This document shows, one piece after another, positions 1-64,000 of a stretch of 64,000 nucleotides of DNA. The notes beneath the pieces are model-generated. The model made no database searches. It was not told the origin of the DNA and worked only from the letters and a program-made list of their open reading frames with translations. The stretch comes from Tachypleus tridentatus (taxonomy: Eukaryota > Arthropoda > Merostomata > Xiphosura > Limulidae), in NCBI RefSeq assembly GCF_004210375.1, contig NC_134829.1, positions 23,452,034-23,516,033 on the forward strand, in the 5' to 3' direction. Both the position numbers and the translations under genes were made by a program. Position 1 is the stretch's first letter, and every line of letters starts with the position of its first letter.

Positions 1-3000
1 AATTCCTGAATATGACACAAAAATTAGCTCTAAACTACTGATCCAGGAATTGACATCAGGAATTGAAAGTATGTCTATTGCATGCAATCAACTTCCCAAA
101 CTGTAAAATATGCTGAGACTTTTCAAATAACAATAACATTCTTGCAAGAAGAGACTCCTGAGAATAGCCAATGATAAAACCTGAACAATCCCACATACTA
201 TCACTGTGGCCCACAACAAAGATGGGGAAATTGAAGGAAATAACAATCTAAATCCTGCGTGAGGACCTATGTCAATTGGTTCACTCTAAATCCAACACCA
301 GGCCATGGGGTACCTACATCCATATGGTAGTAGGATAAGGGCTCCTATTTGAAGGTGTGAATTGTATTTTCAAAAGCTCAACTCTGTAGTTGTGTAAATG
401 ATATAAAGAGATCCAATCAACCAGACAGGTGATGGCTCAACTGTTCTGAAAACCATGCTTCATATATATTAGCAGAACACCACCACCATACTCTTGACTG
501 AATGGTTATAGTCATTTATTTGTGGAATTCATTCAGGATGTTGCCTCCATGATCAACCACTTCAACAGCTTGGAATTGGAAAGTGGTAAGGACAACTATA
601 TTCCACTAAAAGAAAGAAGGATGAATATATAATAGTCCAGAAGAATGTCACCACTTGAGATAATGCAATGGATGATCACAAAACCCTATTCTGAAAAGCA
701 GACCATACAGATGTATTTAATTAATGCATGGCAGGTATGGGCAGCTATCCCCTTCTGCTTTACCCATGCAGTCCATGGGTGGTACAGTCTGGAATGGGAA
801 TGATTATTAAGCAAAAACATTGGAAGGTTATTCATCTTCAAGCAATTTCACCAGTAAGGATTGCAAAGCCATGGAAGAGAGTGAAATTCAACATGGCTGC
901 ATGGTACATATTTCAATTCAAGGATATCTGATCAGGCAACACTTACCATGAAAAGGAATCCAGATATTGAATAATAAAGCAAGGGCCCCTTAAAGGAAAG
1001 AAATAAGGAACAGAAACTTACCAAGTTAGAGTCACAATGAAGTATAAAAAATGGTCACAGGTGGTAGACATGAGATGGCATATTAGGTGTTGTCCATATG
1101 TCCGAACATAGGAGCTCCCCAATGACTGTTGAAGACAAGATACCAGGGAAAAGGAAAGGATGTAGAATCTGATGAGAAGAGATGTGGAACAAAATCCAGT
1201 AGGACAATGATAAACAAGAGTAAGCCAGTTGGATCCAAAACTGAACACAACTGGTTAAGGCAGAAATAGAAAGATCTTGACTCTAGAAAAATTGCCTAGA
1301 AATAAAGAAGCAAGAGTGGGTACCATGACAAGATGCCATACAGACAGTAGAACAACAAAGGAGTCAAGTTGAATCAGGACAAGGGTTAAGATGGGAAATG
1401 AGAGAAAGGGAATTAGACAAAAGGAAGAGTTATCTCCCATACCCACTAATGTATTAAATAAAAAGGAAAAATCCAGATAAAGAAAAAGAGAGAAAGTGAG
1501 AAAAAATTACAAGAAACATCATGGAAAATAAATATGACCTCCAATCCACAAAGGCATAGATGAAAAGGAATTACATTTGAAAGAAAGGAGAAAATGGAGC
1601 ATAAGGAAGTGATGCAAACAAAGATAAAGTAAGGGAATAAAATATCATATGAATATCCCAGATTGGAAATTATGGTGAGGAAAAACTATGTGGTTTCAGG
1701 AAAAAATGAAAGTATGGAACAAGGCTGCCTGATAACTCAAGATTGAGGAGACTGAAAGCCCATGGTTGAAAAACCAGGGAAAACCTCTGCCACTGAAGAC
1801 AGAGGGATTTGATCTGCAGAAAATCCTTGACATGTAGATTAACTGCAGAATACTTTCCATTTACACAACTAAACTCCCACTGAAGAAAGTATATGGAATA
1901 AGCTATAGAAAAGGTATCTGTAGGTATAAACCTAATCTCCTCACCAAGGACTGAATGAAAACAAAGTTTGGAGACTAAAGATGTGGATACCCTGATGAAA
2001 TACCATTGAATGAAGTGGACAAAGAAGGGCAGGAGACAAATATAAAGACAGTGTAGATAAAAGATGAAGTTGGAGAAGTTGAAGAAACCATGGATGAACT
2101 GGCTGTTAAAGAGCATTTAGAAGTGGCTAACAAAAAATGGTAGAGACGAGGGAAATCATCCATGGAAGTAAGAGGATGAGGAGATGAACATACAGGAACC
2201 TGTTGGGCCAATGTTGAAGGCATCAACAGCCCTAGCTAAAGATGAGGTACTGAATACTGAGGTAGTGGAAAGTTAAAAAAATGTAGTTATGGGATTTATG
2301 TGAGGAGAAACCCATGGAAGACAAAGCCACCAGAAAACAAGAGACCACTCTGATAGATGGAATGTGTCAGGATGAGAAAAATAAGTTGTGATCTAAATGA
2401 GAGTACCCGAAACATGACACACAAGTATATGAATACTGTGCAATGAGGGCCAAAAGAACAGATCTAATACACTGAATGAAAGGAAGTGCAAACAGGTACC
2501 ACCCACAAGAGTAACACCACCAAAAAGTGACAAAAGAAGACAAGGAACATACCATAAAACCCTATCAATAATGGAAGGGAAAACAAGCAACAGTGTCCCA
2601 CTCCATACTAATCCAAAAGTAAAGAAGCCATGTGAAGAGAGAACGAACTAAAGATGGCAAAAAACTCCAACATGGAGGAAAAAAAGAAGAAGTATTCCTG
2701 AACACACCTGAAATGTAAACAGAACACCTAATAAAAGGGAAATGTGAAATATTATAGGTATGAGTGACAATACGGGAAAAAATGACAGAAGAAATCTGTC
2801 TGAATTTAAACTAAGGTAAAATTGAAAGCCCTTAGAGGGTAAGGCTTGTAAGTACCCAAAAGCAAAAAAGACAAAAGGAACAGCACAGAAGACATGGAGA
2901 TAATAATATCTGACAAAATTATCTGAAAATATGTAAAAGAGGTCTAGCAATATGACAATCAAAGTATGGAAGACATTCTATGAGAAGGTCAGGGAGAAAT

Positions 3001-3100
3001 AACAATTTGTTACCAAGAAAATCCAGTAAGAAGGAATGTAACATTTAGAATGTTGGAAAATTGAGTTCAGTTGTTAGATGGGGAAGATGAGTACTTGTGG
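1..3100. repeat. Old unclassified repetitive DNA, purine-rich on the plus strand
   Basis: This stretch is strikingly rich in A and G on the plus strand and less AT-rich than the DNA that follows it at 3.4 kb. The long open frames on the minus strand (for example 1670-2116) are what a purine-rich strand produces by chance, and I recognise no domain in them. The texture resembles the 5' part of the degenerate DIRS-like element at 14.4-15.6 kb, so a decayed retroelement in minus orientation is possible, but I found no catalytic motif to prove it. Confidence 0.35.
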
Positions 3101-3159
3101 AAGCAGATGTGACAGACCCCATCTCTCAAGGCTCAACACGTTAATTTAAATTATTGGTA

Positions 3160-3345
3160 TGAAGAATAAATTATAAGCAAAACAAAATTAACAGTTAGAA
3201 GTATAAAGTAGAAATTAAACAAAAGTAACTGTAAAAGAATATAAAGAAAAACAAAATGAACTAATTAACATAGCAAAAAATGGGAAGAAAATGGCATAAG
3301 AAATGCATCTCTTTGTGATGTTGACTTGAAAAGAAAAACCTGGAA
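3160..3345 (+). repeat. Diverged repeat, copy 1 (partner at 5010-5210)
   Basis: Segments such as 'ataaagtagaaattaaac' and 'aagtaactgtaaaag', followed by 'gggaagaaaatgg', recur in the same order at 5060-5155 with substitutions and small indels. The two copies lie in direct orientation about 1.85 kb apart. The element is not identified. Confidence 0.55.
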
Positions 3346-3419
3346 CCATATTAACTATAAAGCTGTCCATAAAGCTATAGAAAATAATTAACCATTTTCA
3401 GATGGGGTTAAATGGCATG

Positions 3420-4980
3420 CCATCATGTTTGGTGACAAGCATTCAAACTTTTATTGAACTCGATTTTATGTATTTATATCATTAAGTTTGTTATCAAACT
3501 ACAGATTAAAAATTCATATTTTTATAATACACATTATTTAATTTCTTAATTTAAAAGTAAATATTAAAGAAAACACCTAAACATTTTTTTGCATTATGTG
3601 GTATGTGAATCCAGCATTGGTTCAAATTAGACGTTTTTGATGTCAAAATACAAAGTTTATAATTTTCTATGAATTAGGAACTCAAATTACCAATAATGTT
3701 AAGTTAGAAAATAAAATAAAAACATTTTACATTTTCTCTTTGCTGAGCTATTTCCATATTTAATGAATCAAACACTCATCTCTTTCCATTTTTGGAAATG
3801 GTCTCTTATATATACACTTATTCACATATATGATGTAAATAACCAATTGAATGCTCACAACGTTCCTCTAGTGGCTTTCTCAGCCATTTTAAAATATAAT
3901 ATCATCCTCTCTTTCTTTGAGACAAAAACTTCATCTTGGCAAGTTGAGTCTTTGACCTGTTTGAAACTTCATATTTTTTAAAGACCCAAATACAGCTTAG
4001 TTATAAAGTTTCTGATAAATTATAACAGATTTCTAAGGTACAGATATAGTAATTTACTATTTTTTGACTATGCAATTGTATAAATAAAATTATTTCATTT
4101 CACATCCTCCATATGCAAAACTTCTTTACGTTTAGCAAGTTTTGACAAACAGCAACTGAGTACAAAAGTTTTAACTTAAATCGTTTGCTTTACTTCTTTA
4201 TTTACTGTTCTATGTTTTAAGAAAAATAAATTTAAGAATTTGTTTATAAGTACTTATAATCTATGTACGTATATAATATATAATAGCTGAAATGTGACTG
4301 TATATTACAAAATACTAGTCCACTAAAACACAGCCAAGACAGGTTACCTTGTAAGAACTAAGGGTCAGTTTTATATCATTGGATTAGATAACTTGGGTGT
4401 ACATGCACTGAATCACTGTAACTATTGTTGTGTTAGCCAGACACAACTAAAAGGTTAGTGCAATAAAAGAAATAAATATATAATGTTATACAATTTAAGT
4501 TATTTAGTCTAAATATTCATATTTTTGTGTTATAATCTGTAGTATTCTAGAACAAAAAAACAACAATACAATTTGTATTTATTTCCTTTTTTTATGGTGG
4601 TTACAAGATTGGACTAATTGTCATTACCTGTACAGAGGTTCATTAGTGAAAATAACAGATAAATTTTGTTTCTTAAGAAATGTTTGATAACTCTGGATAT
4701 TATAAGGAGTTCACATGAGAAAATTGAAAATTTTCTGTTGCATAACAGTACTTTTAATCTTAAAATGAAAATTACCTTGCATATTGGACAGGCAACATGC
4801 AAAAATGAAAAGGCATGAGAAAAACATTACATCACAAACCTTAAGACTTAATATGAAATACGATATTTTGTGTATGAAAACACTGTAATGTTCACTGATA
4901 ATCTGCCAAATTTCTTACGCATACACTTACTAATTCAAAAGTTATAGCAAGTAAACTATAATATATACAAAATGCTTACA
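3420..4980. other. AT-rich stretch without recognisable genes
   Basis: Only short chance frames are present (for example 3763-3981 plus and 4614-4802 minus). I see no splice-flanked coding block and no transposon motif. It is probably intronic or intergenic, since gene 1 on the minus strand must continue to the left of 10.5 kb. Confidence 0.5.
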
Positions 4981-5009
4981 ATGACCAAGCCCATACTGGA
5001 AAATGTAAT

Positions 5010-5210
5010 GGTAACAAGGAAGAATTATAAACTAAATGAAACAAATGGCAATAAATATAAAGTAGAGATGAAATTAAAGTAACTGTGAAAGGATAATCTA
5101 TGAAGAAAATCCAAACAAATTAGTCAACATATTAAAATGGAAAGAAAATGGTACATGAAATAGTTCAAATATGATGAAGTAGTGAAAAAAAAATAGAACT
5201 GAAGTTCACA
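5010..5210 (+). repeat. Diverged repeat, copy 2 (partner at 3160-3345)
   Basis: This is the second copy of the repeat at 3160. The shared order of blocks is 'ataaagtagagatgaaa', 'aagtaactgtgaaagg' and 'ggaaagaaaatgg'. Downstream, 5265-5420 and 5480-5640 also share 'acagttaaact' and 'ttaagcctaat' in order, which suggests an old array of related units. Confidence 0.5.
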
Positions 5211-5823
5211 TTAACTTGTCAGTAAAATGATAAGTAATACAGTAATGAAGTTTAATCAAACAAGATAGTGAACAGAATTAACCAGGAAACAAACTAGAAC
5301 TACAGTTAAACTGTAAAAAAAAAACAAAAAACGAATTAAGCCTAATCAAAGCATAAAGAACAAAGGAAAATGTAAGAACAAATAGAAAAATGAAACAGAA
5401 CACTAAATAGGCACAATATTGAAAAAGGTCTGTATGAGCCCCAGTTCAAGGGTTCCACCCAAACCAAGCAAAGAAAATTATTAACAAAATTAAATTGACA
5501 GGAAGATATAAAGGTAACAAAGTAACACAGTTAAACTAATAAAGAACATACCACGTTAAGCCTAATTGAATGGTATATAAGAAAAACAATGAAAACTATT
5601 CACAAATCACAACATAACTTAGTATTAACTAATCTAAATAAGGATATGTTATGGAAATCAAATAATTACAGACAATAATATTAACAATAAAATAATAAAA
5701 TGTCTTATCTCTCCAAAGTTGGCAGATTGCATGGCAAATGGTGGATCACAAAGCACAAGGCATAATCTGAGAAAGTCCAGATAGTAGATGATCAAACTCC
5801 TTACAAAAGAAGATGGAAACTGT

Positions 5824-6350
5824 TCATGGAGGAATGTGAACAAAAGACATTATAAACAAGTGAAAGTAACATATAACCTCAGCATTGGGAATGAAGACTA
5901 CATAATGAAAATGAAGATGCAAACACTTGAAATCTGGTGGTGGTAAAAGGCGATAAAGATTTCCACCTGCAAAAACATGGTTTGCAGGCAAGAACCAGAG
6001 AAAGAGGACATCCCTTTCATAGTCCATTTTTCTCAAGGACAAACACTGACGAAAACCCACATTGGTTTGCCGGCACCTGTGGCCAGTGAGGCAGCGCCAG
6101 TTAAGACATGACTCCCAAAGTGATAACATTAGCTTTTCTTTTGAAAGCAACTGAAATAAGCTAGGATAAATGAATGCAAATTTACTTCATAAAATCTGGA
6201 AGTTACAATAAATGAAGACCACTCCACAAGTATACTAACCACGAACGTGAAACAGTAAAGAATGACAAAAAGAAACAGTCCGAGTGCAAGCACTGCCAAA
6301 CCAGAAGTGACAGTTTGGTAGTTGTGCACAGAGGGAGACATCAGTTTATT
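5824..6350 (-). repeat. Less AT-rich unidentified block, possible decayed coding repeat
   Basis: The base composition is more balanced than its neighbours, and the minus strand is open for 108 codons (5824-6150) and 70 codons (6129-6341) in overlapping frames. The predicted peptide is cysteine- and tryptophan-containing, but I match it to no family. A decayed transposon or retroelement segment is the most economical reading. Confidence 0.3.
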
Positions 6351-6972
6351 ATGCTCCTATTGGTGTAAAGGTGGCACATGATGATTTACATGACAGAGCA
6401 GAAGGCTTGTGGCATGTGTAAATAAAATGTTTGCATGGAGGGGGCAGCAATGAACAGGAATAGCTAATCTTGTGAGAAAAAGGAAGTACCACAATGGAAA
6501 ATACAATGAATTTCAGGATGCCCTATGTCAGCATGCCCAGTGAAGATTCTAACAGGCTGAATTTGAAAAAACATCAACCAGACACAGTAGATGGTATTTT
6601 CTCCAAAAGAATTAGCTGGAACCAAGCTGAACAAATTCCTAGGTGTCAATATGGATTGCAATTCCTCAGGTTTTTATAGCATATAGGGAGATAATCAAAT
6701 ATTCCTACAAGGGACATTGTAGAAACAAAGTAATTGTGGATCATACACTTCTTTGAAAGCACATACGTAATGTTCAGCAGAAAGACAGAGAACATTGCAG
6801 ACACAAAGGTAACAAATAATATTAGAAACATTGTGGATGTCTGAGATCAAGAACTCTATAGAATAAACCTTTATTAGCATTTTTTTCATAAATCCAGATT
6901 GTATGTTGAAATGTATTGTTTGTTTGTTTATTAAATAAGTTTGGTTTATTCAATGTTTTTTGATATCTTTAT

Positions 6973-9282
6973 GCCTGAAACAGTGGTTCTTAACCTTGTT
7001 AAGTTTCGTACTTGCATTCACTGAAACCTTCATAATTGGAAAAATAAAATATGATTTTTTCAAATTCAAAACATAAGTAAATATTTTATTAGTGCACAAA
7101 ATGAACCTTGCATCAGTTACACACAATATCACTGTGTTCAAAGAACAAAACCAACAAAACATGAATTTCACACAAAAACATAACTCAATGAATACTTACT
7201 GCAAATCAATGTGACTTTTGCTGTTGCCTTTCAGAGACAAGTTCAGAAATACGCAGCTTCACCTTAACAAGTGCCACTCTCATATCATTTTTGCAACAAA
7301 GTCTGTTCCTTTTCTTCTTTTTTTTATGTCTGCCATCCTCAAAAAGGATTGCTCGCAAAGGTATGTTGTAACAAATGGTATGAGTATCTGAAGAGCTTTC
7401 TTAGCAATAAGAGGGTATGCTACGATTTGGTGACACCAAAATGTTAAGAGCGTTGTTGTTCTGAAAAGTTGCTGTTGAACCTGGCTCTGCTGAAGTTCAA
7501 TGATTTTGTTGAGGTATTCATCATTTACATCTGCTGTCGCAACACTAAACGTGAGCGGCTGTCTCACCCATACTGGACATGACTCTCTGGTGGGGAAGTA
7601 TCCGTCGAGAGACTTTGCAAGCTCATCTAAGTGCATGACAATTACTTGCTTCACTTCCCCAGGTACAGAAATGTCTCCGATTTCAGACACATCTTCGATC
7701 CTACTTACACAATCGTCCAGCAGGGAAAAGTTTGTGATGTTATCATTCTCTGTTTGTCGTTTCCATAATGGTAGCTTTTTTGAAAAGCCTTCAGGTTATC
7801 TTCTGCTTCGATGATGTTGACTCCACTGCCCTGCATTTGTTGATTGAGAGCATTGAAGATATTGGCCATGTACGCCAAAATGAGAATCAACTCAGATTTT
7901 TCGAAGCAATCTGCATGACAATGTTGGTGCTCTCACAAAAATAGGGCTAATTCCACACACATGGCAAAAACACGATTCAGTACCTTTCCCCGGGATAACC
8001 ACTGAACGTTAGAATGGTACAGAAGTACCTCAAATTTAGAGCCCATTACATTACACAGATCTGAAGATGCGGTGCTTCAGGGCACTATTTTGCACAAAGT
8101 TCACACATTCCACAACAATTTTTAATACTTCTGCCAGTTTTGAAGGCAAGGTTTTTGTTGCCAATGCATGTCTGTGCAGGACACAGTGCATTACAATGAT
8201 GTGTGGTGCATCAGCTTTCACCAGCGCACCAAAACCAGAGTTTCGTCCCAGCATGACTGGAGCTCTGTCTGAACAAACTGCAGAAACCATATCCCACAAA
8301 GATCGTTGACTCTGAAGAAGTCATCCACAAGTTTCTTCATGTCGGCTGCCTTAGTTGTTGTTGTAAGAGGCTTACAAAATAAAAAATCTTTTATCTCGTC
8401 ATTTTTCACATAGCGCATGAATACAACAAGCTGGCTTAGAATGGAAATGTCGGTGGTCTTGTCGAGTTGAAGACTGAATTTTGCTGGGCTTGAAATCAGG
8501 TCTGCAACTACTTGAGCCAAAATGTCATCGCTCATGTCATCTATTCTGCTGCTGATGGTGTCATTTGAAAGAGGAATTTGGGATAACTTATTTTCAGCAG
8601 CTTTTCCCAGCATGATATTCACCATCTTCAACGTAGCTGGTTTTACGAGTGCTTCACCAATGGTGTGTGGTTTGCCCTGCTTTGCGATCAAGTACACAAC
8701 TTCGTACGATGTTGTGAGGATCGGTTTGTCGATGAGTACAAAGCAGAGAACAGACGAAGTAGTCTTTTCATCGAACCTGGCTCTCTTTACCTTCAATTCA
8801 GCAAGTGTTGTGTTCTTGTATTTCCCATCTCCATGCAGCTTTAGGGAGTGATCTCTTAGTTTTGCCAGTGCTAGACTAGAATTGCTCAACTTGGCATTGC
8901 AAATCATGCATTGAGGATGCTGACTCCCATCATGTTCCATTATACACGTGAATCCATACTGTACGTATTCGCCCAACCACTTTCTGTTTTTGCTCGACAA
9001 AGTTAGTATGAAGGGACTGAAAGTTTAGGAAAAAACAACACAAATGACGCACGATTACTACAGTCACAAGTCGACTGCTAATCGCACAAAGTTCCCTGCA
9101 GCACAGATTAGCCAAATGATGTGACGTGATCAGCTGCAGCCAATGATGACCAAGTAGAGCATGACATCATGAATCATATGAGTGGGGTGAACGGAACAGA
9201 GACAGACACAGTGTGTGTGTCTTGACCTCTGCCGAACCCCTGGGGTTCGATTGAACCCAGGTAAAGAACCATTGGCCTAAAA
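6973..9282 (-). mobile_element. hAT-superfamily DNA transposon with TIRs and 8-bp target duplication
   Basis: The element proper is 6981-9274. Its left end reads CAGTGGTTCTTAACCTTGTT and the right end, read from the minus strand, CAATGGTTCTTTACCTGGG, which form imperfect terminal inverted repeats of the hAT/Charlie kind. It is flanked by GCCTGAAA at 6973-6980 and GCCTAAAA at 9275-9282, an 8-bp target duplication with one mismatch, the length expected for hAT. Between the ends lies a broken transposase on the minus strand. The 2.3-kb length fits a nearly full-length autonomous copy that has died by point mutation and frameshift. Confidence 0.85.
7280..9000 (-). pseudogene. hAT transposase remnant (BED finger to hATC domain), frameshifted
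   Basis: The reading frame starts at ATG 9000. The first 235 or so codons carry a BED-type zinc finger near residue 30 (CMIC, then H and H about 20-25 residues later) and the block 'FSLQLDKTTDIS' typical of ZBED/SCAND3-like hAT transposases. The frame breaks near 8300; it resumes in another frame at 8299-8051 (VCSDRAPVMLGRNSGF), again at 7890-7705, and ends in 7690-7280 with 'ILIPFVTTYLCEQSFLRMA', the C-terminal hAT dimerisation domain. At least three frame changes show it is not functional. It would have cut and pasted its own element; here it is a fossil. Open frames on the plus strand across it are antisense shadows. Confidence 0.85.
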
Positions 9283-9310
9283 AGAAGGAATATACCTGGA
9301 CTGGCCAATT

Positions 9311-9530
9311 TTGTTTGTATGTTTGTTTTGAATTTTCAAGCAAAGCTATGTGAAGGCTACCTGAGCTAGCCATCCCCAATTTACCAGTGTAAAACTAGAG
9401 GGAAAGCACTATTCATTACCATCCACTAGGCTACTCTTTTACCAATAAATATTGGGATTGATCATCACATCATAACACTCTCACAGGTGAAAGAGCAGTC
9501 GCCCTAATCACTTGGCTATGCCAGACCGTC
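9311..9530 (-). repeat. SINE1 copy (tRNA-derived), minus, internally shortened
   Basis: The 3' tail starts with 'tttgtttgtatgtttg', followed by the conserved body 'aaagctatgtgaaggctacc', and it ends in the tRNA-like head 'cttggctatgccagacc'. The tRNA B-box part is missing, so this copy has an internal deletion. It sits 30 bp outside the hAT right end. Confidence 0.7.
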
Positions 9531-9936
9531 ACCAAAAGTAAACTTGAAAATATAATAATCCATGCTGCAGAGATCTAATACATGCTTTGATTGGACACAC
9601 TCTCTACTGTGGCTTGCAGTTTTGCTTATTCATGGCTACAGTTAGCAAACTAAAGAAATACAGTTAGACCTCTTGTAATGGTGATGTGCATATATTATTT
9701 TATGGGTTTTTAAAGTCTCTCCTAAGTTAATTTACATGTGTGAATAATTTTCGGTATTTCTTCCAATTTGTTAGTTCACATCATACAGCGGACCAACAGT
9801 TTTATCTTCCTTTCATCAAAGGTAAAATCAAAAATATAACCTGTAATGTAGAGCTTTAACATATTTTTTGGTTGGTTGCACTCTGTACCATGGGTTTCAG
9901 TTTCAACTAGCCAACGCTCAACATCGTTTAAATACC

Positions 9937-10212
9937 TTGTTTGTTTTTCAAATTTCATGAAAAGTTACACAAGGGTTATCTGCACTAACCATTCCTAATT
10001 TAGCAGTGTAAAACTAGAGTGAAGGCAGCTTGTCATCACCACCTACTGCCAACTCTTGAGCTACTCTTTTACCAACAAATAGTGAGATTGACCGTCACAT
10101 TATAATATCCCCACGGCTGAAAGGGTGAGCATATTTGGTGCAACGGGCATTAGAACCTGGCACCTTCAAATTACAAATCAAGTGCCTTAACCACCTGGCC
10201 ATGCAGGGCTGT
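9937..10212 (-). repeat. SINE1 copy, minus, full-length
   Basis: All parts of the family are present in order on the minus strand: tRNA-like head (plus-strand 'ccttaaccacctggccatg'), middle body ('gcagtgtaaaactagag' region) and T-rich tail. It is more diverged than the copies at 57-61 kb. Confidence 0.75.
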
Positions 10213-10513
10213 GGTTTAAATGTACTTAATATAGAGAAAATAGGTGTACTGAGTGATGGTTATCCAAAACAGATATGAATGCATAGCTTTACTTCTCCAA
10301 GAAAGATTAACTGGCCTTTACTTTTATCATTCACAATAAACATAAAAAATTTTCCTTACCATCAATAACTGATATGAATGTGTAATTTACTTATTTAGAA
10401 TAGACAAGAACATGATATTCCTTAAGTAAAAATTAAATTTAAAAAAAGCATGATAAAACTCCCACATGCTTGAATGTAATCAATATTTTCATAAACAAAT
10501 AAATGGCAATTAC

Positions 10514-10624
10514 CACTTTCAGAGCCCTCTTCTTTATAACCATCATCTTCAAGTTTGAGGTTTGAATCATTTCTATTGTCCTCTTTATGTTTTTTCTCTA
10601 GTTTTGCAATTTTCTTTCTTTTCT
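10514..10624 (-). CDS. Gene 1, coding exon 3
   Basis: The acceptor is a tttccaacag-type site just above 10624, and the donor (minus strand) reads GTG|GTAATT at 10514. The leftover A of exon 2 plus the first two bases here makes a lysine codon, and 36 further codons run without a stop. The last base is left over for an exon not found in the window. Confidence 0.65.
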
Positions 10625-13600
10625 CTGTTGGAAAACAATGATACATTATTAACTTATAAAAAAAAAGAGAACTACATAAGCATAAAACTATCAATTAGTA
10701 AACTAATGCAAGTAATCTGTCAGATTTTCTTAAACCTGAAAACTTAGGAGTTGTTCTAGAAATCTTTCTTTTTCTAAATATATTTATTGTTTCAACTGTT
10801 CCTCTGAGATTTTAATAATTAAAATGACATACTCAAGAGAGACGAAGTTCCCAACACACACAGTAAAAGAGGCAAGTTAGGCTTGAGATCTAAGTAACAA
10901 ACAGATAATGCAGTAGTAAATGTAAACTGTAGACTTATTTCTCGCAACATATTTTTTTGATACAGTTAGGTAAAACAGTTAAACTTCACAGCCAAATATT
11001 AAATGATGTTCACACAGTTTACTGAATTTAAAACTGTAGATTAAAATAATCATATCACTATCGAAAAAAACAAGTAAAAGAAACTTGGGTTTTATTTCTT
11101 CTTTTGTACATACTGGATAGACAGAATATTACCTCATTACATCTCATTCCACATGCCCTTAGGCATGCTATGAGTGCACCTTCTGTCTACCTGGGTATAA
11201 ACAAAAAATTCATTTATTTTGGGATAAATTCAACACTTATACTAATGTTACTTAAGACTATATGCAATATATTTATTACCATTTAAAAATCTTTATTATG
11301 TAAATAAATGATATGAATAACAAATTAAGTCATCATACAAAAATGATGTGAGAAGCTTATAATGGATTTAACTCAAAAAAATCTATCTGAATGGGATCAG
11401 GTTTTGCAAATGTGTTTTTATGTACTGAGAAGTCTGGAACAATAAACATTTGATTTTGATATTTGGACAAAGAATATTAAAATTTCCTTACTTAAAAATG
11501 TTTTGTTTAGAAAAATTAGTCACCTTTCCTCTCAATAACAGGCAGGCAGTAGTTAGCTTGATCCAGCTTCCACTGGGCCACACGGATCTGATAATATTGA
11601 CCACAGCCAGTCTCTCTCAAAATTATAGGAAAATTATTACTGCCTTATGGATTGTTGTGAACTCTCCATAAAATGTGGAAGAACAGTAAAGGGGAGCAAA
11701 CTGAGAGATCAATAACAGTAAAGGACTGACTAGGTGCAAGAAAATAAGTATAAGAACCAGTATTGGAAAGAAAAGGATTGTGATCAGAGAGCATACGCTC
11801 TATGGAGTGACCCTTCCCATCAATATCAGTACATTTCCACAGGGGATTATGTCCATTAAAGTCCCCCAGGATTAAAAAGGGAGATGGCAACTGTTCAATG
11901 AGAGAATCAAGGTCTGATTGATCATATGTCTCTCCAGGTGACAGGTAGAGAGAACAAACAGTGATGGTATGACCCAAGAAAACATGGATGGCTACTGCCT
12001 CCAAGGGTGTGTCGAGTGGCAAAGACAGGGTGGGCACGTGTTGATCAACCAACAGTGCCACCCCTCCATGTACTCGACCATCACACAACCTGTCATTTCT
12101 GTACAAAGAAAACTGATGAAAGTGACTGTATTGGTAGGTTTCAGAAATGTTTCCTGCAAGGAAACATACAGGATGGTAGGAAACAATCAGTGCTTTGATG
12201 TCATCCAAATTAAATGTAAACCTCGACAGTTCCATTGTATCAAGGTGGCCATTTTTATTTATGTGGAGGTGAATTGGGTGGAGAGAGCCCTTCTGTTTTC
12301 GACCACTTCTTTTTTCTTTATTTGAGGGAGATCTGCGAGCCTCCATGGATACTGCTCTGGGTTGATTGGGCAAATCTTTGTCGTTCGAAGAGGATTACAG
12401 CAACTGAGGACATGAAAGAATGATCATTTTGCATCTTGGAGTGGGAGAAAAAGATGTACCTGAGGAAATGCCCATACCCAGAACCAAAGGAAGTGGATCT
12501 TGGGGTTTGCTAAAGTGAATGTTACAGACAGAGATGGGTGTTGACATTGATTCATCAACTTTTTTAACAATGGAGGTCAAAAGACTTTTCATATAGTTTG
12601 AAATTAGTCTTTTGGAGGCATAGAAAGATCCGTCTGCATTCCTACCATAGTAGTGCTCATTACAGTGGCAAGGACTCACGACAGGATGTCTTCAAATGAC
12701 TGAACCGCTGACACTGGAAACATCCAAGAGGGTTTGAAATGTATGGCCATACCTTGTAATTGAGATAAACTGCCTTGATGGTGGCAGGCAGATGCAGTGA
12801 TGTAAGTGTTAAAATGAGGACACTGGTCGGCATCATAATTCCATCTTTGAGAGTGGAGATACGCCTCACTGCAGAAACTCCTTAGGTGGAAAAACAAGCA
12901 AAAATCTGACTCAGGAATGTTCTTCAAACCCCTCTCAATAATAACTCCTCATCACAAATTCAAAGTAGTGTGACGCATAACCTTAATGGGTATATTCTCA
13001 ATCGCCTTTGAATGTAAGAAGAATTCACTGTGTTGAGATGTAGATGTTTCCACCAATATGTCACCAAAATTAAAGCTTCTTTACTGACTTTGGAGAGCCA
13101 GCAAGTTCCTCTAGTCCCTTCTAAATAAAAAAAGAAGACATTTGCCCTAAAGGTTTATCTGAAAGAGAATGTAGTATAAGAAAATGAAGTACAACAGTTG
13201 TTACAGATGTTAAAGATTGCTGCTCAAAATCTTCAATACATGGTCCATAGGACTGTTTTTTCACTATTTTATTTAAGTTTTTATTTGGAGGATCCATAAT
13301 AAAAAAAGAATGTTTCGGCACCCACTGATCCCACCCACCACGGAGTCCTATGAGGGGATATACTACAATGCCAAACAAGGATACTGCAGTAATCCCAGGG
13401 TTTTGTGAGAAATATACCCAAACACCAGCATCAGATATAACATCCACAACACTGCTGAGAACGTCCAACACTGGTACTTGGTTGACTCTAGCCCAAGTGG
13501 ACCAGCCAATTGACCCTAGGAGGGCCACCCCATGGCTGCCTGTCTACAGGAATTCAAGGCCAAAGTGGTGTGTTAGGGTCAGACCCCTTAACCACCAGGA

Positions 13601-16600
13601 TCCTCTCCTCCCTTTCATGGGTCAACATGCACGGCAAACATGTGGGTGGATGTTTAGGTCCCAGAGGAGATAAACTGAAAGAACAAAACCTTCCCTGGAA
13701 GGTCCCCTCACCTACACAGTGACAGAAGAGAAAAGAGCATTGGAATCTAATCAATCCATATGTGTCAAAGAAAGAACAGAAGAGACCCTGAGATGCAAAT
13801 TCAAAAACATGACCAATTAAATGGGATACTGAGTCAGTGTGAAATGTGATCTCTGCAATTTGACCAATGAACCCAAAAATGCTGCTTCATTAAAGAGGAG
13901 ATGAGTATGGCTGTAGAACAGTTGCTGGGAGGAGCCAAAAGAAATCAGTCATCCACATAATGGTAAAATTACAGTCAAGCTATGCATGTGCTGAGCAAAT
14001 GTTCTGACTACCTGACAAAAATTTATGAAGCTAGGCTAAAGGAAGAGTGTGGAATTGAAAAACATAACCCTGGTGAAAAAACCAAAGGTAACATCTGGAT
14101 GCAGGGGAAATGGAAATGTGAAAACAAGCATTTGGGATGTTTACTTTGGTCATCTAAAGACCTAAAGCAAAAGCCCATCTCATGTTGAGAATAGTTTCCA
14201 TGGTAAAATGAGTTAGGTTGATTAACTAAAGTCCAAAAAACTTATGCCAATCCCATTTTCTTGGGAACTATGAAGAGATGGGAATAAAATTCAGGAAAAG
14301 GATGAAAAACCCATTTGATAGTGCCTTTCATCAACAAGTCTAAGAAAACTTTGGACAGACACTGGAAATAAATTAGATCCCTTGAAGGAGGGAATGCAAT
14401 AGGAATGGAAGACAAAGGACGAATAGGAAAAACAAAGAGATAAGCCCTCTGACAGTACTTAAAGTACCTAAGCTGTAAACCATGCCAACTGTGCTTCTAC
14501 TACACCTAAGCCTCAAGAATAATCACTGTTGATACTGACAGTGATTGCAGCCTACGAGTAGTATGGATAGGAGAAGAAACATGGGAAGCATGAGAGAGGG
14601 AACCAGAAAAAAAAGGAAGCAGAATGACAGGAAACAGATTTGGATACAGGAGAAGACTGCAAAAGATAAGAAACCAGGGAATAAATGAAAGAATGATAGC
14701 ATGCAATATCTACACAAGTATTCAAAAAGTACAGTACTTCCCAAAAAGATGTTGGTAAAAGAAAGGAGCTAGATGAAGGTATCCAAGATAAGAGACAGGT
14801 AAATATGCCTTAGTAAAAAGGCATTCCCACCTAACAGAAAAAAACACCTATGTATGGAAAGATATGAGTGAAGAAAATAGCCACACCAAAGCCAAAAAAG
14901 CAAGAGAATGAATATCTGCTGAAAATCCCTCAAGTGAACAGCATACAGCCTCTGAAATAAGGTGGATAGAGAAAAGACTTTGCAAGAAACTAGTAAATGT
15001 GAAATAAACATGCAAGAATAGAGATGGCAAAAACAAAGACAAAAAAAAAGATCTCCAAGCCTGAATAGATGATTCCAAACTCTGTATGTCCAGAAATTCA
15101 GTCCTGTGAAAGGCCAAAGCATGTGCATTTGTCAAGTGAGGAGGATGAGGCATGCTGGCACCAACACAAAGTAGAGAGAGAAACTGACCAGCATGGACCT
15201 GAATATCAGGAAAAAAAGAAAGATAAAGTCATAATGAATAAGAGAGACAGAAGAATCATTTGACACAGGAGAAAGGAACAAAATCTACCAAATACAAGAC
15301 ATCACATCTAGGAACAAAAGAGTAAGGTCTAGAATGATCAATGGCAGTGGAATTAGAAGTTGTAGCAGAAAAAGGCCATCAAAATTGTTGTCCTTGTGAA
15401 ATGGCTCAACTGGTATGGGAATATCTGTTCCAGGATCAGAAGAAGGATCAAACCATATGGAGGACTGCAACTTTTGATGCAGGATGGCTGACAGTTTCCT
15501 GACAAATGGAGACTGATGTCCTAGTTGAAGTTTGTCCAGCTTGACAATCTTGTTGATCAATGCTAGACTAAGAAATATGAACCTGGGAGAACAGTTCATC
15601 AAAGTAAACTAGCTGTACTAAGAGGGTGTGTGGTATTCCTACTGGGGAAGGGTCATTGCATATCCATTTACATGCAACAGCACAAAAATATCATGCAAAA
15701 ACTCACGATTGTAGGTGGGGCTTTTGAAGGCTAGTAGCAAGAGAGAACTGTGCATAGAGAAAGCAGCACTGAATCAGAGAAAACTATAAAGTTATTTTCT
15801 CGTGTGATAACTTTTGTGTTCTAAAATGTATATTTGAAATAAACATTAATAAGTTTTAGACAACTAATATTGTCACAAAAAGGAGTTTTAGTTGTTTTAT
15901 ATACTACTTTACTGAAAATAATATGTTTTCCAATAAAATAGAAACTAGTAGTTACAGTGATGTCATTAGTAACTTATGCAATACTATCAGAGGTTTAAAA
16001 CTTTGTTTGGTAATGTGTTTCAAACATTCTAGGGTTAAAACATATTCTTCAATATGGCCCTAGTGTTTAAGTCTTTGGATGTAAACCTATATATATTTTA
16101 TTTTGTTAATCCAAATAATATTAAACTTAATGTATTAGAATTAAAAAAACCAAAAAAAACATGGAAGATGAGAAACAGTGGAGTGACTCTCCAACTTCAA
16201 TGCTGACTATGGAGTGGGCTGATGACCCTAATTCAAGGTATGCTCTGAAACTGGCTTCAGAGCTTGAGCAAGATTCAAAAGTTTATTGAATGTTCTTAAT
16301 GAATGTTTTCATCTTCATATGCAAAAAGAACTCACTTTTCTCTGGTTCAGCAGAATCATCATTACTATCCAAAGTTCCATCTTCGGTTTCAACAGCATCC
16401 ATAACAGATATCTCTTGATCTAATAATTTCATATAAATAGCTATTACTAAGCTTGCATAATAATTAATCCTGAATAATCTGTATGACACTTTTCTAAAAT
16501 AATACCATACAATTATTTCCAGCAAAAAAACACCACAACCAATTTTTAAAAATTCACAGCTTAAAAGGACTATAAACTTCAATTTTTTGAACTAACATTC

Positions 16601-19600
16601 TTGAAGCATTTCAATTTAAAACTGATATAAAATGTTAGGAATTAAAGGTAAGTGTCTAGGGTTAGCATACATCATTGTATTATGCATCACATGTGCAAAT
16701 ACACTGCAAGATACTACAACACTTGTATGTAAAACCAAGATATCACACATAATCACAACTATATATCAGAACATAAATAAAATCAAGGTGACAGAATGTT
16801 GTATGGCCAATCAAAATCACTGACTCACAAAAAATGGCAAAACAAAGTATCCAACATAGATACAGCTCACAAAATCCATATGCCTAAACAGGAAAATACT
16901 AAATTAACACAAATATTTGGGAACAGATACAAGTGAAATAATAACAAAAGAACAAAACGTATGAGGAACAGCCTCAGGGTGTTGAGTAGATTTCTCTGAT
17001 CATTTTTTTATGTCATAATTTAAAAACTTTTCCATTTCAGTTTTAATTTTTCCACATATATTTTAGGAACATTCTGTAAGAAATATTTATACACGTCAAA
17101 CTATATTTTTTCATGAATATCTTTATGTTGTTTTAGCCATAGAGATTTTAATCACACAGTAGCTATGTAGTATCTGAATATTTACAAGGTTGATTTTTAG
17201 TTTAGCTCTTCAGTATGTATGTTTCTGTGATTGGAAATTAATAAAAGAACTGTAATTGGTTAGACTGAATAAAATATACAAACAGAAGTGTTAACAATAA
17301 ATATGTAAACTTGGTTACACATAGCAAGTAGGTCAAAGGTCAGCAAAATGTAAAAAATGCAGATTGCTCCCTTCAAGGATACTGACAGCAAGTCCACTGT
17401 TAAGAACTGATTTTAAATATTCTTTTATCTTCTTGTTTTAAGAAGCAAATATATGAGCAATATTCCTAATGCTGAACAATCTGTAAGAAATTTTGGAATA
17501 CCTTGATCCACATAAATATTAATTGCTCAGTGATGTGTAGAAAGACAGATATTAAAAATAAAGTACAAAGACCAGAAAAAGTTTTTCCACAATCTTCAAT
17601 GAAGTATCAGATATACAAAGCTTTCTCTTTCATTTTATTCCATCTATGGTAGAAAAAAAATCTAGAATCTAATATAAGAGGTTTTAGAATATCATTGACG
17701 GAAATATGAATCATTAAGAAAGTCAAAATAGATTGGCCTTAAGCTTACTAAAATGAAATGTTACTTGCCACATACTATACAGACCCAAATAATAATAGAC
17801 ATTTTTATTTTTCTCTGAACTTCTTGTCATGTGACCTTCCAGGTGGTAGGCTAACTAAAGGTAAGGGTGTAAGGAGTGTGCAAACACTTTTTTAAAATTG
17901 AATCTTCATTGATAATAAAATAAACACACTGTGATGTTAATTTTATCAACCATTTAGGCAAACTTGTTAGTTACAGATTAGTAAGCTGCCAATTTCCCTT
18001 ATATTTAATGGAACTGCTTCACTTTTATGGTTTTGATGAGGCTAAAGCCTATACACCCCATTACAATGACTCTTGACAGGTCCCAAAGTGCTATAATTAG
18101 ACAGCTTAGCCTACACTTGCTTGACTTGCAATGAATACGTAAGTAATATTCACTTGCAGATTTCCCTGCCTAGCAAGCCAAAATTTAATAACCGTACAGT
18201 CCCTAATAAGTGATACTGGGTGAAGAAGTACTTGAAAATAAATAACTGTAAATGTACAATTATTCAGAACTCTATACTAGTTATTCTACTTACCAACTGA
18301 CCCAAGTCATTCTGTAATAACTCAGTATTCTTAACACAGGTAGAAATACTCAAGAGATAAATAACATTAACCAACTTAAATAATTTACTAATTAGATTCC
18401 AATGAATATTAATGAAGTAAATATGAAAAAATTAAAAGCACAGGCCTTAATTCCAGAAACAATACTCTTATTACAGGGGTTAAGTCTAACTGGACTCCAT
18501 TAAGGACAAACATTTACTTATTCCCATATAACTACTCTACAATCCAAATAACTAGTTTTTCTCCTACCCTCATTGATATTATTTTCTTAGCTCATCTTTT
18601 ATTTGACACCTTATCAAAATGTTTATGTAAATCCAGTTGCATTACCTTTCTGTCATCCACATAAGTAATATCCTCAAAACATTGTAACAGTTTAGAAAAT
18701 CAAGATTTCCTTTTGTATCCGTGTTGGTCTCTATTTGTGATATAATTTTTCACTAAGTGATTTTGCAAAGTGTCATTTCTAAGATTCTCTAGGATTCATT
18801 CCACAATAGATGTGATACTAATTGGCCTCTAATTCCCAGGGCAATTCTTATTAACCACTTTAAATAAAGAAATAACATCTACAATTCTTAAGCACTTGCT
18901 TTATGTTTACTGACCTACCTAAAATATAAACAATTTGCTTACCTGACCTTTGATCTCATTTAAAACCCTAGGAAAGTTTTAATATGGTCCTAATACTTTA
19001 GTTTTATTCTCTCAGTTTTTCTTATTAACACAAACAGATTAATATCTTTGAGATCAAATTAATTCCAGTATTTTTCATACACTGTTCAGGACTGAAATAC
19101 TAGAAACAACTTCTCATCTCTTGCTTTACAGTAATAACCTGTTTTCATCAAGTACAATACTTGATATCCAAACAATGGAAAAGGTGTGGACTTGATGTAC
19201 TTAGATTTTCAAAAAAGCTTTTGATGATGTGACACAAAAAAAGATTAGTTCCAAAAATCATATTGATTGTAGATGTTGGAGAAAGACAAGTTAATTAGAT
19301 CTTAGGGTGTTTGGACTGAACAAAGCAAGAGATTGTTAGAAATGAAATATAGTTAAACTGAATCCTTATTACTAGGTAGTGCCTTAGAGGTCAATGCCTT
19401 TATCTTTATTAATGATACTGATAATGGCATAATATATAAACTAATAAAATTTGTTGATAATCAGTGCTTTAAGTGGGAGGAAAATAGGAAGCAGGATGGT
19501 TTGTGAAGTTTTTGAAGCTGAATACTTTACTTCTTGTAAAAATTAGAAACTTTTAAGATAAAACAAAGGAGCTGCATGTTTGCCAAGTTAATTACAGTCT

Positions 19601-21922
19601 GTGTGGTGAAACTATTAGTTAAACACAGTTAAAAGGGCAATAAAATTAACTATAAACAGATGTATAAAAAAACAGTAAGTTACAGCAGGGAAATTCTGAT
19701 GGTTACAAAGCTGGTTATATTGACCAAGCCTTTAACTAGAGGGTTTATTTGCTCCATTTGTGTATTACTTTGCCTTATTTCTGCCTTACTTTTACAAGAA
19801 ATTAAAAAAGAAATACAGATTTTCTCCCAAGTCCCTTGCTGCCATGTGTATTTATTGCATTATCTATTGAATCTTTCCTTTCTATGAAGCTTACAGTATA
19901 CTATAAGGTAGAAGTATAGTTTTGAGCCCTACTAAAAAGAATTGTGTTGGCAACCTGCTCTGCTTCAAGGATTGTTAATAACATCAAACTCTTAATTTTT
20001 CTGTAGTTGTACTGAGGATGTTGAAATATTACAGAATGATTTTGACCAATCGCTATTTTGGACAAATATTTAGCAGCTGATTTTTCATTACACCAATTTC
20101 AAGGTTATTCATTTAGGTTATCATAATTTGGTTCACACAGATTTAGTATAGATAGGAACTCACTCAGTTGTATGAATAAAGTAATGGTTTTTAACATAAT
20201 GGGTAGATAAATCACTCATGGAATCAAAGCAGTGCTCTGTTGCTAGAGCTAGAGCTAATAGAAGTTTTGGGTGTCAGTGTTGTCAAAACGCCCCTGGGAT
20301 CAGGGATTTTCCCTGGTAAAATATGCATTTAGATGCAACTACTACTTGCAAAGCAATTAATAGACTTATATTATTGGGAAATTCACCATTAATATAAATC
20401 CTGCAGGTTATTTCTTATATAAGTATTGGAGTTGTTTTTTTTCATATATTTTTAATTCATTCTCATTTGGTATACAGCTGAGATACTGGTCAATACATTT
20501 ACCTCTCTTCCAGTGTTATTCTTGACTGTGGAATGAATTTTAGGCAAATTTCTTGTGTAGGTTGTGCAAGATTTTCTGATACAGAAATTAAAAGAAATGT
20601 TTAAAGGTGACTTTACAGGGTTTGGGTGGATGTATTATGTGTAATAGAGTTGAGCAGTTGAACATCATAGCAAAGAAAAATGAGTTGGTAATGTCAGATA
20701 ATAGCTTTTCTTCTAGTCAGCAGATTAAACTTAAAAACACTGGCAAACACCCTCAGTAACTTTGTCATGACAATGACATATTTGGGGAAAATCAAAGCCA
20801 AAATCCTCAAATTTACCCCCCCTTCTCAATCACCAAAGCTGACCAAACCTGAAGTGAAAACTTGGCAAAACATAGATAGTCCATAATGTAGTTTTGTACT
20901 TACTAAACAAACATAACAGCAATATTTCAATTACGTAGATAGTTAAAATAATGTAAAATTGTAAGAATTGGGAATTAATTTTGCACCAGTTGATTATTTT
21001 CATGACAATCAATTTAATCATAGTATTAATTAATTTGTTAGTTTAACATCAACTAAACAATGTAATTACTACTCACTAATAATATATTAAATCACCTAGC
21101 TCTAACATGTGATATAAATTATACTGTTTTCAGAGAACTTTGGTGGACACAAGTACCTTTAACTTTGTTGAAATAGAAAATCTAAACACAACAGTAGCTG
21201 TATAAAAGAAAGAAAAAGATACTAAAACCTCTTACTTAAAATCATAGTATTGTCCTTTCCTTGTACTTTTATTGCTACATTAGAGTACACAAAAACAGTT
21301 CAAATATATATTCACTTCTGTTTACATGAACAACTGAACAAACATAAATTATAAAGTTAAAACATTCGAATTCAATGGTCACAGGTGTTCAAAAGTTATG
21401 AAAGGGGTTAAATGCATAATTTAATCACATTAATATTGATATTATGAATATGTAACTTACTGATCACAACTAGTCTTTGAAATGATATGAGGTACAGAAT
21501 TAATATTTGAAATTCTTATTGGGAAGCGATATAAAAACATATTAAAATGAAAGATTTATGACAGTCTATCAATCATATTTGAAAAAGGATATAATCGCAA
21601 GCCGAGTTGTTACTCTACTTAGATCAGAAATTTAACTGATTCATCCTAATTACAGGCGCTTTCTAATAAAAATTTCATGCATATAGTAAGTAATATAATT
21701 TTATAACACTTAAATACCTTTGTCTGAAACATCCTCAACCACATTCCGTTCATTAATGCTACAGTTAATTTCATTTTCCTCATTTCCAACACTATCAGTA
21801 ACACTCTCAGAGTTACTTTTGCAGTTTTGAGTTCTCTCTAGCTGTTTCCGTTTTCTAAACTTTTGTTTATGTTTCTCCCTCTTCTTCAACTTTCTTAAAA
21901 GAGCTTGATCATTAATTGCCAT
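10514..21922 (-). CDS. Lysine/glutamate-rich nuclear protein, N-terminal three exons (partial gene)
   Basis: Three minus-strand exons join in frame: 21718-21922 (ATG start), 16336-16419 and 10514-10624. Each intron has GT-AG ends and is phase 1, so the spliced frame stays open through 133 residues. Residues 1-30 are very basic (MAINDQALLRKLKKREKHKQ and on), 31-95 are acidic and serine-rich, and 96-133 begin with another basic run (KKKRKKIAKLEKKHKED) that turns acidic. This composition is typical of nucleolar proteins and of the leader of DEAD-box helicases such as DDX18, whose start also carries a basic 'LLRK' segment. No helicase motif lies in the window, so the identity is a guess. The gene continues left, beyond 10.5 kb or off the edge. 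It is divergent from Dlish. The introns contain LINEs and SINEs. Confidence 0.65.
10625..11530. other. Intron of gene 1, no recognisable content
   Basis: AT-rich sequence with only chance frames (for example 11104-11286 plus). I see no conserved coding block or repeat here. Confidence 0.45.
11540..12373 (-). pseudogene. LINE ORF2 endonuclease domain (EEP/AP-endonuclease-like), broken
   Basis: The minus-strand frame 12373-11645 is open for 242 codons. It shows 'GGVALLVDQHVPT' followed by 'LSLYLSPGE'-like strands, then the catalytic block 'PFLILGDFNGHNPLW', and 'LSDHNPFLS' near the end, the pattern of Jockey-clade endonucleases that nick target DNA to prime reverse transcription. Homology continues past the nominal stop as 'WRVHNNPQGSNNFPII' to about 11540. 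No RT domain follows. Confidence 0.8.
12395..13340 (-). pseudogene. LINE ORF1 (gag-like) remnant with CCHC zinc knuckle
   Basis: Pieces in alternating minus-strand frames read in the order of Jockey-type ORF1 proteins: 'KGLEELAGSPKSVKK' (about 13115), 'GDILVETSTSQHSEFFLHSK' (13060-13000), then 'YLNYKVWPYISNPLGCFQCQ' and 'RFSHLKTSCR', which is the start of a CCHC knuckle array. ORF1 proteins bind the element's RNA. At least three frameshifts and one stop make it non-functional. Confidence 0.7.
13760..15650 (-). mobile_element. DIRS-like retroelement remnant with reverse transcriptase
   Basis: On the minus strand, 14420-13780 reads through several frame breaks as a reverse transcriptase: 'PLSSIPIAFPPSRD', 'LLMKGTIKWVF', 'FYSHLFIVPKKMG', 'KVNIPNACFHISISP' (motif A region), 'QFHTLPLA', and 'FYHYVDD' (catalytic box, about 13960) followed by a stop. 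The order and wording fit DIRS1-type elements better than LINEs or LTR elements. The upstream part (14470-15650) is purine-rich on the plus strand with chance-looking frames and would be the gag portion. It abuts the Jockey element at about 13.74 kb. No terminal repeats or tyrosine recombinase could be found. Confidence 0.6.
15660..16150. other. Intronic AT-rich DNA, nothing recognised
   Basis: No coding block, tRNA-like head or transposon motif is visible. Confidence 0.4.
16161..16289 (+). other. Short plus-strand reading frame, possible exon or retroposed fragment
   Basis: An ATG follows an A-rich run and opens 42 codons starting MEDEKQWSDSPTSMLTMEWA. Inside it, at about 16239, TCAAG|GTATGC makes a credible splice donor. 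The composition (D, E, W, S) looks coding rather than random, but no acceptor partner or further exon was found and I recognise no family. It lies 50 bp downstream, on the opposite strand, of exon 2 of gene 1. Confidence 0.25.
16336..16419 (-). CDS. Gene 1, coding exon 2
   Basis: The acceptor reads aaattattag and the donor AAAA|GTGAGT on the minus strand. The two first bases complete an aspartate codon with the last base of exon 1, and the exon then reads 27 acidic codons (QEISVMDAVETEDGTLDS and on), leaving one base over. Confidence 0.65.
16420..18390. other. Intron 1 of gene 1, no recognisable genes
   Basis: AT-rich sequence with scattered short frames only (for example 16632-16823 plus). 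I found nothing I could name. Confidence 0.4.
18395..19000 (-). mobile_element. CR1-type LINE reverse transcriptase fragment, minus
   Basis: Minus-strand translation, with stops and shifts, gives the conserved RT series 'FPRVLNEIKGQVSK', 'DVISLFKVVNKNCPGN', 'RPISITSIVE', 'QNHLVKNYITNRDQHGYKR', 'LDLHKHFDKVSNKR' and 'VLNGVQLDLTPVIRV'. These are RT motifs 0-3 of CR1/Rex-like LINEs in the right order. The YxDD box is not included. Confidence 0.75.
19180..19490 (+). mobile_element. CR1-type LINE reverse transcriptase fragment, plus
   Basis: The plus strand reads 'VDLMYLDFQKSF' (RT motif A), then with several stops 'SLLLGSALEVNAFIFINDTD' and 'NGIIYKLIKFVDNQCF', the block around motif C where a functional element has ADD. 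It is from a related element in the opposite orientation to 18395-19000. Confidence 0.65.
19500..21700. other. Intron 1 of gene 1, nothing recognised
   Basis: AT-rich with no conserved coding block. The frames at 19660-19887 and 20830-21021 are chance. Confidence 0.4.
21718..21922 (-). CDS. Gene 1, coding exon 1 with start codon
   Basis: The ATG at 21922 opens 68 codons ending at the donor AAAG|GTATTT. It begins MAINDQALLRKLKKREKHKQ. No upstream in-frame ATG competes within the local frame, and the methionine precedes a basic run, so this start is the natural choice. Confidence 0.65.
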
Positions 21923-22270
21923 TTTGAAAAATACTGATAAACACTATTTTATGTTTATGCAAGCAATTTAAATAATTTTAACTAAGCCTAAATGTTTTCT
22001 ACTTTTAACAAAATCTTCGTTAACTAACGTGGTTCTACTAAACTGCCCTCTAAAGGCCAAAAATTATGTCAGTTTGAACTGGACTAAAGAATACAATTTT
22101 ATTTGCTACAAGTTTTGACATATATTTATAATTCTTCAATGTATTTTAACTTTAAATAATATTATACTAAACTATTTTTGTTTAAATTTTAATATCTATA
22201 TTTATTTTTAGCTGAGACACTTGTGAAAATATAAAGTTAATATATATTCTGAAGTAAATCTCAACTTGTT
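21923..22270 (-). promoter_or_regulatory. Presumed 5' flank/promoter of gene 1
   Basis: This is assigned by position only: it lies directly upstream of the start codon on the minus strand. No TATA box or initiator can be asserted. A slightly GC-richer patch around 22040 ('ctgccctctaaaggcc') stands out from the AT-rich background. Confidence 0.25.
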
Positions 22271-22277
22271 GATTTTT

Positions 22278-22392
22278 TTTTTTTTCGAGCAAAGCCACAT
22301 TAGGTTAACCACTGTGCCCATTGCAGGGAATCGATCGCCGGATTTTAACATTGTTAGTCCATAGATGTATCGCTATCCAACCAAGGGACTTT
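22278..22392 (-). repeat. SINE2 copy, minus, diverged
   Basis: It matches the second tRNA-derived family (see 43635-43751) on the minus strand: 'gagcaaagccacatta' near the tail, then 'ggaatcgatcgccggatttt' where the family has its B-box and loop region. A T-run of about 12 sits at the tail side. Confidence 0.55.
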
Positions 22393-23087
22393 AAATTGTC
22401 TTTGGTACCAGCAAATGATTTTAGAGGTGACCACTACCATAAACTTTTTTATAGTGTAATACAAAGATCAGATATATTTCGTATTATAGTATAGTTTGTA
22501 TAGTATATATTAAGTGATTAAAAATATTTAAAAATCATAGTTAATGGATGTCACAAATGATTGAACTCGCAAACTTGGTTTTCAAATATGCTGAAGTCTG
22601 ATTTGCAGTTTTATAAGAATTTGTCTTTATTTATATCAATAACCATTACAAATAATAAGAACACAAAAATATTTCTAAAAAGTTCTATAATTTTTTTTAT
22701 TTATGCTTGTTAGACGTTCATCTTAAATATACAAATCTGTTTGGAGGAGAGAAAAAGATAATTTGTTAAATCCGAAATATTTTACATTCCAGATAAACAT
22801 TTAATCAACTAAAATACACCAGTATTCGCTAAATGTTCCTTGTAAGGCAGTTTTAACAATTAATATTCCAGAATTCTAAAAAAAGCGTTTTTTTTTTCAA
22901 ATTTCAAATAAAAATCTAAGAAGAAAAAATGTCTGTAGTCTTTCTATCACAAATATTACACCCACTAGAGACTAAAGTTCCGCCGAATAAATAAGACACT
23001 TATATCCTCTTTTATCTTTTCTGTAAACAGTTTAACAAAACATCACCACCAGACTGATGATATAAATAAAGCGTCGACTAATACTAT

Positions 23088-23270
23088 GTCTATGGCAGTG
23101 GTTTTCAACCTTTTATATGCCCCGCACCCCTAAAAAAACTTAATATGTTCTCGCACCCCTCACAGCAATTATTTATTAAAGAATAAAGGTGAAGGTGGCC
23201 AAAACAAATGTTATCTTGCTTCCCCTGGAACGCTATATCGCACCCCTGGTTGGAAACCACTGGTCTATGG
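23088..23270. mobile_element. hAT-type MITE, 167 bp, with perfect TSD
   Basis: The element is 23096-23262, starting CAGTGGTTTTCAACC and ending GGTTGGAAACCACTG, which is an inverted repeat with one unmatched base. It is flanked on both sides by GTCTATGG (23088-23095 and 23263-23270), a perfect 8-bp target duplication. It has no coding capacity. Internally GCACCCCT occurs three times. Its ends are close to those of the 6981-9274 hAT element, so a related transposase probably moved it. Confidence 0.92.
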
Positions 23271-24860
23271 TATCACAGTTGGCCTGATTAGCCCTGGTAT
23301 TGTACGAAATATTTTCTCAGAATTCGATATGACTGATGTGGCGTTTGTGATATACTATTTGTTACACTTTGCTTTTACTCATAAGTTCTTATCAATATAA
23401 TTTCTTTTTGTTTTGTAACTTACGTGAAGGGCTGTGATTAATAAGAAAACTGAGGTTTCGATTACATTTCTGTGCTGCTGAAAGGGTTTTCCCCTTTTAA
23501 AATTTAATTTACAAAGTTACAGCAGAATAACACCTGTATAAACCTGTCACTCAATCATGTCACATGGCCCTCTGGCGGGAATGTACTGAAAGTTCTCTTT
23601 CCAGGTGTCAATTTCGAAAACTTGTGATGGTTAAGGTTAAGGTTTGTGTGACCTTTTGAAATGTTAATAAGTTAAACTAATTCACCTATTCAATGTGATA
23701 TTTCAAATACGAAGTTTTTCTGTCATATGACGCTAGTGATTTTGGCATTGTTATTTGATGTTAAAACCACATGTAACGTATATCACTCTATGATAGTTAT
23801 CACAATTTTACAAATGTAATTTGAATTTACACTTAGTTTCTAGTTAGATATTAATAAATTGTTATAACTTACAATATGTTATTTTTAACTTAAGAATAAC
23901 CCACAGTTTAAACATTTATTATTTATGCTAATGTTTCCCTAGTATAAAAACATTAAATATTATTCGAAACTTATAAAAATAAAATTAATAGTCTCTGTTA
24001 TTTATAAGCCAAGTGAAGTAAGACTACACTTAAGAAATTGACGAAACGTTAGTAATTTTGTCTATACTGTTGTCAGTTTAATTTCATAATGTTATAGCAG
24101 TAGAAATCCTAAAACACATAAATTAGTTTGTTAGATTATTTTCAAAAGAATGCTGCATTATTGGTGCAGTAATTGTGAGAGACTGTTTTTAAAAAACATT
24201 GTGTTTGTATTGGTTAATACTGTGTATGATCAACCAAGCCTAATTATTACTTAATAAATAATCAATCAGCAAAACCTGAATAACCCTCTTAAAAATATTC
24301 AAAAAATTTATTCAAGTTCTAATGGAGGGAACTCCAGTCAAATGGGTAACCAGAATTTCCTCAAGAAGATGCAGGATTGTAAACTGACCACTACAAACAC
24401 AAATATTGCTCTTTTCAGAACTTTGCAGGTGGCAACATATTAGCAGTAGAAACATTGGATAAAATCTGTATTTAGTTGATTGTATGGGCTACTAACCATG
24501 ACCATGATTGATATCTGTATGCTACAAGTTTAATGCAAAAAGATAATTTTAGAAACATTGTGTGGGAATGTATGGAGTGAAGTAATGAGGGAGAGAGGTT
24601 TCTTGAGGTGATTCAGTATGTTTATGCCAAGTGAGAGCATATCATTCTAAATTTAATGTTAACTTAGGAAGTAATTACAAGGGTAAGGTGTGTAGGGTGG
24701 AGGAACATTTGAGAAAAAGAGTGATTATTATTTAGTTAAATTATTTTATTCATTCCCAATTTTCACAATCAGTTTTGAATCCATAAGATAAGATTAATTA
24801 TTAGTGATTTATGACAGTGGCTCAAAAGGGAATGTTGGTTAAATTTGAATAAACTTTTAT
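23271..24860. other. Intergenic AT-rich DNA between divergent genes
   Basis: No exon or transposon was recognised. The patch 'tggccctctggcgggaatg' at about 23565 is more GC-rich and could mark an upstream promoter or untranslated exon of either flanking gene, which is speculation. Confidence 0.3.
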
Positions 24861-24869
24861 AAATATTTG

Positions 24870-25330
24870 CTTTTAGTTGAAGATAGATATCTCCTAAAAA
24901 AAAGGATAGCAGGGAAGATCTAGTCTAATTGGTATACTGAAGAAATAAAGGAAAAAGTCATGGATAAATATCATAAGCTTAAAAAGTTTAAATTGACATA
25001 TGAAATATTTGAAGGATTATAAGAAATCTAGGGATATGTTTTAAATATAGATTAGGAAATCAAAAGGGCATATTTATCATAATGCATAAACTTTTGTTTA
25101 ACATTTAAGTAATTGTTGAGAATTATAGTTTTATCTTTACTGTAGGAAATTGCTGAATATGGAATGTTTTTACAAGGCATTTCTGTGGTTGTATTTTTCA
25201 TCATTGATAAATGTTAAAATGATAAGGGCAAGTTTTAAGTTTTTAATTTGTTTTATAGTTTAATGGATTAGACAGCTTCAATGGACCAACATGAACTCTA
25301 TTGACCTTAAATGTTATAAACACCTCATTT
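24870..25330 (+). mobile_element. CR1-type LINE fragments, plus
   Basis: The plus strand at 24900-25080 reads, across stops, 'YTEEIKEKVMDKYHKLKKFK' and 'LTYEIFEGL', like the linker between endonuclease and RT in CR1 LINEs. At 25260-25330, 'cttcaatggaccaaca' followed by 'tgaccttaaatgttat' matches the 3' end seen again at 28010-28065. Together they look like two pieces of one deleted copy. Confidence 0.5.
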
Positions 25331-27312
25331 GTGTGTGCTGTATTTTGAGGACAGTAGGGTAACACATATAAGATTGAAAGAGACAGTTTTATTTTTCTAA
25401 CAGCGAGATTGGCTTATAGAATGAGTTTGTATCAACACTAATGGAACCTTCAACATTATGGAAGTTTAAGACGGTAACTGATAAATTTGTGAAAAGTGAA
25501 ACATGGTTTGAATTTTTTTTTCTTTTCTCAGCCTCGAATGCCTAAATATTCTCCTGTTTTCTGGGTATTATATATGTGTTAGTTAAGCTGAGAAATATGG
25601 ACATGATGTTTGTGGAATAAATATTTTTTTCTTAATTATAAGCTGTGTATTATGTGGCATGTTCTGTGTGTTAAAGTTTTGTTGTTTTCATTGTCTAATG
25701 GCTTTCAATTCACTAGCAAGCTGAAAACATTTTGTGTACTTTTAAATTGCTGTTGTGAGTTGACTTTGCATACTATATATCAGGAGAGTTTATAGAATAA
25801 ATTAACTTTATTGTACTTATTCTTAATTAAAGGTAATTTGTCTAGTTTAACAATTTATTCTGTAATACTTCAACATTTAAGTATCACTAGAAATACACTA
25901 AGAGTTCAGTGTTATCAGCAGGCAATAGTAATTTGCTAATTATGTCTTTACAAGTAATATCTTTGTTTCAAATAACAAAGAATAAGGGACTGCATGATCC
26001 CTTGTCAACTGTTTGTTATGTTTTATAAAGATTCCAAATTTTGGCATAGAGCCTCTTGGGTTAATGATTTCTTTTTCATGAAGATCTTAAGCCCCCTTGT
26101 CTTTTTGATATTTAAATCAGACAGGTACATTGAAACTGGATGTGAATGATTGAACTACGAGATAAAGAATACCTTACATAGAGAGTAATGAGAGTCATGA
26201 TAAACAGGCATTTTTGTGATGATTGGGATATTTGAGAAGTCTTTATCAAACAAATTTGACAGTTTCTAGATAATATTTTTAATGTTGCCACAGTGCTGTA
26301 ATGAATTGATTGTGTAGAAGAATATCTGTCTCATTTACCAAAGTTTGACACTTGAAGTGGTTGGGCCATAATGTGGAAAATTAGTTTAAGTATAGCAATT
26401 TGGAGAGGACTTTGTATTTAGTTGAGCTTCAACATACAGTCTGTACAATCAAGTTATATTTTGAATCTTTTGTATGTGGTTAAGTATTTTGTATACATGA
26501 ACAACTTAGATTATAACATTACTGCCGTACTACAGATCATAAGCATATCTAAACATGAATTTTTTATTTTTCTCAGTTAGTAAACTGTACAATCATTCAT
26601 ATTTAACTGTTGTTACTAACCACTTTATATCCTGTATTTTGGCTACTATTCTGCTGCCATCTTCAGGAAAGTCCTGAGAAAGACTGTTCTGTTGGTAGTA
26701 GTGGCTGGGATTTGACCCTGAGTCTTTGTGGTTGACTAGGGAAGTAGATGAGGATGCAGTACACTAGTCTCTTCATAAGGAAGACCCAGGATTAAAACTG
26801 GTCATTGTTACCTGAAAAACTATTCTTGTTATAATATCCTTGAAGTTGACAGATTAACAATATTGCCAAATCTCATGACAAAATTTAGCAGTACTGTTTT
26901 TATTTTAAAAACTGCTCTCTATGGCTTAACCTCAAAATGGTGATTTGTACAACTTAATTGTAATATAGAATGTGTCAGGTGATTGGACCAGAAAGTTCAT
27001 GATTGTAAAAGATTTGACAATACTGCAGCTGAAATGTAGGGTAAATAGTTCTTAGTAATTAGTATTTGATGAATTAAAATAACTAATTACTAAATAAATT
27101 TTGATAAAATAATCTACTAATCTTTAGAGTTAGTGATATCTGTTCATCACAGCCTTATTAGAAGTACATAACCATGGGATGATCCATTGTCTGCAGTTTC
27201 CTTTTAATAGCTTCTTTTCTTTGTTTTCTTAAGTGTTTCTGTGGAAAAAATGTGGATCAGGCAGAATTGGATTAACTGAGAAACCACAGACTGTATAGTA
27301 TAGTAAGAAAGT
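25331..27312. other. Upstream flank of Dlish; no other gene recognised
   Basis: AT-rich. A pyrimidine tract ending 'tttgttttcttaag' at about 27231 could be the acceptor of a 5' untranslated exon that carries the Dlish start codon. The ORFs in this stretch (25610-25795) look like chance. Confidence 0.35.
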
Positions 27313-27361
27313 ATGGCATTTTTATGTCCTGTACGAATACGTCGAGGAAAAAGAAAGAAAG
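27313..27361 (+). CDS. Dlish: Dlish coding exon 1
   Basis: The ATG at 27313 gives MAFLCPVRIRRGKRKK plus one base, and the donor is AAAG|GTTAGT. This exon is too short for an ORF scan; it is supported by the phase match to exon 2 and by the recalled conserved N-terminus. Confidence 0.85.
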
Positions 27362-30300
27362 GTTAGTGATCATAGCCTTGGTTGTTTCATAAAATGTGCT
27401 TGAACAGTTTCAAGGTATTTTAATACTTACAGAAGGTTAGCCAACAACTTTAATCCTTTCACTGGTTAATTCATGGGTTAATTCATATTTTATTCATGAA
27501 CAGGGATGAAGCAATTAACATGTGTCCAATATTATGCATGAGATATGGTGAGTACATTCCAGTAGTGTCTGGGCAAAGAACTAGGAAGTGCTACTTTTAC
27601 AGTTTGTCAATGTTCCCATTGTCATTTCCAGTTGTTACATTATTCCAGCATGAACCATCTCCCTGGGTATCATCTGGTCCTCAGTTGTAGCAATATCCGT
27701 CAGTGAAGTCATGGTTTCTGGGTTAACGATAACTTTCTACATTTTCAGGAAGATACATAACCAATAACCAGCAAGACAACTCACCATATTTTTTTTGTGC
27801 TTAATGATTAGAATAGTAGGACAGGGAAACACAAATATAAATCTATGTAGGGTAAGGGTCATCTTAATTTTTTTTTTTTTAACAGGATAGTTAACATTTG
27901 GAAAGGGTTGCCTTCATATGTGGTGAAAGAAGTAAGTTTAAGAGAAAGCTTGATAAATATTTGAATCATGATGGTTGGCTTTATTTTTTTAAAGAGATCA
28001 TTTTAGTGGATGGAACTGCCTAGATTGACCAACAGGTCTCTTGTTGTCCTTAAATGTTAACATTCCAGTTGTACTAGAAGCTGTCATGGGTATCCGAGAA
28101 TGGTTTTGATTTGATTACGTTACTAGTTGTGAACTGAGCAGTTATAAATCTATGAATTTCTGCTACTTCTTGGATTGGGGGACTTCAGAACAATGTTAAA
28201 TTTGCCAGTTTAATCTGTAATTGTTGAGGAAAGATGTTTGGCCATTAAATTAATCATCTGGGATAGCACGAGTTAAACGTGGATGACGTGTCATATGGTG
28301 ATATGTATATTTGATAATAATATCAAAATATAAATAGGGATTTAACACATTGAAAATAGTGAAGTTTCAACCAAGATTTTTAAACCTAAAAAGTTTCAGC
28401 TTTTGAACTTCCTGAAAGACTTTTCAACCATAAAATGCGAGAGCTACTAGGGCTTTTCTCCACCATGGTTCTGTCTGCACTTTAGCTGTTGCCTTTATCA
28501 ACACAGACATGAATTTTATCAAACACGTGTAACAATTTTGATGCCTTGGGTGATAGTGGGGTTTTTATATTATTAAATTATTTTGTTTTGTTATGGAAAA
28601 ATTTCCTTTTCAAATATATCATACTTTTGTTCATGTTATTTTTAGTTTTTGTTTCATCCAAAAATTTATACATTTTAACTCTTAGAAATATTTATTTTGA
28701 ATTTTGCACAAAGCTACATGAGGTTTACCTGAGCTTCTTAGAAGTAAGACAAATCTTTTGCAATATGTGTGATACTTGTGACTATTTAATAACATAACTT
28801 ATTAGTAACCCCATGTGCACAGTGGGGGGCAAATTGTGCACGTTAAAACCTTGTACAGAGTCTTATTCAATATGTTAGGAATTTTATGTCAATTAACTTT
28901 AGTAGTTACCCTACCTTCTTATTTTATAACATTTTTTTTTAATGGAGAAAATACCTGATTTAACAAATGGGGATACATTTTAGATGTGTGTTTAGGAGGT
29001 CATAGATGTCATGCAAGTACAATTTGCAAACTATACGATGGACAAAATTGTTTTTATACTTCACATGATTATTGCATTGTGTTATGACTTGTCAGAATCT
29101 GAATTAGATTAACTTTATTATAAATCCAAAAGTGTGTACCATTTATCAGAGCTTAGATATACCAATTATTATTCTGTTAATTCATTCTTTGTTTGTTTTT
29201 TTTTAACATCCAAGCTAAGCACTCAGCAAAGACTTTAGGATTTTTATCAACAATACTCAACTTACAAGGTCAGAAAATTTGTTTGTTTTTGTTCTATACA
29301 GAAGGAGACAAGCTTTCATCCAGAACACCCAGTATTGGTCGTATCACTGGAAGTGCTAGCATTGAAACTTTAGTCCGAGTTGGAATAGAAAAAGAAAATG
29401 GCTTGTCTCCAGACTCCAAGGTGGTTGTACTTCATGACTTTACTCCTTGTGTTGATGATGAATTAGAAGTCAGAAGAGGTCAGGTTGTAAATGTACTTTA
29501 CCAGGAAAATGACTGGGTGTATGTAATAGCTGAGAACAGCCAGGAAGGCTTTATTCCACATTCTTACTGTGCTCCATATGGTACGCAACCAGCTGACTTA
29601 GCTCTAAATGTCAAACATAAGAAACTTCCAAGAAATGAGACTGAGCATGAACTTGACCAAACTTCTTCGAGAGGGACTCTCTCAGGTGACAGTGGCGGAC
29701 AGCATTCTGATGCAGAGAGTTTTGGTGGTGCACATCAAGTTAAAAAAGGCATAAGCAGTCTTGGACTGCAGAATTCACAGTCATCATCTCAAGTGTCCTT
29801 GCCCAATGTCCATCCATTTTTCAAAGATCCTGCAGGAAGGTTTATTGTGTTATATACATTCATAGCTAGGGATGAAAATGATGTGAGTGTTGAACGGGGT
29901 GAGCTTGTGACAGTTATGAATCGTGAAGATCCAGATTGGTTTTGGATAGTTCGTTCTGATGGTCAGGAAGGATTTGTGCCAAGTGCTTTTGTTTATCCTG
30001 CTGATGCAATTCAAGGTATTGTACTGAAGATACACTCTTCATATTATCAATGATAAACCTCTCTTCAACTTGAGTTTATATGCATTTTCAATTTATATAA
30101 ACATGATTCCTATATAGAAGTTTTCTGTTTTATACAAGCATGCATAGAATGGTACATTTTAGGATTTTATTAATTATTTTTAATAAATTCTTGTTTTAAT
30201 CGTATTTATTTGTATTATGTATATTGTGTTGAAACAAAATAACACTGTTGTAGATCCTCAATATTGAAGATGATTTAGACATAAAATATGTGGTCACATG

Positions 30301-30812
30301 GCTGTAAATTATCCATTGAATGAATAACTCACCTGAACCTCAAAAGTATACAAATATATATAACTAGTATGGCAAAAGAACTGATTTGAACAGTTACAAA
30401 GTGGTAATTTCTGAACTATAATAATATAGTGAATAAAATTATAGTTATTAAATGAAAAATAATGTGTAAATTTTGATTAAAAATATCAACTTGTGTTTGA
30501 ATAGAGCACGTAGGACAACAAGTTGTGAACCCTGCAGATCAGACACATCCTACCCAGTCTTTAAATAACAACCACCATCCATCTCCTGGAGCTCCTGAAG
30601 ACCTCCGGTGTCATGGCAGCGAGCTTGTCATGTTGTATGATTATAAGGCACAGGCTCCTGATGACCTCAGTGTACGAAGGGGAGACTGGGTGTATGCAGA
30701 CTTGAACAACCAGACAGTGGATGGTTGGTTATGGGCTTATGCTCCCAAGACAAGAAAATATGGTTTTATCCCTAAAGCGTATGCAAGGCCCCCGGCTATG
30801 ACATCCTTATAG
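27313..30812 (+). CDS. Dlish: Dlish (Vamana), triple-SH3 adaptor protein, complete three-exon gene
   Basis: Exons 27313-27361, 29302-30015 and 30505-30812 join through two phase-1 GT-AG introns into 356 residues with a stop at 30810. The start MAFLCPVRIRRGKRKK leads into EGDKLSSRTPSIGR, as I recall for insect Dlish. SH3 domains lie at about 57-107 (ALYDY-like VVVLHDF, then NDWVYV and GFIPHSY), 197-250 (VLYTF, DPDWFWI, GFVPSAF) and 294-350 (MLYDY, VDGWLWA, GFIPKAY). The 110-195 linker is serine- and polar-rich and poorly conserved. The C-terminus ARPPAMTSL is characteristic. In Drosophila, Dlish binds Fat/Dachsous and the myosin Dachs at the junctional cortex and so affects Hippo signalling and planar polarity; the same role here is inference. 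The gene is complete and looks intact. Confidence 0.93.
27880..28080 (+). mobile_element. CR1-type LINE 3' end inside Dlish intron 1
   Basis: The plus strand reads 'RIVNIWKGLPSYVVKEVSLR', the usual C-terminal tail of CR1-like ORF2 proteins, followed by 'ggaactgcctagattgacc' and 'ttgttgtccttaaatgtta', a 3' end shared with 25260-25330. Confidence 0.6.
28081..29301 (+). other. Rest of Dlish intron 1
   Basis: The intron ends at a strong acceptor, tttgttctatacag, at 29301. The frame at 28546-28797 is a chance product of T-rich sequence. Confidence 0.6.
29302..30015 (+). CDS. Dlish: Dlish coding exon 2 (SH3-1, linker, SH3-2)
   Basis: The exon runs from the acceptor tatacag to the donor CAAG|GTATTG. 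The open frame extends upstream of the acceptor to 29193, but those 36 codons are intron: they are not conserved and the acceptor is strong. It encodes residues 17-254. Confidence 0.92.
30505..30812 (+). CDS. Dlish: Dlish coding exon 3 (SH3-3 and C-terminus)
   Basis: The acceptor is gtttgaatag at 30504, chosen over the AG two bases later because only this one keeps the frame. It encodes residues 255-356 and stops with TAG. Confidence 0.9.
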
Positions 30813-33280
30813 TGATGTTTAAGAACCCCATATATACTCCTTAGGAGGTATTTCTTTTATATGCACACATGATGTATAGCAGTTAGAGCTGCTAGCGTGA
30901 AACCATTGTTTCAGATGTTATTAAAAAGCCACATAAAGTTTGATATTTCACTCTTAATTAAGCAGGTAGATGTATAGCTTACTATTTAATTAAGAGCTTC
31001 AGTGTTTATCAGGAAGTGGGAAGTACAAAAACTGTATCATGCACAAACTTTTGTTGAAATTACATGTTGCATTTCAGCAACTAGTTCCTTAATGTTATAA
31101 ACTGTATCCTCTACGTGGATGTAGTTTTGGTAATATTTGTTAAAGGAACAAAGGTAAGACTTCATGTTACATTAACAAAAAAATACATTAAAGCATACAA
31201 GTATGTTTACTTGGTAAAAAGGTATTATAAATATTCATTAGATGGAATTTGTGCATATTTTCCTTCGAAACTCGCTAGTTTCTTTAAGAGTGATTACACT
31301 GTTTTGTATTTTATTAAACTGAATGATGGACACTTCTATAGCTACCATGATTCCTGTGTTAATGTACTGTGTAGTAGTTTACTGAATTAAAAACTAACAA
31401 TTCATTACTTTGGTGATTTCCTTTCAGTGTTCAAGAATGATTTATTATAGATTGATAAATTTTTGATTAAAATCTATTCATTGTAGAAATATGTAAGTGC
31501 TATCTTTGTCAAATGTGCACATCTCAGATATTTCATGCTGTCATACTTCATGCCTGATACCAAAAGTATCCTTGAAACTACATGGTAATAACATATCATA
31601 CAGGATTCATGTGATGTAGTGTGGATAAAATGACAATCGTTTTCTAAAAATGGGGAACAGTGCTATTATTTTGGCTTATACAATGTACATGGTAGATTGT
31701 GCAGAAATATTATGATTTTAATACGTTCTGAGCTGTACAGTGTATTCACATAACGTAGGTGTTGTTCTTTCTTTGCTCATAAGAATAGTATTGGTTAAAT
31801 ACATATGAAACAAGTATCAGTACCAACTAGAACATGATCCCCTGGTGTCATTATTATAAAACATGTAATGTCAAAATATAGAGTATCCCTAAAGTATTGA
31901 ACTACTTTTTTTAATTGAATAGAATGACAATTCTGTAACTTAAGCAAGTGTAGAATCAATATAATAGAGATAAATGTTTCAGGTATGTCCTTGGTCTGTG
32001 GTGCCATTAGTATGATATGGATCCTTGTTTATGGCTTGAAGAATGTCCAAGCAAGAATCAATCTTTTACATTCACCCATGTAGGTGCAAGTATTTCTCAA
32101 GTAATAGCCATTGTTATGATTGTTATTAAAGCTTGCACTGCTGCTGTGTTTTGTATCTTATCATATAATGCAATTCACCTATTCTCATCTAAACTAATGG
32201 GAAAAACTTCAGATGTAAATTTCCTGCAAATCATAATTTTATATAGTGTAGTTCTTACATATATTTTTAATTGAAAAAGTGGTTTTATAATTTTTTGACA
32301 TGCTGATTTATTATTGACACACACATATATATCAAGTTTTTGTTTGCTAATTCTGAGATATATGTAAAATTTCATAATGAACTTAGAAAATTATTAATTT
32401 TTAAAAATCTAACTCTCACTGATGTTTATGAAATATAAATGTTTGTCAGCTACTGTTTTATGCCTATAGTGAGAGAGAGAGTTTCAGTGAAACCACTAAG
32501 ATATTTGTTTTAACAATATGTAATAGTAAAAAAATTATAATTACTTTATTACATTTTCATGTACATGAGCTCAGTCATTCTGCCTTTCAAAATAACACCA
32601 CTAGAACACAGAAGTTTCCTAGGAACTTTGTCAGTATTTTTATGTAAAATAGGTTTGTACTATTTTCATCAAATGTTTTGCAGCACATTTTAACAGTATA
32701 TTACTTCCCACTTATTTACGTTTTGCAACCAGTTTTACACATTTCACACTGGAAGATGGTAGATAATTTGGATACAGTTTAACGTCATAAGTACAAACGT
32801 TGATCTGGCTTCATTTTGGTGCTAACTAGGCATACAGATTATTTTTAGTGATTTCATGTAAATCAAAAATTTATCAAACATGTATTCAAACCATAAATTA
32901 ATTGTTTTTGTACAGAATAACATTAATACCTATTTCATTGCCCAGCTGTTTGAAGTACACAGCAATTGAATAGACAATAATGGAAGCAACTTGTCATTTT
33001 TTTAAATTGAGATTTTCTTTCATTATGTTGTGTACTGTTTTCTGGGGTACCTGGATGGATTTTATCTCTAACTTTGGATTAATGGATTCTCATCTGTTAC
33101 AAGACATCACACTTTGGTTTTCACAGACAGAATATGATCTATTACATTTCTCTTTTTGGGTGGTCTTGGTGTCTAATGTTGATCCATGTGCCTCTGTTTT
33201 CAAATATCATTAAATAAAGGGATATTTTTCATCTTGTAAGTTCTAAGTTTCTGACATTAATAATACTTTATGATCTGAGT
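30813..33280 (+). other. Dlish 3' flank, probable 3' UTR then intergenic
   Basis: No conserved coding block follows the stop. Several AATAAA-like signals are present, and I cannot choose the used one. The frames at 31115-31390, 32017-32274 and 32980-33213 show no domain. Confidence 0.35.
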
Positions 33281-33289
33281 GTATGAAAA

Positions 33290-33425
33290 TCTTGTACTAG
33301 AAAGAGTTGTTACATATCCTTCCAAAAAGTGATCAATTTTCAATTGTCACACTATGAAATGCCAAACAGTGTTAAAACATAATTCTAATACATTTCATTC
33401 CATTGTGATTTTATATCTGCTGTGA
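33290..33425 (+). repeat. Dispersed repeat, copy A (partner at 56108-56245)
   Basis: 'agaaagagttgttaca' opens this copy and the one at 56108; both continue through 'gaaatgccaaacagtgt' / 'gaaatgtcaaacaatgt' and end near a 'cattccattgtgattttat' / 'cattccactgcaactttat' pair. The family is not identified. Confidence 0.55.
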
Positions 33426-33774
33426 TTTGCTGATTTTGAGTATTCAAAAATGTTTTAATATAATGTTCCTCAACCCTCTGTATTTTGGGGCATTTTGAAA
33501 CTTCTGATTATGAATTCTGTCATTAAAATATATTTGATGAATCAGTTAATTTTTTCCTTTTATGTGTAAATTTGTTATGATTTGATATTTTAAAAATTAA
33601 TAATTTCCTGACTTTCCTTAGAAAACACAATTATTTATTAGAGGAAATTGGTAAACATTATAATCAACAATGAAAGTGCCATTGTTCTGTATATTGTCGG
33701 TTTATGGTTTTTGTGTATTCAGTTTTATATAGCACTGCAAAAGATTGTTGAATCAGTGTAAGAAAGCAGTAGCC

Positions 33775-34090
33775 ACAGGGGTATACTTTTTTATCTCTGC
33801 CAATGAAGATAAATGAAGGCTACGTTTTCACCCTCTGTTTTTCATCAAGATTTCTTAAACAGCTGAACTGATTTGAACAAAAGTTGGTATAGATTTGGAC
33901 TATAACTCAACCTAGAAGTGTTCAGTTTTTGAGGTGTCAAAGTCAAGGTCACAGCAAAAATCACAAAAATAAAAAAATCCCTATTTGTTAACACAAGTAA
34001 GTTTTTTTTACATGTTTTTGCTCTGTAACTCGGTCAAAAATGATTGGATTTTGATGAGCGTGGTGACTGTATGTAGAATATCATTTTCCT
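33775..34090 (+). repeat. Interspersed repeat of a widespread animal type
   Basis: Phrases such as 'ttatctctgccaatgaag', 'gctacgttttcaccctctg', 'gaactgatttgaac' and 'aaagttggtatagatttgg' resemble a non-coding repeat I have seen in many invertebrate genomes. The ends and target duplication could not be fixed. Confidence 0.45.
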
Positions 34091-36370
34091 ATTGAAAATG
34101 GTCCATGTCCACTGAAAAGATAGGCATACAGGCATATTTTGGGAGAGTTGAATATGATTAATGCTTTATGGTGGATGTATGAGCTCCACTGAGTTATCCT
34201 TTTTAAAATTAGATTGAAGTTTGAGTGATTCAAATTTTTGACAGGTGTAGTAAATATGTATTGATAAAAAAAAATTAAGAGTGGAAAATAATTGATGTTG
34301 AAAACAGGCCTAATAAATATATATACACACACACAGATATGAAGCAAAATGTAAGATGAATTTCAAGTGCAAACATTGGTTTTCAAAATCAGTCATAAAG
34401 TAAAAAGTGAAAATTAAGTGCAAAAGTTTGATTTTAATACAATTAAGAATTTTTATTTTCTGTGCCTTTTACAGGAACTTGTACATTTGACAGAATAAAA
34501 TCAAGATGCTACTAACATAAACCAAACACAGACAGTACACTGATAATAAAGTGAGAACAGAATTTAAAGTTTAATTCGTTTATATGTATTAAAAATGATC
34601 ATACAAAAATCTCCTGTTAATTTAAAATATTGATGAATTTTGAACAAAGCTACCTCAAGGCTATCTTCATTGATAACAGTGAATGAACAGATACATTTTT
34701 GTATATTCTGGGAGCTGAATATGGTGCATGGTGAAGGTATGCGCTATAATGAGTATCCTTGTAGTTGCTTAAGTTGTATCTAATATGTATTAGAAATGTG
34801 ATTACGAACGTATGACCACACCACTATCATTTGATTATAAAGGTATCTCCCTGTAACTGAATAAGCAAAACAAACTAAGTAATTTAAAATGCTTCAACAA
34901 TTTTTTCTCTCATAACAAATTTACTAAAAGAAACTTTTTTCACGTTGTTCTTGTGTGATGCTCTTATACTTCATACCACAAAAGTGTGTAGTGTTGCTTT
35001 GTTTGGGGGACGTATTTTAATGTAAATATTTGGAAGGTTAAGGTTTATTTTCAAGATACAGCTGTTTTAAATTTTTGAAGAAGTCATTAGTCAAAACATT
35101 GAAGAAAGGTAAAAATGTATTATGTCCAAAATTTAGTGTTTTTTTTGTAATGCAGTCCTAATACTTGGAAAAAATACAGAGTTAAAGTAGACAAGTTATC
35201 ATACAGTTATTCAGCTGTCTTATGCAGTAAATAAATGATTCAAACTTTGTTTCAAAATAAGAAAAACCTCAGTGAAGCAGAAGTATATATATATGTACTG
35301 TTTTATTTATGCTAAGTGCATATTCTGTATGGTATACATGAGAAATGATTTTAATGTCTGTCTTCAGCTGTAGTTAATAAGATGGAAATAATTTTCCATG
35401 TTATATAATTTACTACAGAACTGTTGAGCTTCTAACATATACTGATTGACAAGTCATTAATTTTTATTTATTAATGCTTTTGTAGTTTGTGTTTTTATAA
35501 ATGACTGAATCAAATTTGGTTTATAGAAATATGGTCTAGTATTTCATAACCATTTCATGTATTTTGTAAACATTTAAACAATAACATTCCACAATTGTGC
35601 CTTATATATATATTTTAGTGTTTTGTACAGTTGATATTTGTATTTACTTCTATGTTTTTATGTGGGAAGTTTTGGGAAAAGGGATAAATAAAAATTATAT
35701 TATAATTATTGTTTTATGTGTAGATATACTTATTTATATATCCAAACGTTTTGCACCAATGGAATTTGGTAGTTGGGATTATCTTCATATAATTTCATTA
35801 ATCATGTTTCATTTTATATACAAAGTTTTGACCTACTCAATTTTATATACCGTGTGTGTGTATGTGCAGTCGTTAAAACTAAATTTATTTTGTTATAGGT
35901 AAAGATTTGTGCAAGGAACAAAAATTATTGAAATTTTGTGAAACAGTAGAATGATTAAATATTTTAACTCATTACACTATGCATGACTATTAATTACAAA
36001 TCCAAATCTATCAACTACAAATTTTGTGTAGTTAATTTTAATTTGGACAGCTTTTCAAACTATAAAAAGAAGTACAATTTTTTACTTGAAATAATATGAT
36101 TTACAACAGTAAAAATATTGTTTTATTATATATAATGTAGTTACCATTTCAAAAAACTTCTCAAACACAAGATACAGATTTCACATGCAGTACTTTTACA
36201 TAATAACCTATAGTATACGTTACTTGAGAAGTATGTTTTTAGATTTCAAGGTAAAAGGTTAAATGCTTTGATCTCACTCAAGTCAAAATGGACAAATATT
36301 TTAGTTTATTTATTAATGTTCAATCAAGAGCAATTGAACTGTATGAATCTGAAATGAAATGGGACATATT
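34091..36370. other. AT-rich intergenic DNA, nothing recognised
   Basis: Contains only short chance frames (34081-34347 minus, 35597-35902 plus) and small AT or CA runs. Confidence 0.4.
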
Positions 36371-36374
36371 TTAT

Positions 36375-36545
36375 CTAATGGTTAGTGTGCCAGATTGAGA
36401 ATGCGAGGGTTCTTGGTTGCTTTTTGGAGTTTTGGGTACATTATGAGTTAGTCCAATTCCACTATTCATTTGAAGTATCCCAAGAACTGGTGGTGGGTAT
36501 TGTTGACTAGCTGTTTTGCTTTAGTCTGTCTGTTCAAAACTGGGG
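36375..36545 (+). repeat. SINE1 copy, plus, very diverged
   Basis: The order 'ctaatggttagtgtgccag' (A-box-like), 'ccactattcatttgaagta', 'cccaagaactggtggtggg' and 'gttgactagctg' follows the SINE1 body. The B-box and 3' end are poorly preserved. Confidence 0.5.
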
Positions 36546-36844
36546 ACAGTTCATGTAGCTTAGAAGATAGAAAACAACATATACAATAAACAGCCTTGCA
36601 ACGTAGGTATCACAGTTATAAATCTGTACACCGGGTGACCACTATCTGTAATGATTAGATTGCACTTGGGCATCATTGGGTACGTCCAAAAATTCTCTTA
36701 TCTTTCTGTATTTCTAATGACATATATATAATGGAACTCTTTTCTGTGAGCACTATACCTATGAACAGTTTTTCTTGCATTTTATAGATTAAAGGTTTTT
36801 TTTTCATGTTTCATTGTTGTCATATAATGACAAATAAAAAACTT

Positions 36845-37068
36845 TTATTTATATAAATAACAGATTTACACTAATTATCAACCAGTATAGATTTACTGGT
36901 AAATAATACCAGTAAATCATTCATTTAAATGAAGATACTATATGATTAGGTATTAATTAATACCTAATTAATTATTTTGTTAATTAGAATAAAATTGTAT
37001 TCTAATTTCAGTAAATTAGTATTTACTGAAATACTAATTATCAGTAAATCACTACTTTAGACGTAGTG
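36845..37068. repeat. Cluster of perfect palindromes and hairpins
   Basis: Within 224 bp lie: a 16-bp palindrome (36845-36860); 12-bp arms around a 5-base loop (36890-36918, GATTTACTGGTA); a 14-bp palindrome (36920-36933); a 24-bp palindrome (36945-36968, ATTAGGTATTAA then its complement); 10-bp arms (36982-37007); 11-bp arms with a 4-base loop (37006-37031, TTTCAGTAAAT); an overlapping 10-bp pair (37015-37038); and 6-bp arms (37050-37068). All arms are perfect. No protein or RNA gene explains this. Confidence 0.85.
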
Positions 37069-37754
37069 TCCAGCTGATTTCTCCAAGCCCGTTCCCTTGG
37101 CTGTGGTTTCACTAGATAAAAGATAGGGACAGTGGGAATCTCGTTAATCCTTTCATGCAGATTAAATGGGATTTAATGAAAGTTAAATGTAATTACAAGA
37201 TTTCTTATTATATACATTGAATAAGGACTTGTGCATTACATACTTTTGTGTTCCGATTTCAAATTGTTTTCCTAGAGAAATATTTTTACTTGATGTTTCA
37301 GTAATACAAATAAATGAAGATAAACTAGAAGCATTACTGAAAGGGGTTTTGATTGAATGTTTAAAGTTATATATCAACATTTTACTATATGATTATTTCA
37401 AAAAATCTTTAGTTTCATCCAATCTGAAAATTCCCAGATGTGATAATATTTTAAAATACAGTATGTAGCTTTACATTGTAAATCCTTGCATGCAAGGAAA
37501 TAATGGAAAATGATTTTCATAAGTGTTATTAGTTTGAAGCATTTCATGAAAAGAACCTCATGGTGCAGTAATTTTTTACCTCAAAAGCATTTAACTGTGC
37601 TTTTAATTAACAATCTCAGTAGTCAAAGTTTATCAGTATTATTGACATACTGTGTTTACACTGCCTTTGATTCTGTATTCAATTGTAATTTGATGTATAA
37701 TGAAATACATATGAAAAATTAATTCAATCGTTTTTTTTTTGTTTTGTTTTAAAG
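37069..37754. other. AT-rich DNA with chance frames
   Basis: The frames at 37217-37468 and 37510-37722 show no domain. The stretch ends in a long pyrimidine tract that forms a strong splice acceptor at 37753-37754. Confidence 0.35.
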
Positions 37755-37804
37755 AACCCACATCTCTGGCAACAGATCAGCCTATGTATGAAGAAACCTA
37801 CTGA
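37755..37804 (+). other. Possible orphan terminal exon
   Basis: After a T-rich tract and AAAG acceptor, a phase-1 reading gives PTSLATDQPMYEETY followed by TGA. The phase would fit the donor of Dlish exon 2 (which leaves one G), so an alternative Dlish last exon is formally possible, but it is 7.7 kb away and nothing else supports it. It could also be chance. Confidence 0.2.
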
Positions 37805-38890
37805 AATGTTTGTGATTTTGCAATTTAAATACTAATTATTAAAAAAAAAAAGGTTTTTAGAGGTGTGAAGTTTGAAGCTGTTGTTATTAACCATGTCTTA
37901 TACTGAATATTTATATTAGTAATTTGTACTACTTAATGTTCTTTCAACAAAATACACATCTTTTGTTGGATTATTTTATTTTTTATAATGGTAATACAAA
38001 ATAGCAAACATTGGAATAAATGTGAAATAATTAGATTAGTATGACACTCTTCTATTTCATTAACATTCTTTGAAAAATTAATCCATTACTTGATTTTAAA
38101 TTTTGTTACTATTAAAACCTCAGTCTTGGTAATGGGTATACTTTTAGTTATACCTAAATTTCTATCTTTCAGGATAACTTAGGAAAGTTAAATTATTCTA
38201 AAAATCTTACACTTAATTTTTTACTAGACTTTTCTACATTTAGTATCTTGAATATGTTTTATGTCGTAGTACAAGGAATTATTTTATATACTAGTGGTTT
38301 GAAAAGTCTTAATTACTTGGTTAATGGAAACAAATCTTAATCTTCCTCATCTAATGATATGAACAAAATTTAAATGTTTGGTTTTTACAGTACAACAAAA
38401 TTTAATAACATGGAGCAAATTTAAGTGTTTGTTGTAGTGTAATGGAAAAATGCTTTTCTGTCATAGAGATTTTAATAAGCTGGTAGGTTAGGGTGTAGTT
38501 GTAATACAAAGAAACTTGATTTTTTTGACTTACTGTTTTTATTTCAAATGATTTTGAAGTGCATATGGAACAGCAGTATGTGTATTTGCTTGTTATTGTA
38601 ACCCAACTCTTATATAACCCTCAGTGAAATTCAAAAAGTATTTATATATGCTCTAGAACCTACTAGCTGAAATCACCTAAGTTTTAGTATGTTTACATAT
38701 TTATTTGATCCGTGTAAGTTATGAGTTATTCTCACAAATTGATATAATTTACTAATTTCTGTATTGAAATAATGGGCCTTCTGAAAAGTTGTGCCCTCTT
38801 TATAAAATTCTATTTACAGGTCTGCATTACAACCCAATTTATAGTGATATTTTTTCATTACACTGGTCATGAAACTCACTTTAGATGTAG
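37805..38890. other. AT-rich intergenic DNA, nothing recognised
   Basis: No conserved block was seen. Confidence 0.4.
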
Positions 38891-39240
38891 TGGTTTAGTT
38901 GTTAAAACTACGTTAGCAAGAACTGTTAGTGGATTAACCTTTAGCTCAATTGGTATTTCACTTGTAAAGCATGTGAGAGGTCTTGTATTTTACTCTAATC
39001 TGGGAAGGAATGAAATCACAGAAAAAGTGGCACCCAACTTGTCTTATAACCTTGAGATAAGACTTGAAGATGAACTGTGTTTGTGAAAGGTGAAAAATCT
39101 GCTGATTTGAGGTGTCAAATGTATTACTAGTATATTTATCCATTCAGCTCAGTTGATAGAACACTGCTGGCATGTGAAAGGTTCCAGAGTCAATTGTGAG
39201 CCAAGGAAATGCAGAAGTGATGTTATTACAGTGGTAATTG
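38890..39240 (+). repeat. Two diverged tRNA-like repeat heads about 205 bp apart
   Basis: 'tttagctcaattggtattt' (38940) and 'ttcagctcagttgatagaa' (39144) are both A-box-like and are followed by matching 'agcatgtgagaggtc' / 'ggcatgtgaaaggttc' segments. They look like a third, old tRNA-derived SINE family. The 104-codon frame across the first is an accident of it. Confidence 0.45.
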
Positions 39241-39249
39241 AAACTTTGA

Positions 39250-41690
39250 AAAAACAAATTTTAATCAGTGCAAGTTAAATGAATCTGCACTGTATACCAC
39301 AATTTATTTTTAATGAGATCTGAAATTGTTTTTAGACCGTTAAAATTCCACACTATGATTTACATATCACTATTAAAAAAAACAGGATAAGTGGTAATTA
39401 TATAAGGAGTATAATAGTTCTAACTTTTTTGGTAAATGCAATAATATTGAAAAGAAAACATGTTCAGGGATTTTTTTTTGTTTCATTATTATCTCAGTGT
39501 ATGTTATTTAGTCATCCACATCAGCATTTCTCAACCTCTGGTCCAGGGACTGGCACCTGTCTCTCACAACCTTGAAGGTTTATGAGATTTCATGAAAACT
39601 TGTAGAATATTCATATGCAAACCATAATGGTCTTCATATTACTTGTACTTTAGAGGTCTGTAATAGATTAGGAATGCAGAAAGTCAGCTCCTGGTATTGA
39701 AAATATTTAGTTTGTGATCTAGATAAATTGAATCTTCAGATTACACTTGCACTCAGCTGAAGTATGAATAATGAGATATAATTTAGTATCATTAGATTGA
39801 CCATGACTAACTAATTTGTTATTGTTTGCAACTCAAAGTATGAATAATTAAATACGTTCACCCCAATTTTGACAGCATTAGTTTCCTATAACCAGATAGA
39901 GTGAATAATCAATTTTAATTTCACACACAGTATTTTCACAAAACTTGTTAGTGTGTGTAACTACCTTTGTAATTTTACTTTTTGTATAATGTGAATAAGG
40001 CTTTGTAGTTTCACATGAGTGGACATTAAATAATCAGTTTAATATAATCTGAATACACTTTTAATTACTCATTGTAATGATTTATTCCACTACATACACT
40101 GAATAGTTACTTTTAGATTTACACAACTTTAATGATGAATATTCAATTGCAATTTTGAAAATGGACACACTTTACAGTTGTGAATGTTTATACACAATCA
40201 GATGAACTATGAATAACCACTTGTAACTAGCTACCTGCAGTTTTGAAACTTCATCATTATTTGGTACACATTAGAAAACTATTTAATTTGATTACCATTT
40301 CTACTTAAGAACTAATTCTGTGTTTGCCTCTAAAACAAAAATTACTGAGAACATAAGTTTATGAATCAGATTTTAGAATATTTAGTTGAGATACTACAAA
40401 TGTTGGATAATAAGTTGTAGCTACAAGTAGTTTTGAAGTTTATTAAAAAATTTTATAAATATTAGGAAAACTTTTTTTATTACTAAATACTATTTTAGTA
40501 TAAATCAAACTGCATTTTATAAATCATACTTAGGAATACTTTATATGAATATAACTAAATTTACATAAAGACTTGGTAAGTTATAGAAAGAAAGAAAAAT
40601 TTAAATCAATAAATATCTTGTAAAGAATTTTAATGAAATACACTAACAAAATTTCATCAAACTGTTCTTAAATTAAAAAATTACACAGAAGACAATAAAA
40701 TATCTTTAATCTGGCAAAGCACTTTAGAAGAACATGTATAATATTAATATTCTAGCTGTATTATGATTGCTTTCAGATACATACTTTAGGAAATGGAAAG
40801 AACTGTTTAAAAGTATTTGCCATTAAAAGTTTTGTTTCATAAAATTATGACACTTTTGAATATATAACCAACTATTATAAAAATACTATTAAGATAAACT
40901 TAATAAACTTGCATAAATATTTGAAACTAAAAATGAAGAACAAACATTTTGGCTTATGGAACACACACACAGAACCTGTTGTCTTTAAATGTTTATTTTT
41001 GGTTTAGATGGGTTTTATATATATAAGCTCACTGTTTATTATCTGAAGTTGTTTCTGTATTGATTAATATCTGTTGTTTTATCATAACAATTGAGAAAAG
41101 CACATATATTTCTAAATAGGTAGTTTCTATTGTTCCATATTCTAGTTTGGTTCACTTTTTTACATACAATTTATCTGAATGGAACTAACAGAACAGTATC
41201 CTGCCATTAAGATAGTGAACAAACTCGCAATTAAATGTTGGAAAAAGACAATACTGTTAAAAAAATATCCCATAAGAATTCTTATTAAGGTTCAGTTAAG
41301 TCTCTTAATACTGATTAGTGAATAACTGTATGGGGCTATTAAAAATATTTTCCACTTGCAGTGAAGAAATATTTTTGAGTCTAGGTGACTGAAATGCTCA
41401 TAGGTTTTGGAATTTAAGCTTCATTAAATAAAATCAGAAGGACAATATAGTGCATTTTTTATTTTCTAGTATTTTTGATTGAGAAATATATATTTTTGAT
41501 TTGTATAATTGAAATATTTCCAGATTCCAGTGCTAAATTTTTTATATCAATATTATTTTTTTGGAGATTATTGTTAACACAAATTTTGTTTATAATGTTA
41601 AGACAATTTTTGTGTCATCTACATTAATATAATGATTTTATTTTTTAATTTGTAATGTTGGTTTCAGAAATCAGTTTGTTAGACCTATAT
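39250..41690. other. AT-rich intergenic DNA; possible hAT end at 39523
   Basis: 'CAGCATTTCTCAACCTCTGG' at about 39523 resembles a hAT terminal repeat, but I found no partner end. Between 39780 and 40260 the phrase 'gaataa' with similar surroundings recurs at irregular spacing, a possible decayed satellite. Confidence 0.3.
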
Positions 41691-41694
41691 GCAC

Positions 41695-41945
41695 TAATGG
41701 ATCTAGGAATTTGGAAGGGGGTGCAAACACCTGCATGAGTGCCATATAATTTTAGCACATATCTTTCATGTGGGTGCAACTAGATGATACATAAAACTTG
41801 TATACAGTATTACAAATTACTGATCTGTAGCCTGGAGACAGGAAAAAAAAATATTTTATTGAAATTATTTATTACTAAAAGGGGTGCACTTTAGAGTGTA
41901 AAGGTGCAAAATTATTAAAAAGGGTAGCCAACCAAACTCTTAACA
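41695..41945 (+). repeat. Unclassified interspersed repeat
   Basis: It begins 'aatggatctaggaatttgg', then 'aagggggtgcaaacacc', and later has 'aaggggtgcactttagag'. This 'G-rich gtgca' wording resembles old DNA-transposon ends common in invertebrates. No target duplication was found. Confidence 0.35.
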
Positions 41946-42329
41946 TTATTCAAATACCAAAATAATTATTGGCTGATTTATTGGTGATTGAAAAGGACTT
42001 AAAACCCCTATCAATGTTGTATACAAATCAGTTACAACAGGCATAAATGCATTTCTTTTTTCTCAGCTCAAGGAGTACTAAACCAGTCCACAGTAAAAGG
42101 TACGGCTAATCAAAGAAATGATTAGGCCTCTACATCACATATTCTCTTTGCAGTTTTAACTTTAGTAAAATTGGAAAGAAATCTGTAAAATGTACAGATT
42201 GTAACAATGAAATGCAATCCAAAACAAAGACAACCTATAACCACCTCCTACTCAATTTCTACGATTACTTTTTATTACATTCCATTATATTCTGTTGATT
42301 CACAAGTGCCTCTACCTCAGAATGGCCGT

Positions 42330-43040
42330 TATGAGTATTAACATTGATGAGAAGCGAGCAACGTTTCTACCTTCTAACTCATCTTCACGTTAAGAAAGAG
42401 AATTTGAATGTGACCGTTGACGGATACATGTCGTAGGACGAGAGTATAAACGGATACGGGATTTTAGGGGGCGTTGCAGGTGGATTTTAGGTTATTGATT
42501 AGTATAGGTATAAAGGTGTTCCTTTATATTGGTTTAATTTTGGCTTTAGTTGTTGTATAAGTAGGGTTTCTTTGTTTTGTGTTTGTTTATATTTGTTTTC
42601 TATGGTTATGTTGTGTTTATTTAATTTGCAGTGTTCAAAACGTGAAGGTGTTTTTTAGTGTTCTTTGAATCTAGTTTCACTTTTTCTGCTTGTTTCTCCA
42701 ATATAGAAGTCGTGGTAGTTATTGCATTGTATCTTATAAATTATGTTGGTGTTATGTTTGTCAGTATAGGTTTTACACAGTATGGACTTTAATTTTGTAC
42801 CAGTTTTTTTTTTTTCTAAATTGGTGTTTACTGGAATGTTGTGTTTTAAGTTGTTTTCCAAATGTTGATTATTTTTTCGCTGATGTCAGGAACATATAGT
42901 ATGTAGCAGTATAAGGTTTTGTGGCTTGTTGTATCCTGGGGTTTATTGTTGTTCGTTTGCTTTTGGTCTAGGGTTGTGCGTATAATTTTTTCCACGGTTT
43001 ATTGAGGAAATTTGTTGACGTCGATGAAGTGTTGTTTTAT
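42330..43040 (-). mobile_element. Penelope-like element 3' part with GIY-YIG domain, minus
   Basis: The minus frame 42861-42655 reads 'NIIYKIQCNNYHDFYIGETS' and 'RKSETRFKEH', a GIY-YIG endonuclease core as found at the C-terminus of Penelope-like elements. Upstream in another frame is 'LYVPDISEKIINIW'. The 3' flank continues to about 42330. It forms an inverted pair with 43160-44205. Confidence 0.7.
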
Positions 43041-43042
43041 TT

Positions 43043-43135
43043 TGTTGAGTTGGCTCAGCGGTATGTCTGCGGACTTACACGTGAGCATAGCCCATTGTGT
43101 AGCATTGTGCTTAATTCAAAACAACAACAATTTAT
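43043..43135 (+). repeat. SINE2-like fragment between the two Penelope arms
   Basis: 'ggctcagcggtatgtctg' is the SINE2 A-box region, followed directly by the tail wording 'agcccattgtgtagc' and 'gcttaattcaaaacaac'. The B-box is deleted. Confidence 0.55.
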
Positions 43136-43634
43136 TTTGTTGATTTTACCAAGTGAGCATAGTTTTGCGGCCAACAATAATAAAACCCAAGATACAAGAA
43201 ACATACCATATGTTCCCGACATTAGCGAAAAAATAACCAACATTTGGGAAAAAGTTACAATAAAACACAACATTCTATTAAACACCAAATGTATTCAAAC
43301 ACTAGGTACAAAACTACATTGACAGAAACAACACCAACCTAATTTATAAAATACAATGCAACAACTGCTACGACTTCTATATTGGAGAAACAAGGAGAAA
43401 AATGGAAATTATATTCAAAGAATATAAAAAAACACCTTCACACGTTTTTGAACACTGCAAATTAAATAAACACAACATAACCATAAAAACACCCAGATAT
43501 TAAGTAGGGAAACAAATATAAACAAACGCAAAATCAAAAAAGCCCTACTTATACATAAACTAAAGCCAAAATTAAACCAATATAAAGGAACACCTTTGTA
43601 CCTATACTAATTAATAACCTCGCCCGGCATGGCC

Positions 43635-43751
43635 AGCGCCCCGCTAGTACAGCGGTAAGTCTACGGGTTTACAACGCTAAAATCAGGGGTTCGATTCCCC
43701 TCGGTAGGCTCAGCAGATGGCCCGAGGTGGCTTTGCTATAAGAAAAACACA
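43635..43751 (+). repeat. SINE2 copy inserted in the head of a SINE1
   Basis: This is the reference copy of the second family: 'ccccgctagtacagcggtaa' (A-box region), 'aggggttcgattcccc' (B-box), then 'gctcagcagatggcccg' and 'tggctttgctataag'. It is flanked by CCCGGCATGGCCA on the left (43622 on) and again on the right (43754 on), which is the SINE1 head duplicated as a target site. Confidence 0.75.
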
Positions 43752-43753
43752 AA

Positions 43754-44026
43754 CCCGGCATGGCCAAGCGTGTTAAGGCGTGTGAGTCGTAATCTGAGGG
43801 TCGTGAGTTCGCATCCCCGTCGCGCCAAACATGCCCCCCTTTCAGCCGTGGGGCGTTTAATGTTACGGTCAGTCCCACTATTCGTTGGTAAAAGAGTAGC
43901 CCAAGAGTTGGCGGTGGGTGGTGATGACTAGTTGCTTTCCCTCTAATCTTACACTGCTAAATTAGGGACGGCTAGCACAGATAGCCCTCGAGTAGCTTTG
44001 TGCGAAATTCAAAACCAAACAAACAA
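43754..44026 (+). repeat. SINE1 copy, plus
   Basis: Head 'cccggcatggccaagcgtgt', anticodon-like 'gagtcgtaatc', B-box 'gagttcgcatcccc', body 'ctaaattagggacggctag' and tail 'gaaattcaaaacc'. It lies in the Penelope-like copy: 'ataacct' precedes the SINE block (43613) and recurs after it (44030), a likely target duplication. Confidence 0.85.
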
Positions 44027-44212
44027 TTCATAACCTTACATCAACTTGAAACGCCGTTTATACTCTCGTCCCTAAGACATGCATCCGTCAACGGTCACAT
44101 TCAAATTCTCTCTTTCTTAAACTGAAGATGACTTAGGAACGTCAAACCGTTGTTCTCTCCTTATCAATAACAGTGTTAATACCCATAACAGCCGTTCTGC
44201 GATACATTTTTG

Positions 44213-44334
44213 CCCCACGCTAGTACAGCGGTATGTCTCCGGATTTACAACCCTAAAGTCAGGGGTTCTATTCAGTGGGCTCAGCAGATAGCCCGATGTG
44301 GCTTTGCTATAAGCAAACATATACACACACTACA
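44213..44334 (+). repeat. SINE2 copy, plus
   Basis: 'ccacgctagtacagcggtat', 'caggggttctattc', 'gggctcagcagatagcccg' and 'tggctttgctataagc' follow the family in order. Confidence 0.75.
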
Positions 44335-45160
44335 TACATTTTTATTTGAAGTGGGTTTCTCGTCATCAAGAAATGCCTGTATATTAAGTATATAATAAAC
44401 CGATAAAGGTTTAAGTCCAATACATTTTGACATTATCTATTCTTTTCAAATTTAACTTTAAACAATTTTACAAAATACTTATTGAAGCTATATCATCAAT
44501 GGTTTAACTTAGGTGTTAACTAATGGGTGCATGACGTTATATTACTCCTAGAATACATCGAACAATCAGGAATATTTTGACTGACAGATGTTTTGAAGTG
44601 TCTAAAAAAAGGTTACATTATAAATACGAGAATTGACGAGCAGTAGATCGATAAGTGTAATTCAGTGAACTATTTGGATATGCAATTATTATTGCATATA
44701 CTCACTTAATCGATTAGCCGCGATATTGTACAAGTTAGTCGCACCACCATTAGCGTTTGAACATCTCTGTAAAGTTACTTTGGCCTATAGATCAACAGTG
44801 TAAAGTGAAAATTAAGAATAAGTCAAACATTTTGGATTCCAATAAATCAATGCACCTGTTTAAGGCAACTTCTAAATCTACTAAACCACTAACTGTTTAA
44901 CCATAAGCTCTAATTTATTTGCCAATTATTGTTAGTATTATAACACGCAAACAAAATTTATTATTTAGCTTCCATAAGCAAAAAAATTGCACTGTAAATT
45001 GTACCAGACATCAGCAGCAAGCCAATTCGGTATTATCACTAGTTAATTTAGATAGGACACTGGAATGTTTCACATAAAATATGTAATAATATCCAGATGC
45101 TTGTGACATAACATTTATTGCTTATTCATAAAATTTCAATTTTACTTTTCGGTCTTTACA
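44335..45160. other. Intergenic DNA, nothing recognised
   Basis: No coding block or named repeat is visible. Confidence 0.4.
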
Positions 45161-45162
45161 AT

Positions 45163-45391
45163 CAATGCCCAAAGGGTCTGGGAAGGCGTAATTAAAGGAG
45201 TCAACTCGCAATTTGTGAGTCACTAGTTCAATCTCATTATTAGGCATGTTCGTCCCACTGTTCGATATCGTATACCAAAAGTAACAGTGAGAGGCGTTGG
45301 CTAACTGCCTTTCTTCTAGTCTTTCATTTCTAAATTAGATACGGCCAGTGCAAATATCCCTCAAGTAGCTTTGCACAAAGTTCAACAAATA
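45163..45391 (+). repeat. SINE1 copy, plus, diverged
   Basis: Body segments 'gttcgtcccactgttcg', 'aacagtgagaggcgttggc', 'taaattagatacggccag' and 'tcaagtagctttgcacaa' keep the family order. The head is poorly conserved. Confidence 0.65.
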
Positions 45392-46480
45392 AAAATTCTT
45401 TGGTAAAAGTAGGTTTATTTCTGTAGATGTTTGATAGCCCTACTTTTTTAACCTTAATTAGATTAATGAGTTTCGTGTAATTGATTATATTAGCTGTTTA
45501 TTATTAGTTTTTTATTATTATTAGTGTTTTCTTAGTCAAATAGTTTGTCTTTTTGATATGTAGGTGACCCCTTAGGCTTTAATTTTTAAAAATGTCTATG
45601 TAGTTTATAGGGATGCTAAATACATTCTACTCACCTTTAATAAAATGTAAAGCTCGCATAACATTTTCAAAAAAATTCCTGTGTAGGTTTTACGAAGAAC
45701 ATTGTTCAAGAAAGTGGCTTGGTTATTTTTTTACTTAGTTTCTGGTGGTCATTCACCAGTGGTATAACGCATGTCCTTATGGGTAAAAAATTATGTAAAG
45801 TTGAGTACTCTGTAATAAAACTATACAGTCATCTTTTCTACTGATCAGTCACAAGATACCTCGAAAATACACCTTCCTTTTCGATTTTGATGGCCAACGC
45901 TATAGAAACGTATATACAACACAGTGTTTTCTCAGTCTAGGATAAATTTTTTGAGAGCTCTCAGCCTCCAGCAAAGGCACTGAACTTACTAAACACGCTA
46001 ATTTCATTGAATTTTGTAAGAAAATAAAGATTATTTTCATGTCTTTTTAAACTGTGTTTGGTTTTTATATTTTTTATAACTCACTTTGAGCCAGAGAATT
46101 CAGTTTTATTTCCGCAACACAATTTTCTATCGAATCTGTTATTAAACGAATCCTAATCGATTATTCTCAAAGGAAATTAGTGAACTATACTTATTACAAG
46201 ATTCAAACCATGATAAAAAATTCCTCTTTCAAAAGCATTTCATATTTTAATATTTAAGGTCTCAGTTCAATACTAAAATGAGAAGCACATAACATGTCTG
46301 TGATAGCTTTATCGTCCGTCTTGAAACTTTTCCATGTTCTCCAGTAATTTCTGTACGCTGAATCTGAAAATGGTGTTCATTTTTCTCCGTCACATAGAGA
46401 TTTTTCACAAAACGTCATACATACTTTTATACAAGTGAATCATTTTCGTTGAAATTGGGTTACATTTTGTTATGCTTAAA
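45392..46480. other. Intergenic DNA, nothing recognised
   Basis: No coding block or named repeat is visible. Confidence 0.4.
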
Positions 46481-46499
46481 ATATTTATAACCACTAGCT

Positions 46500-47620
46500 A
46501 TAGGTTTCTTCCAAATTGAGTCTTCTAAAGGATTCTTCGGAGATTTTGGAGTCCAGATTTTTAGCTTTGAACTTACTTTCATCAGGGACACCATTTTACT
46601 GATACAGAAGTCGTGAGAGTTTATATCATACTTTTCGCAAGAAGGTTCACTGGAACAATTTTGCTTAATTAATACCAATACTGGAAGCTGCAGACTATGA
46701 ACCAAGTGAGTGGCGATTGTTTAATGATTCCTCTAAAAGAAGTCTAAAAGCTGTTCTCCGTAACTATGGTAACAAATATGCATCTGTTTATACTTCTCAT
46801 TTGGTTCACTTGAAACGTACAATAACCTCGAATTATTTTTAATAAGGTCAAATATAAAAAAAACGTTTGACTACTTTGTGGAGAGTCAAAAGTTCTGTGT
46901 TTTGTTGGATTAACACTTTGGTTACACAATATTTCCATGTTTTTTTACGCGAATGGGACAAGGCACGAAATCAGCACTGGATTTAGAAGCAATGGCCACA
47001 CAGAGTCAGTCTGATACGAGAATCGAAAAAATGGACATGAAAGTTTGGTTGCCACAAAGACACTTCTGTCGCTTCCATTTAACATAAAACTGGGCTTGAT
47101 GAAGCAGTTTCTAAAGGCCTTAGACAAAGAAGTAAAACTTAAAGAAGGAATTTTTGTTGGGTTTCAGATTAAAAAATTGACTTTGAAAAGACAATGAGGA
47201 AAGTGGAAAAGAAGCATTGGATTTTATTTAAAGATGTCATTGACAAATTGTTAGGAAACACGAAAGATTCAAATAAGGGAAATACTGTGAATAACATGCT
47301 CGGTAAATTGAAAGAGATGGGTTGTGATATGAACTTGAAAGTTCTTTTCTTACACTCAGGTAAGGACTATTCCCTGAAAAACTTGGTGTCGTTAGAGATA
47401 AAAAAGGGGAAAAGTTTCATTAAGACATAAGGGTAGTGAAGATGGGGTAGATTCCAGGGCAGGTGGAATATCAGCATGTTGGCTGATTATTGCTAGTCAT
47501 TGACACGAGATATTCCAGACACAATGGGTAAAAGAAAGACCACAATACGTAGTTTAGAGACTAAAAGACGTAGATTTCATAAAAAACAAACAGACGGTGA
47601 ATGAAGATGCAAATTCTTCT
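46500..47620 (+). pseudogene. Broken copy of a repetitive uncharacterised arthropod protein gene
   Basis: Plus-strand pieces in shifting frames read 'YEPSEWRLFNDSSKRSLKAV' (46690-46750), 'LRNYGNKYASVYTSHLVHLK', 'FLREWDKARNQHWI' (46945), 'GLMKQFLKALDKEVK' (47098), then an open block at 47194-47427 starting MRKVEKKHWILFKDVIDK, and 'RFQGRWNISMLADYC' (47450). This order matches, from memory, a family of multi-copy arthropod proteins of unknown function, often annotated as uncharacterised and probably mobile. The wording 'FL.EWD.ARN.HW' is its hallmark. Many stops and shifts show this copy is dead. No terminal repeats were found. Confidence 0.65.
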
Positions 47621-48225
47621 GATAACAATGCTCTTCACATTTTTTTCAGTTTGCATTTTAGTTAACAAACATAATCATAAGAAATGTTCACTGTGATAAA
47701 CGAAATAATAATTTGGTCTAAGCAAGATGTTTTCTCCCAGTCTAGTAAATAATGCTTAGATCACGATAAAAAAAAGGAACTCAATTTTTAATTACTTTTA
47801 TGAAATTTAAATTTGTAGCCCTGTTTTTGTGTTTCAGATACATTTTGTAGGGATCCACTCATTTCTCTAGGGAGGGGACAAAGTTTGAAGCAACGAAATC
47901 AAAGCTGGAAAGAAAAAAGTGCCCCTCTTTAAAAATGTTGTTAATTTGTTGTATTTTTCATTAGATAACAGGAAAATATGTAAAACTATACGGTTTCAGA
48001 ACGCATTTCACGAGATCTGTTCAGTATGATCCAAGTCCTAATTTTAACACTGGCTTTCGTAGCTAACTAAACCTTTCATTATTTTAGTCGCATATTATCA
48101 TAAAAAGTGTTGTGCACGTGCTGTAGTTTCATAGATCTTCTTACTCCAATTAGCCTAGAAAATGTTCAAAATGATCAAACAAGTTTCTCTGGAATAGTCG
48201 AACGTAAAAATGAAACTCAAAATAA
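47620..48225. other. Intergenic DNA, nothing recognised
   Basis: The frame at 48107-48298 overlaps the Tc1/mariner fragment antisense and is a shadow. Confidence 0.4.
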
Positions 48226-48229
48226 CACA

Positions 48230-48455
48230 AACCAGTTTCACAAGTTAACATTTAGTCGGCATTCCTTTGTATTTCAGTACTACGTCACATCGACGTAGCA
48301 TGTTTTCAATGAGTTTGTACAGATATTTCTGAGTGCCTGACTGCCATCTTTCTTTGAGTACTCCAAAAAGTTCATCTTGCAATCTTTCGTTAATCGGTTT
48401 AACTCAGCCCATAAATTTGCAGTCGGATTGATATCAGGTGATTGGCCTGGCCATT
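48230..48455 (-). mobile_element. Tc1/mariner transposase C-terminal fragment, minus
   Basis: The minus strand reads 'WPGQSPDINPTANLWAELNR' at about 48450-48390, the region of the DDE domain that normally reads WPAQSPDLNPIENLW, then after shifts 'LFGVLKERWQSG' and 'LIENMLRRCDVVLKYKGMP' to 48235, the usual C-terminus. The rest of the transposase is missing. Confidence 0.8.
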
Positions 48456-49540
48456 TATAACATTAAGTTATTTATTTCTAATATATCTTCTAACGACTAA
48501 AACTGTAGACAATCTTGTACATAATTAATGACAAAACAGAGATTACAACGTTTGCGAATAGCGACCTTCCAAAAATAAGGAATAAAAAAATGAACTATAA
48601 TCAATTCAAAGAAACATGGCAACCAAATTCAGTTGTGCAATTCAAACTATTCAACGAGTACAAACTCTAGCCTTAACTTGGGTGATTAAACAAGTAAAAA
48701 AATATTGTTGTCTAACTGCTTTAAATAAAATAAATACTCGTATGTTTTTAACGAAGTGTACTGCATTTCAGTCCTTAAAAAAATTTGTTTCAAAGCCAAG
48801 TAAAACAAAAATATGTTTTATTAGATAAAATAATATTTATATTTTCACTTACATAAAAAAGGTTGTTCATTTGCTGTCTTTAAAACGTAAACGGCATGAA
48901 TTACTTTGTTACCCCACACTGAGCTCTCACAATAATTTAAATTTGCATAAGTTTAAGTAATTTCTTTAATATGAGAATAATTTTTATAAATATTGAAATT
49001 CTCAAGATTATATCTTTTCTTGAATAAACTTCACCACCATCATATTTAAAAGTTAAAAAAAGGCGTGTATACCTAAAAAATACTACAAATAGCAATGTAG
49101 ATCGATCGTCTAGAAATTTTAAAAAACTATTTTCCAGATAATTTACCGAAAAAGTTACAGACAGAGGCGTAGCATTTTAGTCCACGTAATTTAAGTTAAA
49201 TTCTAAATGTAAAAAGTCTCTCACATAAGTAAGCACAGAGGTTAATATCACAAGTATCTTGCTTTAGGAAGCTGAATACAGTTAACAATTTAATTTATTA
49301 AATTCTATATAAAAACATTTTTTAATTTGTGTAAAAATATACGTTATTAAGGCTTAAACGCGGACAAACAATAATATGTGATACATATTGTTTAATATAT
49401 GACAAACTTGGCAGTGCTAGTTTATATTCAGAAAGCAACCATAAAACCTAAACCCATCTTTCGTATAAAGACTGCTGAATAGATATAACAGCTTCTCATT
49501 GTAACACCGGTAAAATACACTTTACTAATGTGATATTTAT
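48456..49540. other. AT-rich intergenic DNA, nothing recognised
   Basis: The frame at 48616-48828 shows no domain. Confidence 0.35.
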
Positions 49541-49863
49541 CAGCATGGCCGGATTAAGGAATTGGAGGGAGTCTCAGAGCAAATTTTCTAGGGGAGACCT
49601 CACAATTAAACTCCTGATTTTTAAAATCACTCATTTACATAAATTAAAGAGCTAACCAAAGTTTCATGAAGTACATTAAAATAACTTAATCAGACTTACT
49701 ACATATTTTATAATAAACTTCTAACATGTACTAGCCCCTACCCGCAAAAAATTGCTGTAGTTTTCGTGCCCTTCACTTGAAGTTTTCCCATGACATCATT
49801 TTTCACGCATGCGATTTAAATTACGATTTCTTGCAGAAGTTATGTATTAGATCATAAAAATCT

Positions 49864-50132
49864 GGCCCGACATGGCCAGGTGGTTAGGGCACTCGACTCA
49901 CAATCTGAGGGTCGCGGGTTCGAATTCCCATCACACTAAACAAACTCGCCCTTTCAGCCGTGGAGCATTACAACGTCGGTCAATCCTACTATTCGTTGGT
50001 AAAAGAATAGCCCAAGAGTTGGCAGTAGGTGGTGATGACTAGTTGCCTTCCCTCTAGTCTTAAACTGCTAAATTAGGGGCGGCTAGCGCAGATAGCCTTC
50101 GTGTAGCTTTGCTTAAAATTCTAAAAACAACT
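49864..50132 (+). repeat. SINE1 copy, plus, full-length
   Basis: Head 'ggcccgacatggccaggtgg', B-box 'cgggttcgaattccc', body 'ctaaattaggggcggctag' and tail 'gtgtagctttgcttaaaatt' are all present. Confidence 0.85.
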
Positions 50133-51204
50133 AAACAGACGATCACATATATCCTGGTCTATTTGAAGCAAACAAACAAACAAACGTGGCCAGGCAAATA
50201 AGTCACGTAGATATAATTACGTAATAAAACTCCACGTAACGTAAACATTAAAGTAATGGTATTTATAATAGTGTAGTGAATACGAAACTGTTACTGGCGT
50301 TCAGTGTATCGCTGACAGTTTTACGAGTTGAAACAAAGAAACTCATAAAAACGAAGAACAAAACCCGTGGTTCAAAAACAAGTAGCTAAAAGGTGTTTAT
50401 AACAGTCTATGTAACGAACCGAAACTAAATTATTGCAAGGTAGATCAAGTGTGAAGTTTTAATAGAGGAAAACTTAGCCGAATATCCAGAAACGTTTGAA
50501 TACGTGTTCATAAAGTGATAAATATATGGATTTAAACGAACTGCGAATGTGTATTTTAGACCTAAGTAAGTCGATAAAGCTCATAGAAATTGTATTTACC
50601 GTAATGTTCATTTTGTTTTGCAAATTACACACAGGTTAAGTGTTGTTTGTGTAAAATGCCTCACAAATAAAAAAAAAAACAACTAAAGTTGAAGATGAAG
50701 CCATTTGTCAGTAATGACAATGTGTCATCGTGTATCATGCTCGTTGAATTGAAAAGTTTGACTAAAAAACAGCTAAGATATTCTAAATTGAAAAGTCAAT
50801 ATGCAGTCCGGACTCCTCTAACAAAGGCCTTTCTAACGACGTGAGATTTGTAACGTTTGATCGAGGAATTTGCGAGAAAAATTGTTACATACAAACGCAG
50901 GCGTATTGTTTATATACATTTAAGTGAAGTTAAATAGACATTACCAACACACATACACGCAAAATTCCCCAAAGAGCACTATGGATTATACTGTGCTTTT
51001 ACGAAAAAAACTCCATTACCAGCGATGGATCGGTAATATACAAGATGCTATTTTAATATTTATATTAAATATAAATTAATGGGAAGGAGTTATTTTAATA
51101 AAAAAAAGAAAAAATACCTATGAAAAAAATAAGTTGTAAGAACACATTAACGAAAAATTACAAAATAATAAGTTTATACGAAAAGAGACTAAAATCACGT
51201 TTAT

Positions 51205-51320
51205 TTGTCTATTTAAGAGCAAAGCCACATTGAGCTATCTGCTGTGTCCACCGTGGGAAGTTGAACCCCTAGATTTTAGTACTAAAAGTCTGCGAAGTTA
51301 CCGCTGACCAATCGGGGGAG
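51205..51320 (-). repeat. SINE2 copy, minus
   Basis: 'gagcaaagccacattgagc', 'gaagttgaacccctagat' and 'aagttaccgctgaccaatc' follow the family on the minus strand. Confidence 0.6.
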
Positions 51321-51659
51321 ACTAAAATCAATGTTTTTATACTGACACAATTGTAAATATATGTTTTTCAATGAGGCATCCAGTTTTTGATTTTTTTTTT
51401 TCTTCTTAACTGAAAAACCCTTCAAATCGGGGAGATCGGGACAATTTCACACATTTGCCTCCCTCCTGTTTAATCTGGCCCTGTTTATGCGCGCGCGCGT
51501 GTGTGTTTTCTATCAAATTTAATACACTAGTTAAAGAGGTAGTTATTTATATTCCAGTATAGACAGCGCCCTCTTTCGTCATATTTAATTTCATGAGGAT
51601 AGGGCATGCACACTTGCAGCAAGAACCACAACATATCCAGTAACGATGTTTGCATCAGA

Positions 51660-51780
51660 TTAAGAAAAGGACTCTTGTCTGTATACAAACTTGTTCCCAG
51701 ACAAATTTGCTTTCCTACATAACCTTGCGAGTTCATGACGAAGTCCCCTTGGACCACAGCAAAATACTCCCACATCCATA
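51660..51780 (-). CDS. NOX4: NOX4-like last coding exon
   Basis: The acceptor is ttttttacag. The codon split GG|T gives glycine, then [10 protein letters not shown] (last NADPH motif) and the C-terminus QESFS with TAA at 51660-51662. The longer frame seen here in another phase is a shadow. Confidence 0.9.
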
Positions 51781-54700
51781 CTGTAAAAAACACAATGAAC
51801 TGAAATAGTACAATTATATAACAGTGCTAATTTTTATCGTTTTGCAGCTGCTACTAGAATAGAAACTAATTATACTTTCATAAATACACTGAGTGTTAAA
51901 AACGTTTGTCTTTATTCGTATTATTATTAAAAAAAAACATCCACCCAGTTTACTTCACCAGTAAATTTAAAATGTGTAGTTTTTTCATACTTAAAGAAAA
52001 TTAATTCTGCAAAAAACTTGGCATATTAAACTTACACGTTGCAGCACAACATCTCAGGTTTGACTTAGAAAATATCATACGACTATAATCTCAGTATTTC
52101 ATAATCATATCTTAAATAATTAACCCAATATTATTCAAACACAATAGAATGACTTTATTTCAACGTATTATTTACTGAATTAACATGGATCATAATCTAT
52201 AACATACCTTTTGAAAGTGGTATTTAAAGTTTATCTGTATTTTTATCACAAAATGTAGCAGACTTATGTTTGCTACATAATTAAAATGGATTTGAAACTG
52301 AAAAATTAGTTCATATGACTTTGAGATAGTCAAAACCAACTTACCCTCTGTATAGTTCTTCCCATTCTTTGAACAGACATGACCAGTCAGGTCGCCCAAA
52401 TCGAACCTTGTACACCAAACCTGGACAATTACTCAAAATATTCTAAAGAAAAACAAAAACGTTATGATGTGTTCAAATTAAAATAATTTACAATAAATAA
52501 ACTAATTCACAATATGTTATTTAAAAACTATTAAAATCAGATGGGTTTTTCTATCGTATTTGAACAAAGGGGGCAAATATAAACTCGCGAGTATAAAAAA
52601 TAACCAAATTGCAACAGTTATTCTGTGAGACAGTTCTGTGGTACAACTGCTACGTAATAAAAAATAGAGTGGCTTTTAGGCTTTAATTATTAATCATCTC
52701 GCAAGTGGTAACAGAATTCTTGAAAAGACACGTATATATAAACACGTCTTCCTTTTCTCTTGTCATTCCAATATTTTTTACTTGTTTGTTTTTAAACACT
52801 ATTTTTTTTAATCAAGCTTCTCTGAATGTTGTTTCATGATACGAGACAACATTTCAAAACAGTGAACTAACTGTGAAAAAGGGTAATAGATCACTCGACA
52901 TATATATATATTTTTCTTTGTGGTGTCGTGAGCAGTCGTAGATTGCGTAGAGCAGTAACAGAACAGAAACATAACACGTAAGTCATATACATACCCTAAC
53001 ACGTGTAAAGACTATTTTAGTCTTGTACAAAACTTGAGTTTTTGAGGTAATTTACAGACGTTTACGGTAAATTAACCTTGTTTTGATTAATGCCTCACTT
53101 CGGATCAAGTGATAGTTCAGATAGTTTTAAATTTAAAGAACGTTTCATTTTTCTCCATTGTATATGAGAAACTAATTCCATGTACTAAGCTACATTCAAA
53201 TTAAACATCATATAGACTTACTCAACACATTAGAAATTTGACTCATATAAACTTTCTATAACTTTCTCTCACCTGCAGTAGTTCTTGTTTACATTGACGT
53301 GTAAGATACAATTGAATGTCTATAAAATCTGGGCGATTTTCTTCCCACATCTGTAAGACAGAAAAGTACAATTATCTTGGCTGCAGCAGGACTTACAGTT
53401 TTTAATCTGCAAAATGGACGTCTAATTAGGCCCAGCGGAAATACAAAAACGTCCCTTTAATTTGATCACTTCAACTGTAACAGACGACAAAATAAGTTAA
53501 TTTTTATTAGAAACATAAAACAAAAGTGTATTCGTTTTTATATTCTTGAATACTTTACATATTTTGAAACCAATAAAATACCAAATTTTTACCTGGTTCT
53601 GGATATTAGTCAGAAGATCAGTAAAACACAGGAAGGCCTGAATCTCTCGACAAAGCCATAAGAGATGAAAACGTTTAACTGCTAATTTATCTAAGTTTCT
53701 TGTTCTAACTCTGAAATGAATAAATAAGTATTAATTTTATTCATTAACAATGATAAAAACTCTATTTCTAACTTGAAAATGTGAATTATTGATTAATTTT
53801 ATATATTTTATAATTCCTTTCTACAAACTTTCACACTTTCACTCCTCACCATAATTTGAAGTTGACATAGTTTCTCAACTGCTCTAAATTTTATGGCTTC
53901 GTTATCTATATAGCTGATGCTATATGCTATCAGTCTTTGTTTGTTTTTGAATTTCACACGAAACTACACGAAAATTATCTGCGCTAGCCGTTCCTAATTT
54001 AGCAGTATAAAACTAGAGGGAAGGCAGGTAGTCATAACCATCCACCGTCAACTCTTGGGCTACTCTTTAACCAACAAATAGTGTAATCAACTGTTACGTT
54101 ATAATGTCCCCATGGCTGAAAGAGCGAGCATGTTTGGAGTAACGGGGATTTGAGCCCACAACCCTTGGATTACGAGTCGAGTGCCTTAACCATCTGGCCA
54201 TGCCGGAGCCTATCAGTTTTTACTTGTGTAATACGTCATAACTATCATAAATAGGTAATTATAAATTAAAAGAGGGTTGAATATATTAATTTTCTTATAA
54301 ACTTAGTTCTAACAGATACATATTGAAGTACCATGGTCATAATGTTCATAAGACAATTTTTGTTAATAGTAAATTGATTCAAAATTAATCTCTTTATTTA
54401 ATAGATAACAATGTAGTCTAGTGTAAAATTTGTGTAGAACAGTGTTTATTTAGAGTATAACTGATGCTATTGTTGTTAGCGCAAGACAACATGATGGAAC
54501 TCTTTGCTCTGTACATTGCATGAAATTGAACACTGAATTTAAGCAGTGCAAGCAAGTAAACTTATCCCTAATCCATCAACGGATAGTACAATTGGAAGGA
54601 AGTCTTAGTTTAAATACCGTTTAAATTGCCATTTATGAGATATTAGCACTTAAGCCTTACAGTCAGGGCACTAGCAGCGCCTTTGAAAAAGACGCGTCTG

Positions 54701-57700
54701 AATTACCGTTTATATATTACTTTAAATACTTGCTACAGCCTAAAATACTGTTAATGCATTATTCTCGCTATTGTTGCATTAACATAGTTAAAAAAAAAAA
54801 ACCGTTTGAACTACTAATAATGTTTAGTATTGAATGTGTTATATTAAAACGATTTTGGTGTCTCATTATGTCCTTTCAGTCTATGTCGCCACATCTTCTC
54901 ATGCCTTATTTGAAGGATGTGCATTTTGAAATTAACCATGCAGTGTAGTATCCATTGCAAATGTTTTGTCATAAAGTTATCATGTTCAAAACACATTTCT
55001 CCTTCCCATAAACCAACTATATAGGAGGACAACGGTTTTCCGATGCCTGTTTACGATGTTATCCTACAGAAATCTGTATGGAATTGCATCTGTTGACTTG
55101 GTCTGAATGTATTCTTACGAAATAGCATGAATGTCCGGCTTGTTCTCCAGCTATTTGAGGTATGCGACCATTGAACTGGTATGTTTGGAAGTAACTTGTG
55201 TCGTTTTTCCAGACGGGGATCCATCTTGATAATGTTTAGTAGTGTTGCTTGAAACATTTGAACATCTTTTGTCACTGACATTTGTGTTTGTGAATTCTTA
55301 TCTGTTACCATAGGCCACACTTTGCTTAATGTGGCTTGTGTAAGAATTATTGAAAGGCTCTTCAGAATGGTCTTTGGTGTTCAAACCCATCCACATTTCT
55401 TTGTTTTCCATTAAATTGTTTGTTTGTTCATAACACTACGTAACATAAATTTTGCTCCTGGTGTTATTTCTGAATTGCTCATGTTGTAAAAGAACCGAAA
55501 ATGGCCATTATTCCCTTCAAACTTTGCTTTTGTGACCTGGATAATTAAATTTAGAAATTAACCTATTTTCTATGTAAAAACGGGCAAATTTGCACATTTG
55601 TATTTACATAAGGTCTGAATAAAACAATGTATGAATTAAGATTTACATGTATTTATACTAAAGTTATACAAAAATGAACAAAAATGTTTAGAAGTGAGTA
55701 GTTTTTCGAAATTTGTGACTGTAATGTAAATCACTTTCACGTATCAGCCCCCAAATATAGTCTCCCATTATGTTTTCGTTAAAAGCAAAGTTTGAAGAGA
55801 AAAATAGGTCTTTTCCATTTACTTTAGGCATAAGCAATTGGGAAATAACACTTTCTGCCAAGGGACAAGTAAAGTAAAACTTTTCTTATGTAGTGTAAAC
55901 AAACATAAAGCTACACAATGGGATATTTGTGCTCTGCCTACCACAAGTATCAAAACCTGGTTTCTACCATTGTAAGTCCAAAGACATACTGCTGTGCCAC
56001 TTGAGGACTCATTTTCCATTAACTGTAAGGGATATATCCATCTTGAACATTCTAAATATGGATCTAAGCTGATATTTATGATTTAAGTATTTGAATATTT
56101 TGAGTCAGAAAGAGTTGTTACAAACTATTCTAAAAGGCATTAATTTTAGGTGGGATCAAGTTACCTAGAAATGTCAAACAATGTCAAAATGTTGTTCTGA
56201 AAAAAGCCATTCCACTGCAACTTTATTTCGGTTGTGCTAATTTTTATACAAAAATCGTTTTAATACTATGTACTTAACATTCTGAATTATTGTAGTTATT
56301 ATCAGTGGTCAAGAATAGAAAGGAGGGTGTTCGGTACTATTTGGTATTGCTGTATTCTAGCTTTAACACCAGTTGTCTAGAATAGAAAAGGACATGAATT
56401 TCTACTAATACATTATTCTGACTGGAAACATGAATGTTACCAAATGTTGTGATGTTGTACCACACTAACTACCCAAAAATAATGGATTTAATTTAAAAGT
56501 ATATATTATTCAAACACATCCTATTAATGAAACCGAAATATTGCACACTACCTTATATAATTGAGGAACGAGGCAAATGGTGTGACACCTATACCACCAG
56601 CCACACATATACTGACCCTATGGTGAAGGACACCTTCTGAAGGACTGCAAAAAGGCCCATCAATGTAAAGTCTGTGGAAGAATGTGAAACAGTTTCAGTT
56701 TTAGCAAACCAACGTTAAATGTAAAGAAGAATATAAAATAGTTCCAAATACAATTTAACACAAAGCTTATGGAATAATGTAAAAGTAACTTTAAGCAAAC
56801 CCACGAAAAGTCTGATTCTAAATATATTGAGCTTTGTTGAGGGTTTGTGCTGTTCAAAGGAAACTTTATGGAGAAAAACTGTGCAGTTCATACCTGTTCA
56901 CGAACCTTCTCCTTTTAAATGAATTATGTATTAGTATATTAGTGTTACTGTCCCTTTGTATGAGGTTACTAATGTCGTATTAAAATATTGTGTCCATCTA
57001 CATAGGATTACGTACTAGCGTACCTTGTCGCCTTGCATGGCACTTTGGATACGGAAGTATGTTCTAATTGGTCGACTGACAGTGACGTTCTGCTGCCTAA
57101 CAGTTGGACTCTCAGGTTATCTGTGAGGGAAAAAATGGTAATTAAAATAACATTAAATGATTTAGGTTTTCTACCAAGACTTATAGATCGAAGCAACATA
57201 AAGATATTTATGTTTGGTTTAAGAATCTAAGTATAGTTTTCATGCTTGAAAGGAAAAAGTGCATTGAAATGTTGCAGCACATAAAATTTGCGACGTAATG
57301 CATTTTGTCACTTCAAGTATTTTCACCGACGTTTTTAATTTACTAATGTTCAGGAGTTACCAACAATTATTTATAGTACAGTAATAAGGCAAATAAAATG
57401 AATTTACATCGTATTAAGTGTTTGTTTGTTTTTGAATTTCGCACAAAGCTACACGAGGAATATCGGCGCTACCTGTTCCTAATTTAGCAGTGTAAGACTA
57501 GAGGGAAGGCAGCTTGTCACCACCACCCACCGCCAACTCTCTACCAGCGAATAGTGGGACTGATCGTCAAGTTGTTACACCCCCACGGCTGGGAGAGCGA
57601 GTATGTTTAGCGTAGCGGAGATTTGAACTCGCGACCCTCGGATTACGAACCCAGCGCTCTAGCCAACTGGCCCTTATCGTATTAACGTTTTGTTAATGTG

Positions 57701-60700
57701 TATGCCTTCTGTAGGCAAATAATTCCTATTCCAGTCCAAACAGCAGTGTAGTTAATAAGCAGATGAGAGTATACGCTCTTTTAAACTTACAAAAGTTAAT
57801 CAAATCGTGACATAAATTTTGTATTTCAAAAATGCTTCTAAACATAAAATAAAATACAAATTGCCAAATTGTGTGTATTCAACGATATATATGAGCTAAC
57901 GTTATGGCAAAAGTTAATCCAAACGTAATATCATTTTGAGATATTTGATTAGTGCACATATTAAAAGAGGAAGACGTGGACAGATGAATTTAAAATTAAC
58001 TTCGTTAATGAGACGACTGACGTAATTGACGTATTCATATAAATATTATGTTCCCCCCGGGTTGCTCAGCAGCAAGCTTGGGACTTATAATGTTAAAAAT
58101 ATGATTTTGACAGGACAGACAACAAAGTCATTGTGCAGGTTTCTGCTTAATGAAGAACTAAGCAGCTGAACAGAGTGCCATAAATATATTACTTATCACA
58201 ATTCTTCAAACCCCCTCCCCTCAAACGAAGGCATTCTAGAAATTAGCATAGGTTTGTTTAGTGAAAGGTAAAATTATTCAGCCATAATGTTTGGTTTTTG
58301 TTTGTTTATTGTTATTAAGAACAAAATTAGACAATGAGTTATTTATGCTCCGACAGAGGCCCGGCATGGCCAAGCGTGTTAAGGCATGCGACTCGTAATC
58401 CGAAGGTTGCGGATTCGAATACCCATCGCACCAAACATGCTCTTCCTTTCAGCCGTGGGGGCATTATAATGTGACGGTATTTGCTATTAAAAGAGTAGCC
58501 CAAGAGTTGGCGGTGGTTGGTAAAGACTAGCTGCCTTCCCTCTAGTTTTACACTACTAAATAAGGGATGGCTAGCACAGATAGCCCTCGAGTAGCTTTGT
58601 GCGAATTCAAAAAACAAACAAACAGTGCTCCGACAACAGTGGGTATTGAAACCAAGACTTACAGCCAGACTCCAGGGGAAAGGGGGAAGTGCAAAGCTGG
58701 TCATAATATTAAAACACAGTACAAACTGTGTGGCTTTATTTATCAATTAAGAATTCAAACGAAAAATAAATAGGAACACTTCTCTAGATTTTGTTGTTAA
58801 ACAGACATAAAAGAAAGAAAATATAAACTCACTGATGTTTTTCTTATATAAGATACAAAGGGCCGGTATCGCCAGGTGGTTTAAGTCACTCGACTCGCAA
58901 TCCGAGGATTGCAGGTTCGAATTCCCATGAGGGCGTTAAAAAGTGACGGTCAATCCCACTATTCGTTGATAAAAGAGTAGCCCAAGAGTTGGCGGTGGGT
59001 GGTGATGACTAGCTGCCTTCTCTCTAGTCTTACACTGCTAAATTAGGGACGGCTAGCGCAGATAGCCCTCGTGTGTAGCTTTGCGCAAAATTCAAAAAAC
59101 GAACAAACAAAGAATCAAACGATACACAGGTAACGGAACACAGACCAACTTTATATATCCTAAATCATTGTTAAAAAAATACTTACGTGACCAATCTCCG
59201 TTTGTTCTGAGATGAAGTGTAAACTTGGCCTGATCTGCTGTCGCGCACTAAGTGAATAAAACAAAAAAAGTAAAAGGACTTTGATTGGCTAATGCAGAAA
59301 AAAAAAAGTTGCCTTTCCCGTCGAAAATTACCAGGACCTTTGTTTGCGTGATAACGTTATGTGGTGAGTCTTTCACAAGTGGCATTTAGAGTTCTTTCCT
59401 TAACTATCTAGTTTTTCTTATAATACTATGTTTCAATAACGTGTTCGTTTATTGTTAAAACAAACAGAAATGCAAGTGATTCAACTGTAATATTAAGGGA
59501 AGAGCCAAGTTTGTTTTTGGTATTTCTTTTCATGTCAAAAATAATGAGCCCACGTCAATTTAGGAAGCCTTAACTGAAGCCAGGCTGATGATACCAACTC
59601 GACGTATGGCGTCATTTCCTGAGACAGCCTCAACTTAATGAAATTAAAGAATAGGCTAAATGATCATCATGTTTTTAAATGTTTAAGTCACATTACAAAC
59701 ATAAAAACGAAACTAAAATAAAACGTATAAAAGCCTTCGACATTGTTTAACCTTTTTCTTTTTATTTAAATAAATCAATATATTTGTCGCCTACGCGGTT
59801 AACTATATATTTATTTCTTCTTATAAAGCCTCAATGTATTGTCATGCCAAAGTCACAAAGGAAATTCTCGTTGGACTCGGTGGTAATATCTCAACAATAA
59901 TTTTTCTTGTTAAGTAATAGCTTTTATGGTTCAAACTGTATGATTGTTCACTGAAGATATAAACAAAATTCGATAAGAAGAAATACTTTGAACGATTTAT
60001 ACGTTATTATTATTCTAGAACGTTCTAAGAGTTTGGGATAAAACAAAACTGAAAGTCTCCTATGAGCTATTTTGTAAAATTATTTTATTTGATATTTATA
60101 TAAAACTTTATCAAATAAACATTTGCTTACCGAAGTGACTGTGAACGGATGCCATTCCAATAACGACACTTTGGGACAATTGAGAAGGACATACTAAAGA
60201 AAATAAATCATATACGTGGATATTATTAACAACTCCAGTTTCAAAATGCTCACATTTTGTTCAAACTTTTAAGTGAAGGATTCGCAATAATTCTAACACA
60301 GAGCTTAATGATATCAACTTGCCATGCTTTTGCAAACTGATTATTACTAAGACACTGTTTCGCGTGGGCCTAATCATAATTATCATACACTTTTTTTGTG
60401 TCCTAAATTTTCAAATGTTACCCACAGCTTTTACATGTCAGCGTCAGTACGTGCCCCTTATTTTCCCTAAACTGATCCTTATCAAGAAATGACTTTTTTT
60501 TTTTTTCTAACACTGCTCCCATCTCTTGAGGGTTTATAAAACCAGAACGAGATTCAATCTGTGTTGTGGGCACAACGCAGATGACTCACTGTGCATCTGT
60601 GCAGCTTTTCAAAACTGGCCATTAACATTTATCATTATTCATTATGTTACACCAAACAGATGGATGTCATGTAACTGTGTATCCTGATTGCATAATCAGA

Positions 60701-62705
60701 TCATAACCATGAAGTGATGACTTCTGCTTTCCCAAACTGATCATTACCGTGTTTTCTCAAACCGATTATATTAGTAACTGTCTTTCAGAAGCAGAGTGGC
60801 ACAGTGGGAGCGTGCTGGGCCCATAACCCAGAGGTCCGGATCGAAACCACGCTCTGCTATATTCTAGCCCGGCATGGCCAGGTGTGTAAAGCATTCGACT
60901 GGTAATCTGATGGTCGCGGGTTCGAATCCCGGTCGCACCAAACATACTCGCCCTTTCAGCCGTGGGAGCATTATAATGTGACAGTCATTTCCACTATTCG
61001 TTGGTAAAAGAGTTGGCGGTGGGTGGAGATGACTAGATGCCTTTCCTCTAGTCTTACACTGCTAAATTAGGGACGGCTAGCGCAGATAGCCCTCATGTAA
61101 CTTTGCGCGAAATTCAAACCAAACCAAACCAAACTGTCTTTTAATTTAACAAATTTAAAATATGCTGTTCACTGCTTACACGAATTTATATGGCCATACT
61201 GCAATTTTTTGTATAACTGACTAAATTACTTGCAAATAGATGTTTTCCGAATAGCCTGTGTTGCCTGGATAATACACACATAATGAATTAAACTACAGTT
61301 AATAACACTTAAACTAATTATCGCATTATTATGGATTACTTAACTTTGTGTTGATAAGTGTGCCATTCTTCATTGAAACAAAACTTGTCTGATCTGTTTC
61401 AAATAGACATATGGTAACATTTCTTTCACCATATTTAACACAAAGTGAATCATGTCAGTAGCGCTTATAAAACGGTTTACAGCATTGTCTTAAAAATAAT
61501 GGAAAATAGTATTAACTTGTCACTTTAACAGGAAAATTAAAGGGAAGTGTCACTTGCTACTTTAACGGAAAAGAAGGATGGAAAGCGTTGATTGTTAGTT
61601 TAATGGGAAGTGTCATATGCCACTTAAATGGGAAAGAAAGATAGGAAGTCTTACTTGTTTGTTTTAAATTTCACACAAAGCTACTCGAGGGCTGTCTGTG
61701 CTAGCTGTTCCTAATTTAGCAGTGTAAGACTAAAGGGAAGGCAGCTAGTCATCACCACCCACCGCCAACTCTTGGGCTACTCTTACCAACGAATAGTGGG
61801 ATTGACCGTCACATTATACGCCCCCACGGCTGAAAGGGCGAGAATATTTTGGCGACCCTCAGATTACGAGTCGCACGCCTAAACACGCTTGGCCATGCCG
61901 GGCCCCTTACTTGTTACTTCAATGGGAAGTTTCACATGCTACTTTAACGGGAAAGAAGGTGGAGGTATTACTTGTTACAAAAGTGGGAAGTGTCACATGC
62001 CACTTTAACGGGATAGAAAGACGGGAAATGTTACTTGCCATTTTAACGGAAAAGGAAGGTTTGGAGTGATAGTTATAAAAAGGACATTTGAGACCTCTGG
62101 TAACAATCGTTTGAACTAACCTGACCGGGCCGGAAGTATAACTTGTTTTTTGTCTCCAACGTTAACTCCAATACCGACGCTGGGGTGTTGTTCGTTGCTA
62201 CCACACCAGATGTTGATTTGCGACGTAACAATCTGTAGATGAAGTCTAAAACATAAACAACTAATCCGGAAATCACCCACTTCCATGTCTGAGAGAAAAG
62301 AAATAAAGAACGAAGCGTCGTATAAAAAAGTAGCACAAAGTTAAACATACTAATCTTCTCCTCTTTATATATCTTCGTTTTGTCAAAATGTAATTCTAAC
62401 ATCTCAGGTAAATGTATAACTTAGAAGCTTATAGAAAAGCAAAATAGTTTGTTCACTGTGGAACATATACACTCACACATGTTCTCAAAGAAAGTACCTT
62501 TTGGGTACTTAAGAGTTAATTAGTAAATCATCTACTTTTACCCACCTGCGTATTCTGAGGGATAAATTTAGGTTGAACAACACATACATCAAAATCTTCA
62601 TTCAGTTGACCTGCGTGGGTCGTTTTAGAGTCAATATGGGTTAGGTTGTCCATTCTACATCCAGGAATGTGATGGTCAATATTACTCTGTTCCTTCAGCA
62701 CCCCA
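51660..62705 (-). CDS. NOX4: NOX4-like NADPH oxidase, C-terminal ten exons (5' part off the window)
   Basis: Ten minus-strand exons with GT-AG introns and matching phases encode 360 residues plus a stop; human NOX4 is about 578, so roughly the last 60 percent is here. The first exon reads [15 protein letters not shown], the extracytosolic E-loop region that marks NOX4. Then come a membrane segment ([18 protein letters not shown]), the FAD motif HPFT (exon 60131-60193), the NADPH motifs [29 protein letters not shown] and CCGP, and the C-terminus VYRQESFS, matching the NOX4 ending. The family passes electrons from NADPH through FAD and two haems to oxygen, giving mainly hydrogen peroxide. The usual DGPFG reads DGPFC here. 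Haem-ligand helices lie upstream, off the window. Introns hold SINEs and a minisatellite. Nothing is broken. Confidence 0.93.
52345..52442 (-). CDS. NOX4: NOX4-like exon, GRPDW segment
   Basis: It runs from acceptor tttag to donor AGAGG|GTAAGT and reads [18 protein letters not shown], the conserved 'GRP.W' region of NOX enzymes. Confidence 0.9.
52450..53265 (-). other. NOX4-like intron, nothing else recognised
   Basis: AT-rich intron; the 52808-53002 frame has no domain. Confidence 0.6.
53273..53350 (-). CDS. NOX4: NOX4-like exon, 26 codons
   Basis: From ttacag to CAG|GTGAGA, phase 0 at both ends. It reads [19 protein letters not shown], which aligns with 'ENRPDYVNIQLYLSQ' of NOX4. Confidence 0.92.
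53593..53710 (-). CDS. NOX4: NOX4-like exon, LLWLCREIQ segment
   Basis: From tttcag to CAG|GTAAAA. One base completes arginine from the previous exon, then 39 codons include the NADPH-binding '[10 protein letters not shown]'. Confidence 0.92.
53935..54209 (-). repeat. SINE1 copy, minus, with target duplication
   Basis: Full-length copy in a NOX4 intron. CTATCAGT flanks both sides (53927-53934 and 54210-54217), followed on both sides by similar T-rich sequence. The head reads 'ccatctggccatgccggag' on the plus strand. Confidence 0.9.
54844..55320 (-). other. Unidentified coding-like segment in an intron, broken
   Basis: Two minus-strand frames (55320-55051, 89 codons; 55032-54844, 62 codons) have balanced amino-acid use and less AT than the intron. 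They read '[19 protein letters not shown]' and '[18 protein letters not shown]'. I match them to no family. A decayed transposon is the likely source. Confidence 0.35.
55895..55995 (-). repeat. Possible SINE2 remnant, minus
   Basis: 'acaaacataaagctacaca' at the tail side and 'catactgctgtgccacttg' at the head side are consistent with a tRNA-derived repeat, but the match is weak. Confidence 0.35.
56108..56245 (+). repeat. Dispersed repeat, copy B (partner at 33290-33425)
   Basis: See the entry at 33290: block order and spacing agree, with about one third of positions changed by eye. Confidence 0.5.
56552..56671 (-). CDS. NOX4: NOX4-like exon with the NADPH-binding glycine motif
   Basis: From ttccacag to ATAAG|GTAGTG. 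It reads [15 protein letters not shown] then [18 protein letters not shown], very close to NOX4 and less like NOX2. Confidence 0.95.
57024..57120 (-). CDS. NOX4: NOX4-like exon, variable insert region
   Basis: From cctcacag to ACAAG|GTACGC. The first two bases complete a histidine after GDWS; 31 codons follow. This region is variable between NOX4 orthologues, so phase is the main support. Confidence 0.82.
57418..57675 (-). repeat. SINE1 copy, minus, with 10-bp target duplication
   Basis: ATCGTATTAA flanks the element at 57408-57417 and 57676-57685. Head, body and T-rich tail are all present, so the copy is intact and fairly young. Confidence 0.92.
57690..58340 (-). other. NOX4-like intron, nothing else recognised
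   Basis: No coding block or named repeat is visible. Confidence 0.5.
58356..58625 (+). repeat. SINE1 copy, plus, with 10-bp target duplication
   Basis: TGCTCCGACA is at 58346-58355 and again at 58626-58635. The head reads 'gcccggcatggccaagcgtg' and the tail ends in (aac)n-like sequence. The minus-strand frame of 135 codons across it is an artefact of the repeat. Confidence 0.93.
58861..59115 (+). repeat. SINE1 copy, plus
   Basis: Head 'ggccggtatcgccaggtgg', body and tail are present. 'gatacaaag' before and 'gatacacag' shortly after may be a target duplication. Confidence 0.85.
59187..59247 (-). CDS. NOX4: NOX4-like exon, [13 protein letters not shown] segment
   Basis: From cacttag to TCAC|GTAAGT, 20 codons plus one base. 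It corresponds to the FAD-domain strand that follows HPFT in NOX4. Confidence 0.92.
59260..60120 (-). other. NOX4-like intron, nothing else recognised
   Basis: No repeat head or coding block is visible. Confidence 0.5.
60131..60193 (-). CDS. NOX4: NOX4-like exon with FAD-binding HPFT
   Basis: From ctttag to TCG|GTAAGC, exactly 21 codons: [10 protein letters not shown] then [15 protein letters not shown] contacts FAD in the ferredoxin-reductase fold. Confidence 0.95.
60488..60610 (-). repeat. Possible SINE2-like remnant, minus
   Basis: A T-run of about 15 followed by 'gagattcaatctgtgttgtg' and 'gatgactcactgtgc' suggests a tRNA-derived repeat, weakly. Confidence 0.35.
60790..60859 (+). tRNA. 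Initiator tRNA-Met-like sequence (CAT), probably a pseudogene
   Basis: The acceptor arms AGCAGAG / CTCTGCT pair perfectly with discriminator A. The anticodon arm is CTGGG-CCCATAA-CCCAG, with anticodon CAT. The T-loop is ATCGAAA, the eukaryotic initiator type. The total is 70 bases rather than 72: the 5' side of the T-stem keeps only CGG opposite CCACG, so two bases are missing there, and the D-stem has an A-C mismatch. It is therefore probably not a working gene. It sits inside a retroposed unit. Confidence 0.8.
60867..61131 (+). repeat. SINE1 part of the chimera, plus
   Basis: Head 'gcccggcatggccaggtgtg', B-box 'cgggttcgaatcccgg', body with a short deletion before 'gttggcggtgggtgg', and tail of (aaacc)n. 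The A- and B-boxes look intact. The head resembles tRNA-Thr(CGT), with 'ctggtaatc' in the anticodon loop position. Confidence 0.92.
61515..62065. repeat. Minisatellite, about 62-66 bp unit, interrupted by a SINE
   Basis: Units contain 'gggaagtgtcacatgccac' and 'tttaacgggaaagaa' in alternation, with about five copies (61535, 61605, 61925, 61985 and a partial one at 62035). They lie in a NOX4 intron, on both sides of the SINE at 61660-61906. Confidence 0.75.
61660..61906 (-). repeat. SINE1 copy, minus, inserted in the minisatellite
   Basis: TTACTTGTT flanks it at 61651-61659 and 61907-61915. The head reads 'gcttggccatgccgggcc' on the plus strand. Part of the head, including the B-box, is shortened. 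Confidence 0.9.
62121..62288 (-). CDS. NOX4: NOX4-like exon, last membrane segment and start of FAD domain
   Basis: From tctctcag to CAG|GTTAGT, exactly 56 codons. [20 protein letters not shown] is the final transmembrane helix, and it ends YFRPGQ, the start of the FAD-binding barrel. Confidence 0.93.
62546..62705 (-). CDS. NOX4: NOX4-like exon, E-loop region (first exon in the window)
   Basis: From atttaacag to CAG|GTGGGT; the first base completes a codon from an exon beyond the window. It reads [16 protein letters not shown], aligned with the NOX4 extracytosolic loop, and ends [13 protein letters not shown]. Confidence 0.9.
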
Positions 62706-63605
62706 CTGTTAAATAAAAACGGAGAAATATAGAATTCGCAGCCAAGGAAACAGTTGATAATTTCACTATGAGAAATAGTTGTTAATATTTCAAGCAAAAT
62801 GTAAATAGAAGCTAGAAGTGATTGATACAAACAGATTTACTTTTAGGTTTCACAGTGAAGATTATCACCAAGTCATAACATCTCGTTGTGATGTAAATAA
62901 ATGGCTACTTTTATCTAACTAAAATGTGAATGATGTAATTCACAAATGGTAAGTTGTGATGCCCGCGTAAAGCAAAGTAGTGAACGTGGACGTAGTAAGT
63001 GAAGTCTTATGATGCACTGATGATTAAAGTTTATCAAAAGCTATCCACCAATATTACTCAGGAGGTGTGTCCGAGCTCTTTGATAAGACTTATCATACAT
63101 CCATTAACGTTGCATGTTTGTGAACTTGTTTGTGTTTATCCACAGTTTTCTAACGGTTTTTTGTAGTTAGCAGAGCCAAACGCGACAGACGATTCCGTGG
63201 GTACCCTTATCAATTTGTACTCGTATTGAACCACTACAAAGATTAGGGGCGGGGAACTAGAACGCAACCAGAAGGTTACCCAGACGTGCTGAAAATCTAG
63301 GAGTAACTTTTCAAAGTCGCTGAATCCGAATTTAGTTTCTTGGCTTCTCTCTTGGATCCCCTGGGAACTATGTTTAAAACTGTGTCCATACCCCCAATTC
63401 ACGAGTTAATGGGATGAAACGTGGTAAACATTTGTTTTTGAGTATAAATATCCCTTGCAGAGGTTATAGAAGTGTTTCAGAATAGAGGAGCTTGATCGGT
63501 AAATTGAAACATCTGTGAATCGCGAGGGAAACTAGGAACCTCACGGCAGAATTCAGGTATTTTATAGTAGTTAGTAGAAAATCCTTTTCATCATCTTCCA
63601 TAACC
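62706..63605 (-). other. NOX4-like intron, nothing else recognised
   Basis: The 88-codon minus frame at 63136-63402 matches no NOX region and lacks convincing splice sites. Confidence 0.45.
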
Positions 63606-63609
63606 CAGA

Positions 63610-63795
63610 GTGGTAGCCCTCAGTCTAGTGGTTTGTGACTTTGTGTGCTGGATTACAGAACTGAGGTTTCACGATTCGAATCTTGATACTGCAATAAAAA
63701 GTCGTGCTTCCTACGTTATAAGACTGATGGTGAAATCCCATGTTGGGACTGCTAAGAGTAGCCTAAGAGTAGCTCTGCACGATATCTAACAAGCA
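63610..63795 (+). repeat. Diverged tRNA-derived SINE, plus
   Basis: 'cagtctagtggtttgtgac' (A-box-like), 'cacgattcgaatctt' (B-box-like), then 'agagtagcctaagagtag' and 'ctctgcacgatatc', which echo the SINE1 body and tail. Confidence 0.55.
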
Positions 63796-64000
63796 AACAT
63801 ATCATTACTATAGACAGTAAAACACGGTAGGTAACTTCTTTTTCCAAAACTTATTATTCAGAGATAGTTTTAATAGTCAATATTATAACTGGATGACCGA
63901 TTGGACAATACACTGTACAGATAAACAGTATAACTGTCGATAATAATAACGAATGTACGTGTCAGTAATGTGAAGACTCAGACCACGAGATTTTCCTAAT

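Follow-up and report, generated by a model that had tools for sequence, protein, structure and literature searches.

At one locus of the horseshoe crab Tachypleus tridentatus, a sequence resembling an initiator tRNA lies directly in front of a complete tRNA-headed SINE, and we sought to determine whether the two arrived separately or as a single insert. Joint insertion of a tRNA and a SINE is an accident of a recognized kind, one from which new mobile-element families can arise, and this locus cleanly captures the stage at which SINEs may acquire new tRNA heads. It also comes with internal controls, since sister copies of the SINE and a nested insertion occur in the same window (the whole 64,000-nucleotide stretch of DNA that was analysed, with a GC content of 33%). 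Our analysis indicates, with a probability that we put at roughly 0.88, that the initiator tRNA and the SINE were inserted as one unit, by a single retroposition of a composite cDNA.

Anatomy of the composite insert

The insert is bounded by two copies of AACTGTCTTT, which form a perfect 10-base duplication around the tRNA and the SINE together (Table 1). The sequence-only reading, which had placed a 4-base leader, an initiator-tRNA-Met-like sequence and a SINE1 inside this repeat, thus described the anatomy correctly. Within 60700-61250, AACTGTCTTT is the only direct-repeat family reported at a minimum length of 9 bases, in a list that leaves out the 5-base tandem units of the tail itself. 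Copies of two different RNAs are fused inside one duplication, the arrangement of a bipartite chimeric retrogene. Of the 10 duplicated bases, three (AAC) could instead be assigned to the last CAAAC unit of the tail, and this overlap counts against a single retroposition; the other seven, TGTCTTT, are unambiguous.

Table 1 Features of the composite insert and of related repeats in the window
Feature	Position	Strand	Evidence or remark
5' target-site duplication AACTGTCTTT	60776..60785	+	Direct-repeat search; P = 0.0008
Leader CAGA, 4 bases, gap between duplication and tRNA	60786..60789	+	
Copy of initiator tRNA-Met (70 nt), lacking 2 bases of the T arm and without a following CCA	60790..60859	+	Rfam RF00005, 35.9 bits; initiator hallmarks
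Linker TATTCTA, 7 bases (tRNA 3' trailer and/or SINE leader)	60860..60866	+	Not CCA, without T run
Complete tRNA-headed SINE (SINE1) with CAAAC-repeat tail	60867..61131	+	Matches in the window, alignment, ARAGORN call of the head
3' target-site duplication AACTGTCTTT	61132..61141	+	Direct-repeat search
TTTT in 3' flank, possible Pol III terminator	61139..61142	+	
Tandem repeat, 63-base unit, 2 copies	61537-61664		Adjoins SINE copy 61657-61903
SINE2, second tRNA-type SINE family	about 43636-43752, 44212-44317, 51218-51279, 22278-22374		

Initiator tRNAs are distinguished by a CAT anticodon, a GGG/CCC anticodon stem, an A1-U72 pair, and A54 and A60 in the T loop. The tRNA part of the insert displays each of these: CAT is flanked by GGG and CCC, the 7-bp acceptor stem is fully paired and includes A1-U72, and the T loop reads ATCGAAA, with A54 and A60 in place. 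As a sequence copy, it is thus an initiator tRNA-Met. It exceeds the Rfam gathering score of 29, and a search of the entire window with 4227 Rfam families gave no other match at E ≤ 0.01. A search limited to 1.2 kb gave three further matches, all under their gathering scores, namely the SINE head as a tRNA (21.0 bits) and, on the opposite strand, Plastid-ycf2 and snoU82P, the latter two of which are taken as chance. Aligned with an initiator sequence, the copy shows a 2-base gap in the T arm and differs at 6 of the 70 aligned bases, although part of this difference may be typical of the host. ARAGORN called no tRNA at 60790-60859, and the minimum-energy fold predicted for the copy is not a cloverleaf (a weak test); for these reasons we take it to be a copy and not a working gene, which would have an intact cloverleaf.

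Of the internal promoter boxes, the tRNA supplies an A-box consensus (60797) and the SINE head a canonical B box (60919). In the B-box region of the tRNA itself, the sequence departs from the canonical pattern, as is normal for initiator tRNAs. TTTT is absent from the insert and occurs once just behind it; among seven other SINE copies checked, one has TTTT within 40 bases behind it. Despite the A-box consensus and this distribution of TTTT, the composite copy is most likely inert.

Elsewhere in the window, 12 places match the SINE1 of the chimera, with identities of 76-83%; the weakest is at 34666 (E = 0.047). Besides these, a 15-base piece of a SINE1 head at 43622 forms part of a split copy at 43754. 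ARAGORN calls the head of the chimera's SINE as tRNA-Thr. With this tRNA-like head, a body common to the other copies, a tail of short repeats and a target-site duplication, the element has the features of a tRNA SINE mobilized by a LINE, and searches of the literature on SINE superfamilies and on horseshoe crab SINEs yielded no family identity for it. The SINE part carries 24 substitutions in 263 positions relative to a leave-one-out consensus (0.091, gaps uncounted), the second lowest divergence among the ten copies compared (range 0.089-0.277). Judged by this consensus and by the initiator sequence, two crude yardsticks, the tRNA and SINE parts have diverged to a similar degree, in keeping with one date of insertion for both.

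Copies of SINE1 and SINE2 (the latter at 43.7 and 44.2 kb) have a stretch of 25-26 alignment columns near the 3' end in common, and for each of the two SINE2 copies, none of 2000 shuffles was as good. This shared stretch suggests a common 3' recognition signal. Units related to the 63-base tandem repeat recur at 61911-62059, on the far side of the SINE copy at 61657-61903. Among the reading frames of the window, one at 11645-12373 (-) contains an endonuclease-reverse transcriptase domain (PF14529, E = 1.1e-13) and is probably a LINE fragment. Two others, at 7280-7690 (-) and 8218-9000 (-), gave no Pfam match at E ≤ 0.001 and resemble what we take to be pieces of a hAT-type transposase. The frame at 29193-30053 (+) contains two SH3 domains and has a tentative resemblance to Dlish of insects.

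Duplication tests at the tRNA and at the SINE head

If the SINE had entered alone, its duplication would be expected next to its own head. Beside the 5' end of the tRNA, at a distance of 4 bases, all 10 of 10 bases match the 3' flank (P = 0.0008, 4000 random points); a separate test of the same match gave P = 0.00175 (20000 random points), the SINE head positions having been set by hand and shifted by up to 3 bases between the two tests. At the SINE head of the chimera, there is no duplication: the best match within 16 bases is 3 bases long (P = 0.99), and, apart from the 10-base repeat, exact matches of at least 6 bases within the 130-base flank are all 6 bases long and tail-like. The sequence-only reading had allowed that a better duplication directly around 60867-61131 would speak against it, and that 3-base match is the best to be found there.

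The behavior of sister copies calibrates this result. Eight of the 12 other SINE copies have a recognizable head and were included in the test, leaving out those at 9496, 45287, 28735, and 34666. In six of the eight, a duplication of 8-12 bases with 0-1 mismatch stops 0-4 bases short of the head (P < 0.005 in every case, relative to random points), while the matches at the copies 49861 and 58863 do not reach significance (P = 0.24 and 0.08, respectively). One of the six positives, at 61903, is less secure, as it sits in tandem-repeat DNA that itself gives several 9-base matches; excluding it, the count becomes five of seven. The leaders of the six positive copies span 0-4 bases and vary in sequence. 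The leader CAGA of the chimera was accordingly rejected as proof of a pre-tRNA, since the sister copies carry leaders of the same kind.

Because two of the eight sister copies likewise lack a significant duplication, its absence at the SINE head is weak evidence when taken alone, and this is a point in favor of an account in two events, in which an initiator tRNA gene or pseudogene was resident, a SINE later landed 7 bases behind it, and the flanking repeat arose by chance. A 10-base match that is due to chance does exist in the 130-base flanks of the copy at 57672, but it lies 40 bases from the head of that copy; position therefore counts as much as length. In the chimera, the 10/10 repeat directly adjoins the tail of the SINE on one side and stands 4 bases from the tRNA on the other, a placement rarely matched by random points in either test, and the SINE head offers nothing comparable. 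On the strength of these duplication tests, we rejected a resident tRNA followed by a later SINE, which we consider very improbable.

A nested insertion in the same window

Two successive insertions leave a different trace, as can be seen at 43622-44024, where a SINE2 interrupts the head of a SINE1 copy. AATT(A/C)ATAACCT forms the outer duplication of this nest, and the inner SINE2 is flanked twice by CCCGGCATGGCCA, a 13-base internal duplication read by eye. The chimera at 60776-61141 contains no extra internal duplication like CCCGGCATGGCCA and is therefore unlike a nest of two insertions, an interpretation that we rejected by this contrast.

The same comparison bears on the reverse order of events, in which an initiator-tRNA retropseudogene arrived after the SINE and landed precisely at the boundary between that SINE and its 5' duplication. 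By eye, there is a weak likeness between CTTTC before the tRNA and TATTC after it that could be read in this way. The would-be duplication nevertheless amounts to at most 3-4 bases, the tRNA has no tail, and the nested SINE2, by contrast, has its clear 13-base duplication. Moreover, the tRNA would have had to strike a gap of 0-4 bases, the size seen in the sister copies. Without a usable duplication, a later tRNA insertion at the SINE junction was rejected, and we regard it, too, as very improbable.

Single-unit entry of the tRNA and the SINE thus rests on the duplication beside the tRNA, the lack of one at the SINE head, the behavior of the sister copies, and the absence of an internal duplication like that of the nest. 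The joint insertion put forward from the sequence alone is well supported by this combination.

Proposed mechanism of joint insertion

As with the sister copies, the insert has a duplication, tail repeats, and a complete 3' end that are compatible with target-primed reverse transcription by LINE machinery. We infer the participation of a LINE, the priming on the tail, and the step that joined the two parts. Putative LINE machinery would nick the target, and reverse transcription would be primed on the CAAAC-repeat tail of the SINE RNA. The SINE would be copied to its 5' end, after which copying would run on into the initiator-tRNA sequence, and closure of the 5' junction would then give rise to the 10-base duplication around the whole composite. 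The tRNA would be a passenger, joined at the level of either RNA or cDNA.

The linker that begins at 60860 shows neither CCA nor a run of T. In eukaryotes, CCA is added to tRNAs post-transcriptionally; its absence here argues against a mature tRNA as template, and the lack of a T run argues against the end of a full primary transcript. That the joint shows neither kind of tRNA 3' end counts against a single retroposition. A perfect duplication around an insertion that is 9% divergent is also slightly unexpected under it. We give about an even chance to a joining step in which the reverse transcriptase left the SINE RNA for a pre-tRNA that was either unprocessed or partly processed, and a chance somewhat short of even to one RNA that already contained both parts, either from a SINE just behind an initiator tRNA gene or from an existing dimeric element. 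The sequence-only reading had proposed that a joined RNA, formed by read-through or template switch, was reverse transcribed. Its joint insertion holds, and read-through and template switch would both fit. The mechanism is less novel than that reading suggested, as a template switch from a SINE RNA to a tRNA has already been proposed (PMC5729268).

Single retrocopy or dimeric family

The significance of the composite depends on its copy number. If unique, it is an ordinary chimeric retrocopy. If it exists in multiple copies, it would be a dimeric SINE headed by an initiator tRNA and would indicate that read-through or template switch onto a tRNA can give a working promoter. We consider it possible but doubtful that the locus founded, or belongs to, a dimeric SINE family whose transcription would rely on the promoter inside the initiator tRNA.

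The same tentative standing applies to an already existing multi-copy dimeric family, whose master would consist of an initiator tRNA and a SINE transcribed from the tRNA promoter. This history is compatible with insertion as a single unit and differs from the single retroposition only in what came before. It would account for a nearly complete tRNA with an A-box consensus, in an insert that is free of TTTT and has one just downstream, and for a linker unlike the end of a mature or full pre-tRNA, as expected for parts that were already joined; the dimeric SINE Sbg9 provides a precedent in the excerpts of PMC9191728. Against it, the other 12 SINE-like places in the 64 kb all lack the initiator head, no second copy of the chimera occurs there, and the T arm of the tRNA is 2 bases short. 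Patterns for the SINE, the tRNA, or their junction had no matches in viral and prokaryotic DNA collections, where such an absence has little weight. A search of the literature by sequence likewise yielded no paper.

Among the literature matches listed for initiator-tRNA or dimeric SINEs, which consisted of titles and the beginnings of abstracts and included few subscription papers, none describes an initiator-tRNA head on a complete SINE. The sequence AGCAGAGTGG is present in initiator tRNAs. It is also contained in the printed sequence of AfuSINE2-7e, an Aspergillus SINE labeled tRNA/Met, with initiator or elongator unstated in the excerpts (PMC5063351). To judge from this sequence, the head of AfuSINE2-7e may be initiator-like, which counts against the novelty of the arrangement described here.

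Comparison with known chimeric elements

Known systems, as presented in excerpts of the respective papers, share parts of this architecture. Chimeras of tRNA and LINE-1 are described at 21 loci, with 9-19 bp duplications in all eight that their authors checked (PMC13174262). They resemble the present locus in the fusion of a tRNA to a retrotransposon, but mostly involve antisense tRNA halves, for which the authors suggest twin priming (PMC13174262), whereas the tRNA here is nearly full length, in sense orientation, and joined to a SINE. The dimeric SINE Sbg9 of Blattella likewise has two tandem units that move as one SINE; each of its halves (Sbg1 and Sbg8) is an established SINE in its own right, and several copies of Sbg9 exist (PMC9191728). 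In Magnaporthe, WEIRD-MgSINE and WEIRD-MgSINE-MGL are chimeric retrogenes explained by template switch, each with a copy of a non-coding RNA 5' of a SINE and one duplication around the whole (12 and 14 bp; PMC2104539). Their upstream part derives from another RNA and their SINE is 5'-truncated (PMC2104539), unlike the complete SINE of the present insert.

The closest precedent is PittSINE of suboscine birds, for which a switch of the reverse transcriptase from a tRNA-headed SINE RNA to a cellular tRNA has been proposed, with a chimera inside a duplication as the outcome (PMC5729268). PittSINE has CR1 as its partner and gave rise to a family (PMC5729268), whereas one copy is known here. In PittSINE, a tRNA-Asp replaces the old tRNA-Ile head (PMC5729268), while at the present locus, a nearly full-length initiator tRNA precedes a complete SINE.
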